NCBI GenBank assembly: GCA_938010045.1
Contig: CALLFZ010000034.1
Location: 62,001 to 126,000 of the forward strand
DNA from: an uncultured bacterium
GTDB lineage: Bacteria; Verrucomicrobiota; Kiritimatiellia; PWTM01
Direction: 5' to 3'
DNA length: 64,000 nucleotides
The position numbers and the translations under genes were made by a program. The notes beneath the pieces are model-generated. The model was not told where the DNA came from and did no database searches. It was given only the letters and a program-made list of their open reading frames with translations. Positions 1 through 64,000 of the stretch are shown one piece after another; positions within the stretch are counted from its first letter, which is position 1; every line of letters starts with the position of its first letter.

Positions 1-710
1 GGCTCGCCCTGCGCGACGATGCGCCCGCCGTGGAGCAGCCACACCTCGTCGCAAAACTCCTCGACCGTCTGCAGCGCGTGCGAGACGAACAGCAGCGTGC
101 GCCCTTCCCGCTGGAGCCGGCGGATGCGATCGAGACATTTCAACTGAAACGCAACGTCGCCGACCGCCAGCACCTCGTCCACGAGCAGGATGTCGGGCTC
201 GGCCTCGGCGGCCACGGCGAACGCGAGCCGCACATACATGCCGCTCGAATAGTGCCGCACCGGCTCGCCGATGAACCGGTCGAGCCCCGAGAACTCGATG
301 ATGCGATCGGTGCGCCGTCGCAATTCGTCGCGCGGAATGCCCAGCACCGCGCCGTTGAGCTGGATGTTCTCAAGCCCGGTGAGGTCCGGATGAAAGCCAG
401 CGCCCAGCTCGAGCAGTGAGCAGATCCGACCGCGCGCGACCACGCGGCCGGTCGTCGGCGTGATCGTGCCCGCGACCAGCCCGAGCAGCGAACTCTTGCC
501 CGCGCCGTTGGGACCGATCACGCCGATGGTGCGCCCGCGCGGCACCGCAAAGGTCGCGTCGCGCAGCGCCCAGAACTCGGCGGGCGCGTGGCCGCGAACC
601 GCATCGCGGACGCGCCCGAACAGAGTCGGCGGCCCGATGCCACGCACGCGATAGCGCTTGCCGAGCCCCTCTGCCTCGATCGCCGGAATCGTTGAACCGT
701 TACCGCTCAC
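1..710 (-). CDS. wzt: Wzt-type polysaccharide ABC exporter, ATP-binding subunit (3' end beyond window)
   Basis: ATPase subunit of an ABC-2 exporter that would drive export of a lipid-linked polysaccharide across the inner membrane together with the permease encoded immediately upstream. The 236 visible codons show Walker A GPNGAGKSS (residues 66-74), the signature HYSSGMYVRLAFA, the Walker B/D-loop ILLVDEVLAVGD and a switch histidine in LLFVSHAL. The SSGM form of the signature is characteristic of the Wzt/TagH/RfbE group. The gene runs off the left edge, so a C-terminal O-antigen-binding domain cannot be judged. The chosen GTG lies 7 bp after the permease stop. A purine-rich GGGGAG is only 2 nt upstream, so the exact start is uncertain. 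It is the fourth visible gene of a coupled operon. Confidence 0.93.
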   Translation of the reverse strand, partial: MSGNGSTIPAIEAEGLGKRYRVRGIGPPTLFGRVRDAVRGHAPAEFWALRDATFAVPRGRTIGVIGPNGAGKSSLLGLVAGTITPTTGRVVARGRICSLLELGAGFHPDLTGLENIQLNGAVLGIPRDELRRRTDRIIEFSGLDRFIGEPVRHYSSGMYVRLAFAVAAEAEPDILLVDEVLAVGDVAFQLKCLDRIRRLQREGRTLLFVSHALQTVEEFCDEVWLLHGGRIVAQGE

Positions 711-717
711 AACTCCC

Positions 718-1566
718 CTAGAGCAGGTCCGCAAAATGCCGCTGGGCACGCCGGAACACGAGCACCCCGACCCCGAGGATCACCGCGGGCCACGCGAGCG
801 AGGCCGCGGAGGCCCAGCTCCACGGATACGCCGCGCCCTTCAGCAGACACGCCCGCGCCGCCGTGAACAGCGACATCAACGGATTCAACCAGAGCCACGG
901 CGCCCAACCGGGCCGCGCCTGCACAACGGCGGAGGCGAACTCCAGGTCGTACATCACTGGGCTCACAAAAAACCAGGCGCTCAGAAGCACGCCGACCAAG
1001 TGCTGCGTATCGCGCAAGTGCACATGAGCGGCGGAGAGGATCAGGGCCAAACCCAGGTTCAGCGCTGTGAGCCCCGCCACGACCAGCGGCCAGGCCAGCC
1101 AACCGCGCAGGCTCCACTCCGCGCCGCCCAACGCCGCCAGCAGCACGGTCTGAACCACAACGCTGACCAGATATTGCACCAGGTGCGCCGCCACCGCCGA
1201 AGCGGGCAGTAGCATCCGTGGAAACAAGACCTTTTTCACGAGGTTCGCGTTCGACGTGACCGCGAGCATGCCGCCCTGCACGCACTGCGCGGTGTATTGC
1301 CATGCGAACACCCCCACCAGCACCCGCTCGATGGCCACGCGCTGCCCCGCGAGGATCCGAAGGAACACCGTGTAGATGCCAGCCATGAACAGCGGGACGA
1401 GCACCGCCCAGACAAACCCGACCACGGACCCCTTGTAGCGCCCCTTGAGCTCGCGGGCGACGAGCGCGCGAAACATGTCCCAACCCGCCCCCGTCCGCCA
1501 GGGCGACGGCGACACGCGCGCGCCACGCGGATCGTTCACCAGTACGGCACCCAGATCCACACTCAT
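718..1566 (-). CDS. wzm: Wzm-type polysaccharide ABC exporter, permease
   Basis: Membrane subunit (282 aa) of the ABC-2 polysaccharide exporter. It has the family layout: an N-terminal amphipathic stretch with LVARELKGRYKGSVVGF, then about six hydrophobic segments, including MAGIYTVFLRIL and a C-terminal PAVILGVGVLVF. The WLNPLMSLFTAAR motif before the last helices is typical of Wzm/TagG proteins. The ATG at 1566 overlaps the stop of the upstream gene (ATGA), which indicates translational coupling. The frame stays open 43 codons further upstream, but that stretch is Arg/Ala-rich antisense-like sequence and was left out. Paired with the Wzt ATPase at 1-710. Confidence 0.93.
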   Translation of the reverse strand: MSVDLGAVLVNDPRGARVSPSPWRTGAGWDMFRALVARELKGRYKGSVVGFVWAVLVPLFMAGIYTVFLRILAGQRVAIERVLVGVFAWQYTAQCVQGGMLAVTSNANLVKKVLFPRMLLPASAVAAHLVQYLVSVVVQTVLLAALGGAEWSLRGWLAWPLVVAGLTALNLGLALILSAAHVHLRDTQHLVGVLLSAWFFVSPVMYDLEFASAVVQARPGWAPWLWLNPLMSLFTAARACLLKGAAYPWSWASAASLAWPAVILGVGVLVFRRAQRHFADLL

Positions 1567-2087
1567 GGCCGCGCCGCCTCCTCGCGCCGCGCCGGCGACT
1601 CGAGCGTGAGCACTGCGCGCGCGCGCGTGGAGCCCGCGTCGAGCGCCTGCAGGCGCAGCGCCGATACGCGCCACGGTGGCCGGCTCGTCGCACACGCCTG
1701 CAGAAACGCCGACACGGCGTCCAGCGGAACGTCCGCCATGGCCAGGTCCACTTGTGTAATCCTCCAGTGCGCGTCGAGCGCGACCTCACGAGTGGCCGAG
1801 AGCACGGGCGGCGGCAAACCCGGAGCCGCGCCCGCAAACAAATCGAGCGGCGACCGTCCCGTCGGCGACGCGGCACAGGCCGAGTCCAACGCCCGTAGGT
1901 GCGGAGTATACCGTCGTGCGCTCTCCGCGATGCGGTCGAGTTCACGCAGATCCGCTCGAAGCGCTTCGCCGCGGGAGCGGCGCTCGGGCACCACCGCGAG
2001 CTCGAGCCAGAGCACACTGAGCACCGAAGCGATCGCCACGCCGCCGGCCGCCGCCGGCAACACCACCTCGCGGACCCAAGGCTTCAC
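1563..2087 (-). CDS. PilO/GspM-like single-pass membrane protein
   Basis: A 174-aa protein with one N-terminal hydrophobic segment (about residues 8-32) followed by a charged helical linker (PERRSRGEALRADLRELDRI) and a small alpha/beta C-terminal part. This is the usual architecture of PilO/GspM inner-membrane partners of type IV pilus and type II secretion systems. Sequence identity alone would not identify it. The call rests on size, topology and its position directly after a PilMN/GspL-like gene. The start is GTG at 2087, overlapping the upstream stop (GTGA), and its own stop overlaps the permease ATG. Unusually, its downstream partners are polysaccharide export genes rather than other secretion genes. 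Confidence 0.6.
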   Translation of the reverse strand: MKPWVREVVLPAAAGGVAIASVLSVLWLELAVVPERRSRGEALRADLRELDRIAESARRYTPHLRALDSACAASPTGRSPLDLFAGAAPGLPPPVLSATREVALDAHWRITQVDLAMADVPLDAVSAFLQACATSRPPWRVSALRLQALDAGSTRARAVLTLESPARREEAARP

Positions 2088-3481
2088 CGCCGGGTTCCCT
2101 CGACAACGAAGGGGGTGCGACCGTCCGGCCGTGCCGGTCCCGCCTCGGTCTTCGCCTCGTAGCCGAGCATCCGAAGAAACTCCTCCGGCCGACGCGCGGC
2201 ATCGCGGTCCGGCGCGCTGCCCTCGAGCCGCACCGCCCGATCGGATAGCTCCACGACCTCCAGATGGATCTGCGCCGGCCCGGCGAGACGAAGCAAACCG
2301 GCGAGCGACGCGGTCTGTGGAGGCTGAAACAGGCGGTCCAGCGGCGCCAGCGCCGCCAACTGCCGTTCCACCGATTCCCGAGCCATCCGGACTTCAAGCC
2401 CACGCTGTACACGACCCAGTCCACCCACTTCGCGCGCGCGGCGCTCCAACTGCGCTGCCCAATCGCGCTCGCGCTGCGCGAGGGTCGAAATCCGGCGGGC
2501 CTCGACCCCCAGAAGCATAACCGAAGCCGCGATCAGCCCACCGGCAGCCAGGACCGCGACCCGATCCCGTGCCCGGCGAACGTCGGCCGGCAGTTCATCC
2601 TGCGTCAGCAGATTGGTCTGCCGCAGTTTCCCCTCCACAGCGCGCAGGGCAAGCGTCCGCGCGAGCGCAGTCTCCGGTTCCCTCGAAATCAACACGCGGC
2701 CAGCCAGTCCCAGACCCCGCCGCTCCGCCATCGTTTGCGACCACAGGGCGACCCTCTCCGCAGGACGGCCCATCCAGATCCAGCATTCACGCTCAACGCA
2801 TCGTCCGGCCGTCGCGGTTCGGAACATCAAATCCGCACGGTTCCATGCGTCCGCATCATGGGCCTCCGCAGGGGGTTCACGAACGGTGACCGCCCCCTCC
2901 AGCCCCGTGTCTCCCCCAACCGCGCAGACCCATCGCTCCAGGGTCGCGTGCACCACCATCCGCATTTCGCCCGGCGCCGGCTCCCCGAATTCGCGGCACG
3001 CCGAGTCCCACGCCGCGATCGCCTCCACGTCCAGGGCCGTCGGCGCCACCCCCATCGCCGCCAGCTCCGCGAGACGCCGATCCAGAGCCTCCCGCCGAAT
3101 CACCGCCGCGAGCGCCTCCGTGCCATCGCCCACCCGACGCCACTCGGACAACACGACCGCGCAATCCTCGATCCGGAACGGCAATTGCACGTCCAGCAGC
3201 GAGACCAACACCTTTCGCGCCCGAGCCGGTCCCATCTTCGGAGCGACCATTCGCCGAACGATCGTCTCCGCGGCCGGCGCCGCGGCCGTCACGGCACGCC
3301 GCACGGGTGACACTCGCGACATGGCGGCGCCAATCCCCGCGAAGTCCGCGCCGCCAGCGGTCGCATCCGCGTCCACCGCGCCGACCGTTTCGCTCACGAC
3401 ACGGCCCCAGCGGCGTTCCGCGCGGACCGCCACCCACCCCGATGCGTCCGCGTCGATCCCAAAACTGATGGTCGAACACAT
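2084..3481 (-). CDS. PilM-PilN / GspL-like assembly-platform protein
   Basis: A 465-aa protein with an N-terminal actin/PilM-like half (SFGIDADASGWVAVRA at the start, DVQLPFRIEDCAVV in the middle, ALDVEAIAAWDSA), a single transmembrane segment at about residues 307-327, then a coiled-coil linker and a PilN-like C-terminal domain. This matches GspL, or a PilM-PilN fusion, which recruits the assembly ATPase of a pilus or type II secretion machine. The ATG at 3481 was chosen because the PilM fold begins right there. The 62 codons of open frame upstream are Arg-rich and cross a good promoter (3499-3527). First gene of the operon, coupled by GTGA to the PilO/GspM-like gene. No GspE, GspF or pseudopilin gene is in this window. 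Confidence 0.65.
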   Translation of the reverse strand: MCSTISFGIDADASGWVAVRAERRWGRVVSETVGAVDADATAGGADFAGIGAAMSRVSPVRRAVTAAAPAAETIVRRMVAPKMGPARARKVLVSLLDVQLPFRIEDCAVVLSEWRRVGDGTEALAAVIRREALDRRLAELAAMGVAPTALDVEAIAAWDSACREFGEPAPGEMRMVVHATLERWVCAVGGDTGLEGAVTVREPPAEAHDADAWNRADLMFRTATAGRCVERECWIWMGRPAERVALWSQTMAERRGLGLAGRVLISREPETALARTLALRAVEGKLRQTNLLTQDELPADVRRARDRVAVLAAGGLIAASVMLLGVEARRISTLAQRERDWAAQLERRAREVGGLGRVQRGLEVRMARESVERQLAALAPLDRLFQPPQTASLAGLLRLAGPAQIHLEVVELSDRAVRLEGSAPDRDAARRPEEFLRMLGYEAKTEAGPARPDGRTPFVVEGTRR

Positions 3482-3498
3482 CGAACTTCTGCCGCGCG

Positions 3499-3527
3499 CA
3501 TATATCCCGCCGACGGCCCCCTGTCGA
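3499..3527 (-). promoter_or_regulatory. Predicted sigma70-type promoter of the PilMN/wzm-wzt operon
   Basis: On the minus strand TCGACA (rc of 3522-3527), a 17-bp spacer and TATATG (rc of 3499-3504) lie 17 nt before the ATG at 3481. The predicted leader is about 10 nt without a clear Shine-Dalgarno sequence. It is divergent from the promoter at 3651-3679. Confidence 0.45.
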
Positions 3528-3650
3528 GCCGCGGCCGCGGACCGCCGGTGTAGCCATCCGGGGTCATGGCCGAAACGGTGAACCGGCCGCGCCCATCGCG
3601 GCCAGTCCAAGATCGCCCACATCCGGCGCCCAACGAACTGTCGCCGCTCC

Positions 3651-3679
3651 TTGAACATCTGCGGCAAATCGGCTAAACG
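3651..3679 (+). promoter_or_regulatory. Predicted promoter, GH95 gene (possible leaderless start)
   Basis: TTGAAC (3651-3656), a 17-bp spacer and TAAACG (3674-3679). The -10 box ends 6 nt before TTG 3686 and 9 nt before ATG 3689, leaving no room for a ribosome-binding site. One of a recurring set of such arrangements in this window. Confidence 0.4.
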
Positions 3680-3688
3680 CCCAAATTG

Positions 3689-6406
3689 ATGGCTCGTTCA
3701 CCGCCGTGTCGCCGCTGGCTTCGCGTCTCGCCGGCCCGATGGGCCTCGTCGCCGCTCGCCGCGGTGCTCGCGCTGATGATGCGGCGAGCCGAAGCGCAGA
3801 CGCTGGCGGCAATACCCGACCCCTCCGACGTGCCGGACCGAGTCGTGTGGGCCGATTTTCTCGCGCGCCACGATCTCGTCTGGGAACGGTTGCCCACCCA
3901 GTGGCACGACGGCGCGTTCACGGGCAATGGGCGGATGGGCGCGATGATGTACGCCCACACCAACCGATGGCTATGCGCGGACCTCGGGCATTCCGAAGTG
4001 ACCGACCGCGGCAATCGGATCGCGATCGGTACCTTCGCGCTGCGAACGGCCGGTTCACCCTTGGGCGGTTCGATGCGGTTGAATCTATGGAACGCCGACG
4101 TCACCGCCACGCAGATCACCGATCGCGGCCGGATCGTCTGGCGCGCATTCACCTCCGCCACCCACCCCGTTCATGCCATCGCGTGGCAGACCGACGGCGC
4201 CGAATCGGTCGATCCCATTTTCCTTCATGCACCCGCGGTGGACGCGCGCAAGGTCCACCGCGGCGAGCCCCTCGGGCCCGACGACCTCAATCCCCCACCG
4301 CAGCACAACGAGGAGGGGCCGGTGAGAACCCTCCGACAGCCGTTGCGGCACGGCGGTGGCTATGCGCTCGCATGGATCGTTTGCCCGCGCGAACACGGTG
4401 GCGAACTGTTTTGGTCCCTCATTCCCCGCCCTGACCCCGCCGCCGCCGCAATCAACGTCGCGCGCGCCACCGCCGCCGGATGGTCGGCGCTCGAACGCGA
4501 ACACCGCGCCTGGTGGCACGACTGGTGGCCGCGCCACTTCCTCTCCATTCCGGACACGCGCCTCGAAAGCTTCTATTGGATCCAGATCTACAAACTCGGT
4601 TCCGCCGCGCGTCCCGATGGGCCGGCCATTGATCTGATGGGCCCCTGGTTTCGCTCAACCCCCTGGCCCCGCTTTTGGTGGAACCTGAACATCCAGCTCA
4701 CCTACTGGCCAGTCTATGCCGCCAACCGGCTCGACGTCGGGGAATCGCTCCTCCGGATGCTCGACCGGGGCCAGTCCAACCTCATCGCGAACGTGCCCGA
4801 AGCGTTTCGCCACGACTCCGCCGCCATCGGCCGCACGTCGGATCACGACTGCCGCGGACCCGCGGGGGCCGAGTTCGGCAACCTCACCTGGGCCCTGCAC
4901 AACGTGTGGCTTCACTACCGCCACGCCGGCGACGAGGCACTGCTCCGCGACCGGCTATACCCCTGGCTGCGGCGTGCCGCCGCCTGGATGATCCATCAGC
5001 TCCACCCCGGCGAGGACGGGCGTCTTCATTTTCCAGAGGATGTTTCGCCGGAATACCCGGACCGGGCTCCGGACACGCACTACAATCTCGCGCTGCTGCG
5101 CTGGGCGTTGTCCACACTCATCGCCGCCCACGAGCGGCTCGGCCTCGACGACCCCGCCGCGCCGCGTTGGCGCGAGACGCTCGCACGCCTAGCCCCGCTG
5201 CCAGTGGACGATCGAACCGGCTTCATGATCGGCGCCGGCGTGCCGCTCGCGAAGTCTCACCGCCACTTCTCGCACCTGCTGGCCTTCTACCCGCTGCATC
5301 TCTACGACCCCGAACACCCCGCCCACCGTCCTCTTCTTGAACGCTCGCTCGATCACTGGATCGGGCTCAAAGGCGCGCACCAGGGCTATTCTCTGACGGG
5401 CGCCGCGGCGATGTCTGCCTGGCTCGGCCGCGCAGACGATGCCGCTTCATGGCTCGACCGTTTTCTTGAGCGCTATGTGAAGCCCAACACGATGTATCTC
5501 GAAGCCGGGCCGGTGATCGAAACGCCGCTGTCCGCGGCCGCCTCCGTGCACGAACTGCTACTCCAATCCTGGTGCATGGAACCGTTCGGCGTTCGTCTGC
5601 GCGTGTTCCCGACCGTGCCATCCGCTTGGGCCGACGTCGTGATCCGCGATCTGCGCGCGGAAGGCGCATTTCTCGTTTCTGCGCGCCGTCGCGGAGGCGT
5701 CACGCGCTGGATTCGGGTGCACTCCCTGGCCGGCGCCCCCTGCCGGATCCGCACCGGCTGGACCGGTCCCGTCGAGGCGCGCGGGCCCCGCTCGTTCGCG
5801 GTCACCCGTGCGACCGATGAACACGGCCGACCAATCACCGTGGTGGATCTGCGCGCGGGGGAACGAGTCCTGCTCTTCCCATCGGCTGAACCGCCCACCG
5901 CCGCTGACCTGGCCATCGAACCGGTCGCGCCGGACGACGACCGCCTCAATTGGTTTGGCTCGCCCAAGGCGCCATGGGTGCGCGCGGACGCTCGCGGCCG
6001 CCTGCGGCTGAACGCCGCATCGGCCGCCCTCGAGGGACCGCGGCTGCTCCTCGAGCATAAATCCCCCGCCGGCAACATCGGCGGCTGGACCCATCCCGAA
6101 GCCTGCATCACCTGGCGCGCCCGGGTTCCGCGCGCCGGTTCGTGGAGCGCGCGACTCCGCGCCGCCGGACCAGCCGCGTCGCTCCGACTCGTGATCCGCC
6201 GCGCGGAGTCCGCCCGGGACGGCGAGGAGCCGATCGTCGTCGGGATCGCCTCCCCCGCGACCGGCGCCTACGATCGCTTCGACGAGGGGCCCCCGGCGCG
6301 ATTCTCTTTGCCCGAAGCCGGAGCATGGACCTTTCGGCTTGAGACGGCCGGTGCCCGAGCTCCGGGCGTGAACATCGAACATGTGGAGCTGTCTCCGGAT
6401 GAGTAA
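3689..6406 (+). CDS. GH95-family glycoside hydrolase (alpha-L-fucosidase type), secreted
   Basis: A 905-aa exported enzyme of the glycoside hydrolase 95 family, whose characterised members are mainly alpha-1,2-L-fucosidases and a few alpha-L-galactosidases. After an Arg-rich N-terminal signal region ending near AEAQ, the N-terminal domain carries the family motif DGAFTGNGRMGAMMY. The (alpha/alpha)6 barrel carries WNLNIQLTYWPVY (about residue 330; the two Asn of N-L-N match the family's catalytic asparagines), SPEYPDRAPDTHYN (about 453, candidate acid Glu) and HQGYSLTGAAAMSAW (about 565). A C-terminal beta region follows. ATG 3689 is preferred over TTG 3686, but the promoter spacing fits either. 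It overlaps the next gene by 8 nt. Substrate is inferred only; the nearby sulfatases and rhamnosidase suggest sulfated fucose/rhamnose polysaccharides. Confidence 0.85.
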   Translation: MARSPPCRRWLRVSPARWASSPLAAVLALMMRRAEAQTLAAIPDPSDVPDRVVWADFLARHDLVWERLPTQWHDGAFTGNGRMGAMMYAHTNRWLCADLGHSEVTDRGNRIAIGTFALRTAGSPLGGSMRLNLWNADVTATQITDRGRIVWRAFTSATHPVHAIAWQTDGAESVDPIFLHAPAVDARKVHRGEPLGPDDLNPPPQHNEEGPVRTLRQPLRHGGGYALAWIVCPREHGGELFWSLIPRPDPAAAAINVARATAAGWSALEREHRAWWHDWWPRHFLSIPDTRLESFYWIQIYKLGSAARPDGPAIDLMGPWFRSTPWPRFWWNLNIQLTYWPVYAANRLDVGESLLRMLDRGQSNLIANVPEAFRHDSAAIGRTSDHDCRGPAGAEFGNLTWALHNVWLHYRHAGDEALLRDRLYPWLRRAAAWMIHQLHPGEDGRLHFPEDVSPEYPDRAPDTHYNLALLRWALSTLIAAHERLGLDDPAAPRWRETLARLAPLPVDDRTGFMIGAGVPLAKSHRHFSHLLAFYPLHLYDPEHPAHRPLLERSLDHWIGLKGAHQGYSLTGAAAMSAWLGRADDAASWLDRFLERYVKPNTMYLEAGPVIETPLSAAASVHELLLQSWCMEPFGVRLRVFPTVPSAWADVVIRDLRAEGAFLVSARRRGGVTRWIRVHSLAGAPCRIRTGWTGPVEARGPRSFAVTRATDEHGRPITVVDLRAGERVLLFPSAEPPTAADLAIEPVAPDDDRLNWFGSPKAPWVRADARGRLRLNAASAALEGPRLLLEHKSPAGNIGGWTHPEACITWRARVPRAGSWSARLRAAGPAASLRLVIRRAESARDGEEPIVVGIASPATGAYDRFDEGPPARFSLPEAGAWTFRLETAGARAPGVNIEHVELSPDE

Positions 6407-9400
6407 ACGGTCCGCCATGCTCGCCGTTCTGGCGGCGGTGGTCAGCGCGTTCGCGGCCTCCGACTCTCGTTCTCTCGCTTTCGCTTCCGCACCGTCTCCC
6501 CGCGGCGTGCGTGATGCGATCGCCGATCTCATCGCCGAATTTGGGCCGGCTTACCCTCGGGGCGGTGAGTGGCTGCAACGTGCGGATGCCCTTCTCACAC
6601 GGTGGGAGGCCACAACGAACGATTCGGACCGCGCCGCGCTCGCCGCAGAGGTCGCCGCCCTGCAGCGCGAGGCGCTCACCGCCCATCCGTTGCTCCGCGG
6701 TCTGCGTATCCTCGCGTTACGGCGCGCCGTGGCCTCCAACCGCGAACTCCGTGGCGCCGCCCTTGGCCTGCCGCAAAACTGGCAGGGCAATTGCGCGCTG
6801 CCCCGCCCCGGTCCTGCCACAGAGATCGTCATGCTCAATCTCGAACGGCCGGACGCGCCTCCCGAACGCATCTGGGCCCCCGAATCCCCCGCGATGATCG
6901 CGGACTTGGACCTTCACTTCGACGGTCGCCGCCTTCTCTATTCGGCCCCACTGGGTCCCTCCCGATCCTGGCAGATCTTCGAACTCAATCTCGACTCCCG
7001 CCAGGTCCGCCAGGTCACGACCGGCTTCCCCCCTTCTTGCGATCAATACGATCCCTGCTACCTCCCCGACGATGACATCCTATTTGCCTCCACCGCCTGC
7101 ATCGCCGGTGTTCCGTGCGTTGGCGGATCCACGCGCGTCGCCAACCTGTTTCGATGCCGCCCCGATGGTTCAGCCGTGCGCCAGCTCTGCTTCGATCAGG
7201 AACACAATTGGTGCCCGACCCTTCTCGAGGATGGCCGTGTCCTGTATACCCGCTGGGAGTACACCGACACGCCCCATTACTTCACGCGCCTTCTCTTCAC
7301 CATGAATCCGGATGGCACCCGTCAGCGCGCCCTCTACGGCAGCAACTCGTACTGGCCCAACTCCGTCTTTTATGCCCGTCCGATTCCCGGCCAGCCGGGC
7401 CGACTCGTCGCCATCGTTTCCGGTCATCATGGCGTTGCCCGCATGGGCGAACTCGTCCTGTTCGACATGACTCGCGGCGATCGCGACGCCGAGGGTGCCG
7501 TGCAGCGGATTCCGGGCCGCGGCGATCCCGTTCGCCCTCTCACCGCCGATCAACTCGTTGACCATTCCTGGCCCAAGTTCGTTCATCCGTTTCCCCTTGC
7601 CGATCCCGAAACCGGTGCCGGCGCCGGCAAGTACTTCTTGACCGCGATGAAGCCCTCCCCCGACCGCCCTTGGGGACTTTGGCTGGTGGATGTATTCGAC
7701 AACCTCGTGCCGTTGCGCGAAGAGGACAACGTCGCGTGGTTCGAACCCGTTCCCTGGCGCCCCTCCCGTCGCCCGCCCATCATTCCGCCCGCCGTCCACC
7801 CCGACCGTGACGATGCGCTCGTGCTGATTCACGACGTGTACCTCGGCGAACCGATGCGCGGGGTACCGCGGGGCACGGTTCGCGCGCTCCGCGTGTTCGC
7901 CTACCACTACGCGTTTCCCGGCACGGGCGGACATCTCGACATCGGCATCGACGGCCCCTGGGACGCCCGCCGCATCCTGGGGACCGTCCCCGTCGAGCCC
8001 GACGGCTCCGCATTCTTCCGCGTTCCCGCCAACACGCCCATCGCGCTGCAGCCCCTCGATGCAGAGGGACGGGCCGTCCAGATCATGCGCTCGTGGTTCA
8101 CCGCAATGCCCGGCGAACACGTCTCCTGCTTCGGCTGTCACGAACGCAACGCGGAACTGGCTCCGACTACCCCCCGCGCCGCCTTCCTTCGCACCCCCTC
8201 GGCCATCGAGCCGTGGCATGGTCCTCCGCGCCCGTTCTCGTTCCGACGCGAAGTGCAGCCCGTGCTCGACCGCCGCTGCGTCGGCTGCCACAACGGCTCC
8301 GCCCCCGACCGTCCCGATGTCCGGCTCCACGGCTCTGCTCGCTTCCGAAACTTCACGCCCTCCTACGTCGCACTTCACCCCTACGTCAACCGCCCCGGTC
8401 CGGAGAGCGATTACCGCCCTCGCCCCCCGATGGACCACCACGCCGACACGAGCGAACTCGTCCGCCTCCTGCGCAAAGGACACCACGGCGTGAGCCTGGA
8501 TCCCGAGGAGTGGGACCGCCTCGTCACTTGGATTGATCTCAACGTGCCCGACCACGGCACATGGACCGAGCAAACCGGACGCCCGCGCACCCAGTGGGCC
8601 GACCTGCGGCTGCAACTGCGCACAGAGCACGCCGGCCGTCCGGAGGACTGGGAGCTCTATCCGAACGAACCCGCACCGTCGCCCGCCTTCGAACCGCCAC
8701 CACCCCGCGCGCGCTCCACCACTCGCCGCTTGGAATCGGCCACCGCTCCCCCCTCCGAATCAACCCCACTCGCCGTCCGCCGCATCGAAGTGGCCCCCGG
8801 GCTCGCCCTCGAGATGGTTCGGCTCCCCGCCGGTACCGCCCTCATCGGATCCGACGAGGGCGCGGACGACGAATCCCCCGCCCATCGGGTCGAGATCCGC
8901 CAATCCTTCTGGATCTCGCGCCACGAAATCCCCAATGCGCTCGTTCGCCTCCACGACCCCACCCACGATTCGGGCTCGATCAGCCTGTTCAACAAAGACC
9001 ACTCCGCTCCCGGCCTCCCGGCCGATCAACCGCAACAGCCCGCCATCCGCATCTCGTGGCATGCTGCGCGCGCCGTGTGCCGCTGGCTATCCGAGCGTAC
9101 CGGCGGCACGTTCGACCTGCCCACCGAGGCGCAGTGGGAGTATGCCGCGCGGGCAGGCCGCACTTCCCCCATGTGGTATGGCACTCTCGCGGACGATTTC
9201 TCCGAGTTCGACAACCTCGCCGACGTCTCGCTTCTGAAGTTGCTCATCCGGGACTCCCCGCCGTGGCTGCCCCACATCCCGACGGCCAACGACCGAGCCA
9301 CTGGCCCTGCGCCGGTGGGCCGCTACCGCCCGAACCCGTGGGGACTCCACGACATGCACGGCAACGTCGCCGAATGGACCCGCTCCCTCTACCGTCCGTA

Positions 9401-9605
9401 TCCCTACTCGGACACCGACGGCAGAAACGATCCCGACGCCGCCGGCCCCCGTGTGGTTCGTGGTGGTTCGTGGCGCGATCGGCCGCGGTGGGGCGCCGCC
9501 CACGTCCGGATTCCCCTTCAGCCATGGGGACGCTACGCCACCGTCGGCTTCCGTGTTGTCGCCGAGGAATTGCCGCCCGCCAGCGACTTCACCTCGGCCG
9601 ATTGA
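6399..9605 (+). CDS. HZS-alpha-like di-haem cytochrome fused to FGE/SUMF1-like domain
   Basis: A 1068-aa exported protein. A signal peptide (MSKRSAMLAVLAAVVSAFAAS) leads into a beta-propeller-like region related to the hydrazine-synthase alpha subunit middle domain, with repeated units such as YDPCYLPDDDILFAS. Two c-type haem motifs follow: CFGCH (residue 577) and CVGCH (627), the second in a PVLDRRCVGCH context typical of planctomycete-type cytochromes. From about residue 805 to the end is a formylglycine-generating-enzyme fold (GNVAEWTRSLY, RVVRGGSW). The two catalytic cysteines expected after RGGS are absent (RGGSWRDRPRWGAAHVRI), so it is unlikely to mature sulfatases. The HZS resemblance does not imply anammox; related proteins are widespread in PVC bacteria and have no assigned reaction. 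Its ATG overlaps the end of the GH95 gene. Confidence 0.85.
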   Translation: MSKRSAMLAVLAAVVSAFAASDSRSLAFASAPSPRGVRDAIADLIAEFGPAYPRGGEWLQRADALLTRWEATTNDSDRAALAAEVAALQREALTAHPLLRGLRILALRRAVASNRELRGAALGLPQNWQGNCALPRPGPATEIVMLNLERPDAPPERIWAPESPAMIADLDLHFDGRRLLYSAPLGPSRSWQIFELNLDSRQVRQVTTGFPPSCDQYDPCYLPDDDILFASTACIAGVPCVGGSTRVANLFRCRPDGSAVRQLCFDQEHNWCPTLLEDGRVLYTRWEYTDTPHYFTRLLFTMNPDGTRQRALYGSNSYWPNSVFYARPIPGQPGRLVAIVSGHHGVARMGELVLFDMTRGDRDAEGAVQRIPGRGDPVRPLTADQLVDHSWPKFVHPFPLADPETGAGAGKYFLTAMKPSPDRPWGLWLVDVFDNLVPLREEDNVAWFEPVPWRPSRRPPIIPPAVHPDRDDALVLIHDVYLGEPMRGVPRGTVRALRVFAYHYAFPGTGGHLDIGIDGPWDARRILGTVPVEPDGSAFFRVPANTPIALQPLDAEGRAVQIMRSWFTAMPGEHVSCFGCHERNAELAPTTPRAAFLRTPSAIEPWHGPPRPFSFRREVQPVLDRRCVGCHNGSAPDRPDVRLHGSARFRNFTPSYVALHPYVNRPGPESDYRPRPPMDHHADTSELVRLLRKGHHGVSLDPEEWDRLVTWIDLNVPDHGTWTEQTGRPRTQWADLRLQLRTEHAGRPEDWELYPNEPAPSPAFEPPPPRARSTTRRLESATAPPSESTPLAVRRIEVAPGLALEMVRLPAGTALIGSDEGADDESPAHRVEIRQSFWISRHEIPNALVRLHDPTHDSGSISLFNKDHSAPGLPADQPQQPAIRISWHAARAVCRWLSERTGGTFDLPTEAQWEYAARAGRTSPMWYGTLADDFSEFDNLADVSLLKLLIRDSPPWLPHIPTANDRATGPAPVGRYRPNPWGLHDMHGNVAEWTRSLYRPYPYSDTDGRNDPDAAGPRVVRGGSWRDRPRWGAAHVRIPLQPWGRYATVGFRVVAEELPPASDFTSAD

Positions 9606-9830
9606 GCCGCCCCGCCCCGGCCCCGCCCCCAAGGATCCACCCTCTTCCCGACGGGGGTGCATGGCCCGCTCGAACGTTGCCCAGCTCTTCACCTGTGGCC
9701 CATCCGCTCACCCCCCCGATGCTCGCCGCGCTGGCCGCCGATTCGTCGGACCATGACCGCGTGGCCATCCTTAACCCTCCCCATCCGAGACGTCGGCCAC
9801 GCTTGTGAAAACCATTCTGCGGCGGATCGG

Positions 9831-9860
9831 TTGCGGTGCGGCCGGCCAACGTGCTAATGT
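9831..9860 (+). promoter_or_regulatory. Predicted promoter of the exopolysaccharide operon
   Basis: TTGCGG (9831-9836), an 18-bp spacer and TAATGT (9855-9860). The -10 box ends 8 nt before an ATG at 9869 that opens a 12-codon ORF, and 30 nt before TTG 9891 of the long frame. Confidence 0.4.
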
Positions 9861-9868
9861 CGACGTGC

Positions 9869-9907
9869 ATGATGGAACATTACGTGGGAGTTGTGCTTGT
9901 CACTTGA
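9869..9907 (+). CDS. Possible leaderless 12-codon upstream ORF
   Basis: ATG-ATG start 8 nt after the predicted -10 box, encoding MMEHYVGVVLVT and ending with TGA at 9905-9907. It would be read from the 5' end of the transcript, out of frame with the glycosyltransferase. It may be a leader peptide or simply chance; there is no codon-bias information in so short a stretch. Confidence 0.2.
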   Translation: MMEHYVGVVLVT

Positions 9908-9995
9908 GACCTCCACGGCTGCGGGCGCATGGCCCATCGGGGACAGCGCTGCGCAATCCCCGGCCAGGCGGCCTGACGACGCAACAAGCCCCCAA

Positions 9996-11420
9996 ATGGC
10001 CCGACGGTGTCGTTGCGCCTCCTGCCGCCTCAGCGTTCACGTGGTGGCTTCCCCCGCGCCGATGGTCTGCCCCTTCTGCCAGTCCCAACTGCAAGTCGAG
10101 AACGTTCCCGCGCGCCCATGGACGCCCGAGCCGGAGGGTGTCGTCGGCGCGAAGAGCGTGCACGAGGGCTACCACCAGCTCGGTCGCGGCTGGACCCTCG
10201 TTCTGGGCGTCGTCGGCATCGTGCTGCTCGCGATCGCGATCTACGTCAAGCTCAAAAATCTCGAATACTACTGGTACCAACCGTGGGTGAACCTCTACAG
10301 CCTAACGGTCGGCGCGTTCATCCTCTCACGGTTCGTCATCGCCGCCTTCTATGTCGCCCCTCCGGACGTCGGATTCCAGCCCACCGCAGCTGTCATCATC
10401 GCGGGCCGCAACGAGGGGGATTCGATCGGAAAGACGATCGGCCGCATTTACGCGGAAGGCTATCCCCATGACCGGCTCGAGGTCATCGCGATCAACGACG
10501 GCTCCAGCGACAACACGCTCGACGAAATGCTCGCCGCCCAAGGTCGCCATCCCTCGCTCGTCGTGGTGGATTTTGAGGAAAACAAGGGAAAACGCCACGG
10601 GATGGCGATCGGTGCGCTTCTCGCCCGCGCCGAGTTTCTGATCTATGTCGACTCCGACAGCTTCCTGCTCCCCGGCTCGATTCACAAGATTCTGCAGGGA
10701 TTGGCCGATCCCACCGTCGCGGCCGTCGCGGGGCACACCGATGTCGAAAACGTGAACGTCAACGCGCTGACGAAGATGCAGGATGTGCGCTACTTCGTCT
10801 CCTACCGCGTCATGAAGGCCGCCGAAAGCGTGTTCGGCGCCGTGAGCTGTTGCCCCGGCTGCTTCTCCGCATACCGCAAATCGTGCGTCTTGAATGTGCT
10901 CGACCGCTGGCTCTACCAGAAGTTCCTCGGCCGCTACTGCACCTACGGCGACGATCGAAGTCTCACGAACTACCTGCTGCGCGATTACCGGATCCTCTAT
11001 GACGACGAGGCGCTGGCCACCACGATCGTGCCGGAGAAATGGAACAAATACATTCGCCAACAGGCGCGCTGGAAGCGGTCGTGGATCCGCGAAATGTTCT
11101 TTGCGGGCCGCTGGATGTGGCGCAAACATCCGATCGCCGCAGTGTCGTGGTACGCGATGACCATCCTGCCGCTCATTGCGCCCCTCGTCATGTTCCATGC
11201 GCTCATCATCGGCCCGATCGTGTACGGGCGGCCCGCCGGCTTTTATGTGATCGGCGTGTTGCTCGTCACGCTGCTCTGGTCGTTTTACTACCTCGAGAAG
11301 ACCGGTCGGCCACATTGGTGGGCGGGCTTTTTGTTCACCATCACCTATGTGTTGTTCTTTAGTTGGCAGGGCTACTACGCGCTGCTGACGGTCCGGCAGA
11401 CGCACTGGGGGACCCGATGA
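9996..11420 (+). CDS. Membrane GT2 polysaccharide synthase with N-terminal zinc ribbon
   Basis: A 474-aa processive glycosyltransferase of the PgaC/hyaluronan-synthase type that would polymerise a sugar nucleotide and extrude the chain. Motifs in order: zinc-ribbon pairs CASC and CPFC in the first 40 residues, two transmembrane segments (about 65-85 and 95-120), NDGSSD (UDP binding), DSDS (metal), GDDRSLT (acceptor) and QQARW (the Q-x-x-R-W gate), then three or four C-terminal membrane segments. The zinc ribbon is an uncommon addition. The frame is open from TTG 9891, but ATG 9996 starts right before the ribbon; neither has a convincing ribosome-binding site, so the N-terminus is uncertain. 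Stop and next start overlap (ATGA), coupling it to the deacetylase-like protein. Confidence 0.88.
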   Translation: MARRCRCASCRLSVHVVASPAPMVCPFCQSQLQVENVPARPWTPEPEGVVGAKSVHEGYHQLGRGWTLVLGVVGIVLLAIAIYVKLKNLEYYWYQPWVNLYSLTVGAFILSRFVIAAFYVAPPDVGFQPTAAVIIAGRNEGDSIGKTIGRIYAEGYPHDRLEVIAINDGSSDNTLDEMLAAQGRHPSLVVVDFEENKGKRHGMAIGALLARAEFLIYVDSDSFLLPGSIHKILQGLADPTVAAVAGHTDVENVNVNALTKMQDVRYFVSYRVMKAAESVFGAVSCCPGCFSAYRKSCVLNVLDRWLYQKFLGRYCTYGDDRSLTNYLLRDYRILYDDEALATTIVPEKWNKYIRQQARWKRSWIREMFFAGRWMWRKHPIAAVSWYAMTILPLIAPLVMFHALIIGPIVYGRPAGFYVIGVLLVTLLWSFYYLEKTGRPHWWAGFLFTITYVLFFSWQGYYALLTVRQTHWGTR

Positions 11421-14400
11421 ACACACGTGAGTCGCCTTCGGCGGCAGCGGGACCGGAACCGCCGGCACCCACCGCCTCGCTGTACGACCGGCGCCCGACT
11501 CCGCCGGTGAAAGTGACCTACACGACCTCCTGGCTGCACTTTCTCGCGGCGCTGTGTCTCCTCATCGCATGGTGGGTGCCAATCAAAATCGTGATGGAAC
11601 GCGTGCTGTGGCCGCGCGCGCGCCCCAGCGGCCCGCGCGACTCGCTGGCGTTCGTCGCGATCGCCTACGAAGGGGTGTCGACCAAGGACGGAGACGTTCC
11701 GCCCGAGCGGTTCCGCGAGCACATCGAGGCGCTGAAGGCGGCGGGCTACCATCCAATCCGCCTTGCGGACGTCGACGCGCTGTTTCGCGAAGGACGCCCG
11801 CTGCCCCGGCGCGCCGTCCTCGTGACCTTTGACCACTCGCGCAAGACGTCGTACTTCGCCACGCACACGACCCTGCGCCGGACCGGCTGGAACGCCGTGA
11901 TGTTCCTCTGGACCAAGCCCATCATCGAGCGCGATCCCGCCGCCCTACTCTGGCCCTATCTGCGCAGCATGGTCCGTTCGGGCATCTGGGAGATCGGCGC
12001 GGAAAGCCACGATGCCCTGCGCCGCATCGTGAGCAGCCCGCGCGGCCTCACCGGAAATTTCATGACGTCGCCCCAGTGGAAGGCGGACGAACAGCGATAC
12101 GAGTCTCTCGAGGAGTTTCACGAACGACTCGAGCGCGACCACGCGATCTGCCGCAAGCTCATCGAACAGAATCTCGGGATCGTGCCGCTGGCCTACGCGT
12201 ATCCCTTTGGCGACTTCGGCCAATACCAGCACCGCGCGATCGCCACCCGCCCGATCAATCTCGGACTCGTCGGCCGACATTACCGGCTTGGATTCATCGT
12301 CGGCAACCTCGCGCTGAACACGCGGTTTAGCGACCCGCGCCGGCTCAACCGGTTGCTGGTGCGGCCGGAGTGGACCGGCCAGGATCTCGTTCACCGCCTC
12401 GACATGGCCTGGCCGAATGAGTCGCCCACGCTCGAAAAAGACGGCCGCCCCGTCGCGTCGGCCTGGGTGGTCGACTGGGGCGAAATGTCGCAGGACAAGG
12501 ACGGTTCGCTCCTCCTCTACGCGGCGACGAACGCCACCGGAGCGAAAATGTGGCTCGCCGGCAGCGATCTGAACAGCAATTTTTACGCGCGGGTGCGATT
12601 CCGCCTCGAGCGCGGCCAGCTCGGGATCTATCTGCGCGCCTCGCCGGATAGCGAAAGTTACGTCTACGTCGGCCTGGATCCCGCCGGCGAAGTCTACCTG
12701 CGCCAGCTTGCCCAGGGCCGCGAGCGGGTCGCGATCGGAGAGGATGTCGAGGACACCGGCGTCTGGTTGCGCCAAAAATTCGTCGGTAGCGAGCGATTCA
12801 CGCTGGCCTCGTCCCGCGTGATCCTGAATCCGCAAACCGATCACACGCTGGAGCTCTATCTGCGTGACCGGTTGCTCTTCGCGCGACTCGACGGGCGCGA
12901 GGTGTTCCAAAGCCGCGGCATGCTGCGCGGCGAAGTTCGTCCCGGTATGGTCGGAATCAGCGTCTGGGCGCCGCAGCGGGGCGTGGCGCGCGCCCGCCTG
13001 CGCGGCGTCGAGGTGCGCGAGCAGACTCCGATGGCGGCCTCATTCGCCGCCGGCCGCGCCGAACCGTTTGCGTTCCGATGGGTCCATCAACAGGCCTACC
13101 GCCTCACCGATCTCTGCCCGCTCTGGGGCGACCGGGCCACCGGGACCTCCGATGGCACGATGGCCGCGGCCGACATCGATGTGTACCGCCTCGCCGCGCG
13201 CGTGAATCACCTGCGGTTCATGCCCCAGATTGTGCTGCCGGATGAGAAGACCCTTCGGCGCGCAACGCCCACACTCATCGCTGAGCGGGCCGTCAGCAAC
13301 CGGTTCGACGGGCTCTGCGTGAATCTGACCGCCGCGCGCGACGCCGGGTTGCCCTCGGTCGCCAGCTGGCTTCGCCAGTGCGGCGCGGTCCTGGCCACCA
13401 ACGGTCTCCGCCTCCTAGTGCGGCTTCCCCCCACGCTCGAAACGCGTCCGCAAATCACCTCCCTGCTCGCGATGGTGCCGCACGCCCAAATCGCCGTCGC
13501 GGCCGGTTCCCCACTCGCCACCGGCCAGGTCGCCGAAGGCATCGCCGCCGTCAAGGTCGAGGAGGTGCCCGCGCCCGCGAGCGACGAGGAAATGCCGCTC
13601 TTTTTCATGATCCCCGGCGGAGCTGAGCGAGGTATGATCGAGACCGACGAAACCCGGGCCGCAAGGCTCCAGCAGGAGGGTCTCGCCGCCTACCTCGACG
13701 GCCAGTACGATCGCGCCGCTCAGTTGTGGCAAGAATGGAGCACGATCGAGCCCGAGAACCCGAAGGTGTACATGCTCATCGGTGATGCGCTGTCCCGAAA
13801 GGGCGACCTGCGAGGCGCCGTAGAGTACTATGACCGTAGCCTCGACCTCGACCCTGGGCAGGTCACCCTGGCCATCCGCCGGGCCGGTGTGCTCGTCGCG
13901 ATGGGCGAATCCGAGCGCGCCATGCAGTCGCTAAACCTCTACGCCCGGCTGTTCCCCGGCAACCCCGATGTGCTGCTCGCGCAAGCCCGATGGCTCGTGG
14001 ACAACCGCCGTACCGACGAAGCGCTCACCGCCGCCCGCAAGCTCCTGAAGGTCCAGCCGGACCACATCGAAGCGCTCGCGATGATCGCCCGTCATACGCG
14101 GGACGAGGCCGAGTACCGGGATTCGATCACCCGACTCGCCGCGGCCGGCTTGCGCCCCGACAACCATCTCTCGTTCGCCCAATCGGCATGGAAGTATGAA
14201 CTGCCTGCCCTGCCCGCTGCCACGCCGTTGCTCGCCACGCTTCGTTCCATTGCGGCGCAAACCCGCGATCCTCGAGTTGCCGAACTCTGCGCGCGAATGC
14301 TGCCCTCCGACGCCCCGGTCGTCGAAACGATGGCCGAGGGACGGCTCTCCGACCGCTGGTGGATCGAAGGCGGCGACACATCTCCGCGCGCCGGCGGCGG

Positions 14401-15373
14401 CGTCCGACTCGTCGCCGGCGAGGCCTACTCCGAGACGTCGGCCCGATTGCTCGGTTCGCTTCAGGCGCGGGATGCCAGCATCGAAGCCACCGTGGGCGCC
14501 GTCCGGGGCAGCTTCTGGCTCTACGCGCGCCGGACCGAGCGACACCTCGTCCGGTTTGGGTTCAGCGAAGGTCGGCTCCATCTCCAAGTGTGGCGCGAGG
14601 GCCGCCTCGTCCAGGAAATGAAGCGCGAGGGGTTGCCGCCCAGCGAAACGATCCGGCTGCGCCTCGAGGTCAATGGCCGAGGCGCCATCGGATTCGTCAA
14701 CGGGGAGCCCGCGTTCCCGACGCGTCTGGTCATTCCCTCCGATGTGCGCGCCGGCTGGGTCGGCCTTGCCATCCACTCCCCTGCCCGCGGGCAGGGCGCC
14801 GCCGACCTCATCTCCCTTCGGGCCGGCTTCCTGCGGCCTCGACTCGCCGCCCTCGCGCCCACCTCGGGCCCCGATGACACCGACCAGCAACTGGCCGCCG
14901 TCCGCGGAGATATCCCGTATCTGACCGCCCTCTGCCCCGCCTGGTTCACCATTGAGGCCGACGGCCGGTGGAGCGGCCCCGCCACCCCCGATCCGTCCAC
15001 ATATCAGATCTTCGCCCGGTACCACCGCGTCTGGCTGCTGCCGATGGTGGAATGCCGCAACATCGCCGGCGCGACCGCGGCCGAACTCGAACCGCGCGCC
15101 CGCGATCTCAAGGCAGACGGCATGACGCTCCTCTTCCACACCTGGCCGGGCAACGACTGGTGCATGGCGCTGGCCGATCGCCTCGCAACGAGTCCGCTCA
15201 CAATCGTCGTCTTGAGCATGACCTCCACGGGCCAATCCGCCCGCGTCGCCATCATCAGCGGCGGCACCGTCGACTTCGGTGGGGAACAAGAGAGCACCCT
15301 GCGGGTGGTCCGCCGCGCAGCGCTGACCCCCGCCGACCTCACCAGCTTCGAGGGTTTTCTCATCGGTTACTGA
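11417..15373 (+). CDS. PgaB-like membrane-anchored NodB-deacetylase / GH18-like / TPR protein
   Basis: A 1318-aa protein coupled to the GT2 synthase. Order: Pro-rich cytoplasmic tail, one transmembrane segment (about 40-65), a polysaccharide-deacetylase fold (about 75-320), a concanavalin-like beta domain (about 365-535), a GH18/YaaH-like barrel piece (YRLTDLCPLW onward), TPR repeats (about 740-890), then a second concanavalin-like domain and a second GH18-like piece (IPYLTALCPAWF onward). The deacetylase motifs are degenerate: the usual T-F-D-D reads VTFDHS, and the H-S/T-x-x-H motif reads ESHDALR without the second His, while AYPFGDFG is preserved. It may bind rather than deacetylate. By analogy with Pga-type systems it would modify or guide the polymer in the periplasm. 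Function is inferred from domains and coupling. Confidence 0.75.
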   Translation: MNTRESPSAAAGPEPPAPTASLYDRRPTPPVKVTYTTSWLHFLAALCLLIAWWVPIKIVMERVLWPRARPSGPRDSLAFVAIAYEGVSTKDGDVPPERFREHIEALKAAGYHPIRLADVDALFREGRPLPRRAVLVTFDHSRKTSYFATHTTLRRTGWNAVMFLWTKPIIERDPAALLWPYLRSMVRSGIWEIGAESHDALRRIVSSPRGLTGNFMTSPQWKADEQRYESLEEFHERLERDHAICRKLIEQNLGIVPLAYAYPFGDFGQYQHRAIATRPINLGLVGRHYRLGFIVGNLALNTRFSDPRRLNRLLVRPEWTGQDLVHRLDMAWPNESPTLEKDGRPVASAWVVDWGEMSQDKDGSLLLYAATNATGAKMWLAGSDLNSNFYARVRFRLERGQLGIYLRASPDSESYVYVGLDPAGEVYLRQLAQGRERVAIGEDVEDTGVWLRQKFVGSERFTLASSRVILNPQTDHTLELYLRDRLLFARLDGREVFQSRGMLRGEVRPGMVGISVWAPQRGVARARLRGVEVREQTPMAASFAAGRAEPFAFRWVHQQAYRLTDLCPLWGDRATGTSDGTMAAADIDVYRLAARVNHLRFMPQIVLPDEKTLRRATPTLIAERAVSNRFDGLCVNLTAARDAGLPSVASWLRQCGAVLATNGLRLLVRLPPTLETRPQITSLLAMVPHAQIAVAAGSPLATGQVAEGIAAVKVEEVPAPASDEEMPLFFMIPGGAERGMIETDETRAARLQQEGLAAYLDGQYDRAAQLWQEWSTIEPENPKVYMLIGDALSRKGDLRGAVEYYDRSLDLDPGQVTLAIRRAGVLVAMGESERAMQSLNLYARLFPGNPDVLLAQARWLVDNRRTDEALTAARKLLKVQPDHIEALAMIARHTRDEAEYRDSITRLAAAGLRPDNHLSFAQSAWKYELPALPAATPLLATLRSIAAQTRDPRVAELCARMLPSDAPVVETMAEGRLSDRWWIEGGDTSPRAGGGVRLVAGEAYSETSARLLGSLQARDASIEATVGAVRGSFWLYARRTERHLVRFGFSEGRLHLQVWREGRLVQEMKREGLPPSETIRLRLEVNGRGAIGFVNGEPAFPTRLVIPSDVRAGWVGLAIHSPARGQGAADLISLRAGFLRPRLAALAPTSGPDDTDQQLAAVRGDIPYLTALCPAWFTIEADGRWSGPATPDPSTYQIFARYHRVWLLPMVECRNIAGATAAELEPRARDLKADGMTLLFHTWPGNDWCMALADRLATSPLTIVVLSMTSTGQSARVAIISGGTVDFGGEQESTLRVVRRAALTPADLTSFEGFLIGY

Positions 15374-15374
15374 A

Positions 15375-16250
15375 ATGCCGGTTCAAACGATGTTCCCCAC
15401 CGACCACGCCCCTTTCCCCACCACCTCGCGTCCACGCGTCCTGGTCATCACCGGCTACGGCTTTAACTGCGAGGCAGAGTCCATCGCCGCATGGCGCATG
15501 GCGGGTGCCGAGCCGATCCCCGTCCATTTCGCCGACCTTCTTGCCGATCCGGACGTTCTCGGCACCGTTCGCGCCCTCATGTTCATCGGCGGCTTTTCTT
15601 TCGGCGACCACATGGGATCCGGTCACGTGATCGCCTCACGGCTCCGTCACCGTCTCCGTCCTGCCCTGAACGGCTACCTCGCCGCGGGAGGCCTCGTGCT
15701 CGGCATTTGCAACGGATTCCAAATTCTTGTTCGTCTTGGTCTATTGCCCGGCCTCGATGGACAGTACTTCCGCCCCCTCGTGAGCCTCGCGACGAACGAC
15801 GTCGGCACCTTCCGCAACCTTTGGGTGCGCGTGCGATTCGAACACGATAGCCCGTGTGTGTTCACCCGCGGTCTTCCCCCGATGGACCTTCCGGTTCGCC
15901 ACGGGGAAGGCAAACTCGTCGTCCCCAACCGCCGAATACTGGACCGCATCGAACATCAGCGCCTCGCCGTCTGCCGCTATGTGGATTCACTCACCGGCGA
16001 GCCGGCGCGCCACTATCCCGCCAACCCGAACGGTTCAGTCAACGCGATTGCGGGCCTCTGCGACCCCACCGGCCGCGTCTTCGGCATGATGCCCCACCCC
16101 GAGGCCTATCTGTACCCCGACCAGCATCCGGGGGCCGACCGGCAGCGACTGGACGGCGGCCTCCCTCCGGAGGGGCTGGGTCTGGCCATCTTCCGCAACG
16201 CTGTCCGTCACCTGCGCACCACCGCGCCCGACGTGGCCGCGCCCGCCTAG
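15375..16250 (+). CDS. purQ: Phosphoribosylformylglycinamidine synthase, glutaminase subunit PurQ
   Basis: A class I glutamine amidotransferase (291 aa) that supplies ammonia for the FGAM step of purine synthesis. It has the PurQ start VLVITGYGFNCEAES, the oxyanion region MFIGGFSFGDHMGSG, the nucleophile Cys112 in LGICNGFQ and the His-Glu pair in MMPHPEAYL. It is longer than the 220-230 residues of many PurQ proteins, which is common in the long-form subgroup. It starts 1 nt after the preceding stop, so it is co-transcribed with the polysaccharide genes, an odd placement for a purine gene. No purL or purS is in the window. Confidence 0.9.
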   Translation: MPVQTMFPTDHAPFPTTSRPRVLVITGYGFNCEAESIAAWRMAGAEPIPVHFADLLADPDVLGTVRALMFIGGFSFGDHMGSGHVIASRLRHRLRPALNGYLAAGGLVLGICNGFQILVRLGLLPGLDGQYFRPLVSLATNDVGTFRNLWVRVRFEHDSPCVFTRGLPPMDLPVRHGEGKLVVPNRRILDRIEHQRLAVCRYVDSLTGEPARHYPANPNGSVNAIAGLCDPTGRVFGMMPHPEAYLYPDQHPGADRQRLDGGLPPEGLGLAIFRNAVRHLRTTAPDVAAPA

Positions 16251-16282
16251 CCCACCCGGTCCATCGTGAAACGGTCGCCACC

Positions 16283-17005
16283 ATGAAAATCATCGCCCAT
16301 CGAGGCGCCTCGCGGGCCGCGCCCGAGAACACCCTCGCCGCCATCCGCGCCGCCACCGTCGAAGGGGCGGACGGTGTGGAGCTTGATGTCCGTCTTACGC
16401 GCGACGCGGAACCTGTGCTCCACCACGACCCCGACCTGCTCCGCACCACGGGCGATCCCCGCCCCGTCGCGCATTGCTTGCTCACTGACCTCGCCGCGCT
16501 CGACGCGGGCAGGTGGTTCGGCCCCGACTACGCCGGCGAACGGATCCCCACCCTCGGCGAGGCTCTCGCCGCCGCCGCCAGCTTTCAGCTCGTCAACCTC
16601 GACCTCAAGCGCGACCCCGGAACGTCCGGGGAGCTCGCCGAGCGCGTGCTGGCAGTCATCGCCGCCTCCCCGGCCCGCCAGCTCTGCCGCATCTCCGCGG
16701 CCGATTCGCTCACTCTCGCCCACTGCCGCGAACGAGCACCGCAAATCCCGCTGGGCCGACTCATCCTATCACCCAACACGCCCTGGCAACCCGACGGATT
16801 GTCGTTTCTCAGTGTGCGGGAGGACCTCATCGACGAAACCCTCATGCGCCAGGCCGCCGAGCGCGGCCTCGACGTGTGGGCATGGACGGTCAATGACCCC
16901 GACCGGGCTCGCCGGCTCGCGCATGCCGGCGTTGCCGTGATCATCACGGACGTTCCGGCCCTTGTGCGCGCCGGTCTCGGCTCCTCCGCCGAACCGCACA
17001 GCTGA
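16283..17005 (+). CDS. Glycerophosphodiester phosphodiesterase (UgpQ-like)
   Basis: A 240-aa GDPD-family hydrolase that releases glycerol 3-phosphate from glycerophosphodiesters. The TIM barrel opens with IIAHRGASRAAPENTL (His6-Arg7 catalytic, Glu metal ligand), then GADGVELDVRLT (metal-binding Glu-x-Asp) and PVLHHDPDLLRTT (second catalytic His). LDLKRD and VWAWTVNDPDRARRL near the end complete the family pattern. No signal peptide, so it is cytoplasmic. It lies 32 bp after purQ on the same strand and is probably the last gene of the unit. It converges on the sulfatase operon, with 24 bp between stops. Confidence 0.92.
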   Translation: MKIIAHRGASRAAPENTLAAIRAATVEGADGVELDVRLTRDAEPVLHHDPDLLRTTGDPRPVAHCLLTDLAALDAGRWFGPDYAGERIPTLGEALAAAASFQLVNLDLKRDPGTSGELAERVLAVIAASPARQLCRISAADSLTLAHCRERAPQIPLGRLILSPNTPWQPDGLSFLSVREDLIDETLMRQAAERGLDVWAWTVNDPDRARRLAHAGVAVIITDVPALVRAGLGSSAEPHS

Positions 17006-17029
17006 GCGAGGGCTCGGCGGCGCGGGATC

Positions 17030-18556
17030 TCATTCGGTCGGCGGCGCCAGCTGCGGATACCACAACTCCCCCGGCGGCACGCGGGGTCGCTCCCCATTCG
17101 GGGGCCGGCACGATTGCACGGCCATCCGCAAACGCGCCGACAGTTCCGCCACGGTGGCCGCATAGACCGGATTCTCGGCCAAGTTCGCCAGCTCGCGTGG
17201 ATCCTGCTCGTGATCGTACAGCTCGCGCCCCTCCCGCCCCTCGTCCCACTCCGTGTACCGCCAACGGTCGGTGCGAATCGAATAACCGAAGAAGGTCGCA
17301 TTGGTCATTCCGCTGCGATCGGCTGTCCGCACACGCCGCGAACGCGTCACTTGCGTCAACGCCCAACCGCGGCCTCGCTGCGAGGGATCGCGCAGCATCG
17401 GCACCAGGCTCTGCCCCTGAAGGTTCGTCGGCGCGCGCACGCCGCACAGCTCGGCCAAGGTCGGATACAGGTCCACCAGGCCAACCGGCGCCCGCACCAC
17501 TCCCCCCGGCACAGTAACGCCCGGCGCCACGATGATCAGCGGCACCCGTGCGCTCTCTTCAAACAAGCTCATCTTCTGCCATAACCCGTGCTCTCCCATG
17601 TGGTAGCCATGGTCGCTGGTGAATACGATCACGGTGTTGGTCGCCAGCCCCCGCCGGTCAAGCTCGTCCAGCACCCGACCGACCTGCGCATCCATAAACG
17701 TGATGCTCGCCAGATACGCCTGCCGGCACTGACGACGCAGTTCGTCCGTCAACTGATCCTGTTCACGCTTTCGGCTCATCAAGGCGGCGGCCGGAAGATC
17801 GCGCTGATCCTCCTCTACGCCCTCCACGATGGGCATCGAATGGCTCGGATACAGATCGAAATAATGCCGTGGCGCGACGAACGGCGTGTGTGGCCGGTAA
17901 AACCCGACGGCCAGAAAGAACGGCCGCTGCGGCTCCCGTGCCGCTCGCTCAAGTACCCAGGCCGCCTCGGTCGCGAGAATCCCGTCGGTGTGCAACAGGT
18001 CGCCTCGCGGCGACGCGTACCAGCTCAGTGTGCCGCCGAACTGTCCCGGCACCAGAGAAAAGATGTCCGGCTCCTCGAGCAGGCGGTCCACACCCGCCGG
18101 GTTGAACTGGACCTCCCAGGAGGCCGGATCGTCATGCCCGCTGGTCCCAATCGAGCCCGGCACGCCATAGTGATAGAGCTTGCCAATCCGCACGGCCCAC
18201 CCTCCGGCCAAGCGGAACGCCTGCGGCAGGCTCACGTGGTTCGGAATCGTCTGCCGGAACACCTCCCCGTTGCGCAGGATGCCCGTCGTATCCGGATACA
18301 ACCCCGTCAAAAATGAATTGCGGCTCGGCCCGCACAGCGGGAACTGACAGTACGCTCGCTCGAACCTCACCCCGCGCTCAGCGAGTCGGTCGATGTTCGG
18401 CGACCTCACCATCGGGTCGCCATAGCAGCCGAGCATGTTGTTCAGGTCGTCGGCGATGAGCCACAGCACGTTCATGCGCGGCGGTTGCGCCGCAACGCTC
18501 GCCATCGCGGACACGACCGCCGCTCCCACGCCCACCAGACCACGTACTCGGCTCAT
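17030..18556 (-). CDS. Iduronate-2-sulfatase-like S1 sulfatase, exported
   Basis: A 508-aa secreted sulfatase resembling iduronate-2-sulfatase (MNVLWLIADDLNNMLGCYGD near the start). A signal peptide covers about residues 1-23. The metal-binding Asp-Asp is in IADDLNN, the formylglycine site is Cys75 in CGPSRNSFLTG, and later metal/substrate residues lie in FTSDHGYHMGEHG with the WQKMSLFEESARVPLI segment. All key residues are present, so it is probably active once its Cys is converted by an FGE or anSME encoded elsewhere. ATG 18556 overlaps the stop of the preceding sulfatase (ATGA). Probable target is a sulfated uronic-acid-type sugar, inferred from the subfamily only. Confidence 0.9.
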   Translation of the reverse strand: MSRVRGLVGVGAAVVSAMASVAAQPPRMNVLWLIADDLNNMLGCYGDPMVRSPNIDRLAERGVRFERAYCQFPLCGPSRNSFLTGLYPDTTGILRNGEVFRQTIPNHVSLPQAFRLAGGWAVRIGKLYHYGVPGSIGTSGHDDPASWEVQFNPAGVDRLLEEPDIFSLVPGQFGGTLSWYASPRGDLLHTDGILATEAAWVLERAAREPQRPFFLAVGFYRPHTPFVAPRHYFDLYPSHSMPIVEGVEEDQRDLPAAALMSRKREQDQLTDELRRQCRQAYLASITFMDAQVGRVLDELDRRGLATNTVIVFTSDHGYHMGEHGLWQKMSLFEESARVPLIIVAPGVTVPGGVVRAPVGLVDLYPTLAELCGVRAPTNLQGQSLVPMLRDPSQRGRGWALTQVTRSRRVRTADRSGMTNATFFGYSIRTDRWRYTEWDEGREGRELYDHEQDPRELANLAENPVYAATVAELSARLRMAVQSCRPPNGERPRVPPGELWYPQLAPPTE

Positions 18557-19980
18557 CACCGCTCTCCCGTTGCGGTCCCCGCCCGCCGTACCCGGATCGG
18601 CCAATCCTCCGACTCGGTCCGCGCCTCCTTCAAATACGCCGCGATCCGTGCCACGATCTCCGGATGCGCCGCCGCCACGTCCTTCGTCTCCCCAAGGTCA
18701 TTCGACAAATCATAGAGCTGGATCGGCCCGTCGAGCCCCCCCTCCCGAATCCCCTTCCATCGCCCCTCCCACAACGCCGCCTGCGAGAACCCGCGCTCGT
18801 GAAACTCCCAATACAGCCATTCATGCCGCCGTTGCGCCGCCTCGTCCCCACGCAGCGTCGGCGCAAAACTGACTGAATCCAGTCCCGATGGCGGCTCGAC
18901 GCCCGCCAACTCGCACACCGTGGCAAACCAGTCGCCCAAATACGCCACATGATCCGTCAAGCGCCCGGGTCGGATCACGCCGGGCCACCATGCGATCGCC
19001 GGTACCCGGATGCCGCCCTCGGTGAGACTTCGCTTCATTCCCCGCAGCGGACCGCTCGGCCGAAAGCGATCGGGGTTGTGCCGACTCTCATTGTGCGGCC
19101 CATTGTCGCTCGAAAAGAACACGAGAGTCCGCTCGGACAGACCGAGATCCCCCAGCCGGTCGAGCAGCCGCCCGACGTGCGCGTCCAACCGCGTAATCAT
19201 CGCCGCATGCCCCTGGTCCTGCGGTGGCCAGTCCATCTCGGCGTACGGTCCGTAGTCCGGCACGTGCGCGCCGTCCCCCAGCACCCTCGCACGCTCGTTG
19301 TTCGCGTGCGGCGTCACCAGCGACCAGAAGAGGAAAAAGGGACGATCGCGGTTCCGCTCGACAAAGGCCAGACATTCCTCCGCAAATCGGTCGTCCGCAT
19401 AGACCACGGCGTTCGTCGCGTAGCCGCCGCCCGCGTCCCCCACCGGCACCACCTCGTTCGGCCACGGTTCGCGCTGCTCATTCCGCCACACGAAATCGGG
19501 AAAGTGATTGTGCGCATGAACCTGGCTCAGATAACCATAGAATTCGTCAAACCCCTGACGACGCGGCAGTCCGCACTCCGCCGGTCCAACATCTCCGAGC
19601 CCCCACTTGCCGACGAGCGCGGTCCGATAACCCGCACGTTGCAGCACCTTGGCCACTGTCACGTCCTCCACCCGCAGCGCTTGGCTCAACGGCTGGTCCT
19701 TGTTCGCGTTTCCGCGCACCCGCGTCCGCCCGTGATGCTGGCCGGTCATCAGCACGCTGCGCGACGGCGCGCACACAGTCGCGCCCGCGTAAAACTGCGC
19801 GAAGCGCAACCCCTCCGCCGCCATCCGGTCGAGCCGCGGTGTGCGGATCAGCGCTTGACCGTAACACCCAAGCTCGCCGTACCCGAGGTCGTCTGCAAGA
19901 ATGAAGACGAAGTTCGGACGCCCCGCCATCGCCGCGGCCGCGGCCAGCATGAACAACACTCCCGATATCGCACGAATCAT
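18556..19980 (-). CDS. Arylsulfatase-type S1 sulfatase, exported
   Basis: First gene of a two-sulfatase operon (474 aa). Signal peptide MIRAISGVLFMLAAAAAMAG, then NFVFILADDLGYGELGCYG with the metal-binding Asp pair, and Cys70 in CAPSRSVLMTGQ as the formylglycine precursor with the canonical C-x-P-S-R. VGKWGLGD, VTPHANNERA and FSSDNGPHNE complete the active site. ATG 19980 was selected over a 92-codon upstream extension because AAGGAGGTG sits 6 nt before it and a signal peptide begins there. A predicted promoter (20007-20035) and the paired palindrome (20087-20131) lie upstream. Substrate unknown. Confidence 0.92.
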   Translation of the reverse strand: MIRAISGVLFMLAAAAAMAGRPNFVFILADDLGYGELGCYGQALIRTPRLDRMAAEGLRFAQFYAGATVCAPSRSVLMTGQHHGRTRVRGNANKDQPLSQALRVEDVTVAKVLQRAGYRTALVGKWGLGDVGPAECGLPRRQGFDEFYGYLSQVHAHNHFPDFVWRNEQREPWPNEVVPVGDAGGGYATNAVVYADDRFAEECLAFVERNRDRPFFLFWSLVTPHANNERARVLGDGAHVPDYGPYAEMDWPPQDQGHAAMITRLDAHVGRLLDRLGDLGLSERTLVFFSSDNGPHNESRHNPDRFRPSGPLRGMKRSLTEGGIRVPAIAWWPGVIRPGRLTDHVAYLGDWFATVCELAGVEPPSGLDSVSFAPTLRGDEAAQRRHEWLYWEFHERGFSQAALWEGRWKGIREGGLDGPIQLYDLSNDLGETKDVAAAHPEIVARIAAYLKEARTESEDWPIRVRRAGTATGER

Positions 19981-20006
19981 CGTTGGCACCTCCTTGGCAC
20001 CGGCCC

Positions 20007-20035
20007 ATTCTGACACAGCGCGATCGGCCGGTCGA
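20007..20035 (-). promoter_or_regulatory. Predicted promoter of the sulfatase operon
   Basis: On the minus strand TCGACC (rc of 20030-20035), a 17-bp spacer and CAGAAT (rc of 20007-20012). The predicted leader of about 20 nt carries AAGGAGG. The paired palindrome lies 50-100 bp upstream, a position more typical of an activator site. Confidence 0.4.
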
Positions 20036-20086
20036 GTCGCCGTTGCCCCTGCCCCTATCGGCACACCGCGCCGCCGTTCTCCCTCG

Positions 20087-20131
20087 TCCAAGGTTTGGAC
20101 ACCACCATCTCCATCCCATCCAATGGCGGGA
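20087..20131. promoter_or_regulatory. Paired palindromic operator, 32-bp repeat distance (sulfatase operon)
   Basis: A perfect palindrome GTCCAAGGTTTGGAC (core 20087-20099) and a half-conserved copy TCCAATGGCGGGA (20119-20131) start exactly 32 bp apart. The perfect copy is nearer the sulfatase start at 19980. The same pair with the same spacing occurs at 33149-33193 and 48990-49034. Confidence 0.6.
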
Positions 20132-20433
20132 AACTCTTCACCCCAGATGCGTCCGAGTGCTGGAATCTGCGCTCGAAACGCAGGGGCGCGCGGCGACGGT
20201 GCCGAAGGGCCGAACTGCGCGTTCACCGCATCGAACCTCGCCGCCCTTCTCGGCAAAGCTCGATCGGTTCAACGCGATGAGACGGCGGTCGTCCGGTCGC
20301 CCGCACCATCCGCACACGACCGACACACAGCCGGTGCGCCCGTTCGTTGCGCCGCGGGACGCCCGCAGATCCGACTCCAAGCCGCCTCCCTACCGAACCA
20401 CCGGCCGGGCCCGCTTCGATGGCAGCCGCACGG

Positions 20434-20463
20434 TTGAACTGAACTCACGTTTCTGCCAACATA
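20434..20463 (+). promoter_or_regulatory. Predicted promoter of the rnf operon
   Basis: TTGAAC (20434-20439), an 18-bp spacer and AACATA (20458-20463). The -10 box ends 7 nt before GTG 20471, which again suggests a leaderless start. Confidence 0.35.
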
Positions 20464-20470
20464 TCGTGCC

Positions 20471-20776
20471 GTGCGTGCCTCGCTCGGCCAGCGTGCAATC
20501 ATCTCAGAGGCGTGCGGCGGCGTTTGCTCCTGCTGCGGAGCGGCGCAGTCCGTCTCGGAGGGTTCCTCGGGCGGCGGGTGGCCCTTTGTCGCGATGGCCG
20601 CTCTGGCGTTTCTAGTGCCTCTGGGCCTTAGCGCCGTCGCGGCGTGGATCGTCGGGTCTCATCCTGCGCGCCAGCTCGCCGCCGTGATCGCGGCTCTCGT
20701 GATCGGCGCCGCCGTGGTTCGGCCCCTCGTCCGGCGCCTCGCTCGCCATCTTCCCGCTGGAGACAGCCCCCGATGA
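20471..20776 (+). CDS. RseC-like small two-helix membrane protein
   Basis: A 101-aa protein with an N-terminal cysteine cluster (ACGGVCSCCGAAQS, residues about 15-28) followed by two hydrophobic segments (about 37-60 and 68-86). This matches the layout of RseC/SoxR-reducing-system proteins, which are often encoded with Rnf and have four Cys before two helices. It is shorter than E. coli RseC, and similarity is too low to be sure. The start is GTG, 7 nt after the predicted -10 box. Its stop overlaps the rnfC ATG (ATGA), so it belongs to the rnf transcript. Confidence 0.55.
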   Translation: MRASLGQRAIISEACGGVCSCCGAAQSVSEGSSGGGWPFVAMAALAFLVPLGLSAVAAWIVGSHPARQLAAVIAALVIGAAVVRPLVRRLARHLPAGDSPR

Positions 20777-22131
20777 GTGTCCCTGCCGTCCACGCCGCCC
20801 CGCGAACGTTCCCGCGCGGCGTGCATCCGCCAGAAGAAAAACACTGGAGTCGCGATCGCAAGATTGAGGTTCTCCGCGCGCCCCCGCTCGTGCAGATCGC
20901 GCTTCACCAGCACACCGGCGCGCCGTGCACCGCGGTGGTGCAACCGCGTCAAACCGTCGCCGCCGGCGACATCGTGGGCAATTCAGATGCCCTGATCTCC
21001 GCGCCCGTCCACACACCCGTGGCGGGGACGGTCCAGCGGGAAACGGTGGCCACCTTGCCGAACGGACGTCACGTGCGTGTCGTGCCCGTCCAATCCGCGC
21101 CGGACCAGCCCTCTCCGGAGGCGTTGTGGAACGACCTCTTCGGCGGCGAGTGGCCGACCGATTCAATTTCGGCGATGGATCCCTCCGAGATCGTCCGCGC
21201 GGTGCGCGCCGCCGGCATCGTCGGCCAAGGTGGCGCTGCGTTTCCCACTCACGTCAAGCTGGCACGAAATCCGAAGAAACCCGTTGACACGATCCTCGTG
21301 AACGGCTGCGAGTGTGAGCCCTATCTAACGGCGGATGAGCGGCTTATGATCGAGGCGCCGCGGCCCATCGTCGTGGGCGCGCTGATCGCCGCTCGGGCGG
21401 CCGGGGCCTCCCGCGTCGTCGTCGCCGTGGAGCGCAATAAACCGGAGGCCCTCGCGGCGATCCGGTCGGTAGCGGACAGCCGTGGCGTCGAGGTCCTCGC
21501 ACTCGAAACAAAGTATCCGATGGGGGGCGAGAAACAGACGGTCCGCGCGGCGCTCGGTCGCACAATTCCGACCGGCGGACTCCCGTTGGATGTTGGTGTT
21601 GTTGTGATCAACGTCTCGACCGCGGCGGCGATCGCTCGAGCCGTGCTGCGCGGGCGGCCGCTGACGCACCGTGTGGTAAGCGTCACGGGACCGGGCATTG
21701 CGGAGCCGAAGAACCTGTTGGTCCCGATCGGCGCGATGTACGCGGACCTGATCGCCGCTTGCGGAGGTCTGAAGCCCGAGGCGGCGCGCGTGATCGCTGG
21801 GGGCCCCATGATGGGGTTCTCGCTCGGCAGCTTTCAGTCGCCGGTGACCAAGGGCACCAGTGGCATCGTCGTGCTTGCGGGTGAATCTGCGCGTCCGCCC
21901 GAGACTCCGTGCGTACGGTGTGGGCGCTGCGTGGACGTATGCCCGTTGAACCTCGTGCCGACACGGCTGGCGCTGGCCGCACGCCACAAGGACTGGCCCA
22001 TGGCCCAACGATTTCACATCACTGCGTGCATGGAGTGCGGTTGCTGCGCCTATGTGTGCCCCGCCTCCATTCCGTTGGTGCAACTGATCCGCACCGGTAA
22101 GGTCCAGATGCAGAAGGAGGTCGCGCCGTGA
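20773..22131 (+). CDS. rnfC: Electron transport complex subunit RnfC
   Basis: Peripheral iron-sulfur/NADH-side subunit of the Rnf ferredoxin:NAD+ oxidoreductase (452 aa). Order: N-terminal barrel-sandwich part (TFPRGVHPPEEKHWS), the Rossmann/SLBB region with GIVGQGGAAFPTHVKL and VNGCECEPYLTADERLM, then two [4Fe-4S] motifs CVRCGRCVDVCP (from residue 380) and CMECGCCAYVCP (from residue 419). It ends right after the second cluster and lacks the long Ala/Lys-rich tail of enterobacterial RnfC. The two ferredoxin motifs distinguish it from NqrA. ATG 20773 overlaps the preceding stop; its own stop overlaps the rnfD start. Confidence 0.95.
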   Translation: MSVPAVHAAPRTFPRGVHPPEEKHWSRDRKIEVLRAPPLVQIALHQHTGAPCTAVVQPRQTVAAGDIVGNSDALISAPVHTPVAGTVQRETVATLPNGRHVRVVPVQSAPDQPSPEALWNDLFGGEWPTDSISAMDPSEIVRAVRAAGIVGQGGAAFPTHVKLARNPKKPVDTILVNGCECEPYLTADERLMIEAPRPIVVGALIAARAAGASRVVVAVERNKPEALAAIRSVADSRGVEVLALETKYPMGGEKQTVRAALGRTIPTGGLPLDVGVVVINVSTAAAIARAVLRGRPLTHRVVSVTGPGIAEPKNLLVPIGAMYADLIAACGGLKPEAARVIAGGPMMGFSLGSFQSPVTKGTSGIVVLAGESARPPETPCVRCGRCVDVCPLNLVPTRLALAARHKDWPMAQRFHITACMECGCCAYVCPASIPLVQLIRTGKVQMQKEVAP

Positions 22132-23156
22132 CGTCGTCTGCGTCCGCTCCGCCGACGGGCGGCACCACCGCCACGGCGGCGGCACGCCCGCGCGAGCCGC
22201 GCCTGACCGTGGCCCCCGGCCCGCACATTGCCGATCGCTCGCTCACCACGCAGCGCATGATGGCCGACGTGTTGCTTGCGCTGCTGCCGCTCGTGGCGGT
22301 CGCGATCGCACAGTTCCGCCAATACGCGCTATTCCAAATCGCCGTCGCCACGAGCGCGGCGGTGATCGCCGAATGGGTGTTCGCGCGCATGCGCGGCCGT
22401 CCAGCCACGCTCTGGGATGGCTCCGCCGCCGTGACCGGCCTCATCCTGGCGCTCTCGTTACCGGCTACCGCGCCCTGGTACTCGGGCGCGGTCGGCGCCA
22501 TCGTCGCCATCGGGGTCGGCAAAGCCATGTTCGGCGGCCTGGGCCAGAACTTGTTCAACCCCGCGATGGTCGGCCGCGCGTTTGCGATGATCGCGTTTCC
22601 CGCCGCGCTCGGGGCCACGGCGTACGTGAACCCCACGCTGGGGCTCGACGCCCTCAGCGGCGCCACCCCGCTCACCGCGCTCAAAATGAGCGGCAACGTC
22701 ACCCCCGTGCTGCCGCTCGTCCTCGGGATGACCAACGGCGCCATCGGAGAAACCAGCGCGCTGGCCTCCATCCTCGGCGGTCTCTACCTGTGTGCGCGCC
22801 GAACCGCCTCCTGGGAGATCCCGGCCGGCTCGATCGCCGCCCTGCTGATCGCCACGGGCCTGCCCGCGCTCGTGCGCGGTGTCTCGGGATGGTCGCCCCT
22901 CCATGACCTGTGCGCGGGCGCCTTTCTTTACGGCGCGTTTTTCATCGCGACCGATCCAGTCACCTCCCCGCTCACACCCAACGGCAAATGGATCTTCGGC
23001 ATCGGCTACGGCCTGCTCGTGCTCATGATCCGCCGCCTCAGCGGCTACCCGGAGGGCGTGATGTTCGCGGTGCTGATCATGAATGCGCTCGTGCCGCTGA
23101 TCAATCGAGCGACCATTCCCGTCCCCGTCGGCGGCCCGGTTCCCTCACCCAAGTGA
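22128..23156 (+). CDS. rnfD: Electron transport complex membrane subunit RnfD
   Basis: Flavin-carrying integral membrane subunit of Rnf (342 aa) with about eight to ten hydrophobic segments. The covalent FMN site is Thr180 in DALSGATPLTALK. FGGLGQNLFNPAMVGRAF and FFIATDPVTSPLTPNGKW are characteristic NqrB/RnfD motifs. GTG 22128 is supported by AAGGAGG 8 nt upstream, and it overlaps the rnfC stop (GTGA). The N-terminal 35 residues are Ala/Thr/Pro-rich. Confidence 0.95.
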   Translation: MTSSASAPPTGGTTATAAARPREPRLTVAPGPHIADRSLTTQRMMADVLLALLPLVAVAIAQFRQYALFQIAVATSAAVIAEWVFARMRGRPATLWDGSAAVTGLILALSLPATAPWYSGAVGAIVAIGVGKAMFGGLGQNLFNPAMVGRAFAMIAFPAALGATAYVNPTLGLDALSGATPLTALKMSGNVTPVLPLVLGMTNGAIGETSALASILGGLYLCARRTASWEIPAGSIAALLIATGLPALVRGVSGWSPLHDLCAGAFLYGAFFIATDPVTSPLTPNGKWIFGIGYGLLVLMIRRLSGYPEGVMFAVLIMNALVPLINRATIPVPVGGPVPSPK

Positions 23157-23160
23157 CGTC

Positions 23161-23733
23161 ATGCCCATGAACACCCATCGGCTGGCGGATGCGTGGCTCG
23201 TGCTGGTGCTCGCGATGGCCTTCGGCGCGTCGCTCGCTGCCGTTCACGCCGCGCTGAAGCCCCGTATCGACGCCAACAAACTCAACGACACCATGAGCCA
23301 AGTGCCCATGCTCGTCCCGGGCGCCACGCGGGGAGAGCGACTCGTCGTGGCCGACGCTCCGCTCTACCGCGCGGTCGACGCCGCCGGTATGCTCGTTGGC
23401 TGGGTGGTGCCCGCCAGCGGGCAGGGCTTCGCCGATCGCATCGAAGTACTCGTCGGGCTTGATGCCCGTGCCCACCGCCTCACCGGCCTCTACGTGCTGG
23501 ACCAAAAGGAGACGCCGGGCCTCGGCGACAACGTGACCCGCGAGGGCTGGCGCACACAGTTCGTCGGAAAGCCCACCGACCCGCCGTTGCAGGTGCGGAA
23601 GGGCACGGCGCAGGCCCCACACGAGATTGAAGCCGTCACGGGCGCCACCATTTCCTCCGAAAGCGTCACCGCCATCGTCAACGCCGCCGTCCGGAGGCTG
23701 AGGGAACAGCTCGCCGCCGGCACGCTGCGCTAG
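23161..23733 (+). CDS. rnfG: Electron transport complex subunit RnfG
   Basis: Periplasm-facing FMN subunit (190 aa) held by one N-terminal transmembrane helix (about residues 10-32). The covalent flavin Thr163 lies in EAVTGATISSES; KETPGLGDNVTREGW is the conserved FMN-domain motif. Starts at ATG 23161 or ATG 23167 cannot be separated. 4 bp after rnfD and 11 bp before rnfE. Confidence 0.94.
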   Translation: MPMNTHRLADAWLVLVLAMAFGASLAAVHAALKPRIDANKLNDTMSQVPMLVPGATRGERLVVADAPLYRAVDAAGMLVGWVVPASGQGFADRIEVLVGLDARAHRLTGLYVLDQKETPGLGDNVTREGWRTQFVGKPTDPPLQVRKGTAQAPHEIEAVTGATISSESVTAIVNAAVRRLREQLAAGTLR

Positions 23734-23744
23734 GGATCGCCCCC

Positions 23745-24398
23745 ATGGACCGCCATCTCCCCACGCCCGCCGAACGATTCATCCGCGGCATCCTGCCGGA
23801 GAATCCGGTCCTCCGGCAGGTCCTCGGCATCTGCCCCACCCTCGCCGTGACCAATACAATGGAAGGCGCGATCACCATGGCCGGCGCCGTGTTGTTCGTC
23901 CTCACCTGTGCCAACGTGCTGGTGAGCCTCCTGCGACCATTGCTCAAACCCCACCTGCGGATTCTGGTCTTCACGCTCACCATCGCCACGTTCGTGACGA
24001 TCGCCGACCGCTTTCTCGCGGCCTACATGTACGACATGAGCAAGCAGCTCGGCCCGTACATCCCCTTGATCATCGTCAACTGCATCATCATCGCGCGCTG
24101 CGAAGTGTGCGGCTCGAAGCAATCGGTGCCGGCGGCGTTCCTCGACGCCGTGGGGCAATCCCTCGGGTTCGCGCTCGCGCTGGGCGCCATCGCCACCGTG
24201 CGTGAGGTGCTCGGCTTCGGAACATGGTTCGGACGCTGGCTGGGTATTCGCCTTTTACCGGCCACGCTCTCGGATCGTGTATGGGCGCCGTGGACCGTCA
24301 TGATCCTTCCCCCCGGCGCATTCCTCACACTCGCCCTGCTCCTCGGCGCTGTGAACTGGGCCGGCGCGCGCCTCCAGAAAGCGGAGGTCTCCCGATGA
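23745..24398 (+). CDS. rnfE: Electron transport complex membrane subunit RnfE
   Basis: Integral membrane subunit (217 aa) with six helices. [19 protein letters not shown] holds the conserved cytoplasmic-side Cys of the first half, and [13 protein letters not shown] the pseudo-symmetric second Cys, which together ligate the intramembrane [2Fe-2S] cluster with RnfA. Coupled to rnfA by an ATGA overlap. Confidence 0.94.
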
Positions 24399-25144
24399 AC
24401 TATCTGGCTACGGTGTTGATGCTGGCCATCGCGACCGCTCTGATCAACAACATGGTGTTCCACTTCTTCGTGGGATGCTGTCCGTTCATCGGAGTCTCGC
24501 GGAAGCTCGACATGGCCTTCGGGATGGGCGCAGCCGTGACGTTCGTCGTCAGCATCGCGGCGCTGCTCAGCTGGACGTTTACCTACTTCATCCTCGCCCC
24601 GGGCGCGCCCCTCACAACCTGGCTCTGGCGACTGCTCCGCCCCGGCTCCACCGCGGTGGTGGACCTCAGCATCCTCAACTACCTCGTCTACATTTTCGTG
24701 ATCGCGTGGGCGGTGCAGCTCGTCGAAATGTACGTGCGCAAGTTCTTTCCCGCCCTGTACAAAGCCTTCGGCGTCTTCCTCCCGCTCATCACCACGAACT
24801 GCGTAATTCTGTTCACCTGCCTCGAGATCATGAAGCACGTCGGCCCGGTTCCCGGTTCGGTACCGGACCCGTGGGGACTGGACAAAGCCCTCATCTACGC
24901 GTTGTTTGCGGGTATCGGCTTCCTGCTGGCCATTGTGATCATGGCCGGTCTGCGCGAGGAGCTGGAACACTGTGATGTGCCGGCATCGTTGCGCGGTCCC
25001 GGCATTACGCTGGTCATCGCCGGCATCCTCGCCCTCGCCTTCCTCGGGTTCACCGGCATGGACTCCAGTCTCGCCCGCCGCCTCGTACCGACGGCCGCGC
25101 CGGCAGCAGCACCCAGCGCCGCCTCCGCCGAGCGGCCGTCGTGA
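24395..25144 (+). CDS. rnfA: Electron transport complex membrane subunit RnfA, enlarged
   Basis: Six-helix partner of RnfE (249 aa). It carries the paired Cys motifs: [20 protein letters not shown] in the first half and [15 protein letters not shown] in the second. RnfA proteins are usually about 190 residues. The extra length comes from a loop after helix 3 ([18 protein letters not shown] region) and an Ala/Pro-rich C-terminal tail. It is the last gene of the cluster: the next gene, 99 bp on, is unrelated, so rnfB, which normally follows rnfA, is missing here. Confidence 0.93.
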
Positions 25145-25206
25145 GGCCCTCGGTCCCGCATCGCGCCCAGTTCATCCCACGCCTCCGAGCAGTTCGGCCG
25201 TGTTTC

Positions 25207-25235
25207 TTGTCGCCCAAGGCTCTCGGTGGTAGGTT
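25207..25235 (+). promoter_or_regulatory. Predicted promoter of the HAD-TPR-helicase unit
   Basis: TTGTCG (25207-25212), a 17-bp spacer and TAGGTT (25230-25235). The -10 box ends 8 nt before ATG 25244; no ribosome-binding site fits between. Confidence 0.35.
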
Positions 25236-25243
25236 GACGCGCA

Positions 25244-25921
25244 ATGCGGTTTGCGGTCTTCTTCGATTTCGATGGCGTCATCGCGGACAGCGAACCTGTC
25301 CACTACCGGGCATTTCAGCGCGTGCTCGAGCCGATCGGCGCCGGATTCAGTTGGGCCGAATATCAGGCGGATTATATCGGCTACGACGACCGGGACGTCC
25401 TGCGGCTTGCCTCGGCGCGCGCCGGTCGTCCGATCCCGGATCGCGAGCTCCTCGGCTGGGTTGCCGAAAAAGCCGCCGCGTTCGAGCAGCTCGTCCGAGC
25501 ATCGCCGCCGCCGATCTATCCCGGCGTTCGATCCCTATTGGATTCGCTGCGGCCGAGCGCCATCACCGCACTGTGCACCGGTGCCATACCCTCGGACTTG
25601 CGCGCGATTCTGGATGGCAGTGGACTGTTGAACTGTTTTGATGTCATCGTTACCGCCGCGGACGTCCGCGCCGGCAAGCCCGATCCTGAGGGATATCGGC
25701 TGGCACGGCGTCGGGCTTCGGACGTGGCCGGCGAGCCGTCGCTCGCCGGTGTCGCGATCGAGGACACCCCCGCGGGAATCCGCGCGGCGCGCAGCGCCGG
25801 GCTCCCGGTGCTCGCCGTTGCCACGACCCATCCTCCCGCTGCGTTGAGCGCTGCCGACCGCGTCGTGCGCTCACTCGCGGACATCGCTGTCCCCGACTTG
25901 CGAGAACTGGCCCGGCCGTGA
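25244..25921 (+). CDS. HAD-IA phosphatase / beta-phosphoglucomutase-like hydrolase
   Basis: A 225-aa haloacid-dehalogenase-superfamily enzyme, probably dephosphorylating a sugar or other small phosphate. Motif I is FFDFDGVIADSEPVH (Asp nucleophile and acid/base), motif II Thr in TALCTGA, motif III Lys in AGKPDPEGY, and motif IV Asp in VAIEDTPAGIRAARSAG. The small cap lies between motifs I and II. Substrate cannot be read from sequence. Its stop overlaps the GTG of the TPR protein. Confidence 0.9.
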   Translation: MRFAVFFDFDGVIADSEPVHYRAFQRVLEPIGAGFSWAEYQADYIGYDDRDVLRLASARAGRPIPDRELLGWVAEKAAAFEQLVRASPPPIYPGVRSLLDSLRPSAITALCTGAIPSDLRAILDGSGLLNCFDVIVTAADVRAGKPDPEGYRLARRRASDVAGEPSLAGVAIEDTPAGIRAARSAGLPVLAVATTHPPAALSAADRVVRSLADIAVPDLRELARP

Positions 25922-27180
25922 AACGACCGCTCGCCCACCTTCTCGTCGGGCTGCTTTGGGGCTCGGCATCAGCGATGGACCCCCTCGTCGTGGGCGGCTT
26001 CCGCATCGACCCGCTGGACGAGCAGGACGAACCCTCATTGGTGCCTCCGCCACTGAAAATCTACATCGGCGACGACGTCTCGAGGTATGTCCACCGCCTC
26101 CTGCAATCCCCGCCGCCCACGCCCCCGCAACTCACGCAGGCGCACCATCATTACCAACGGGCGATCGAGTACGTCCGACAAAACGAGATCGGCAAGGCAA
26201 TGCTCGAGCTGCGCGACGGATTGACCTACACCCCCGACGATCCCCGTCTCCTCTCGCTGGCCGGAACCCTGTCCACGCAATCCGGCCAGCTCGAGGATGC
26301 CGCCAGCTACGTCCGGCGCTGGCTCGAGGTCGAGCCCGAGAATCTCAATGCCGCCACCATTTACATCGGACTGCTCATCCGTCTCTCCCGGATCGCCGAA
26401 GCCGAAACGATGATGACTCGCTACGAACCGTTGGCCCGTAGCCTAATGGCGTTCCGGTTTCATCGTCTCTGCCTGGATCTCATTGCGGACCGCACGGTCA
26501 CCCCGGATCCCGCCTGGCAGCGGCTTTCGTTCGAAGAGATCGTGCAGTTGGTCCATTGGCTCTACGAGGACCGCCTCGCGCTCGCGCGTGCGCTCGGTGC
26601 CCAAGCCCATGCCCGCTTGTGCGAGTTGACCCTCGGCCCTCGCGCGGCCGCAGACCTGCCGCGCCTCCACGGCGCCCTGGTGCGGCTGGTGCGCGCCCGC
26701 GAAGCCGGCCAGACCGCGGAGGCGCTCGCGGCCGCCCGGCAGCTGGCGGACGCCGGACTCAGCAGCTACGGTGTCCGCGCCCTGCACGCCGAACTCCTCG
26801 AACGTTCCGGCGCCCGGGCCGAGGCGCTGGCCTTGTGGCGGCAGATCACCGCCGACACACCCGATCTTCCGCAGGCGTGGGTCAGCGCGGCCCAAATTTT
26901 TCTCCGCAACGGCCGCACCGATGAAGCGCTCGCGGCGATCCAACGCGCGAAAGAACTAGCCCCCCGCGAACCGGCGGTCAATTTCTTGCTGGCCAGCGCA
27001 CTCGCGCTCTCGGGACGAACCGCCGACGCGCATCCGCTCTATGTCGAACTCGTCAGCCGACGGCCCCGCGAGTTCCAACGATGGCTCGAATCCGATCCGG
27101 TCTTTGAAGCCGCCCTCGATCGCATGCCGAACAAGGGCGCGATCATGCGACGGCTCGAAATCCCGCCCGAGCTCGAGTAA
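25918..27180 (+). CDS. Exported TPR-repeat protein
   Basis: A 420-aa protein starting with a signal peptide (KRPLAHLLVGLLWGSASA). The mature part has at least six tetratricopeptide-like repeats: units around HHYQRAIEYVRQNEIGKAML, PDDPRLLSLAGTLSTQSGQL, PENLNAATIYIGLLIRLSRI and, near the end, RTDEALAAIQRAKELAPREP. It is probably a periplasmic scaffold; no partner is evident. GTG 25918 overlaps the HAD stop (GTGA), and the helicase gene follows after 16 bp. Confidence 0.75.
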   Translation: MKRPLAHLLVGLLWGSASAMDPLVVGGFRIDPLDEQDEPSLVPPPLKIYIGDDVSRYVHRLLQSPPPTPPQLTQAHHHYQRAIEYVRQNEIGKAMLELRDGLTYTPDDPRLLSLAGTLSTQSGQLEDAASYVRRWLEVEPENLNAATIYIGLLIRLSRIAEAETMMTRYEPLARSLMAFRFHRLCLDLIADRTVTPDPAWQRLSFEEIVQLVHWLYEDRLALARALGAQAHARLCELTLGPRAAADLPRLHGALVRLVRAREAGQTAEALAAARQLADAGLSSYGVRALHAELLERSGARAEALALWRQITADTPDLPQAWVSAAQIFLRNGRTDEALAAIQRAKELAPREPAVNFLLASALALSGRTADAHPLYVELVSRRPREFQRWLESDPVFEAALDRMPNKGAIMRRLEIPPELE

Positions 27181-27196
27181 TCCGCAGTATGGCCCC

Positions 27197-29230
27197 ATGA
27201 CCGAACTCTGGTTGGAAGGACTGAACGCCGCGCAGCTGCGCGCGGCCACCCATCGGGCCGGTCCACTGCTCATCGTCGCGGGCGCCGGAACCGGCAAAAC
27301 CCGAACGCTCGCCGCGCGCGTCGCCCACTTGGTCGCTTCGAATGTGCCGCCGGATCGCATCCTGTTGCTGACCTTTACGCGTCGCGCCGCCGCCGAACTG
27401 CTCGCGCGGGCGGCCCTCGCCATCGGGCGCGCCGATCTGTCCAGTGCCGTGTGGGGCGGCACATTTCACGCTGTCGCGCACCGGCTCCTACGCATCTATG
27501 CCACCGCCGCCGGCCTGCCGGCCGAGTTCACCGTTCTCGACCCCTCCGACGCGGCCGATCTCCTCGACGTCGTACGGCATCGCCTCGGCCTCGACACGAA
27601 CCGTGCCCGGTTTCCGCGCAAGACCGTCTGTTGGGCGATCTACACGCGATGCGTCAACTCCAACCTCCCCCTCGAGCAGGTGCTCGCCGCCGATCATCCC
27701 TGGTGCGCCGACCGGGCCGACGACCTACGCCGTCTCTTCGCAGCCTACGTGGACGAAAAACACCGTCGCCATCTTGTGGACTTCGACGACCTTCTGCTGT
27801 ACTGGCTCGAACTGGCCCGCAGCGATGAAGTCGGGCCCCATCTGCGGCGGCGCTTCGATCACATTCTCGTGGATGAATTCCAGGACACGAACCCAACGCA
27901 GCTAGGCATCCTCGAGGCAATGTGCGGGTCCAGCCGGAACCTGACCGTCGTCGGCGATGACGCTCAAAGCATGTATCGTTTCCGCGGCGCGGTGCCGGAC
28001 CACATGGTGCGATTTCCGGAGATCTTCCCCGAGACCACGATCGTTCGCCTCGAATTGAACTATCGTTCCGTGCAGCCGATTCTCGACACAGCGAACCGCA
28101 TCCTCGCGGAGCGGCCCGCCGGAACGGGCTACGATCGTGAGCTTCGCGCCCACCGCCCCGGCGGCGCACGCCCCCGGCTGGTTCCCTGCCGCACGGAGTC
28201 CGCCGAAGCCGCGTTTGTCGCGAACACCGTCCTCGAGCACGCCGAAAGCGGCATCCCCTTACAGCGCATGGCGGTGCTCATGCGCGCGGCGGATCACTCC
28301 GCCGACCTTGAGATCGAGCTCGCGCATCGACGCATTCCGTTCCGCAAATATGGCGGGCTCCGATTCCTCGAGATCGCGCACGTGAAGGATGTGCTCGCGA
28401 TCTTGCGGCTGGTGCAAAATCCGCGGGCGGAAATCGCAGCCTTCCGCGTGTTTCAACTGCTGCCCGGCGTCGGTCCCGCTACCGCCGCCTCCTGGTGGGC
28501 GGCCTGGTGTGCCGCCGGACATTCGCCCACCGGCCTACGGTTGGCGCGCGCTCCCGAGTCGGCCCGCGGGGAACTCGCGGCCCTTGCGGATCTCCTCGAC
28601 GAACTGCGGCGCGCCTCGCCGACCCCCGCCCTCGCGGTCGCCCGCACCCGGGAGTTCTACCGCCCCCTGTGCGAACGAATTCACGATCGCGCCGACGCCC
28701 GCGCGCGCGATCTCGAGAACCTGGAACGCATCGCCGCCGGATACGACAATCTCTCCGACTTCCTCGCCGACCTCGTGCTCGATCCCCCGGCCGCCAGCGG
28801 CGATTTCGCCGGGGCACCCGTCCGCAACGACGACTGGCTCGTCCTCACCACCATCCATTCCGCGAAGGGGGGAGAATGGGATGTTGTGTTCCTGATTCAT
28901 GCGGCCGACGGTTGCCTGCCCTCCGACCTGGCCACCGGTTCGCCCGACGACATCGAAGAGGAGCGCCGACTTCTCTATGTTGCGGTCACCCGCGCGCGCA
29001 ACTTTCTCTATGTCAGCTGGCCTCTGCGCGTTCGCGTGCGGGCCCCGACCCCCGACGCGCGCAGCGTGCTCGCGCCCGCCTCGCGATTCCTCTCCTTGCC
29101 GGTTCGCGAGACCATGGTGGAGACGCCCTACCCGCCCCTCCGCGGCGTCGCGCGCGACGAACACGGGCTGCTGCCCGTGGCCGGGCTCCACGACCGACTG
29201 CGGCAGCGATGGACCCGGCCGAGCGCCTAG
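27197..29230 (+). CDS. UvrD/Rep-type superfamily 1A DNA helicase
   Basis: A 677-aa ATP-dependent 3'-5' helicase. Motifs in order: Q-motif region LNAAQLRAATH, Walker A VAGAGTGKTRTL, Ia LLTFTRRAAAEL, II ILVDEFQDTNPTQ, III VVGDDAQSMYRFRGA, IV VRLELNYRS, V TIHSAKGGEWDVVFLIH and VI RRLLYVAVTRARNFLYV. It is about 50 residues shorter than UvrD and lacks the extended C-terminal tail. ATG 27197 begins right before the Q motif; the open frame upstream overlaps the TPR gene out of frame and is not coding-like. Tail-to-tail with yjbQ, overlapping by 4 nt. Confidence 0.93.
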   Translation: MTELWLEGLNAAQLRAATHRAGPLLIVAGAGTGKTRTLAARVAHLVASNVPPDRILLLTFTRRAAAELLARAALAIGRADLSSAVWGGTFHAVAHRLLRIYATAAGLPAEFTVLDPSDAADLLDVVRHRLGLDTNRARFPRKTVCWAIYTRCVNSNLPLEQVLAADHPWCADRADDLRRLFAAYVDEKHRRHLVDFDDLLLYWLELARSDEVGPHLRRRFDHILVDEFQDTNPTQLGILEAMCGSSRNLTVVGDDAQSMYRFRGAVPDHMVRFPEIFPETTIVRLELNYRSVQPILDTANRILAERPAGTGYDRELRAHRPGGARPRLVPCRTESAEAAFVANTVLEHAESGIPLQRMAVLMRAADHSADLEIELAHRRIPFRKYGGLRFLEIAHVKDVLAILRLVQNPRAEIAAFRVFQLLPGVGPATAASWWAAWCAAGHSPTGLRLARAPESARGELAALADLLDELRRASPTPALAVARTREFYRPLCERIHDRADARARDLENLERIAAGYDNLSDFLADLVLDPPAASGDFAGAPVRNDDWLVLTTIHSAKGGEWDVVFLIHAADGCLPSDLATGSPDDIEEERRLLYVAVTRARNFLYVSWPLRVRVRAPTPDARSVLAPASRFLSLPVRETMVETPYPPLRGVARDEHGLLPVAGLHDRLRQRWTRPSA

Positions 29231-29616
29231 CCCGCCGTCACCCAAAGCTCGCGCGTGCGCGGACCATCGAACTCACAGAGAAAGACCCCCTGCCACGTGC
29301 CGAGCCGCAAACGCCCCTCCTCCACCGGCACTCGCACAGATGACCCCATCAACGACGCTTTCACATGGGCCGCCGCATTCCCCTCGCCATGCGCCCAATC
29401 CCCGTCCCACGGAACTAACCGGTCGAGCGCCGTGATCACATCGCGCACGACATCCGGGTCGGCGTTCTCGTTGATCGTAATGCCGGCCGTCGTGTGTGGC
29501 ACAAACACCGTCAGGACGCCCTCGCGCAAACCGAGTTCCCGAACCGCCGCCTGAACCAGATCCGTCACCGGAACGAATTCCGTCCGACGCCCTGTCCGGA
29601 CCGAATAGCGCTTCAT
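29227..29616 (-). CDS. yjbQ: YjbQ/UPF0047 family protein
   Basis: A 129-aa single-domain protein of the YjbQ family, sometimes labelled secondary thiamine-phosphate synthase because of weak activity seen for some members. Family motifs: VFVPHTTAGITINENADP (conserved His and Glu) and GEGNAAAHVKASLMGSS, with the GTWQGVFLCEFDGPR C-terminus. Physiological role not established. Its ATG overlaps the stop of the upstream peroxiredoxin gene (ATGA). Confidence 0.93.
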   Translation of the reverse strand: MKRYSVRTGRRTEFVPVTDLVQAAVRELGLREGVLTVFVPHTTAGITINENADPDVVRDVITALDRLVPWDGDWAHGEGNAAAHVKASLMGSSVRVPVEEGRLRLGTWQGVFLCEFDGPRTRELWVTAG

Positions 29617-30143
29617 CGTCCGCCCGGTCCCCCTCCATCGGCCTTCGGCTTCAAATGCTCGATCACACCGAGCAGATCGTCTCCATGCGTCGCGACCGAA
29701 ACCGACTCCGCGACGTGCGCAATGCGCCCATCCGGCGCGATGACAAACGTTCGCCGGACTGCAAACAAACCCATCGGCGCGAGCACCCCATACGCCTTCG
29801 CCATCGTCTTGTCCGCGTCAGAAATCAGCTCATATGGCAGTTGATGCGCCGCCTTGAACTTTTTCTGTGTCTCGAGGTCGTCGAGGCTCACCCCATACAC
29901 CACGACGCCTCGCGCCGCCAGTTTTTCATAGGCGTCGCGAACCGAGCACACCTCCTTTGTGCAGCCCGGCGTGAACGACTTCGGGTAGAACATCAGCACC
30001 ACCCACTTGCCCCGCAGATCCTCCAACTTGACCGGTCCGCCCGTCGACGAAGCTACAAACGACGGAGCCGCGTCCCCCGGCCCAAGCCCGAAGGCCGCCG
30101 ACCCCATCCCCAGCACCACCGCCGCGACACCGAACCATTTCAT
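29613..30143 (-). CDS. BCP-type peroxiredoxin with signal peptide
   Basis: A 176-aa thiol peroxidase of the AhpC/TSA-BCP group. The peroxidatic Cys61 and resolving Cys66 are in FTPGCTKEVCSVRD (the C-x4-C atypical 2-Cys arrangement), with the conserved Arg in FAVRRTFVI. Residues 1-19 form a signal peptide, so unlike E. coli BCP it should act in the periplasm. The start is supported by GGAGG 6 nt upstream. Divergent from the GT2 gene at 30254. Confidence 0.9.
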   Translation of the reverse strand: MKWFGVAAVVLGMGSAAFGLGPGDAAPSFVASSTGGPVKLEDLRGKWVVLMFYPKSFTPGCTKEVCSVRDAYEKLAARGVVVYGVSLDDLETQKKFKAAHQLPYELISDADKTMAKAYGVLAPMGLFAVRRTFVIAPDGRIAHVAESVSVATHGDDLLGVIEHLKPKADGGGPGGR

Positions 30144-30163
30144 CGAACACCTCCATCGGAATT

Positions 30164-30191
30164 AACCTACGACCTTTCGAAGCCGGCGCAA
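30164..30191 (-). promoter_or_regulatory. Predicted promoter of the peroxiredoxin-yjbQ unit
   Basis: On the minus strand TTGCGC (rc of 30186-30191), a 16-bp spacer and TAGGTT (rc of 30164-30169), giving a leader of about 13 nt with GGAGG. Divergent from 30219-30247. Confidence 0.35.
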
Positions 30192-30218
30192 GCCGGGCCC
30201 TCAACACCGGCGCACGGC

Positions 30219-30247
30219 TTGAGGCGCACTCGCCCGCCGCCTACGAT
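30219..30247 (+). promoter_or_regulatory. Predicted promoter of the GT2-CPBP unit (possible leaderless start)
   Basis: TTGAGG (30219-30224), a 17-bp spacer and TACGAT (30242-30247). The -10 box ends 6 nt before ATG 30254; GGCGCC between them is not a ribosome-binding site. Confidence 0.45.
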
Positions 30248-30253
30248 GGCGCC

Positions 30254-31255
30254 ATGGACCGCACCGCGGAATCTTCACCCGAACTCGACATCTCCGTCGT
30301 TGTGCCCGTCTACAACGAGCGCGAAAACATCGAGCCGCTCTGCCGCGCGCTGCACGAGGTGTTGGCGGACCTCGGCCGTCCCTACGAGATCATTCTCGTG
30401 GACGACGGCAGCACCGATGGCTCTTGGCCAGAACTCCGCCGGATGGCCGCGGAACTGCCCCGCCTGCGCTGCCTACGTCTGCGCCGCAATTTCGGGCAGA
30501 CCGCCGCGATGAGCGCGGGCATTGACGCCTCCCGTGGCCGGATCATCGTCACGCTCGATGCCGACCTCCAGAACGAGCCGGCCGACATCCCGACCCTGCT
30601 GGCCGCCATGAGCCCAGACGTGGATGTCGTCAGCGGCTGGCGCCGCGATCGAAAAGATCCCTTCTGGACGCGTCGGGTCCCCTCGATGATCGCGAACAGC
30701 CTCATCAGCCGGATCACCGGCGTGCCCTTGCACGACTACGGCTGCACACTGAAAGCCTACCGGGCCGAAGTTCTGCGGGCTGTTCGGCTCTACGGCGAAA
30801 TGCACCGGTTCATCCCGGCGCTGGCCAGTTGGGTGGGCGCCCGGGTGGTCGAAGTGCCCGTTCGTCACCACCCGCGTCGCTTCGGGCGCTCGAAGTACGG
30901 CTTGTCCCGCACGCTACGCGTCGTGCTGGATCTCATCACCGTCAAGTATTTGCTGCGCTACAGCCATCGCCCCATGCAAATGTTCGGCCGGCTCGGCCTG
31001 CTGCTGGGGATCCCCGGCCTCCTGTTGATCGCGGGCATGTCGCTGGCGCATCTGTCCTACCTCGCCTTCGGCACAACCCTCGGCGCGGAACTCATCAAAC
31101 GGCCCTTCTGGCTGTTCACCGCCGGTGGTCTTGTGCTCACCGGCATTGAGTTCATCGCGATCGGCCTCCTCGCGGAGGTGTTGAACCGCACCTACCACGA
31201 ATCGCAAGATCGGCCGATTTACGCCATTCGCGAAACCGTCGAGTCCGCGGGATGA
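30254..31255 (+). CDS. ArnC/DPM1-like polyprenyl-phosphate glycosyltransferase
   Basis: A 333-aa GT2 enzyme that would transfer a sugar from a nucleotide donor to a polyprenyl phosphate on the cytoplasmic face. Motifs: SVVVPVYNERENIEPL, ILVDDGSTDGSW (nucleotide binding), VTLDADLQNEP (metal Asp), then DYGCTLKAYRAEV and RHHPRRFGRSKYGLSR, which are diagnostic of the ArnC/GtrB/dolichyl-phosphate-mannose group. Two C-terminal transmembrane helices (about 245-268 and 283-306) follow. The donor sugar is unknown. Coupled to the CPBP protease gene by ATGA. Confidence 0.92.
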   Translation: MDRTAESSPELDISVVVPVYNERENIEPLCRALHEVLADLGRPYEIILVDDGSTDGSWPELRRMAAELPRLRCLRLRRNFGQTAAMSAGIDASRGRIIVTLDADLQNEPADIPTLLAAMSPDVDVVSGWRRDRKDPFWTRRVPSMIANSLISRITGVPLHDYGCTLKAYRAEVLRAVRLYGEMHRFIPALASWVGARVVEVPVRHHPRRFGRSKYGLSRTLRVVLDLITVKYLLRYSHRPMQMFGRLGLLLGIPGLLLIAGMSLAHLSYLAFGTTLGAELIKRPFWLFTAGGLVLTGIEFIAIGLLAEVLNRTYHESQDRPIYAIRETVESAG

Positions 31256-32136
31256 ACGCCGAGGCCGCGGGGGACGCCGCCGCCGGGCTCTCGCCCTGGC
31301 CCCATGCGCTCGGATCCTCCGCTGTCACGCTCGCGATGCAGATCCTCTTCGTGATTGCCGTGACCGCTGCCGCGGCGGCTGTCGCGCTGCTCCTCATCCG
31401 CCGCCCTCGCACCGAGGATCTGGTCGCCCGTCCCTGGACCGACCGCGACTTGGCGCGGCTCACCACCATTCTGCTTGCGCTGGCAGTGGTCAGCGCGCTG
31501 GCCGTTCCCCGCGCGGAGGCGTGGGGAACAGAATGGTGGTCCCCCAACGAATGGCGCGCTATCATGATGTCGGTCCAAAGCCTCGCCTTTCACTGGCCGA
31601 TCCTCGCGTTCGCCGCCTCCCGCATGCGCCGAGAGCAGATCCGGTCGAGCGAAGCGTTTGGAATGCGGGCTCGCGCGCTTCCCGCGGATGTGCTGCTCGC
31701 GTTCGGCCTCTACCTCGCCGGCCTCCCCCTCGTCGCGGCGGCCGCATGGGGATCGCGAGCGATTCTCCGCTGGGCGGGACGCGAACCGATCGTTCAACCG
31801 ATGCTCGAAGCCGTCCTCGACGCCAACGCCGGCATCGCCCGCGCGTACCTGCTGTTCCTCGCGGTGGTCGCCGCTCCGGTGGCCGAAGAAATCCTCTTCC
31901 GAGGCATTGCCTTGCCCGTCCTCACCCGCCGCCTGGGGCCGTGGGCGGCCCTCGGCGCGACCTCACTGGTCTTTTCAGCGATCCACTTCGACCTCACGGC
32001 CGCGCCGCCATTGTTCGTGCTCGGCCTCGCGTTCGGTCTCGCCTACCTCTACACCGGTTCGCTGACCGTCCCGATCGCGATGCACGCCTTCGTCAATGCC
32101 GTCTCACTGGCCGTGGCCGGCTGGCTCGCGCGTTGA
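31252..32136 (+). CDS. CPBP-family intramembrane metalloprotease (Abi)
   Basis: A 294-aa membrane protein with about eight hydrophobic segments. The CPBP motifs are all present: Glu212-Glu213 in APVAEEILFRG, the His of VFSAIHFD and the His/Asn of MHAFVNA. Bacterial homologues of the eukaryotic CAAX protease Rce1 act in bacteriocin immunity or membrane-protein turnover; the target here is unknown. It overlaps the upstream glycosyltransferase and ends 12 bp from the convergent omptin-type gene. Confidence 0.88.
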   Translation: MNAEAAGDAAAGLSPWPHALGSSAVTLAMQILFVIAVTAAAAAVALLLIRRPRTEDLVARPWTDRDLARLTTILLALAVVSALAVPRAEAWGTEWWSPNEWRAIMMSVQSLAFHWPILAFAASRMRREQIRSSEAFGMRARALPADVLLAFGLYLAGLPLVAAAAWGSRAILRWAGREPIVQPMLEAVLDANAGIARAYLLFLAVVAAPVAEEILFRGIALPVLTRRLGPWAALGATSLVFSAIHFDLTAAPPLFVLGLAFGLAYLYTGSLTVPIAMHAFVNAVSLAVAGWLAR

Positions 32137-32148
32137 GGGCTAGCCCCC

Positions 32149-33114
32149 TCACCATGTTGCACCGATGCCCAGCGACACGAACACACCATCCCCACGGATT
32201 TCCTGGTGGATCACCCACCGCTCGCCGGGCTGCGCGTCCTCATCGCCCTCACCATACACGAGGTTCTTCGAATCTCCCTCCACCTCGAACGCCCACCACC
32301 TCACCGACGCCATCAGATGCCACCGTGGCGACAGCTGATACCGCACCGCGAGTTCCACGCCGCCGCCGACGCCCCCCGCATCCGCTTCCGCGAGGATTCC
32401 CCGCCCCAGATGATCGTCGCGGTCACGCACCCGCGCCACGGGCGACAGAAACGCCCGTCCCTCGATACGAACTGTCGGCTGGCTCAACCCCAGCACCACC
32501 TCTGCGAACGGCAGATCCGTGGTGACGTCATACGTCACCGCCACCCCCTCCCACGTGTCGGGCGGCACGTCCGGAATGGCCGGATACGTCTGCACACCGT
32601 CGCGCGCCTCCCATGCATGGGAGTCCCTCGCCCAGCCCGCTCCAACCGCGGCCGACCACTCCTGCCCGCCGGGCCGTGGGCGCCGCCAGAACCACCACCG
32701 CACCCCACCCTCAAGGCTCCACGCCGAGTAGATCGCGTCACTCTCTGAGTAAATCGCCAGCACAGGGTTCTCCTCCGGGTACTCCCAATCCGAATCGCGG
32801 ATTGTGCCCGCGTCCTCGGTGAGTGTATGGCCTCCGCGCATCCAGAGTTCCCACGCCCGCCCCACCTGCGCGCGAAGCCACCCCTCGGCGCGGATCGCGC
32901 GGGTCGGAAACTCGAGCCGGCTGATCGGAAACGGCAACGACTCCGTCTTGCCACCCGCGCGAACCCACCGGCCGATGGCATACTGCACTTCCCCCTCGCC
33001 GTAGGCAGGCCCGAGCCCTGCCTCCCACCGAAAACCGCCCACCTCGGCCCTTGCTGCGGCCACCAGAATGGTCAACGCTGCCGCCACACCGCCCATTCCA
33101 TGGTATCGCTGCAC
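32149..33114 (-). CDS. Omptin-family outer-membrane protease
   Basis: A 321-aa protein with a signal peptide (about residues 1-23) and a beta-rich, Trp/Tyr-rich mature part of omptin length. Both halves of the omptin active site can be aligned by eye: IRDSDWEYPEENP (Asp107, Asp109) corresponds to OmpT M-R-D-Q-D-W with Asp83/Asp85, and RDDHLGRG (Asp233, His235) corresponds to OmpT Asp210/His212. The end GDGVFVSLGIGATW is a typical barrel C-terminus with terminal aromatic. Omptins are aspartate/histidine proteases of the outer-membrane surface, known best from Proteobacteria. GTG 33114 was chosen because GGAGG lies 4 nt upstream and a signal peptide follows. Two perfect copies of the 13-bp palindrome lie 35-79 bp upstream. 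Confidence 0.8.
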   Translation of the reverse strand: MQRYHGMGGVAAALTILVAAARAEVGGFRWEAGLGPAYGEGEVQYAIGRWVRAGGKTESLPFPISRLEFPTRAIRAEGWLRAQVGRAWELWMRGGHTLTEDAGTIRDSDWEYPEENPVLAIYSESDAIYSAWSLEGGVRWWFWRRPRPGGQEWSAAVGAGWARDSHAWEARDGVQTYPAIPDVPPDTWEGVAVTYDVTTDLPFAEVVLGLSQPTVRIEGRAFLSPVARVRDRDDHLGRGILAEADAGGVGGGVELAVRYQLSPRWHLMASVRWWAFEVEGDSKNLVYGEGDEDAQPGERWVIHQEIRGDGVFVSLGIGATW

Positions 33115-33148
33115 GTCGCCTCCTCCTTCCTTCCGTGCCGGGGCCGTG

Positions 33149-33193
33149 TCCAATCCTTGGACGCTCCTCCGGCCGGTCCGTCCAATCCTTGGA
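33149..33193. promoter_or_regulatory. Paired palindromic operator, 32-bp repeat distance (omptin gene)
   Basis: Two identical perfect palindromes GTCCAATCCTTGGAC (cores 33149-33161 and 33181-33193) start exactly 32 bp apart. The proximal copy ends 34 nt before the omptin GTG, too close to fit a full promoter between, so it probably overlaps the promoter. Confidence 0.65.
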
Positions 33194-33209
33194 CGCCTCA
33201 ACGAGCGCC

Positions 33210-34493
33210 TCAGCCACCCGCGCCCTTGAACGACGCCACGGCCGCGACGGCAAGAACCACGATCAGCATCGCACTGAGCCATCCGATCATCCGCCGAACG
33301 CACCGCGCGCCGCCCGCGGCGACCATACCATACTTCACGACCGTGTTCGCCGCCGCCGCGGTCAGCACCGCCGGCGCAAGCCAGGGATCGGCGGCCCGCC
33401 GAGCACTCTCCGCCAGCGACAGTGTGATCGCGTCCACATCCGTCACTCCAGCCAACGCCGCCGCCGCCAGCAGCCCCACGCCGGGCAGCGCCCCGCGCAC
33501 CAACCGCACCAGGGCCGCGATACCGACGAACATCGCCGCAAACTTCATCGCCGCGCCCAGACTGAACGGGTTCTTCAGCGGCACCTCACCGGCCGCGCGG
33601 ACCACTGCCCGCCGCCCGGCGAACACGCCGGCCAACGCACACACCCCGAGCGAAAGCCCCAGCCCGGGCCACAACGCGGCGAACAACGGCGGCGCCGTAA
33701 TCAACAGAATCGCCCCAATCCGCCCGAACATCACCGCCCACGCCCATGCAATGCCGGCCGCCGCAGCCGACGCGATCGTCTCGTCCCCCGCCCGGCTCTG
33801 CCTCGCCAGCGACATCGTCACCGCCGTGGACGACACCAGCCCGCCAAAGACACCCGTGGTCAACACGCCCCGCGCCGGCCCAAGCCAGCGCGTCGCGATG
33901 TAGCCCACCATCGAGAGCGCCGAAATCAGCACCACCAACCACCACGCCCGGTAGGGATTCAGAACCTGCCACGGGTCCACGGTGCGGTTCGGCAGCAGCG
34001 GAAGAACCACGAAGGTCGCGATCAACAGTTTCAGCCCCGCGTACAGATCGCTGCGATCCAGCCGTCCCACCATCTCGTGAAGCGGGGTCCGGTACGCCAT
34101 CACCGCCGAATTGAGAATCGCGAGTGCCACGGCCAGCAGAGGCGGCTCCTGCATCGCCAGCCCGCCGAGCAGAAAGGCGCTGATCAGCGCCGCCGAGGTC
34201 GTCAGCCCCGCATGGTCGGGATGCGCGCGCGCCTGCGCTGTCATTGCGCCGCCCACCAGCACGGCCACCGCGAGCAGACCCGCCGCAAACAGCCACGACC
34301 ACCCAGTCGTTTGGGCCAGACACATCGCCACCGCGCCGGACTCCGCCACCAACACGAACGTGCGGATCCCCCCGATCCCGTAGCCCTTCTCCGCGATGCG
34401 CTTCTCGCGCTCGATCCCGAGCAGCGCGCCGATGAAGATCGCGACGACAAACCCGCGGATCATCTCCACCGACATGCCGCTCTCCATCCGCAT
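33210..34493 (-). CDS. MgtC/DUF4010-type membrane protein
   Basis: A 427-aa integral membrane protein with about 12 hydrophobic segments. The N-terminal 140 residues are MgtC/SapB-like (FIGALLGIEREKR, GIGGIRTFVLV), and the remainder matches the DUF4010 extension (VLTTGVFGGLVSSTAVTMSLAR, LAGVTDVDAITLSLAES). Members are widespread and their transported ion or role is unknown. ATG 34493 has GGAGG 5 nt upstream; ATG 34475 is an alternative. 25 bp downstream of msrA on the same strand. Confidence 0.88.
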   Translation of the reverse strand: MRMESGMSVEMIRGFVVAIFIGALLGIEREKRIAEKGYGIGGIRTFVLVAESGAVAMCLAQTTGWSWLFAAGLLAVAVLVGGAMTAQARAHPDHAGLTTSAALISAFLLGGLAMQEPPLLAVALAILNSAVMAYRTPLHEMVGRLDRSDLYAGLKLLIATFVVLPLLPNRTVDPWQVLNPYRAWWLVVLISALSMVGYIATRWLGPARGVLTTGVFGGLVSSTAVTMSLARQSRAGDETIASAAAAGIAWAWAVMFGRIGAILLITAPPLFAALWPGLGLSLGVCALAGVFAGRRAVVRAAGEVPLKNPFSLGAAMKFAAMFVGIAALVRLVRGALPGVGLLAAAALAGVTDVDAITLSLAESARRAADPWLAPAVLTAAAANTVVKYGMVAAGGARCVRRMIGWLSAMLIVVLAVAAVASFKGAGG

Positions 34494-34518
34494 CCGCCCC
34501 TCCGCGCTGCGCGAACGC

Positions 34519-35139
34519 TCACTCCTGCAAGCCCAGCTGGTTGAGCTTGGGCCGGATCACAAACCGGCAGTACGGCGCGTCCCGGTTCCGCCGATAGTAC
34601 TCCTGGTGATCCGCCTCCGCCGGATAGAACGGACCGGCCGGCTCGATGGTCGTCACAATCGGACGATCCAACCGCCCCGAGGCCTGCATGGCCGCCTTCG
34701 ACGCCTCGGCCACCGCGCGCTGCCGCTCGTCATGCACGAAAATCGCAGACCGGTACTGCGGGCCAACGTCGTTGCCCTGCCGGTTCAACTGCGTCGGGTC
34801 ATGGGCGCGCCAAAACACCTCCAGCAACTGCTCGTAGCTCACCTGCGTCGGATCGAACTCGATCCGCACGGCCTCCGCATGTCCCGTTCGACCGGTGCAC
34901 ACCTCGCGGTACGTCGGATTCGTGGTCGTGCCGCCGGTGTAGCCCGATACCACGCGCCGCACGCCCGGCGTTTGCCGAAAGATTTCTTCGATGCACCAGA
35001 AACACCCACCCGCCAGTGTCGCCACCTCGACCCGGCCGGTGGTTGCCGCTCCGCTTGTGCTCATGGACGGACTCCGCTCTGACGCCACCGCGATGCCCGC
35101 CGCCGCCAGCCACACCCCGATCCACCGCCGCGCGCTCAT
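34519..35139 (-). CDS. msrA: Peptide methionine sulfoxide reductase MsrA, exported
   Basis: Reduces methionine-S-sulfoxide in proteins (206 aa). Catalytic Cys46 with Glu50 in [13 protein letters not shown], then [20 protein letters not shown] and DHQEYYRRN, all family hallmarks. Residues 1-20 look like a signal peptide, so repair would occur outside the cytoplasm, like the exported peroxiredoxin at 29613-30143. Resolving cysteines in a long C-terminal tail are absent; only YCRF remains. A predicted leaderless promoter lies upstream. Confidence 0.94.
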
Positions 35140-35145
35140 GTCTCC

Positions 35146-35173
35146 ACCCTACGGCCCGCCCGCCCGGTTGCAA
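35146..35173 (-). promoter_or_regulatory. Predicted promoter of msrA (possible leaderless start)
   Basis: On the minus strand TTGCAA (rc of 35168-35173), a 16-bp spacer and TAGGGT (rc of 35146-35151), ending 6 nt before the msrA ATG. The intervening GGAGAC is too close to act as a ribosome-binding site. Its -35 box is 10 bp from that of the divergent sulfatase promoter. Confidence 0.4.
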
Positions 35174-35183
35174 GCCAATTTCC

Positions 35184-35212
35184 TTGTCTTGCCCACCCAC
35201 GCGTGATACTGT
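35184..35212 (+). promoter_or_regulatory. Predicted promoter of the third sulfatase gene
   Basis: TTGTCT (35184-35189), a 17-bp spacer and TACTGT (35207-35212), giving a leader of about 25 nt with AAGGAGG 8 nt before ATG 35244. Confidence 0.45.
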
Positions 35213-35243
35213 AACCGGCGGCTCGATGAAGGAGGCTCCTTCG

Positions 35244-36569
35244 ATGCAACGATGGTGCGTGGCTGTGTTCGCATCGGTGGGGTTGGCCGCCCTCGCCACC
35301 CCGGCCGCCGATCTGCGCCCCAATGTGGTCTTGATCATTTCCGACGACCACGGTTGGCCGGACTACGGCTTCATGGGCCACCCGCATGTCCGCACGCCGA
35401 ACCTCGATCGTCTTGCCGCCTCCGGTCTGACCTTCACGCGAGGTTACGTGACCACCGCGCTGTGTTCGCCCTCGCTGGCCACGCTGCTCACCGGCCTCTA
35501 TCCCCATCAGCACGGCATCACGGGAAATGACCTGTATGCCCCCCCCGATCGGCCGGGAGCCAGTGGCGCGCGTGGCAACCGCCAACCACTCATCGAGCGT
35601 CTTCTCGCGAACCCGTTCCTTCTCCCCCGCGCCCTCTCCGCCGCCGGTTACCGCACCCTCCAGACCGGCAAGCTGTGGAACGTTGGGTACGATGAGGTGG
35701 GATTCACCGACGGAATGACCCAACGCGGAGGGCGGCACGGCGGCGAGGGGCTGTCCATTGGACGAGAGGGTCTCGAACCGATCCAACGATTCATCGAATC
35801 CGCGCGCGCGGAGAAGCGACCGTTCTTCGTCTGGTATGCGCCATTTCTGCCCCATACGCCGCACAACCCTCCGGACCGACTGCTGCAGCGGTACACCGGC
35901 CGCGGTCTGCCGCCGGCCGCAGAGAAGTACTACGCGATGGTGGAATGGCTCGACGAAACGTGCGGCGAACTCGATGCGATCTTGACAACGAACGGAGTCT
36001 TCGAGAACACGTTGGTGATCTACCTCGCCGACAATGGCTGGGCCGCCGAACGCGGCGACGACAGCCTCGTTGCGAAACGTTCACCCTACGACCTTGGCGT
36101 CCGCACGCCTGTGCTCGTGCGCTGGCCCGGCCGCGTGACGCCGCGCCGCGATGAGGACACCTTGGTCTCGATTCTCGACATCGTGCCGACGATCGCGCGT
36201 GCCTGTGGCCTTGAGACGCCCGCGGATCTGCCTGGCCTCAATCTGCTGGATCCGACGGCGCTGGCTCGACGGTCGGCCGTCTACCTCGAAAACTACGGCC
36301 ACGATATCGTGGACATCGCCCGTCCGGAACGCAGTCTGCTGAGCCGTGGCCTCGTCAGTGGCGATTGGAAACTGTTGGTGGCGGCGCCCGGCGCCCATGC
36401 CGTGCCCGTGGGCTTTCCCCGCGGCAAAATCACCCAGCGCGAACCCGTGGAGCTCTACCGCATCCGCACCGACCCACACGAAACGGAAAACCTTGCCGCG
36501 CGCGAACCCGAACGGGTGCGCGAACTGCGCGCGCTCCTCGACGCGTGGTGGACTCCACCGGCGCCCTGA
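35244..36569 (+). CDS. Heparan-N-sulfatase-like S1 sulfatase with CSPSL site, exported
   Basis: A 441-aa exported sulfatase-fold protein. Signal peptide at about 1-21; IISDDHGWPDYGFMGH carries the metal-binding Asp pair, and LADNGWAAERGDDSLVAKRSPYD the later active-site residues. The formylglycine position Cys74 sits in CSPSLATLLTGLYPHQHG, where the usual Arg of C-x-P-S-R is Leu. I have the impression that this variant recurs in one sulfatase subgroup, but the Arg is the residue FGE recognises, so maturation is uncertain. ATG 35244 was chosen over ATG 35226 because AAGGAGG sits between them 8 nt before the former. Single-gene unit, divergent from msrA. Confidence 0.87.
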   Translation: MQRWCVAVFASVGLAALATPAADLRPNVVLIISDDHGWPDYGFMGHPHVRTPNLDRLAASGLTFTRGYVTTALCSPSLATLLTGLYPHQHGITGNDLYAPPDRPGASGARGNRQPLIERLLANPFLLPRALSAAGYRTLQTGKLWNVGYDEVGFTDGMTQRGGRHGGEGLSIGREGLEPIQRFIESARAEKRPFFVWYAPFLPHTPHNPPDRLLQRYTGRGLPPAAEKYYAMVEWLDETCGELDAILTTNGVFENTLVIYLADNGWAAERGDDSLVAKRSPYDLGVRTPVLVRWPGRVTPRRDEDTLVSILDIVPTIARACGLETPADLPGLNLLDPTALARRSAVYLENYGHDIVDIARPERSLLSRGLVSGDWKLLVAAPGAHAVPVGFPRGKITQREPVELYRIRTDPHETENLAAREPERVRELRALLDAWWTPPAP

Positions 36570-36779
36570 CGTTCCCCGCCTCCCCGCGCGGGAGCACATC
36601 GAATCGTCGAGACGTCCTTCATGCGGCGGCACGCGGCTCCTGTTCGATCGTCGAAGTTCATTCCCTTCCCGATATGAGAATCGCACGACGAAACGCGCAA
36701 CTGATTTTCCGATCCGGCATAGGCGCGGCCTACGGCTCGGTGCCCGCGCATGCCCCCCTCGGGAGATCCATCGGATGCA

Positions 36780-36808
36780 TTGCAGGGCGGCGCCATCGCT
36801 TTCACAAT
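36780..36808 (+). promoter_or_regulatory. Predicted promoter of trmJ (possible leaderless start)
   Basis: TTGCAG (36780-36785), a 17-bp spacer and CACAAT (36803-36808). The -10 box ends 8 nt before ATG 36817. The preceding 200 bp after the sulfatase contain nothing I recognise. Confidence 0.4.
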
Positions 36809-36816
36809 CGCGCGCC

Positions 36817-37641
36817 ATGAAACCTCTCCGCCGAATTCGAATTGTCCTCGCCCGGCCGATCTATGGCGGCAATATCGGTTCGGTCTGCCGGGCGATGAAG
36901 AATTTCGGCCTGCGTGACCTCGTGATCGCCGGCGGCGGTCCACGCGAGGACCTTGCATCGCTCAGGCCCATGGCCGCCCATGCGGGCGACATCTGGAACC
37001 GCCACCGCGACGCGCCCACGCTCGCCGAGGCCGTGAGCGACTGCGGGCTCGTCGTCGGCACCACGGGTCGCGGAGGGCTGTATCGCGCCCACGCGGTCAC
37101 ACCGCGCGACGCCGCGCCCCGTATCCTCACCGCCGCCGCGGACCGGCGCGTTGCGCTGGTCTTCGGCCCCGAGGACGACGGTCTCACCAATGAGGATCTC
37201 GCGCTCTGCCCGCTCCTCATCCGGATTCCGAACTCGCCGGCCTATCCCTCGATGAACCTCGCCATGGCCGTTACCGTCTGCGCGTACGAACTCTTCCTTC
37301 AAAGCGGACAGTTTGAACCGCCCGCCGAGCGCACCCCCGAGGCGACGATGGTCGCGAAGCAGCGCCTCTTCGAACTGTGGCGGCAGATGCTTCTCGAGAT
37401 CGGTTTTATGCCGCCGCACAAAGCCGACCACATGATGCTCGGATTCCTGCGGGCGTTCAGTCGCGGCCCATTGTCCGACGCTGACGTGCGTCTATTGATG
37501 GGCGTGTGCCGGCAGGCGCGCTGGGTCGCTGCGCAGTACCGCCGTTATCGAGCACTGGCCGACGACGGCGCCCGCGCCGCCGAGCCCAGGCCGATCGGCG
37601 TCGCGCGCCCGCCACCGGACCCGCCGCACGAAAAGCGGTAG
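36817..37641 (+). CDS. trmJ: tRNA (cytidine/uridine-2'-O-)-methyltransferase TrmJ-like
   Basis: A 274-aa SPOUT-class RNA methyltransferase that would methylate position 32 of tRNAs using S-adenosylmethionine. Motifs: IRIVLARPIYGGNIGSVCRA (motif 1, with the conserved Asn and Arg), ALVFGPEDDGLTNEDLALC (motif 2) and IPNSPAYPSMNLAMAVTV (motif 3, the trefoil knot). A C-terminal helical extension of about 90 residues is usual for TrmJ. The last 97 nt overlap the 3' end of the convergent rhamnosidase gene. Confidence 0.9.
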   Translation: MKPLRRIRIVLARPIYGGNIGSVCRAMKNFGLRDLVIAGGGPREDLASLRPMAAHAGDIWNRHRDAPTLAEAVSDCGLVVGTTGRGGLYRAHAVTPRDAAPRILTAAADRRVALVFGPEDDGLTNEDLALCPLLIRIPNSPAYPSMNLAMAVTVCAYELFLQSGQFEPPAERTPEATMVAKQRLFELWRQMLLEIGFMPPHKADHMMLGFLRAFSRGPLSDADVRLLMGVCRQARWVAAQYRRYRALADDGARAAEPRPIGVARPPPDPPHEKR

Positions 37642-40600
37642 CGACCCGACCCGACCCGAGCAGCCGCGCGCCCGTTGGGCCACGGCACCGCCTCGCCGTC
37701 CATTCGCACGCCGGCGGCGGTGGCCGGCGCCGGCAGGACCACCGTCGCCATCGTTCCCACGGGCACCCCCACCTCGAGATCGAATGCGCCATCCCTGCAC
37801 CGCCACTCGATGTCGATGCGGCCGCGTGGCGAATCGTGCCACGCTCGAACCCGGCCGAGCCCGACGACTGGCTCCGGAGCGATGACGAACTGTCGGAACG
37901 CCACCTGCGCCGGATCCGTGGCCAGCCCGACCGTCGAGACAGCCCCGGCCAACCGCAGTCCGGCGAGGTACTGCATCATCCATGCCGCGACGTCACCGAA
38001 CATCACGTGATTGCGCGAGGCACCCTCGCCCCAGTCCTCCCAAAACGTCGTAGCGCCCCGTCGAATCCACGCGCCGAAAGAGGGCGGCGCCTCGCGCGTT
38101 GCGAGCGCGAAGGCCAGATCCGTGCGCCCTGCCTCGCTCAGGGAGCGAAAGACATATTTGGAACCGAGAATGCCGAAATCCGGGGCGCGGTCCGCCCGCT
38201 CGACCGCCTCGACCAGACCCGCGGCGGCCATCGCGCGAACCTCCACGGGCACCAGTCCCAGGTACAACGCGCACGACTGCGCGGTCTGGCTCGCGATGGA
38301 GTACCGCCCCTCGCCAGTGTGGAAAGCCTCGTGGAAGGCGCGCGCAATGCGATCGGCGAGCGCGTCGTAGCGGCGAGCGTCGTCGGGCCGTCCCAGCACC
38401 TCCGCTGCGCGCGCGACGATCCGCGCGTCCACATAGTAGTAGCCGGTGGACGTTACCTCGACGGGCGTCTTCGACTTCACCGGAATCCAGTCGCCAAGGC
38501 CGATCCGCACGATGCCGTTTGATGCGCACGTCCCCAGGTAATCCACGTAGCGGCGCATCCCGTCATAGGCCTCAGCGAGGCAACCGCGATCGGCGCGATA
38601 GACGTACATCAGCCACGGGATGATGCACAACGCGCTGTCCCATGCGGGGCCATTCCCCCACTGATACCCCCACCCGCTGCTCGGTACGATGCCCGGCAGG
38701 CGGCCGTCCGGCTGCTGCTCGTCGAGCAGGTCGTGCACCCACTTCGCATAGGCGGGAAGGTTGTCGAACGCATACATCGCGAACTCCGCCGCAAGGTGTG
38801 CGTCGCCCGTCCAACCGTTCTTTTCTCGGTGCGGACAATCCGTCGGATAGCCGTTCACGAAGTTTCCGCGGTACGACCATCGGACGGCCTCGAACATCCG
38901 GTTGAGCAGTTCCACGTCGCACTCGAAGCCGCCCGCCTCGCGGAAATCCGTGTGCACCACGCAGGCACGCACATCCTCGGGCCGCGGCGCCACGGCCAGC
39001 CCATCGATCTCAACATACTGGAAGCCGTGATACACGAACCGCGGTTCGAATGTCTCCGACGGACGCCCGCGCGCGACGATCCGGTCGGTCTGGAACCGAC
39101 CGCCGCGCAGAAACCGGAACGAACCCGAATGCTTGAAGAAACAGTCGATTGGACTCTGCTCCACGCGGCCATCGGCCCGGAGACGTTCCCCGTACCGCAC
39201 CGTCACCACCGTGCCCGACGGTTGCTCGCGCATCGTGAGACGGACCCATCCCGCGAGATTTTGCGGAAACTCGGCCACCCAAACACCCGGCGCCGGCGAA
39301 CGCAGGCCCGACGGCACAAATTCGCGCGTGATGCGCGAAGGGGGCAGCATCGCGGCGCGCAGCTGGCCCGCCGGCGGCACCACCTCCACCGCCGTCAACG
39401 GGCTCCGTTCCAGCTCCGGTGCATCCGACCGCCGCACGCCCACCACTTCCCCCTCGCGAATGCAGTCATAGGCGACCGCGGGTTCCGCATGCCGCCACGA
39501 CCCGTCCGTCACAAACCGGTCCCGCGTACCGTCGTCGTACTCAACCTCCAGCTGTGCGATCACCCTCGGCGCGGCGCGCCACGGCGCGTTGTCGAAGTTC
39601 CACACGGCGACCGTCCGCAGGTCGTACCAACCGTGCCCGAGGTCAATTCGCCAGCGCGCCTCACCTGGAGCGAGCAGACCGGTGAGGTCGTGCGTCGAGT
39701 ACAGCACGCGCCGGTCAAACCGCGTCGGCGGCGGATCGAGCACGCGGTCCCCCACCCTCGTCCCGTTGATATACGTCTCATAGAAGCCGGGGGCGGCGAT
39801 GAACAGCGTCGCTTCGCGAACGGGCCGCCGGATCGTGATCTCGGTTTCGAAGGCCGGAGCCAATCGTTCGTCCCTGCGATCGAGCTCGCCCCAGGGCCCC
39901 CCGTCGGGGTCGGCCAGCACCACCGCCGGACGCCATCCCTCGGCTGGCGGATCGTCCGTTCCGACCGCCCAACCCTTCGGCCCATCACCCACACGTACCC
40001 ACCAGCGCTCGTCCGAAATGACTTCGTGACCGTCGGGCAGATGCAGCGCCATCAACAACCCGCAGGTGCCGGTTGTCGCATTGGGCACCTCGACCGCAAG
40101 AACGTTGCGGCCGGCATGAACGTGTCCGCTCACATCCACGCGTCGCACCCACCGCGGTCGGTTCAGGTGCCCCCACGTGCGCGTCACAAGCTGGCCGTTC
40201 AGAAACACCTGATACGAGTCGTCGGCGGTGATCTCGATCCACGCCATGCCGTTCGTCGCCGATGGCTCTGCCTCAAACATCCGCAGAAATCGCCGCACGC
40301 CGCTTGCCGCCTGTTCCGTCGCGTCGAGCGGATCCGCACCGATCCATCGCGCACCGCCGAGATCCGCCGGAGGGCAGGTCGCGGGGTTCGGCCCGATCCA
40401 CTTCGCCGTCCAGTCGTCCGGCCGCATGACCCCCATGACCCAGCGCGCCGGCTCGCTCCAAGGTGATGCCGCGTTCGGCATGCTGCGCTCCCATACTCGC
40501 ACCTTCCAGTAACAACGCTGCCCCGTTCCCAACGGCCGCCCCCCATACGGAATCCACAATGTCTCCGCGCTCTCCACGCGGCCGCTGTCCCAGAGATCGC

Positions 40601-40865
40601 CCTCGTCGCGCGCAAGCGCCTCGGCTGATGAGGCCACCAGCACCTGCCAGGCGACTTGCTCGAGATTCCGAGCCTCCGCCGAGGCGGCGCGCAGCTTCCA
40701 CGATAACCTCGGCGCGGGCGCGTCAATCCCAATTGGGTTGACCAACCCCTCCACCGTGAGGTCATACGGCGCAGCGAGCGGTCCCGGGCCGCCCGACGCT
40801 CCGCCGCCTGCCGCCATCGCCACGGCCGCCACCATCCGCACCACCGCTCGAGCCGTCGCCCTCAT
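37545..40865 (-). CDS. Alpha-L-rhamnosidase (GH78), exported
   Basis: A 1106-aa GH78 enzyme that removes terminal L-rhamnose from glycans. Signal-like N-terminus, then the fibronectin-like start (YDLTVEGLVNPIGIDAPAP, LSWKLRA), two beta-sandwich domains (ETYINGTRVGDRVLDPPPT) and the (alpha/alpha)6 barrel. The barrel has the signature DCPHREKNGWTGDAH carrying the catalytic Asp/Glu, WEDWGEGASRNHVMFGDV, and a final beta domain ending GSGRYRFSCGG. The last 26 codons run beyond the usual family end and overlap trmJ on the other strand. GAGGG lies 7 nt before the ATG. Probably works with the fucosidase and sulfatases on rhamnose-containing sulfated polysaccharide (inference). Confidence 0.93.
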   Translation of the reverse strand: MRATARAVVRMVAAVAMAAGGGASGGPGPLAAPYDLTVEGLVNPIGIDAPAPRLSWKLRAASAEARNLEQVAWQVLVASSAEALARDEGDLWDSGRVESAETLWIPYGGRPLGTGQRCYWKVRVWERSMPNAASPWSEPARWVMGVMRPDDWTAKWIGPNPATCPPADLGGARWIGADPLDATEQAASGVRRFLRMFEAEPSATNGMAWIEITADDSYQVFLNGQLVTRTWGHLNRPRWVRRVDVSGHVHAGRNVLAVEVPNATTGTCGLLMALHLPDGHEVISDERWWVRVGDGPKGWAVGTDDPPAEGWRPAVVLADPDGGPWGELDRRDERLAPAFETEITIRRPVREATLFIAAPGFYETYINGTRVGDRVLDPPPTRFDRRVLYSTHDLTGLLAPGEARWRIDLGHGWYDLRTVAVWNFDNAPWRAAPRVIAQLEVEYDDGTRDRFVTDGSWRHAEPAVAYDCIREGEVVGVRRSDAPELERSPLTAVEVVPPAGQLRAAMLPPSRITREFVPSGLRSPAPGVWVAEFPQNLAGWVRLTMREQPSGTVVTVRYGERLRADGRVEQSPIDCFFKHSGSFRFLRGGRFQTDRIVARGRPSETFEPRFVYHGFQYVEIDGLAVAPRPEDVRACVVHTDFREAGGFECDVELLNRMFEAVRWSYRGNFVNGYPTDCPHREKNGWTGDAHLAAEFAMYAFDNLPAYAKWVHDLLDEQQPDGRLPGIVPSSGWGYQWGNGPAWDSALCIIPWLMYVYRADRGCLAEAYDGMRRYVDYLGTCASNGIVRIGLGDWIPVKSKTPVEVTSTGYYYVDARIVARAAEVLGRPDDARRYDALADRIARAFHEAFHTGEGRYSIASQTAQSCALYLGLVPVEVRAMAAAGLVEAVERADRAPDFGILGSKYVFRSLSEAGRTDLAFALATREAPPSFGAWIRRGATTFWEDWGEGASRNHVMFGDVAAWMMQYLAGLRLAGAVSTVGLATDPAQVAFRQFVIAPEPVVGLGRVRAWHDSPRGRIDIEWRCRDGAFDLEVGVPVGTMATVVLPAPATAAGVRMDGEAVPWPNGRAAARVGSGRYRFSCGGSGGGRATPIGLGSAARAPSSASAR

Positions 40866-40919
40866 CGTACTGCCCTCACAATCTCGCTCGCACGAACAAC
40901 CGCCGCATCCGGCGACGCC

Positions 40920-42254
40920 TCAAACCCCAGCCGACCTCGATGGCCGCGCCGCTTGGGCCCGCACCTCGCGGATGGTTTCGCGAAAACGACGCCACACCCG
41001 ATCCCGTGCCGCGGCCGCGCGCCGACGCGAACCGACCGGATCCGCCAACATCTGCACCACGGCCTCGGGATACCGCTGGCGATCGCTGGGGTTGTCGACA
41101 TCGAAGAGCCACTCGCCCAGTCCGATGTCGCGCCACATCCACCCCTTGCTCGTTTGCTCCTCAAACCGACCGACAATCGCCGGGACGCCCCGTCCGATGC
41201 ACAAAATCGGCGAATGCATCTCGAGGCCGAACAGCCCCGCGCACCGCTCGTACACCGAAACCGCTTCGTCCGTGCGCCAGAATCGGTCGCGCCAAACCAC
41301 CTTGCGCCGGACGTCCTCGGGCAGCCGTTCGACGATCATCTCCCGCCCCAGCTCGATCTGCGTCATGTCCTCGGGGCACACAAGCACGCGCATTCCAAGC
41401 TCGCGCACAATGCGGCACACCGCTTCTCTCAGCGGCGCGTGGTCCGCCTCCGCCATCTCACAGTTCCGCCGCTCGCGCACCTCGTCGTACCGCGCGCCCG
41501 GCCGAATCGTCCAATACGGCGTATACCGATACCGAGGAATACAGCAAGCGAACTCGCCCGCACGCAGGCCGTGCTGCGACAGGAACCGACCCGCCGCCGT
41601 CTCGTTTCGGACATCCGTCGCGAAGGCCGCATCGGGCGCCCACCCGGTCCGCGCCGGCGCCACGCCCTCCCGCAGTGCCCGTTCGAGCGAGACGGAATCG
41701 CGGAAGTACGCGAAGTCCGCCCGCGCCAGCAAACGCTGCACCGCCGGTTCCGCTCCGGAGTACGTAATGCCATAGATGCCAAACGGACGGCCGAACCACT
41801 CGACCCACTCCGCCACATCGCGATACGCCACGAACGACGGCCCTGATCCATGAATCAACAGGTCGGCGCGTTGGGCCAGGGTCTGCACCTCGGGATCGTT
41901 GAGCTGGCCTCGCGCCACAGGAACCGCCGGAAACCGCGCCCGCAGCATCTCCACGACCTCATCGGACATGCCCCGCGATGCCCAGACCGCCACCTCCGCA
42001 TCCGGCCACTCGTGTTCCAGCACGGCCAGCAGCCCCGGCGTATGAGCAATGTCGCCGATGTTCACATCCTGCCAGCCGGACCGCACAAGAATTCGGAAGG
42101 GTCGGCCGGCCGGGAGATGGCGGCAGGCCGATGTCATCGCCGCCGCAAGACACCCCCACAGGATTTTCCGGCGCGGCACCCCGCACCAGTGGTGCACAGC
42201 CGGGGAACCGTGGGCCGGAGGAGTCGCAACGTCGCGGATGGTGATCATATGCAC
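40920..42254 (-). CDS. Polysaccharide pyruvyl transferase-family protein, probably exported
   Basis: A 444-aa protein with the CsaB/WcaK-like fold: FRILVRSGWQDVNIGDIAHTPG (the N-I-G-D motif), LLIHGSGPSFVAY, GITYSGAEPAVQRLLA, FRDSVSL, and a C-terminal half with GLEMHSPILCIGRGVPAIVG. Family members add pyruvate ketals to sugars in the cytoplasm, but here residues 26-48 (PRRKILWGCLAAAMTSAC) resemble a twin-arginine or lipoprotein signal, which suggests an exported protein with another role. The start is GTG 42254 (GGAG 6 nt upstream) or ATG 42248; a GTG at 42179 would begin directly at the signal. 54 bp upstream of the rhamnosidase on the same strand. Confidence 0.75.
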   Translation of the reverse strand: MHMITIRDVATPPAHGSPAVHHWCGVPRRKILWGCLAAAMTSACRHLPAGRPFRILVRSGWQDVNIGDIAHTPGLLAVLEHEWPDAEVAVWASRGMSDEVVEMLRARFPAVPVARGQLNDPEVQTLAQRADLLIHGSGPSFVAYRDVAEWVEWFGRPFGIYGITYSGAEPAVQRLLARADFAYFRDSVSLERALREGVAPARTGWAPDAAFATDVRNETAAGRFLSQHGLRAGEFACCIPRYRYTPYWTIRPGARYDEVRERRNCEMAEADHAPLREAVCRIVRELGMRVLVCPEDMTQIELGREMIVERLPEDVRRKVVWRDRFWRTDEAVSVYERCAGLFGLEMHSPILCIGRGVPAIVGRFEEQTSKGWMWRDIGLGEWLFDVDNPSDRQRYPEAVVQMLADPVGSRRRAAAARDRVWRRFRETIREVRAQAARPSRSAGV

Positions 42255-42284
42255 CGCCGTCTCCTACGGGCCTCGGCCGCACGA

Positions 42285-42376
42285 TGGCGGAAGGGGTGGG
42301 ATTCGAACCCACGGGGCACGGTTAAGCGCCCTCTCGATTTCGAGTCGAGTGCCTTAAACCACTCAGCCACCCTTCC
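42285..42376 (-). tRNA. tRNA-Ser(CGA)
   Basis: A class II tRNA of 92 nt including an encoded CCA (rc of 42285-42287). Acceptor GGAAGGG pairs with CCCTTCC; the anticodon stem CTCGA/TCGAG encloses the loop CTCGAAA with anticodon CGA (rc of 42340-42342). A long variable arm (GGGCGC...GTGCCC) and T-arm GGGTTCGAATCCC follow. It reads the Ser codon UCG. Confidence 0.97.
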
Positions 42377-42390
42377 GGGCCGCGCTCAAG

Positions 42391-42418
42391 AGCATAGCCG
42401 ACCACCCCGCCCGCGCAA
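42391..42418 (-). promoter_or_regulatory. Predicted promoter of tRNA-Ser
   Basis: On the minus strand TTGCGC (rc of 42413-42418), a 16-bp spacer and TATGCT (rc of 42391-42396), ending 14 nt before the mature tRNA 5' end. Confidence 0.5.
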
Positions 42419-43197
42419 CCCCGTCGAATTCGAGCCGCTCACGCTGTGCCGGAAGTCCGGCGGACCGCATCGGCCATGAGAACACATCGGCCATCCCCCA
42501 CGCGTTCCTCCGACCGTCTCGATGTTCCTCGGTCCGTGCAACCCAAACCCAACGGATCTGTTCCTCCCCGCGACCCCATAGTCCGGCCTGGGAGCCTCGT
42601 GGTGATCTCTACGCCGTCCGCCGACGCCGCGCTCGACGCTCGACATCCAGCTCCGCGAGGCGGACCGAAGCGAACCGTCGAGGAGGTTGGAAACTACGAG
42701 TCAGACTCTGGATGCCCGGCCGGCTCCGCGCGCGGCAACCCGCCGGCCATGCGTGGGCATGACCGGACGCGGGTCGCGACGACGCTGCCATCGTCCCGGC
42801 CCCGATTCCGACATCGCCAAAAATCACAAGAAGTGCCATGCCCACAGCCCGTGGTTAGCCTACAGCGGTTGGCCGCTCGCGCCGCGCAGCGGCGTCCGTT
42901 TCGGTTGCGATCACGACCAGTCACGCCGAGGCGTTCCCGCGTGCGGCCGAGCTGTTCTTCGCACCGCATGCACTCCACGGGGCGGACGTGCACGCCCGAG
43001 AAAACGACACGGACTCAACACGCGCGGCCCCAAACGACCGGTGGAAGCACCGACGGTGCCCGCGGTAAAGTGGCGGGCTGCCCGCGTTCGGCTGTGCCGC
43101 CCAGCGCTCCGTGTCGCGCTGCCGATTCCGCGGAGGGAACCGGCTCCCCTCAATTGAACGGCGGCGGCGACAACCGCGAAGCGCGAGAACGTGGACC

Positions 43198-43578
43198 ATG
43201 CGCAAGGGGCCGTTCGCGCAACTGTCGGCCACGCCGCAGGGCACGGCGTTGTTCCCGATCACCACCGGGTACGCCGCCCAGCGGCCGGCGGACCGGCCGA
43301 ACGTCGTCCCCGTCACGCACATCAACCGCGAACCGCTCTTCAGACTCCTCATCGCCGACGGCATCGGCACCCAACGCGAGTCCCGTCCACGCCGGCGGAT
43401 TGCCGCGCTCCGCTCGCGGCTGTCTCGTTCAGGTGGCGTTCATCGTTCCGGTGGTCGCGACCATCGTCGGGAGAGCCTGCAGGCGAGACGCATCCCAGGG
43501 GCACCGCGGCCTTCGGCAACGAAACAACGTGTACACCTTACCCCGATCTGCCAAGAAGGCTCGAATACTCGCGCTTGA
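43198..43578 (+). pseudogene. Orphan open frame, possible gene remnant
   Basis: Reads MRKGPFAQLSATPQGTALF and onward from ATG 43198. The first 60 codons have almost exclusively G or C in third position and a balanced composition (PITTGYAAQRP, VVPVTHINREPLFRLLIADG). The rest is Arg/Ser-rich noise, and the coding look shifts to another frame. No family recognised. It may be the 5' part of a frameshifted gene. Confidence 0.2.
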
Positions 43579-43603
43579 CGTCGCACCAGCCGCCACCTAA
43601 AGA
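43575..43603 (+). promoter_or_regulatory. Predicted promoter of the ThuA-Gfo/Idh-HEAT operon
   Basis: TTGACG (43575-43580), a 17-bp spacer and TAAAGA (43598-43603), ending 6 nt before GTG 43610. AAAGAG overlaps the -10 box and could alternatively be a ribosome-binding site of a longer transcript. Confidence 0.4.
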
Positions 43604-43609
43604 GCCCAT

Positions 43610-45256
43610 GTGCACGAACGCCATCCGACGACTCGCGCCCTCGCCGCTTCTCTGGCGCTGTTGTCGTCATGTTGCCTCGCCGAACCGCGTCCCTTCGCCG
43701 ACCCGCAGCTCGAGCAAGACCAGCTCGCCCGCTCCGTCAAAGCCGATGCCCCACCGCGCCGCCTGCGTCGTCTCCTGATCTTTGACCTCAACGTCGGTTA
43801 CGGCGGGCACGCCTCGATTCGCACCGCGAACGAGGCGATCACCCACCTTGGGCAAACCACCCGCGCCTACGAAACCGAGATCCACCGCGATCCGGCGGTC
43901 TTCGCACGGGAGACGCTCGCCCGATTCGACGCCGTGTGTCTGAACAACACCGTGGGCAATCTGTTCACGAACTCCGAGCTGCGCTGTTCGCTGGCCGAAT
44001 TCGTCGCCGCCGGCGGCGGGCTCATCGGCGTGCACGGAACATCGGTCGCGTTCACCCACTGGCCCGGCGCGCGGGAAGACTGGCCCGAGTTTGCTCTCAT
44101 GCTCGGCGCGCGCGGCGCGTCCCACCGTGCGCCAGACGAGCGTCTCGTGCTGCGGGTCGAAGAACCCGACCACCCGCTCGTCGCGGCCTTCCCGTCGCCC
44201 AGCTTCGAACATGTTGACGAGTTCTTCCGCTTCGGTCCGCCATGGTCGCGTGCTCGTTGCCGCGTTCTTCTCTCTGTGGATCTCTCCGCGAGTGCGCGCC
44301 TCCCCGGCAACGAGACCCTGCCCGCATTTCGGTCGCACGGCGACTACGCGATCGCCTGGATCCGGCGCCATGGCCGCGGGCGGATCTTATATACGGCGCT
44401 CGGCCACCATCCGCAGCTGTTCGCCGATCCCGTCTGGCTGCGGTTTCTGCTCGCTGGTATCCAGTATGCGTTGGGCGATCGGCCCGCGCCCGATCTGCCG
44501 ACCGCTCGTTGTTCGCCCGCCCGTGCCGCGCAGTACGCCCTCGGCTGGCACCTTGCGCTCGCGTCGGATCAACCTGAGCAGGTCTCTGTTCGTCGCCTCT
44601 GTCAGGCCGCTGCCGCCCTCTCGCTGGGCGGCGTCGCCGTGTCCATCGGACAGCCGCTCGACGACGACGGCGCCGTCCGAGTCTCTCCCCATCTACCGCC
44701 CGAACACCTGGCCGCCATTCGCATCGCCGTGGCCGAAGCCGGACTGCGCCCGATCGCGCTCTTCTCGGACGGTATTGCCGCACACTCCGCCATCGATCTC
44801 GCTCGCCGTTTGGGCGCCACGGTGGTCATCTCCGACTCGGCGTCCGCCTCATCGGTTTCACCACCTCTCTCTGCTCCGGCCGAACGCGACCCCATCTACG
44901 CACTCCGGCTTCGTTGGCCCACGCACGTGCGGGGCGGTTCCCTCGGCGACACCGTGGCACTCGAGATTCGCCAGCCACTCGGCGCGGATCCACCGCGCCG
45001 TTCCGGCGAGGCCGTCGCCGCGCTCTGCCTGCCGGCCGACGAACTGGCCCCATCTGCACGTTTCGAGGGTCCGCCGCCGTGGTGGGGGCCGTTGCTCGCC
45101 TCGTACGTCCATACCGCGGGCGACGATATGCCGCTCATCGTCGCAGGAACCATCACAGCCGACGGTGGCGTGTCTGCGTCCGCCCGGCAAGTGATCTCTT
45201 GGCTCGATCACATCGCAATGGATCTGGCCGGCACGGCCGCCCGTTCGCCCGAATGA
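43610..45256 (+). CDS. ThuA-domain protein with truncated sugar-isomerase-like C-terminus
   Basis: A 548-aa exported protein (hydrophobic signal LAASLALLSSCCLAEP, possibly a lipoprotein). Residues about 55-300 form a ThuA/glutaminase-like domain: RRLLIFDLNVGYGGHAS, FDAVCLNNTVGNLF, GGGLIGVHGTSVAF, HPLVAAF, FRSHGDYAIAWIRRHGRGRILYTALGHH. ThuA domains in PVC bacteria accompany sugar oxidation genes; catalysis is unproven. From about 310 on, ALSLGGVAVSIGQPL to ATVVISD resembles the first half of an AP-endonuclease-like TIM barrel, which looks incomplete. GTG 43610 follows a predicted promoter by 6 nt. Coupled to the Gfo/Idh gene (ATGA). Confidence 0.75.
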   Translation: MHERHPTTRALAASLALLSSCCLAEPRPFADPQLEQDQLARSVKADAPPRRLRRLLIFDLNVGYGGHASIRTANEAITHLGQTTRAYETEIHRDPAVFARETLARFDAVCLNNTVGNLFTNSELRCSLAEFVAAGGGLIGVHGTSVAFTHWPGAREDWPEFALMLGARGASHRAPDERLVLRVEEPDHPLVAAFPSPSFEHVDEFFRFGPPWSRARCRVLLSVDLSASARLPGNETLPAFRSHGDYAIAWIRRHGRGRILYTALGHHPQLFADPVWLRFLLAGIQYALGDRPAPDLPTARCSPARAAQYALGWHLALASDQPEQVSVRRLCQAAAALSLGGVAVSIGQPLDDDGAVRVSPHLPPEHLAAIRIAVAEAGLRPIALFSDGIAAHSAIDLARRLGATVVISDSASASSVSPPLSAPAERDPIYALRLRWPTHVRGGSLGDTVALEIRQPLGADPPRRSGEAVAALCLPADELAPSARFEGPPPWWGPLLASYVHTAGDDMPLIVAGTITADGGVSASARQVISWLDHIAMDLAGTAARSPE

Positions 45257-46596
45257 ACTACGGCTCGACTCCTCTTTCCCGCCGGCGGTTTCTGCACCTC
45301 GTTACCGCTCTGCCTCCGGCCTTTGCCGCTTCCGTCCGCGAAGGCACCGCTGCGCTCGCGCCACCCTCCGAACGCATCCAGGTGGCCCTCATCGGATGCG
45401 GAATGATGGGCAGCGGCCACCTGAACTACTTGCTTGGGCGAGGTGACGTTCAGATCGTCGCCGTCTGCGACCCCGACCGTACTCGCCGCGACATCGCGCT
45501 TCGCACCGCTCATTCCGCGACCTCCGGCACCGGACGCGGCTGCCTCGCGCGAAACGACTATCGCGATGTGCTGGCCCGCAACGACGTCGACGCCGTCGTC
45601 ATCGTCACGCCCGATCACTGGCACTCGATCATCGCGGCAGACGCCGCCCGCGCGGGCAAAGATGTCTATTGCGAAAAACCGGTCTCGCTCACGCTCGCGC
45701 AAGGGCGCCGCCTCGCCGACATCGTTCGGGCATACGGAATTGTTTTCCAGACCGGTACCCAGTACCGCTCGGGACGGGCGATCCGGCGCGTCTGTCAGTT
45801 GGTTCGTTCCGGTGGCCTCGGCCGCGTGCGGCAGGTGTTCACGCTCTGGGGCCGCATCCACGGACTTCCCTATCCTCACAATCCGTCGTTGCCCCCCGAG
45901 CCCGTGCCGGAGGGCCTTGACTGGAACTTGTGGGTCGGCCCCGCCCCCGGGCGACCCTACAACTCCGCCTACCACCGAAACCCGCCGCCCGGGGTCGTAC
46001 CGTGGTGTTTCTGCGAGGATTTCGGCGTCGGCGCCGTCACCGCCCACCATTCGCACAGCGCCGATGTGATCCAGTATGCTCTCGGTGTCGAACGCAGCGG
46101 CCCGATCGAAATCCTCCACCCCGAGGACAGCGACGTACCCACCCTGACCTGCCGCTACGCCGACGGCACATCTCTGCACATGGTCGAACGTTGGGAGGAC
46201 GTCTCCCGACTGTACGGCGCGGTGCCCGCCGACGCCGCGCTCGCCGGCAACTTCGGCGGCGTGTTCGTCGGCGACCGGGGCTGGCTCACGTCGATGTCCG
46301 GCGCCCCTATTCGCGGCGGGCCGCCCGACCTACTTCACGAACTCGGCTTGGAATCGCTCGATCCCTCCGGCTTTCACCGGCACTACGACGACTGGCTCGA
46401 TGCCGTGCGCTCCCGCGGCCCTACGAGTACAGACGCCGAACTCGGCCACCGCGCCGCCGCGCTCGGCCATCTCATCATCGCCGCCTTTCGCCTGGGACGT
46501 TCACTTCGGTGGGACCCTGCCGCCGAAGAGTTCCGGGACGATGACGAAGCCAACCGCCTGCGCGACGTTGCGCTGCGCCCGCCGTGGACCCTCTAA
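45253..46596 (+). CDS. Gfo/Idh/MocA oxidoreductase with Tat signal
   Basis: A 447-aa NAD(P)-dependent sugar or cyclitol dehydrogenase-type protein. The N-terminus has a twin-arginine signal (SRRRFLHLVTALPPAFA), so the folded, cofactor-loaded enzyme should be exported. The Rossmann motif VALIGCGMMGSGHL and the dinucleotide-domain end KDVYCEKPVSLTLAQGR (conserved E-K-P) are clear. LDWNLWVGPAPGRPYNSAYH and HHSHSADVIQYALG are typical of the large planctomycete-type exported subgroup. Middle gene of the ThuA-Gfo/Idh-HEAT operon, overlapping both neighbours. Confidence 0.92.
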   Translation: MNYGSTPLSRRRFLHLVTALPPAFAASVREGTAALAPPSERIQVALIGCGMMGSGHLNYLLGRGDVQIVAVCDPDRTRRDIALRTAHSATSGTGRGCLARNDYRDVLARNDVDAVVIVTPDHWHSIIAADAARAGKDVYCEKPVSLTLAQGRRLADIVRAYGIVFQTGTQYRSGRAIRRVCQLVRSGGLGRVRQVFTLWGRIHGLPYPHNPSLPPEPVPEGLDWNLWVGPAPGRPYNSAYHRNPPPGVVPWCFCEDFGVGAVTAHHSHSADVIQYALGVERSGPIEILHPEDSDVPTLTCRYADGTSLHMVERWEDVSRLYGAVPADAALAGNFGGVFVGDRGWLTSMSGAPIRGGPPDLLHELGLESLDPSGFHRHYDDWLDAVRSRGPTSTDAELGHRAAALGHLIIAAFRLGRSLRWDPAAEEFRDDDEANRLRDVALRPPWTL

Positions 46597-48971
46597 TGCA
46601 CCACGCCGTCCAACGTCGCTCCTCCGTGGTTCGCCGCCGCGTGGCCGCCGGCATCGTCATCCTTGGAGCGTGCGCCAGGGCGGACATCGCCGTCGGCGTG
46701 GAAGCGCTGGCTCTTCTTCCCCATCAGACCCTCGGCCAAACGTTCATCGCCACGGGCATGCTCCGAGCCATCCGCGTCGTACTGCCCACCTGGCAAAGCT
46801 CCAACGCCGCCGCCACGCTGTCGCTCTGGAGCTCCACCGACCGGGTCGAGCGCCTCGTGAGCCGACGCCTCTCCAACATCGCCGACAACGCGGAAATCCG
46901 ATTGGCTCTTCGCCGTCCCGCTCCGCCCGGCTCGTATCTCTGGGAGCTCAGCGAACCGGGCGCGGAGGGCCACGTGGGTGTCTACGCCGATCCCGTCACC
47001 ACGCCCCGCGCCGGTTGGGCGGTCACGATCGGGACCGGCGTCAATCCCACCCTCCAGTTCCGCTTTCGAACCGAAGAGACACCCCTCCCCGCCGTCCTCA
47101 TCGCACGGCTAGGGGAAACGACGAACGTGTTCGATAGGATCGAAAGCGCCCGCTCGCTCGCGCTCTGCGCCGACGCCGACCATCTCGAGGCGCTCGCCCC
47201 GCTGCTCGTGGACGACGAGCGCTCTCACGCGGCACGGATCGTATTCGAGGCCATCCCGGATGCCCGCGCCAACGCTCGACTTCGAACCGCGCTACCCCAC
47301 GCCACCGGCCCGAGCCGCGTAGGCATCCTGCACTCGCTCGGGCGCCGCCGCGACGCCGATGCGGTCTCGTGGATCGCGCCGCTTCTCGACGATGCGGACC
47401 TGGCGGTGGCCTCGGCCGCGGCATGGGCCCTCGGCCGCATCGGCACCGCGGAGGCCGCACAGGCCCTCGAAGACGCATGGCGGCGAAGCGCGCCATCCTT
47501 CGACCCCGCGCGTCGCCATGCCCTCGCCGATGCTCTCGTCGACGCCGCACGCGCTCTCGAACATCACGACCCCGCTCTCGGCCGTCGGTTGTTCGAGTGT
47601 CTCGCCGAAGCGACGCTGGCTACACCCGCAGCCTCCGCGGCATGGCTCGGCCTCTGCCGCCTCGACGCCGACGCGGCCGTGCGACGGCTCGCCCACTGGG
47701 TCGCAGCCGGCCCCGACACCCACCGGCGCCTCGCCCTCTGGGCACTTCAACATGACCTGCCCGGCTCCAACGTGACCGCCGCCGCCATCGCTCAACTCGC
47801 CGCCCTGCCGAACGAGGCGGCGGCCGCGTGGGCCGCCGCGCTCGCGCGCCGCGCAGACCCAACCGCATGGCGGCCGTTCTTCGCCGCGCTAACCAATGCC
47901 TCGCCAGAGATCCACCGCGCCGTGATCTCTGCCCTGCTGGACTGGCCGCCGAACGATTCGGTCGCCGCGTATCTCATCGATCGGCTCACCGACACCGATG
48001 CGAGTGGCGCCGACGAAGCGGCCGGCCGCCTCGAACGCCTCGAATGGAGCGTGGTGGATCGCATGCTCGCTGAACGACTCCAGTCATCCGGCGCCGTTGC
48101 CTCCGCCAACTACCTTCTCCGCGTGGCCGCCCGACGAAGATCCCGAGAGGCCACCGCCGCCGTCTGGACCGCGGCCCGTTCGCATCCCGATCCGGCGCTC
48201 CGCGCCCTGTGCGCCCGCGCCCTCGGCGAGATCGCCGACCCCACCGCGGCCAATGACCTCGCCGATCTCCTGGCCGCCGCCGGCAATGACGAATCCATGC
48301 TGACGGCCCTCACCCACGCATGGCGGACGGCGTTGAACCGCTGGCCGGATCGTGACGCCGCCCTCCGCACCTTGCGCGGCCGATGGGCCGCCCTCGCGCC
48401 CGCCGCACGCATCGCCGTGCTGCGCACGGCGTCATCCGACGGCGGTGCCGAAGCAGCCGATCTGGCCTTCTTCGCACTCGAGGACCCGTCGGGCGCCGTA
48501 CGGGCTGAGGCGGTCCGCCGGTTGTCCGAATGGCCCTCGCCCCTCGTGCTTCCGCGACTCGTCGAGCTGGCGGGCAACATCAGCCATACCGAGGCGCGTT
48601 CGCTCTTGCTTCAAGGCGCCCTGCGGCTGGCGGCCTCAACGAACATTCCGCCCGATCAGCGCAGCAGGTACCTCGTCCAACTCGATCCCTTGCTGGCTTC
48701 CCCCGCCGAACGTCGCGCATGGCTCGCGGCCGCCACGGTGCCCGACCACGCCCTGCTCGAGCGGGTGCGCCCGATGTTGAACGATCCCGAACTCCGCGCC
48801 GAGGCCGCGCGATCCGCGCTGAGCATGGCCGAGGCTCTCCTCGACCCGGCCGGCCCACCCGATGCCGCCGCGATCGACACGCTGCGTTCGCTGGCCGACC
48901 AGACCGATCTCGCCGACGTCACGCAACGTGCCCGAGCGCGCCTGGAGCGCTACAGGAAACCCGCACAATGA
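46596..48971 (+). CDS. HEAT-repeat protein with N-terminal beta domain
   Basis: A 791-aa exported protein: signal region in residues about 15-30, a beta-rich N-terminal domain to about residue 165, then at least a dozen HEAT-like helical repeats (for example SLGRRRDADAVSWIAPLLDD, VASAAAWALGRIGTAEAAQAL, LRALCARALGEIADPTAA). It has no catalytic motif and is probably a scaffold for the coupled oxidoreductase. ATG 46596 shares one nt with the preceding stop (TAATG). It is homologous in its repeats to the protein at 55927-57972, which also follows a Gfo/Idh gene. Confidence 0.7.
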   Translation: MHHAVQRRSSVVRRRVAAGIVILGACARADIAVGVEALALLPHQTLGQTFIATGMLRAIRVVLPTWQSSNAAATLSLWSSTDRVERLVSRRLSNIADNAEIRLALRRPAPPGSYLWELSEPGAEGHVGVYADPVTTPRAGWAVTIGTGVNPTLQFRFRTEETPLPAVLIARLGETTNVFDRIESARSLALCADADHLEALAPLLVDDERSHAARIVFEAIPDARANARLRTALPHATGPSRVGILHSLGRRRDADAVSWIAPLLDDADLAVASAAAWALGRIGTAEAAQALEDAWRRSAPSFDPARRHALADALVDAARALEHHDPALGRRLFECLAEATLATPAASAAWLGLCRLDADAAVRRLAHWVAAGPDTHRRLALWALQHDLPGSNVTAAAIAQLAALPNEAAAAWAAALARRADPTAWRPFFAALTNASPEIHRAVISALLDWPPNDSVAAYLIDRLTDTDASGADEAAGRLERLEWSVVDRMLAERLQSSGAVASANYLLRVAARRRSREATAAVWTAARSHPDPALRALCARALGEIADPTAANDLADLLAAAGNDESMLTALTHAWRTALNRWPDRDAALRTLRGRWAALAPAARIAVLRTASSDGGAEAADLAFFALEDPSGAVRAEAVRRLSEWPSPLVLPRLVELAGNISHTEARSLLLQGALRLAASTNIPPDQRSRYLVQLDPLLASPAERRAWLAAATVPDHALLERVRPMLNDPELRAEAARSALSMAEALLDPAGPPDAAAIDTLRSLADQTDLADVTQRARARLERYRKPAQ

Positions 48972-48989
48972 TCCTCGCCGATCTTCGTG

Positions 48990-49034
48990 TCCAAGGATGG
49001 GACCTCACCCCGCTCGTCGTCTCCAAGCTTTGGA
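48990..49034. promoter_or_regulatory. Paired palindromic operator, 32-bp repeat distance (secreted barrel protein)
   Basis: An imperfect copy TCCAAGGATGGGA (48990-49002) and a perfect palindrome TCCAAGCTTTGGA (49022-49034) start exactly 32 bp apart. The perfect copy ends 41 nt before GTG 49076. The arrangement mirrors that at the sulfatase operon: imperfect distal, perfect proximal. Confidence 0.6.
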
Positions 49035-49075
49035 CCCACCGCCGCCGCCCCTCGCGCCCGCGATCACGCCGGTAC

Positions 49076-50734
49076 GTGCTGGTTCGCGGGCTGGCCGCGT
49101 GGCTGTCGCTGCGGACGCTCGGTGACGCGGTCGCGGTCGAGCGCAAGCTGATTGCTCACGGCTGGGACCTGCTCGCCGTCCGTCCGGCCGACGTCGCGGC
49201 CCACCTCGACGAATGGGCCAAGCTGCCCGTCGCCGGCGTCTCGCTGCGCGTCAGCGCACGCACACCCGACGATCACGAGATCAGCGGAACGACGATATTC
49301 ACCGATCCACCGTGGCAGATCGAATGGTTCACGAACGAGATCGCGGCGGTGCGCGCCTGCGCGGCCCGCACGCTGCGCTCGAACTTGCTGATCGCCTACT
49401 GGTCCGCCCCGACGCGGCTGGCGTGGACCGACGATGCCGCGTGGGCGCGCGTGGCCCACAACCATGCGGTCCTCGCTCGCATCGCGCGCGAGGGCGCCGC
49501 CGCAGGCCTCATGATCGACCCGGAGGACTACACCTCGGCCCGGCAGTTTACGCGTCGGCCCGCCGATCCACCGTGGGCGGAGGTGCAGGCCCTCGCTCGT
49601 CGCCGGGGTCGCCAACTCATGGCCGCGATGGGCGCCGAATTCCCGGACCTCCTGCTGCTCAGTTTCTGGCTGTTGAGCTTCAATCACGACGCGCTGAGCG
49701 CCTCAGATCCGCTCGCCGCGACGCACGAGGACGGCGACCTTTGGCCGGCGTTCGTGAACGGATTGCTCGATGCCTTGCCACCCGGAGCGCGCCTCGTGGA
49801 CGGTGACGAGCACGCCTACCGCTATCAGGCGGCGCGCGCGGATTTCCTGCGCGCCGCCGGGCGCACTCGTACGAGGGCGCGCGAGCTCGTGGCGCCCGAA
49901 CACCGCGCCACCTATGCCGCGCGCGTGTGGGTCGGCTTCGGCCTGTACCTCGATATGTATGTCAATCCCCCCGACTCCCCGTGGTACTTCGGTGAGCTCC
50001 ACGGCTCCCGCTCCCGCCATCTCCTCGCCAATCTTACCGCCGCCACCGAAGCCGCCGACCAGCTCGTTTGGGTCTACGGCGAGCGGCGGGACTGGATCCG
50101 CTGGCGCATGCCCGAACGCGAGACGAATGCCACCTGGAGCGCGTCACTCCCCGGCTTCCACGACATCCTTGCCATGGCCTGCGATCGCGCCGCCTGGGCC
50201 CACGCCTACATGGAACGGCTGCGCGCAGCCGGCACGCCAACCAACCTGCTCGCGAACGGCCGGTGTTCGCCGCCGGACCGCACCGCGGCGAACACGTTGG
50301 CCGGCGACGATCCTCTCCCGAACGGTTGGTGGCGCTGGCGGCAAGACCACCGCCGGCCCGGACTCCTGCGCGCCGATCCCGACGTCGGGCGCGAGGCGGC
50401 CGGCTCGCTGTGGGCCCAAGGGGTCGAAGAAGGATGCTTCGGCACCTCTCTCCCTGTGACGCCTCACACGCCGCTGGTGGTCGAGGCGTTCGCGCGGGGA
50501 GCGCCGGCGCATGTGCGGATCGGTTGGAAACGCGCCGGCGCCTGGAACTGGTCGCTGCCGCTGCCGAAACTCTGGTTTTTCGGCGCCGACCGCGACGGTT
50601 GGCGACGCGCCTGCGATCTGATCGAGGTGCCCGAGGGCGCCGACGAGTTGGTGCTGATGCTCAGCGTCCGCCAAGCCGAAACGGACTCCGTCTGGTTCGA
50701 CGACATCTCGGTCACACCGCTCCCCGCCTGGTAA
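49076..50734 (+). CDS. Unassigned exported TIM-barrel-like protein with C-terminal carbohydrate-binding-like domain
   Basis: A 552-aa protein I recognise only as a type common in Planctomycetes/Verrucomicrobia and not tied to a known activity. Signal peptide LVRGLAAWLSLRTLGDAVA, then a barrel-like body: KLIAHGWDLL, FTDPPWQIEWFTNEI, GLMIDPEDYTSARQF, LLLLSFWLLSF, ARLVDGDEHAYRYQ and YVNPPDSPWYFGELHG. The acidic residues after strand ends (Asp-Pro-Glu-Asp, Asp-Gly-Asp-Glu) would suit a glycoside hydrolase, but this is inference. The last 120 residues look like a beta-sandwich ending VWFDDISV. The frame is open from ATG 48968, but GTG 49076 starts at the signal peptide and leaves the paired operator outside the gene. 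Confidence 0.6.
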   Translation: MLVRGLAAWLSLRTLGDAVAVERKLIAHGWDLLAVRPADVAAHLDEWAKLPVAGVSLRVSARTPDDHEISGTTIFTDPPWQIEWFTNEIAAVRACAARTLRSNLLIAYWSAPTRLAWTDDAAWARVAHNHAVLARIAREGAAAGLMIDPEDYTSARQFTRRPADPPWAEVQALARRRGRQLMAAMGAEFPDLLLLSFWLLSFNHDALSASDPLAATHEDGDLWPAFVNGLLDALPPGARLVDGDEHAYRYQAARADFLRAAGRTRTRARELVAPEHRATYAARVWVGFGLYLDMYVNPPDSPWYFGELHGSRSRHLLANLTAATEAADQLVWVYGERRDWIRWRMPERETNATWSASLPGFHDILAMACDRAAWAHAYMERLRAAGTPTNLLANGRCSPPDRTAANTLAGDDPLPNGWWRWRQDHRRPGLLRADPDVGREAAGSLWAQGVEEGCFGTSLPVTPHTPLVVEAFARGAPAHVRIGWKRAGAWNWSLPLPKLWFFGADRDGWRRACDLIEVPEGADELVLMLSVRQAETDSVWFDDISVTPLPAW

Positions 50735-50851
50735 CCGCCGCGCACTTGTGCCAACAACAGTTGCCGCGGCGATTCGCTCCCGGTTCCTTCGCGACGAACA
50801 CGAGGACTGCACTCACCCGCAGATTCGTGCGTGCGGGATCGCCGCTCGGGT

Positions 50852-50880
50852 TTGCGGCAGGTCAACACGTCGGGTAGAAC
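50852..50880 (+). promoter_or_regulatory. Predicted promoter of the trpF-trpB-yicC-gmk unit
   Basis: TTGCGG (50852-50857), a 17-bp spacer and TAGAAC (50875-50880), ending 6 nt before GTG 50887. No ribosome-binding site fits, so a leaderless transcript is likely. Confidence 0.45.
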
Positions 50881-50886
50881 AGGTGT

Positions 50887-51504
50887 GTGCGGGTCTATGT
50901 CAAACTCTGCGGCCTCTGCCGCCCCTCGGACATCACCGCGGCCAACGAGGCCGCTCCGGATGCGGTCGGCTTCGTGTTCTGGCCGCGCTCCGTGCGTTTT
51001 GTTCGGCCCGAGGATGTTGCACAGTGGGTCGGGGATCTGCGCCCGGACCTTGAGCGCGTCGGCGTTTTCGTGAATGCGTCGGCGGATGAAATTCGGCGCG
51101 CCGTGGCGACAGCGGGCTTGACGATCGTCCAGTTGCACGGCAACGAATCCTCGACGTTCGCCGCCGCGCTCGGTGTGCGCGTTTGGAAGGCGTTCCCTGT
51201 CGCAACGGCCTCGCCCGAAGAGGCCGCGGACTGGCCGGTGGAAGCGATCGTGCTCGACAACGGCACAACGGATCAGCCCGGCGGCACCGGCCGGGCGGCC
51301 GACTGGGCTCGGGCGGCTGCGTTCGCGCGCGCGTTCGCGGGCCGGATGGTGCTCGCGGGTGGACTCACGCCGGACAATGTCGCCGAGGCCGTCCGCGCCG
51401 TGTCGCCCTGGGGCGTCGACGCCAGCTCGGGTGTCGAGTCGGAACCGGGCCGCAAGGATCCCGCTCGGATGAAGGAGTTCGTCCAGCGATGCCGCGCGAT
51501 CTGA
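50887..51504 (+). CDS. trpF: Phosphoribosylanthranilate isomerase TrpF
   Basis: Third step of tryptophan synthesis (205 aa, TIM barrel). [17 protein letters not shown] holds the catalytic Cys (K-x-C-G), [23 protein letters not shown] and IVQLHGNES follow, then catalytic Asp in IVLDNGT, and the phosphate-binding end [14 protein letters not shown] and [19 protein letters not shown] start. Overlaps trpB by 16 nt. Confidence 0.95.
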
Positions 51505-52697
51505 CCGGTCCTGACGCCCGCGGATGGTTTGGCCCGTACGGCGGCCGGCACGTGCCGGAAACGCTGATGGCCCCGCTCGAAGAGCTCGAGCGCGAGTTCC
51601 GCCGGGCCTGGCGCGATCCGGCGTTCCGCCGCGAGTTCGAGTCGCAGTTACGAGACTACGTCGGCCGGCCGACGCCGCTCGATTTCGCCGAGCGATTCTC
51701 ACAGCGGGTCGGCGCGCGCGTGTACCTGAAGCGCGAAGACCTCTGCCACACCGGCGCCCACAAGATCAACAACGCGCTCGGCCAAGTGCTGCTCGCCCGA
51801 CGGATGGGCAAGCGCCGTGTGATCGCGGAAACCGGCGCCGGTCAGCACGGCGTCGCGACCGCGACAATGGCGGCGCGCTTTGGCCTTGAGTGCGTCGTCT
51901 ACATGGGCCGCGTGGACATGGAGCGGCAGGCGCTGAATGTCGTGCGGATGCGCATGCTCGGCGCCCGTGTTGTGCCGGTCACCGCGGGCCAGCAAACGCT
52001 CAAGGAGGCCATCAGCGAAGCAATGCGCGACTGGGTCACGAACGTGCGCACCACGCACTACGTGCTCGGCACCGTGTTCGGCGCCCACCCATACCCGATG
52101 ATGGTCCGCGAATTTCAAAGCGTGATCGGCCGCGAAGCGCGCCGCCAGATCCTCGCCGCCGAGAAACGCCTGCCAACCTTGCTGGTCGCCTGCGTGGGCG
52201 GCGGAAGCAATGCGATGGGACTGTTCGCGCCGTTCCTCCGCGACCGCGGCGTGGCCATGGTCGGAGTCGAGGCCGGCGGCCGTGGCATCCGCCCTGGCCA
52301 GCACGCCGCCCGTTTCGCGGCCGGTCGGCCAGGCGTGTTGCAGGGGGCGCGCACGCTCGTGCTTCAGGACCGTCACGGCCAAATTCTCCCCACTCACTCG
52401 GTCAGCGCCGGTCTCGACTATGCCGCCGTCGGCCCCGAACACGTGCTCCTGCACGAGCTCGGACGCGCCCGCTACACGTGGGTCAGCGATTCGACCGCGA
52501 TCCGCGGCTTCGAGACGCTCGCGAGGCTCGAGGGCATCTTGCCCGCGCTCGAATCCGCCCATGCGATCGGCTGGCTGCTCACGCGTCGCGCGAAGCTCCG
52601 CCGATCCGACGTGGTCATCGTCAATTTGTCCGGCCGGGGCGATAAAGACGTCCAACAGCTCGCCGAACGCCGGCTCAGCGGGATCGCAGGGGGTTGA
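51489..52697 (+). CDS. trpB: Tryptophan synthase beta chain TrpB
   Basis: PLP enzyme joining indole and serine (402 aa). [16 protein letters not shown] at the start, the PLP Lys92 in [40 protein letters not shown] (phosphate binding) and the catalytic Glu in [22 protein letters not shown] is the COMM-domain region that responds to the alpha subunit. trpA is not next to it; the following genes are yicC and gmk. Confidence 0.96.
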
Positions 52698-52701
52698 GGC
52701 G

Positions 52702-53583
52702 ATGGGCATCCGCAGTATGACCGGATTCGGCCGCGGCATCGCTCGACGCGACGGTCTGCGCATCGAGGTCGAGGCGAGTTCCGTGAATCGCCGGCAGCTC
52801 GACGTGCAGATCCACTTGCCCAAGGAGCTGCAGTCGCTCGAATCCCGCGCGCAGGCCGAGATTGGCCGCAGCATTCTGCGCGGCCGCGTCACCGTGAGTG
52901 TGAAGGTGTTCACCACCAACGGCACGGGGCCCCGCATCCGCGTCCGCACCGAAGCCGCGCGCGCCTACATCGAGGCATGGCGGCGACTCGCGCGCAGTCT
53001 GCGGCTGCCCGACCGGATCGACCCCTGCGTGCTCGCCGCGATTCCCGACCTATGGATGGTTGAGCATCCAGAGCAGAACGCAGAACAACTATGGCCGACG
53101 CTCCAACGCGCGCTCCGTGGCGCGTTGCGCAATCTGTGTGCGATGCGCGCGGCGGAGGGGGCGGCGCTCGCGCGCGACCTGCGGGTCCGTCTGGCCTCGC
53201 TCACTCAACGCCTTCGCGCGATTCAACGCGCCGCCCCGCTCGCGGCCGAACGGCATCGAGCCCGGTTGCACCGCTGTGTCGAGGAGTTGCGCTGCGCCCC
53301 CCATGTGAGCCGCGACCAGCTTCTGCGCGACATCATTGCGGCCGTCGAGCGCATCGACATCAGCGAGGAGCTGACCCGCCTCACGAGCCACCTCGAACAG
53401 GCCCGCACGAAGCTTCGCCAGGCCGGGCCGATCGGCCGCAGCCTCGATTTCCTCGTTCAGGAAATGCTTCGCGAGGCGCATACGATCTCCGCCAAATGCT
53501 GCGACGGCCATATCGCGGAGGAAATCGTGGAGTTCAAATCGGAGCTCGAACGCATCCGCGAACAGATCCAAAATATCGAATGA
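52702..53583 (+). CDS. yicC: YicC-family endoribonuclease
   Basis: A 293-aa protein of the YicC/YloC family, members of which are endoribonucleases. Begins IRSMTGFGRG with the conserved SVNRRQLDV; ends with the DUF1732 region: RSLDFLVQEMLREAHTISAKC and VEFKSELERIREQIQNIE. Four bp after trpB. The yicC-gmk pairing is common across bacteria. Confidence 0.94.
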   Translation: MGIRSMTGFGRGIARRDGLRIEVEASSVNRRQLDVQIHLPKELQSLESRAQAEIGRSILRGRVTVSVKVFTTNGTGPRIRVRTEAARAYIEAWRRLARSLRLPDRIDPCVLAAIPDLWMVEHPEQNAEQLWPTLQRALRGALRNLCAMRAAEGAALARDLRVRLASLTQRLRAIQRAAPLAAERHRARLHRCVEELRCAPHVSRDQLLRDIIAAVERIDISEELTRLTSHLEQARTKLRQAGPIGRSLDFLVQEMLREAHTISAKCCDGHIAEEIVEFKSELERIREQIQNIE

Positions 53584-53611
53584 CACCCCTCCACGCCGTT
53601 CCTCGGTTGCC

Positions 53612-54220
53612 GTGAGCGAACCGCCGCCCTCTCTGTTGATCGTCGTCTCGGCCCCCTCCGGCGCCGGCAAAAGCACAATTTGCCGTCGGCTCCTCGCTGC
53701 GCACCCAACGATGAGGTACTCCGTCTCGTGTACCACCCGTCCCCCCCGCGCCGGCGAGGTGGACGGACGCGATTATCACTTCCTCACACCCGAACAATTC
53801 GAAGAACTGGTCGCCCGACGTGCCTTCCTCGAACACGCGACGGTCCACGGCCACCGCTACGGCACCCTGCGCGCACCGGTCGCCGAGGCGCTCAACGCCG
53901 GGTGGGATGTGCTGATGGACATTGACGTCCAGGGCGCGGCCAGCGTGCGACGAGCGTCGCTCGAGGCTCCCCCGGCCGATCCGATCCGCCGCGCGTTCCT
54001 CGACATCTTCATTCGACCGCCCTCGCTGCACGAGCTTCGTCGACGGCTGGAGCATCGCGGCACCGATTCGCCAGAGGTGATCGAACGCCGGCTCGCAAAC
54101 GCCCAGGTTGAACTCGCCCGCGAAGGCGAATACCGCCACGTCGTCGTCAACGATGACCTCGACCGCGCCGTGGCCGAGATCGAGCGAATTCTCGACCTCG
54201 AGCGTTCCCGTCGTGCCTGA
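53612..54220 (+). CDS. gmk: Guanylate kinase
   Basis: Converts GMP to GDP with ATP (202 aa). P-loop VVSAPSGAGKST (residues 11-22), the GMP-binding YSVSCTTRPPRAGEVDGRDY, VLMDIDVQGAASVR, and the lid region LEHRGTDSPEVIERRL. GTG start 28 bp after yicC. rpoZ, which often follows gmk, is not recognisable here. Confidence 0.96.
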   Translation: MSEPPPSLLIVVSAPSGAGKSTICRRLLAAHPTMRYSVSCTTRPPRAGEVDGRDYHFLTPEQFEELVARRAFLEHATVHGHRYGTLRAPVAEALNAGWDVLMDIDVQGAASVRRASLEAPPADPIRRAFLDIFIRPPSLHELRRRLEHRGTDSPEVIERRLANAQVELAREGEYRHVVVNDDLDRAVAEIERILDLERSRRA

Positions 54221-54565
54221 CTCCGCATGGCAGCTGACGCAGACCGACTGGCGCCGTGTGCCCGGCCGACAGCACGTGCCTGTTCCCCACAGCTGTCTTG
54301 CCACGCGCTCGGGAACGTCTCGGCCAGCCGCGTCGGAACGAAGCGCCGGAGAGGTTCAAGGTCCGGAGAGTCGTCGAGGCGATCCTCAACGAAGAGCGAG
54401 AGGGTGCCGTCGAGGCTGATGCGGGTTTTTTACACCGCAACCCCGACCCGCGTCCGGGGGGTCAACCGTCGCAACAATCGTGTTGTCTGTGGTACGCATG
54501 GGCCGCTCGTTTCTCAATAGTGCATCCGGCGTCTACCGTTTCCGGTTTGCCGTCACGCCGACAAC
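54221..54565 (+). other. Intergenic gap after gmk with a coding-like island
   Basis: No recognisable gene. One frame (54256-54573) contains a short stretch, about 54335-54425, with good codon-position bias and a protein-like sequence (FKVRRVVEAILNEEREGAVE), but its flanks are poor and a different frame looks better before it, as if frameshifted. A T6 run at 54426-54431 has no convincing hairpin. Confidence 0.35.
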
Positions 54566-55930
54566 ATGCGTGAATCAACGGGATTCGTGAACAGCGACCG
54601 TCAGCCCAAGCTACCGAGCCGCCCAACGCAGGTGAACATTTCGGAGGCCCTCTCTCGTCGTTCCGCGATACGGCGCCTCGCCACGCTCGCGGGTTCGCCA
54701 TGGATCGTCGCCGCCCGCGCCGTCGGGCGCGACGGCGCGGTCGCGCCCTCGGAGCGCATACGGATGGGCGCGATCGGCATCGGCCGTCGGGGCCGTGACG
54801 TGTTGCGCTGGTTCCTGCAACAGCCGGACGTTCAGGTCCTCGCCGTGTGCGACGTCCAGGAGGCCCGTCGAAGCGCCGCGAAAGCCATGGTGGATCGACA
54901 CCACGGCACGAGCGACTGCGCGACGTACCGCGACATCCGCGAACTTCTGGCGCGGCCAGATCTCGATGCCGTCGTGATCGCACTTGGCGACCGGTGGCAT
55001 GCGCTGGCCGCCGTCTGGGCGATGCGCGCGGGCAAGGATGTGTACTGCGAGAAGCCATCGTCCATGACCGTCGCGGAAGGACGCGCGGTCGTGGAGACGG
55101 CGCGGCGGTTCGCTCGCGTCTACCAAACCGGCACTCAGCGCCTGAGCGAGCCCAATCATGTGCTGGTGTACGAGCTCGCCCGCACGGGTCGGCTCGGGCG
55201 ACTCCATACGGTCTACGCTCACATCACCCCAGGACCGACCATCCTGGACGTGCGCTGGGCGCCTCCCGAGCCCGAGCCGCCACCGGACCAGATCGACTGG
55301 GACGCGTGGCTGGGACCTGCGCCATGGAGGCCCTACAACTCATCCTATGTTGCAGGGAACTGGCACGGTGACGCCGACTTCCACACCGGTGCGATCGGCG
55401 AATGGGGCGCCCACACCATCGCGCAGTGCTTGGCAGCCATGGAGCCCGTACCGCCGGCTCCCGTCACCATCGAACCCGCAAAAGGGCCATCGGGCAACGG
55501 AACTCGCCTGAAGTTCGCGAATGGCGTCACGATGATCCTCGAGTCGGCCGGACATTGGCGGGGCTCCTGCGGCGAATGGATCGAAGGCGATGAGGGCGCC
55601 GCAGGTGCCGCGGATGGCTACGCCGCGGCGGATGTGTCGCACCCGACATTGCTGCGCGAATCCCGACGATGTCTCGCCGCCTACCAAGAACGGACCGGAC
55701 GGGCGCTCGACCATGTGCGCAACTTTCTCGACTGTGTTCGCAGCCGCGAGCCACCCGTCGCCCATGCGAAGGTCATGCACCGCTCCATGTCCCTCGTGCA
55801 CGCGGCGAACATCGCGGTCCGTCTCCAACGCCCGCTGGTGTGGGATCCCTCCGCCGAGCGATTCGCCGACGCGCCGGACGCGAACCGGTATCTGGCCCGC
55901 GCCGCTCGCGCGCCGTGGCTGTTCGGATGA
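54566..55930 (+). CDS. Gfo/Idh/MocA oxidoreductase with Tat-like signal (second copy)
   Basis: A 454-aa relative of the protein at 45253-46596. The N-terminus carries a twin-arginine-like segment (LSRRSAIRRLATLAGS), the Rossmann motif reads MGAIGIGRRGRDVLRWFL, and the conserved KDVYCEKPSSMTVAEGR closes the cofactor domain. YQTGTQRLSEPNHVLVYEL and DWDAWLGPAPWRPYNSSY match the planctomycete-type exported group. The C-terminal metal/substrate region differs from the first copy (GAIGEWGAHTIAQCLAAM). The start could also be GTG 54632, just before the signal. Coupled to a HEAT protein (ATGA). Confidence 0.9.
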   Translation: MRESTGFVNSDRQPKLPSRPTQVNISEALSRRSAIRRLATLAGSPWIVAARAVGRDGAVAPSERIRMGAIGIGRRGRDVLRWFLQQPDVQVLAVCDVQEARRSAAKAMVDRHHGTSDCATYRDIRELLARPDLDAVVIALGDRWHALAAVWAMRAGKDVYCEKPSSMTVAEGRAVVETARRFARVYQTGTQRLSEPNHVLVYELARTGRLGRLHTVYAHITPGPTILDVRWAPPEPEPPPDQIDWDAWLGPAPWRPYNSSYVAGNWHGDADFHTGAIGEWGAHTIAQCLAAMEPVPPAPVTIEPAKGPSGNGTRLKFANGVTMILESAGHWRGSCGEWIEGDEGAAGAADGYAAADVSHPTLLRESRRCLAAYQERTGRALDHVRNFLDCVRSREPPVAHAKVMHRSMSLVHAANIAVRLQRPLVWDPSAERFADAPDANRYLARAARAPWLFG

Positions 55931-57972
55931 TGCACCCGACCCTCCTCCCTCGTCTCGCGCTGGCCATCCTCTGGGCCGGGCTCGGCAACGCTCAAACGCC
56001 GTCCGGTCCAAGCGAAGCCGAGTGTCTCGCCGTGCTCGCGGCCACCAATGCTCCACTAGCGTCAATCGCAGCGGCGTTGCGATCGCTCTCGACGAGGTCG
56101 ACCGAAGCGAGCATCCCAGTGCTACAAGCGTACCTCGCCTCGCCGGCGTGGTCGGACCTCGCGCGCGGCGCATTGGAGACGCTCGATCATCCAGCCGCAA
56201 GCGCTGCACTCCGACAGGCCGCCGAGGCCGCGTCGGGCTCGACGCTCGCCGGTCTCCTCGACAGTCTCGGGCGCCGACGCGACCCCGACTCCGTACCGCT
56301 CGCGACGCGACATCTCAAGACTCCGGACGCCGTCGTCGCCGCCGCGGCGGCCCGTACGCTCGGGCGCATCGCCAATGAGCCGGCGATCGAGGCCCTCGTG
56401 AGCGTCGCCTCAGATCACCCCCGACCGTTGCCGCCGTACCTCGTGGAGGCGCTATGTGTGGCCGCCGACGAATCTCTGCGCCAGAGGCATTCCCCGCAGT
56501 TCGCCGCCCGTGCCCTTGCTCCGCTCGATCTCGGATCACTACCGCCCCACGGTCTGGCGTCGGTCCTGCGGGTTCGTGCGGCGGTCCCGAGCGAAGCGGC
56601 GGTCCTCGATGCCGTCCGCGATGTGGCGCACCCGGCCGCGTCGCTGATTGCGGCCCACTTGGTTTCGCACGGTGATGTGTCGGCACCGACCCACCTCGTC
56701 CCCGAGACCGTGGCTTCCCTCTCGGAGCCCCTTCGTTCCGCCCTTCTCATCGTGGCTCCCAGTCCCTCCAACTCCGTTCACGAGCTTTTCCTCGATCTCA
56801 CTCAACACGCGCCTCCGGATCTGCGCGAGCTGGCGATCGCGATCGCGGTGCGACGCGGATGGCCACCAATCCTTGCGGTTCTTTGGGAACAGGCACGCGA
56901 CTCCGCCTCGCGCGCCTCCGCCGAGGCATGCCGCCGCCTCGCCGCTTTCCCGAATGATGCGGCGGATGATTTTCTGATTCGTCAGCTCCGGTCCGCCCCC
57001 ACCGCCGCGGATCTCATCCTTGCAGCGGATCTGCTCGGGCGGCGCGCCTGGGCCCCCGCCGCGGACGCCATGCTCGAGCTCACCGCGCACTCCGATTCGG
57101 CCGTACGGATCGCCGCATGGTCGGCCCTGCGTGATATGGTCGACGCCCGTGGTCTGGGCGCGATCCTTCAACGGTGGACCGATCTGGCAGAGCCCCATGA
57201 GGTAGCCGCGGCGGAAAAGACGCTGTACGCCGCCGTCACGCGGCGCGCCCCGGATACAGCTCCATGGATCGTCGCGCAGTTGTCCAATGCGATGCCGACC
57301 GTCGCCACGGCAGCCCGGCCGCCTCTTCTCCGCGCATTGCAGCGCATCGGCGGGCCGGCCGCCGTCCGCATCGTCGCCGACGCCGCCGCCTCGGCCGACC
57401 CGGCCATTCGCGATCTCGCCGCCCGGATCCTCATCGAATGGCCCGACCGCGAGGCGCTCCCCTGGATTGAGGACATGGCCCGCCGCGGAGAGCCGGCGGC
57501 GCTGCGGCCGTTGGCGGTGCGCGCGGTGTTGCGCTGGACCTCCGAGCTCGAGCTGGCGCCGGACATCCGCGCGAACCGACTGCTCGCGTGGGAAACGATG
57601 ATGGCTTCGGAGGACGACCACCGCGCGCTGCTCGCCGCCCTCGGCCAGACACCCTCGGTCCTTGCGATACGTCGCCTGCGCGATGTTCTTGCCCATCCGA
57701 ATCTCGTCAACGAGGCGGCGAGCGCGCTTCTGAAGATCGCCGACGCGGCCTCTCAGCTCCCGGCCGACGAACTCCGCTTGGCCCTCGAACAAGCCCGGGC
57801 CGCCCCGCTCGCCGAGACGCTACGTGGGCAGATCGAACGGCAGCTCGCGAACCTGCCGGCCCCACCGGAGAAAGCCCGCGGCGCCCACGAGCGGTACCGC
57901 GCGCGCTCCCCCGCCATGGTCCCGGCGCCCCCTCCCCCCCCCGCTCAGCGTTCGGAGGTGGCAGATCCGTAG
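55927..57972 (+). CDS. Exported HEAT-repeat protein (second copy)
   Basis: A 681-aa protein with a signal peptide (HPTLLPRLALAILWAGLGNA) and then HEAT repeats almost from the start (for example DSLGRRRDPDSVPLATRHL, VVAAAAARTLGRIANEPAIEAL, VRIAAWSALRDMVDARGL). It lacks the N-terminal beta domain of the protein at 46596-48971 but shares its repeat motif and its position after a Gfo/Idh gene. Ends in a Pro-rich tail (PAPPPPPAQRSE). Its last 28 nt overlap the convergent LolA-like gene. Confidence 0.7.
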   Translation: MMHPTLLPRLALAILWAGLGNAQTPSGPSEAECLAVLAATNAPLASIAAALRSLSTRSTEASIPVLQAYLASPAWSDLARGALETLDHPAASAALRQAAEAASGSTLAGLLDSLGRRRDPDSVPLATRHLKTPDAVVAAAAARTLGRIANEPAIEALVSVASDHPRPLPPYLVEALCVAADESLRQRHSPQFAARALAPLDLGSLPPHGLASVLRVRAAVPSEAAVLDAVRDVAHPAASLIAAHLVSHGDVSAPTHLVPETVASLSEPLRSALLIVAPSPSNSVHELFLDLTQHAPPDLRELAIAIAVRRGWPPILAVLWEQARDSASRASAEACRRLAAFPNDAADDFLIRQLRSAPTAADLILAADLLGRRAWAPAADAMLELTAHSDSAVRIAAWSALRDMVDARGLGAILQRWTDLAEPHEVAAAEKTLYAAVTRRAPDTAPWIVAQLSNAMPTVATAARPPLLRALQRIGGPAAVRIVADAAASADPAIRDLAARILIEWPDREALPWIEDMARRGEPAALRPLAVRAVLRWTSELELAPDIRANRLLAWETMMASEDDHRALLAALGQTPSVLAIRRLRDVLAHPNLVNEAASALLKIADAASQLPADELRLALEQARAAPLAETLRGQIERQLANLPAPPEKARGAHERYRARSPAMVPAPPPPPAQRSEVADP

Positions 57973-58720
57973 ATTGCGGACCATTCGTTGGTAAACCGCA
58001 CATTGCGGAAGGCGCGGATCGCCTCCTGGAATTCGGTGGCGGCCACCGTCACGTCGGCGCGGTAATTCTCGAAGAACGTGACTTCGCGTAGCGGTTCTGA
58101 GCCGCCCGTCATCACGGCTTCGTGCCGGGTCGCAATCCAGACCCCTGATGGCGTGCGAACCCACCGGTCGTAGGTCCAGACCGCCAGCGGCGAGATTCCA
58201 CCCTCCGAACGCACCACCTCGATACGAACCGGTCGACCCGCCTCATCCATCACAATCGAGCCAGGCGGCTGGCCGTCAACGACCACCCGCCGCCATCCGT
58301 TCGAAATCGGTGCCTCCTCGCGTTCGGGCGCATCCACCCACCGCAGCAGCAGATCCATCGGCGAACCTGGCACGACGGATAGCGGCCGCCGCATGTCCTC
58401 GTCCAGCTCTGCCACCGGTCGCGAAAACCCGAATGGGTCCCCCTCGACATGGCTGAAGAAATTCGTACCGTCCGAGACCACCCGCCGGCGCACTGGTGAG
58501 AAATTCTCCGAATACAGCCGTTCCGGCCGCGCCCACACCACGCGGCTCAAACGGCGGACCGTCCCATGAGGACCCGCCACCTCCCGGCGCACGTCGCACC
58601 GCACCGACGCGATCGGCTCATAGGCGGCGACGAGATTCGAGACGGCCGGGCCAGCTCTCACCACCGCGGCAGGCAGGACGAACGCGACCGCGACCGCACC
58701 CCACGCGCTGCGGCCGGCGC

Positions 58721-58724
<4 letters not shown>
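57945..58724 (-). CDS. LolA-like periplasmic protein
   Basis: A 259-aa exported protein (signal peptide about residues 1-24). The pattern of strands and motifs such as SRVVWARPERLYSENF, VVSDGTNFFSH, SPMDLLLRWVDAP and VRTPSGVWIATRHEAVM resembles the LolA/LolB-fold outer-membrane lipoprotein carrier superfamily, but it is longer than LolA and no specific subfamily is evident. Third gene of a coupled operon with CotH and SGNH genes, suggesting a role at the cell surface. Confidence 0.6.
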
Positions 58725-59415
<691 letters not shown>

Positions 59416-59419
<4 letters not shown>

Positions 59420-62400
59420 TCGGGCACATCCTCCATCCAGGCCCGGACCCGAGTCATGCGGCTGGCGGGTGCGGGATGGTTGGTGATCACGACCGTCTGC
59501 CCCGCGCCGACGATCCGGTCCCGTCCCGGCATGGGCGTCCAGACTCCGGCGGTGAGCGACGTCGTCGCCTCGACCGCGTAATACCGCCGGCGACCCTGAT
59601 AGCCGGGGCCGTCCGCTTCGCGCGCCTCGAACGAGAGCAGGTCGGTGCGATTCGAGAACGGTTCGAGGACGAGCTCGGCGAGGGCATTGCTCGCGCCCGA
59701 TCCGTCGAGATACTGCAGGATGTCCGGGCGGCCGTTTCCGTCCCGGTCGGCCAGTGGGTGAGGCGGCCCCAGGCTTCCGAACCACACCAGTTCCCATTCG
59801 TCCGGAATGCCGTTGCCATTCGCGTCGCCATTCGACCGCGGGCCAGCGGGCGTTCCTTGAGGCACTCCCGCCCGCCAGTGCGCCGGATCGTTGCCGTACC
59901 AGCCGGGATATATCTTTTCAATCGAGCGCCCCTCGAGCCGGCCCGCGGGCGGCCACGGCCACACATCGTCATACTCCACCTCGTCCACCAGAATGTACGG
60001 CACAACCCCGTCCGGCTGCGGATAGCCGGGTTTGCGCAACCTCACCGCGTCCCCGGCGTTGTCGAGCACGTTCGTAAACGGACCGAACACCTGGATGTGG
60101 GCCGGAATGCCGTTCGAGATGCGGAACATGGCCGGATCCCCGCCCACCACGAGCGCGTACTGCCCGCCGGTCAGCACCGTGTTCGCGGGAAACGTATAGG
60201 AGATGCCGCCCGTCAGCCGCCATCGGTTGGTCGGAGCCGTCCACTCATACATCCGCACCACCCCGTTCGTCACCGGAAGCAACTCGATGTACTCCATCCC
60301 GCCCGCAGCGGGCGCGTACAAAATCTCCGTCACGGTCACAGGGCCAACCTTGGGCGCCGCATTCGCGGCGCCGGGCGTCGCGGCGCCCATGGCCGGGTAC
60401 TTCACGACGCCATCCGAACGCACATGCCGTCCGAACGTCACCTCCCGGTCCGACGCGCCGAACACGACGCTCTGCCGCCACGACGTCGCCACGCCGTTGG
60501 TCACCGCAGTCAGATGAATGGCCTCGCCCAGCTCGCTCAGCGCAAACGGCACCACGCACCCGGGCGAATCGCTCGCATTGAACTCCCTCTCCGTGAGCAC
60601 AACATAACCACCAGGCTCGACCACGGTGCCGGCCGGAATGACATATTTCTGCAACTGCGCGAGATCGTCGCTCAGCCACCATCCGCCGATGTCCACGGCC
60701 ACCGAGCCGGGATTGTGCAACTCGATCCAGTCCTGCGTGGTGTCGCTGTGCGCGAGCCATTCGTTGATCACGACGCGATCCGGCGGCCAGTCGGGCTCGG
60801 GCCGTCCCGGGGTCCCCTGCCAGACCCACGAGGCAGCCCAGTTCTGCCGCCGGCCCCATTCGTCGTGCGGCGCAGCGAGGTTCGCCATGACCAGCGTCGC
60901 GCCGCCTCCATCCGTCTGTGGCCACCCAGCGTCGTTGTAATCGAACTCAAGAATGGTCTCGTTGTTCGGGTCCTCCAGTTTCAGCTCCTCGCCGCTGTCA
61001 TCCAGGTAGCCATCAAACGGACCGAACACGACGATGCCGTTCGTGTCATACCGCAGGGCAAAGGCGGTGGGATTGCGAGCGACCACCACCCGTCCCCCCG
61101 CGGCCAACCACACATCGCTCGTCCAGCCCCACTGGATGCCCGCTGTGAACCGAACTCCGTTCAGGTTCAGCGGCGCATCGCCCAGATTCGCGAGTTCGAT
61201 CCACTCGAACTCCCGATCATCGCTCCAGGTCGACCCGGCCGGCGGATCGGTCGGGTGATACATGATCTCCGTCACGCGCACATATCGTTGCCACGCGCTC
61301 GGCGAAGCCGGATAGTTCGTGACGCTGATCAACCGGCCCCGATCATCCCACAGCTCCACCGGCTCGCCCCACGACGACAGATGTCCCGAGAACGGCCCCG
61401 TAACAAACGCCATCTCGTTCGACTTCGGAGAGACCGCCCGCGTGCGAAACGCGCCCACGTCCGCGCATACGAACAGGTTTGACCCCGGCAGCAAAATCGT
61501 GCCGCCCGGAAAGACAAAGCGCACCGCGTTGCGGATGGACCAACCGGAGAGATCCACCGGCCACGAGTTCGTGTTCACGAGCTCGATGAATTCCTCGTCC
61601 TGATTGCCCGAGGCCGGCGAGAACTCGATCCGCCGAATCGCCATGGGCGACACATCGGGCGGCGACATCGGGATCAGACCGCCATGGGTCACCGTCTGGG
61701 TTTCGAGGTACCACCGCCGGCCGGGCAGAAACCGGCTGAGAATCTCCTCGCCGGCCTCGCGCGCGGTCTGCCACGGATCCCACGAGCCCCACTGCACATA
61801 ATCCAGATCGGCGTCGGACATGGCGACGTCGGGCGGATCCAGCTGATCCAGCCACCCGCGAACCCGCTCCTCAAACCAGCCATTCGTCGTGCCGGGTGGG
61901 CCCAGGAACCGGTCCATCGCCGTGCGCATCCGCGCGGCGACCATCGCGCGAAATGCCGGCGTGTCGAGCAACGCCCGGTACAGCCGGTTGCCGCTGGTGC
62001 TCAGATAGGTCTCGTTCGTGTAGATGTTCGGATCGAAATAACCGTACGTCGAGGTCCAGCGGCGTCCGAGGCACAAGTCCACGTCCCACGGCAGCAGCCT
62101 CCACAGCAACGACCCGTCCGAATCGCGGTACACGTAATAGTTCTTGTGCCCGTGGTCGATGTCATTGATGACCGCGCGCGAAGCAAAGTAGTTCACCGCC
62201 CGCGGGATGTCCACGTTGTCGAAGACCCAGCGCGACCGCTCGCTGAGCGGACGGCTGGGATTGAGCGCGTCGATCAATGACTGCAGATCGGTGTTGGGTT
62301 CCCATTCGCGGGTCTTCTTTTCGACATACGCGTACGACGACGTCAGCGCCTGATACATCTTGTAGAGTGCGCCACGTCCATCGAATCCGAGGCGCTCCAG

Positions 62401-64000
62401 AAACCGCTCATCTGCGTCCTCGATGAGGTCATAGGTGGAAAAGAAGACGCCGTTCGTGTGCACGCGGACAGGGAACGAGAAATGCGCCGGCATGCCGAAG
62501 GCGGCGAACCACTCCGCCGCAATCGCGTTACGCACCTTCGCCTTGTCGGCCCAGTTCGAAAGCAGATCAATGTCCTTGACGCGGCGGGGGCCGCCGTAGT
62601 CGAAGCGATGGTCATTCGGGAAATCGAGGTTCAGGCTCTTTTTCGGAAACGTGCCGCTGGAGGTGCTCTGGCCGTGAAGATCGAAGTGCACGTTATCGTA
62701 AAACTCATCCCGATGCCAGACGCATCCGTAGGTTCCGACCTCGTTATAGGCCGCAGACATGTTGGGCAGAAACAGGTGCACCACGGGCAGGCGGCTGGTG
62801 ATGGTGAGGTCTTCGATGATCGTGCCGTAATACCGCGACGTCTCCCACGGGTCGTCGTTCGGCGGCATGAACGTGGTCCCTCCGGCCGTATCCCTCGCCT
62901 CGTAGCGCCAGCGAATCATCTGGCCGGGCCCGGCGAGCTGGCCAGCCGGAATCGTGCCGGTGAACACGCCGTCGCCGGCGACCTGATCCGGCGCGACGCC
63001 GTCATCTCTCATCAGGATCGCCGTTTCGCTCCCGTACATGATCGCGGAATACACACGAACATCCTGCACATCCGCCGTCACTTTCCGCACCGCGGCGGTG
63101 ACGACGAGACTCTGCCCGGACGGCACCGGCCGGCCCGAACGGTACACGCTTTCAATCACAGGCCCTCGAACCTGGCTCTGCGGCACATTCGGCGCACCCG
63201 GCGTCGGCGGATAGAAATAGGCCCAGTTCGTACTCGTCACCTGATAGGTCTCCGCGGTCGCCACTAAGCCAGGGCGAATCAGAAGGTCGGGGTTGTTCGT
63301 GGCCCGGTTGTAGCCATGGATCGCCAACACGTTCGTGCCCGGCCGCAAGAGCGACCACGGCTTGCGGATGCCGACCCGCGAAACGGCATGTCCATCGTTC
63401 TCCGCCGTCGCCGTCGCGTTCCAAGCCGGCGGCAGGTAGGCGAGAGAAAGGTTGGTCACCCAGATCGCGCGCCCATTGAGCCAGGCCATATAGCCATCGT
63501 CGAACTGCATCTCGAGCGTCAAACTCTGTATCGTCCGCGGCTGCTCAACGACGAACGGAATGCGAATCTGAACCGACGTACGGCTCTTGAACATCTCGTT
63601 CGAGACCGCCGTACCGATGACGTTCGAATAGTTCGCTCCGAAACCGATCCCCGTGTGGCCGGTCGCCCAAGCGCTGTCGTCGTACCACTCAAACGGCCAT
63701 TCCGATGGCGGAACCGCATTCGGCACCAGATATCGGCACGGGGCCGCCGTGCGGGCAATCAACGTAATGGAGGTGGACGACGGAAGCAGTCCATACGAGA
63801 CATCCGTTGCCTGCGCCGGAAACGGGTTGAGCGACTGGACGATCACACCGTTGGAGTTCACGAGCGCGAGGAATTCGCCATCCCTCTTGAGCTCGAAATT
63901 CGTGTGGAGCTCTTGGCCGGCCGTCGCGCGGTTCCGACCCGATGCAAAGACCACCCAGTATTCGCCCGGCGCGATATTGGTTGAGGGAAACATCCACTTC
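59416..64000 (-). CDS. CotH-kinase / lamin-tail-domain surface protein (5' end beyond window)
   Basis: At least 1527 residues of a very large secreted protein. It enters the window inside a lamin-tail domain (IAPGEYWVVFASGRNR). A jelly-roll-type sandwich follows (FDDGYMAWLNGRAIW), then the CotH-like kinase domain: TFPKKSLNLDFPNDHRF, LSNWADKAKVRNAIAAEWF, STYDLIEDADERFLERLG and LLPWDVDLCLGRRW with the metal/ATP-site acidic residues. At least four further lamin-tail repeats (EFSPASGNQDEEFIELVNTN, FEWIELANLGDAPLNLNG, TQDWIELHNPGS, GGMEYIELLPV) and a calcium-binding-type DANGNGIPDEWE / DRDGNGRPDILQYL pair precede the C-terminus. CotH kinases phosphorylate proteins outside the cytoplasm. First visible gene of a coupled three-gene operon. 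Confidence 0.88.

Follow-up and report, generated by a model that had tools for sequence, protein, structure and literature searches.

Helically phased palindrome pairs in the Kiritimatiellia as candidate chromosome-organising sites

The palindrome TCCAA-N3-TTGGA, set in pairs or longer arrays, is a real, clade-wide and apparently undescribed element of the class Kiritimatiellia. On balance we lean slightly towards regarding the pairs as genome-wide sites at which a candidate dimeric DNA-binding protein would act to organise the chromosome. The number of sites against the control pattern (152 to 0), their exclusive pairing, phasing and even spacing, their independence of gap type, their conservation within genes and a switch of motif in one species (G240) all support this reading. 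That the binder would be dimeric, would act cooperatively and would have an architectural function is what we infer from this arrangement.

Three pairs had been reported in the window, the stretch of 64,000 nucleotides analysed here, and all three were found at the positions given for them, Table 1. The first had been described as lying in a gap with no gene. This is correct for pairs 1 and 2 while pair 3 overlaps the called start of the following ORF, which is probably a mis-called start. No evidence was found that pair 1 regulates the adjoining sulfatase gene. No known structured RNA family in Rfam matched at the pairs, the sole Rfam match in the window being a tRNA gene at 42288-42376 on the minus strand.

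Table 1. Palindrome pairs of the window and their adjoining genes (positions in the window).
Feature	Position	Strand	Detail
Palindrome pair 1	20087..20131	.	TCCAAGGTTTGGA at 20087-20099, perfect; TCCAATGGCGGGA at 20119-20131, 2 mismatches; spacing 32 bp; divergent gap with sulfatase gene on one side and RnfC-like gene on the other
Possible degenerate third copy after pair 1	20152..20164	.	2 mismatches; 33 bp past the second copy; weak, could be of chance origin
Palindrome pair 2	33149..33193	.	TCCAATCCTTGGA at both 33149 and 33181, each perfect; 3' end of MgtC/DUF4010 gene 16 bp away, start of omptin gene 34 bp away
Palindrome pair 3	48990..49034	.	TCCAAGGATGGGA at 48990, 1 mismatch; TCCAAGCTTTGGA at 49022, perfect; starts 19 bp past the stop codon of the HEAT-repeat gene
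Sulfatase gene adjoining pair 1	18556..19980	-	context
Omptin-family gene adjoining pair 2	32149..33114	-	context only
MgtC/DUF4010 membrane protein gene	33210..34493	-	ends 16 bp from pair 2; context only
HEAT-repeat protein gene	46584..48971	+	ends 19 bp before pair 3; context only

The genome to which the window belongs, G000 (3.2 Mb in 49 contigs), was searched and sampled in stretches. It contains 152 perfect single sites and no copy of the reversed control pattern. Pairs at 32 bp number 75 when at most one mismatch is allowed and about 100 when at most three are allowed, the latter figure coming from 103 forward and 101 reverse listings since the pattern finds each pair about once per strand. 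The spacing is exclusive, with 104 of 106 neighbour counts falling at 32 bp in the 716 kb fetched around the pairs. A blind search of 158 kb for any palindrome with 5-bp arms also ranked TCCAA-N3-TTGGA with its 32-bp step first among the pairs, its single sites being some 660-fold over expectation. The exact 32-bp pairing noted in the preliminary description is thus borne out across the genome, and its suggestion of two dimers on one DNA face fits a paired dyad separated by three turns, the binder itself being a prediction. No description of the motif was found in the literature searched. The central base of N3 is G or C in 150 of the 152 perfect sites and a weak outer G..C lengthens the dyad to GTCCAA-NSN-TTGGAC. 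The spacer, the flanks and the inner N3 are not conserved and have almost no information content in G000, indicating that the copies there are not pasted repeats.

In three families the placement of pairs is more even than chance would give. In G000, 47 intervals separate neighbouring pairs, with a mean of 28 kb and a CV of 0.51 against 0.91 for random placement. So low a CV came up in 0 of 2000 simulations, and no interval is shorter than 5 kb where 7.5 such intervals would be expected. Regions of 4 kb on either side of the listed sites were fetched, so closer neighbours would have been detected. The stretches fetched cover some three-quarters of the G000 pairs with no more than three mismatches, and the map lacks pairs on unfetched stretches in which neither half is perfect. 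A stricter test, which took the outermost pairs on every contig as given, used 40 intervals with a mean of 26 kb and a minimum of 7.3 kb and yielded P<5e-5. The same conditioned test gave P=0.004 for G071, from another family, and even spacing was also found in G062, from a third (P=0.005; an earlier CV test on the same data gave P=0.09). Evenness was not significant in G087 (P=0.14, 10 intervals) and there was none among the mostly single sites of G381. Dividing genome size by the number of pairs or arrays gives about one per 27-51 kb in most of the genomes tabulated and one per 7-13 kb in family f3. G062 has one per 7 kb. The distribution is on the scale of the genome and independent of promoters, as for the sites of nucleoid-occlusion and macrodomain systems. 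All spacing was measured on draft contigs with the terminus not located.

Sampling of 388 genomes over the phylum found the pair in 42, all of them within the Kiritimatiellia, and no related arrays were found in the sampled genomes of other classes. A scan of named genomes listed at least 120 stretches, with Kiritimatiellae/Kiritimatiellia, Lentisphaerae and Verrucomicrobia among their titles. Perfect single sites range from 0 to 3347 per genome over 155 genomes of the class. The steps within arrays of the genomes examined are almost exclusively 22 bp (37 cases) and 30-33 bp (26, 73, 270 and 9 cases at 30, 31, 32 and 33 bp), which is to say two or three helical turns. Arrays in two genomes of other families have steps of 31 or 32 bp (G009) and of 22, 30 and 31 bp with up to seven palindromes per array (G087). 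The G087 loci L244-L263 show a stereotyped 22-31-31-30-22 layout with two core types (ACC/ATC). The highest count is that of G404 (6.7 Mb; loci L125-L240), where arrays fill most of the intergenic gaps sampled. G381, the one genome listed as a single contig (C1), carries 98 perfect sites, nearly all single and denser in the contig's second half. Only two sites were found in G265, a member of a genus with array-bearing species, so the system is dispensable.

In G240 the ordinary motif is absent from the 266 kb searched. The same DNA holds eight arrays, about one per 33 kb, made up of 33 sites that follow one another every 31 bp and read TTCCA[TC]TCAATGGAA or its complement. The outer arms and the geometry are those of the ordinary site and the core differs throughout. 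Two genus mates of G240 carry 116 and 89 ordinary sites, and G240 itself none. To judge from the sequences, this bears the mark of a concerted switch in which the putative binder changed its specificity together with its sites.

Gene starts and gap types were taken from a codon-based gene caller written for this analysis. The pairs of G000 proved to be strongly, though not exclusively, intergenic, with 62 of 74 (84%) lying between genes or at the edge of a stretch compared to about 13% of the DNA being intergenic. The other 12, about one in six, lie inside called ORFs. Two of these (L034 and pair 3 of the window) are at the very start of the ORF and may be start mis-calls. Eight others lie in genes which Pfam assigned to carA, RecD-like, RsmB-like, photolyase-related, GH127, GH106, C-methyltransferase and nucleotidyltransferase proteins, and the remaining two ORFs had no Pfam match. 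The pair in carA encodes part of the amidotransferase domain, in reading frame. Pairs or arrays were seen inside carA or within 100 bp of it in three genomes of two families: L085:3319 (G000), L300:2737-2845 (G050) and L260 (G087). Four intragenic pairs (L028/L278, L096/L284, L050/L296 and L086/L302) keep all 20 of 20 motif bases between G000 and its sister species G050 while the surrounding DNA is 61-78% identical. These four were chosen for their presence in both species and are therefore supportive rather than a calibrated test. A further two genes have a pair in both species where the alignment is too poor to equate the positions. The HemN gene, which contains a pair in two genomes, was rejected as a conserved site because the positions differ.

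The preliminary description had proposed that the pairs control a regulon of exported proteins, sulfatases among them. Among the 63 genes lying downstream of a pair, 2 encode sulfatases, compared to 12 of 407 genes in other positions. A sulfatase or exported-enzyme regulon was rejected for this lack of enrichment. The families found downstream vary widely (CinA, Hsp70, aconitase, transketolase, RpoN and LpxK). Could a global transcription factor instead place two dimers upstream of some 100 promoters? An arrangement of dyads at three-turn intervals is typical of operators, the pairs of G000 are mostly intergenic, and in two or three genomes arrays precede a small number of homologous large enzymes by 18-90 bp. 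The arrays of G087 moreover look polar, mostly along the direction of the neighbouring tandem genes, which hints at a link to transcription there, gene calls in this genome being poor. Set against this, G000 pairs are about equally dense in gaps of all three types, tandem, divergent and convergent. Counted across eight genomes, arrays are present in 41 of 90 convergent gaps, 48 of 143 divergent gaps and 142 of 469 tandem gaps. Convergent gaps are filled at least as often as the other two types, whereas operators of promoters would be expected to be all but missing from them. Arrays in tandem gaps tend towards the 3' end of the upstream gene, housekeeping and metabolic genes are mixed around the pairs with no functional theme, pairs are conserved inside genes, and their even spacing is not what a regulon would lead one to expect. 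Sigma-54 (-24/-12) promoters were sought in the 400 bp around the pairs and are not in excess over random regions (47 hits against 37 with a loose threshold, 10 against 5 with a stricter one and 2 against 2 with the strictest), and NtrC-type sigma-54 enhancer pairs were rejected on this ground. A global regulon is thus unlikely, and the operator role first proposed for the pairs is not upheld. Phased palindromes are not necessarily operators, even where they precede interesting genes.

The position of arrays in tandem gaps, where 94 of 142 are closer to the 3' end of the upstream gene (P=1.4e-4, eight genomes), could instead indicate a 3'-end element, acting as a roadblock, insulator or terminator to separate transcription units. 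The densest of the genomes sampled has arrays in 11 of 13 convergent gaps, and most of these arrays are no more than about 55 bp from either stop codon. However, arrays fill divergent and tandem gaps with about equal frequency although no terminator is needed in the former, and a terminator hairpin was rejected on this ground. No T-tract follows the dyad in G000 and the fixed helical spacing points to double-stranded DNA. Sites inside genes, and a total of only about 100 evenly spaced sites per genome, also speak against a 3'-end element, which we consider quite unlikely.

A signal for genome maintenance or exchange (uptake, a hotspot for repair or recombination, or segregation), enriched by biased retention, would account for sites that are genome-wide, promoter-independent, both intergenic and intragenic, and clade-specific. 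An uptake signal would have to be denser than one site per roughly 30 kb, and the paired three-turn geometry would also be unusual for one. The ParB/parS system is separate, and we regard a signal of this kind as very unlikely. Least probable is a REP/BIME-like palindromic repeat dispersed by transposition: REP/BIME elements are extragenic paired palindromes near gene 3' ends, the copy number here varies widely among species and internal layouts are alike within the arrays of G087 and of G240, but no copied sequence lies between or around the dyads of G000, which excludes a pasted repeat in that genome, and pairs sit in reading frames (carA), some conserved between species, and are evenly spaced.

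If the pairs are chromosome-organising sites, two dimers of a sequence-specific protein would dock at each pair, three turns apart and on the same face of the DNA. About 100 such sites would be held at roughly even intervals along the chromosome (about 26 kb between those mapped), and the protein might anchor loops or domains, condense the chromosome or mark the nucleoid for segregation or division. Sites would persist where genes are least disturbed, that is in intergenic DNA and near 3' ends, and sometimes in coding sequence. It is possible, if somewhat short of probable, that this amounts to an undescribed chromosome-organising system of the whole class, with a clade-specific protein on helically phased arrays at even intervals of tens of kb and a specificity that co-evolves with all of its sites. 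Several observations count against the organising reading. Site numbers across the class run from none to thousands per genome, the density of sites in G062 and G404 does not sit easily with a single anchor for each domain, and evenness is not significant in G087, whose arrays look polar, and absent in G381.

Known systems resemble the pairs in part. The matS site of MatP is likewise a short palindrome repeated every tens of kb; it is confined to the Ter macrodomain and is not known to occur in phased pairs, unlike the sites described here. The NtrC enhancer pair at glnA and the NrdR box pairs have the same geometry of two dyads 31-32 bp apart on one DNA face. They differ from the present pairs in consensus and in number, being few promoter sites per genome, and NtrC also in the sigma-54 promoters which the present pairs lack in excess. 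The Noc (NBS) and SlmA (SBS) sites are short palindromes, tens of them scattered along the chromosome, to which a sequence-specific protein binds without forming a classical regulon, much like the pairs with their predicted binder. Both kinds of site are depleted in the terminus (PMC4726725). The pairs differ from these in their consensus, in forming three-turn pairs and arrays, and in being evenly spaced on the testable contigs, where the terminus was not located. The resemblance to the Noc, SlmA and MatP sites is a likeness in manner and need not mean kinship. HIP1 of cyanobacteria is also a highly iterated, clade-wide palindrome whose function is unclear; it is a single octamer, present in very high numbers and tied to methyltransferases, with no phased pairs at even long intervals (PMC4390886).

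Candidates for the binder were sought in the ParB family and among array neighbours. ParB is ruled out as the chromosomal protein is present with or without the sites and the parS of the class, TGTTCCACGTGGAACA, differs from the pair motif and is also found in several array-bearing genomes. A Noc-like extra copy of ParB was rejected because no additional ParB-family copy correlates with the sites. The search of adjacent genes found no DNA-binding gene recurring beside arrays. The recurring neighbours are either large enzymes or housekeeping genes (carA, transketolase, EF-Ts, TyrRS, hisB and shikimate kinase), and an S24/LexA-like protein, MraZ, NikR and RpoN each occur as single cases near a pair.

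It is uncommon for a specific DNA site to be evenly spaced along the whole of a bacterial chromosome. Were the sites domain anchors, the class would constitute a natural experiment, with species having no sites, about 100 or thousands and one having a switched motif, and would offer a sequence-defined handle on the size of chromosomal domains in bacteria together with an undescribed protein to find. Two IMG/VR contigs were also seen to carry a perfect pair, one (L242:90-134) at the start of a giant ORF of 2019 aa and the other (L243:7670-7714) inside a giant ORF of 2549 aa with a RadC domain.
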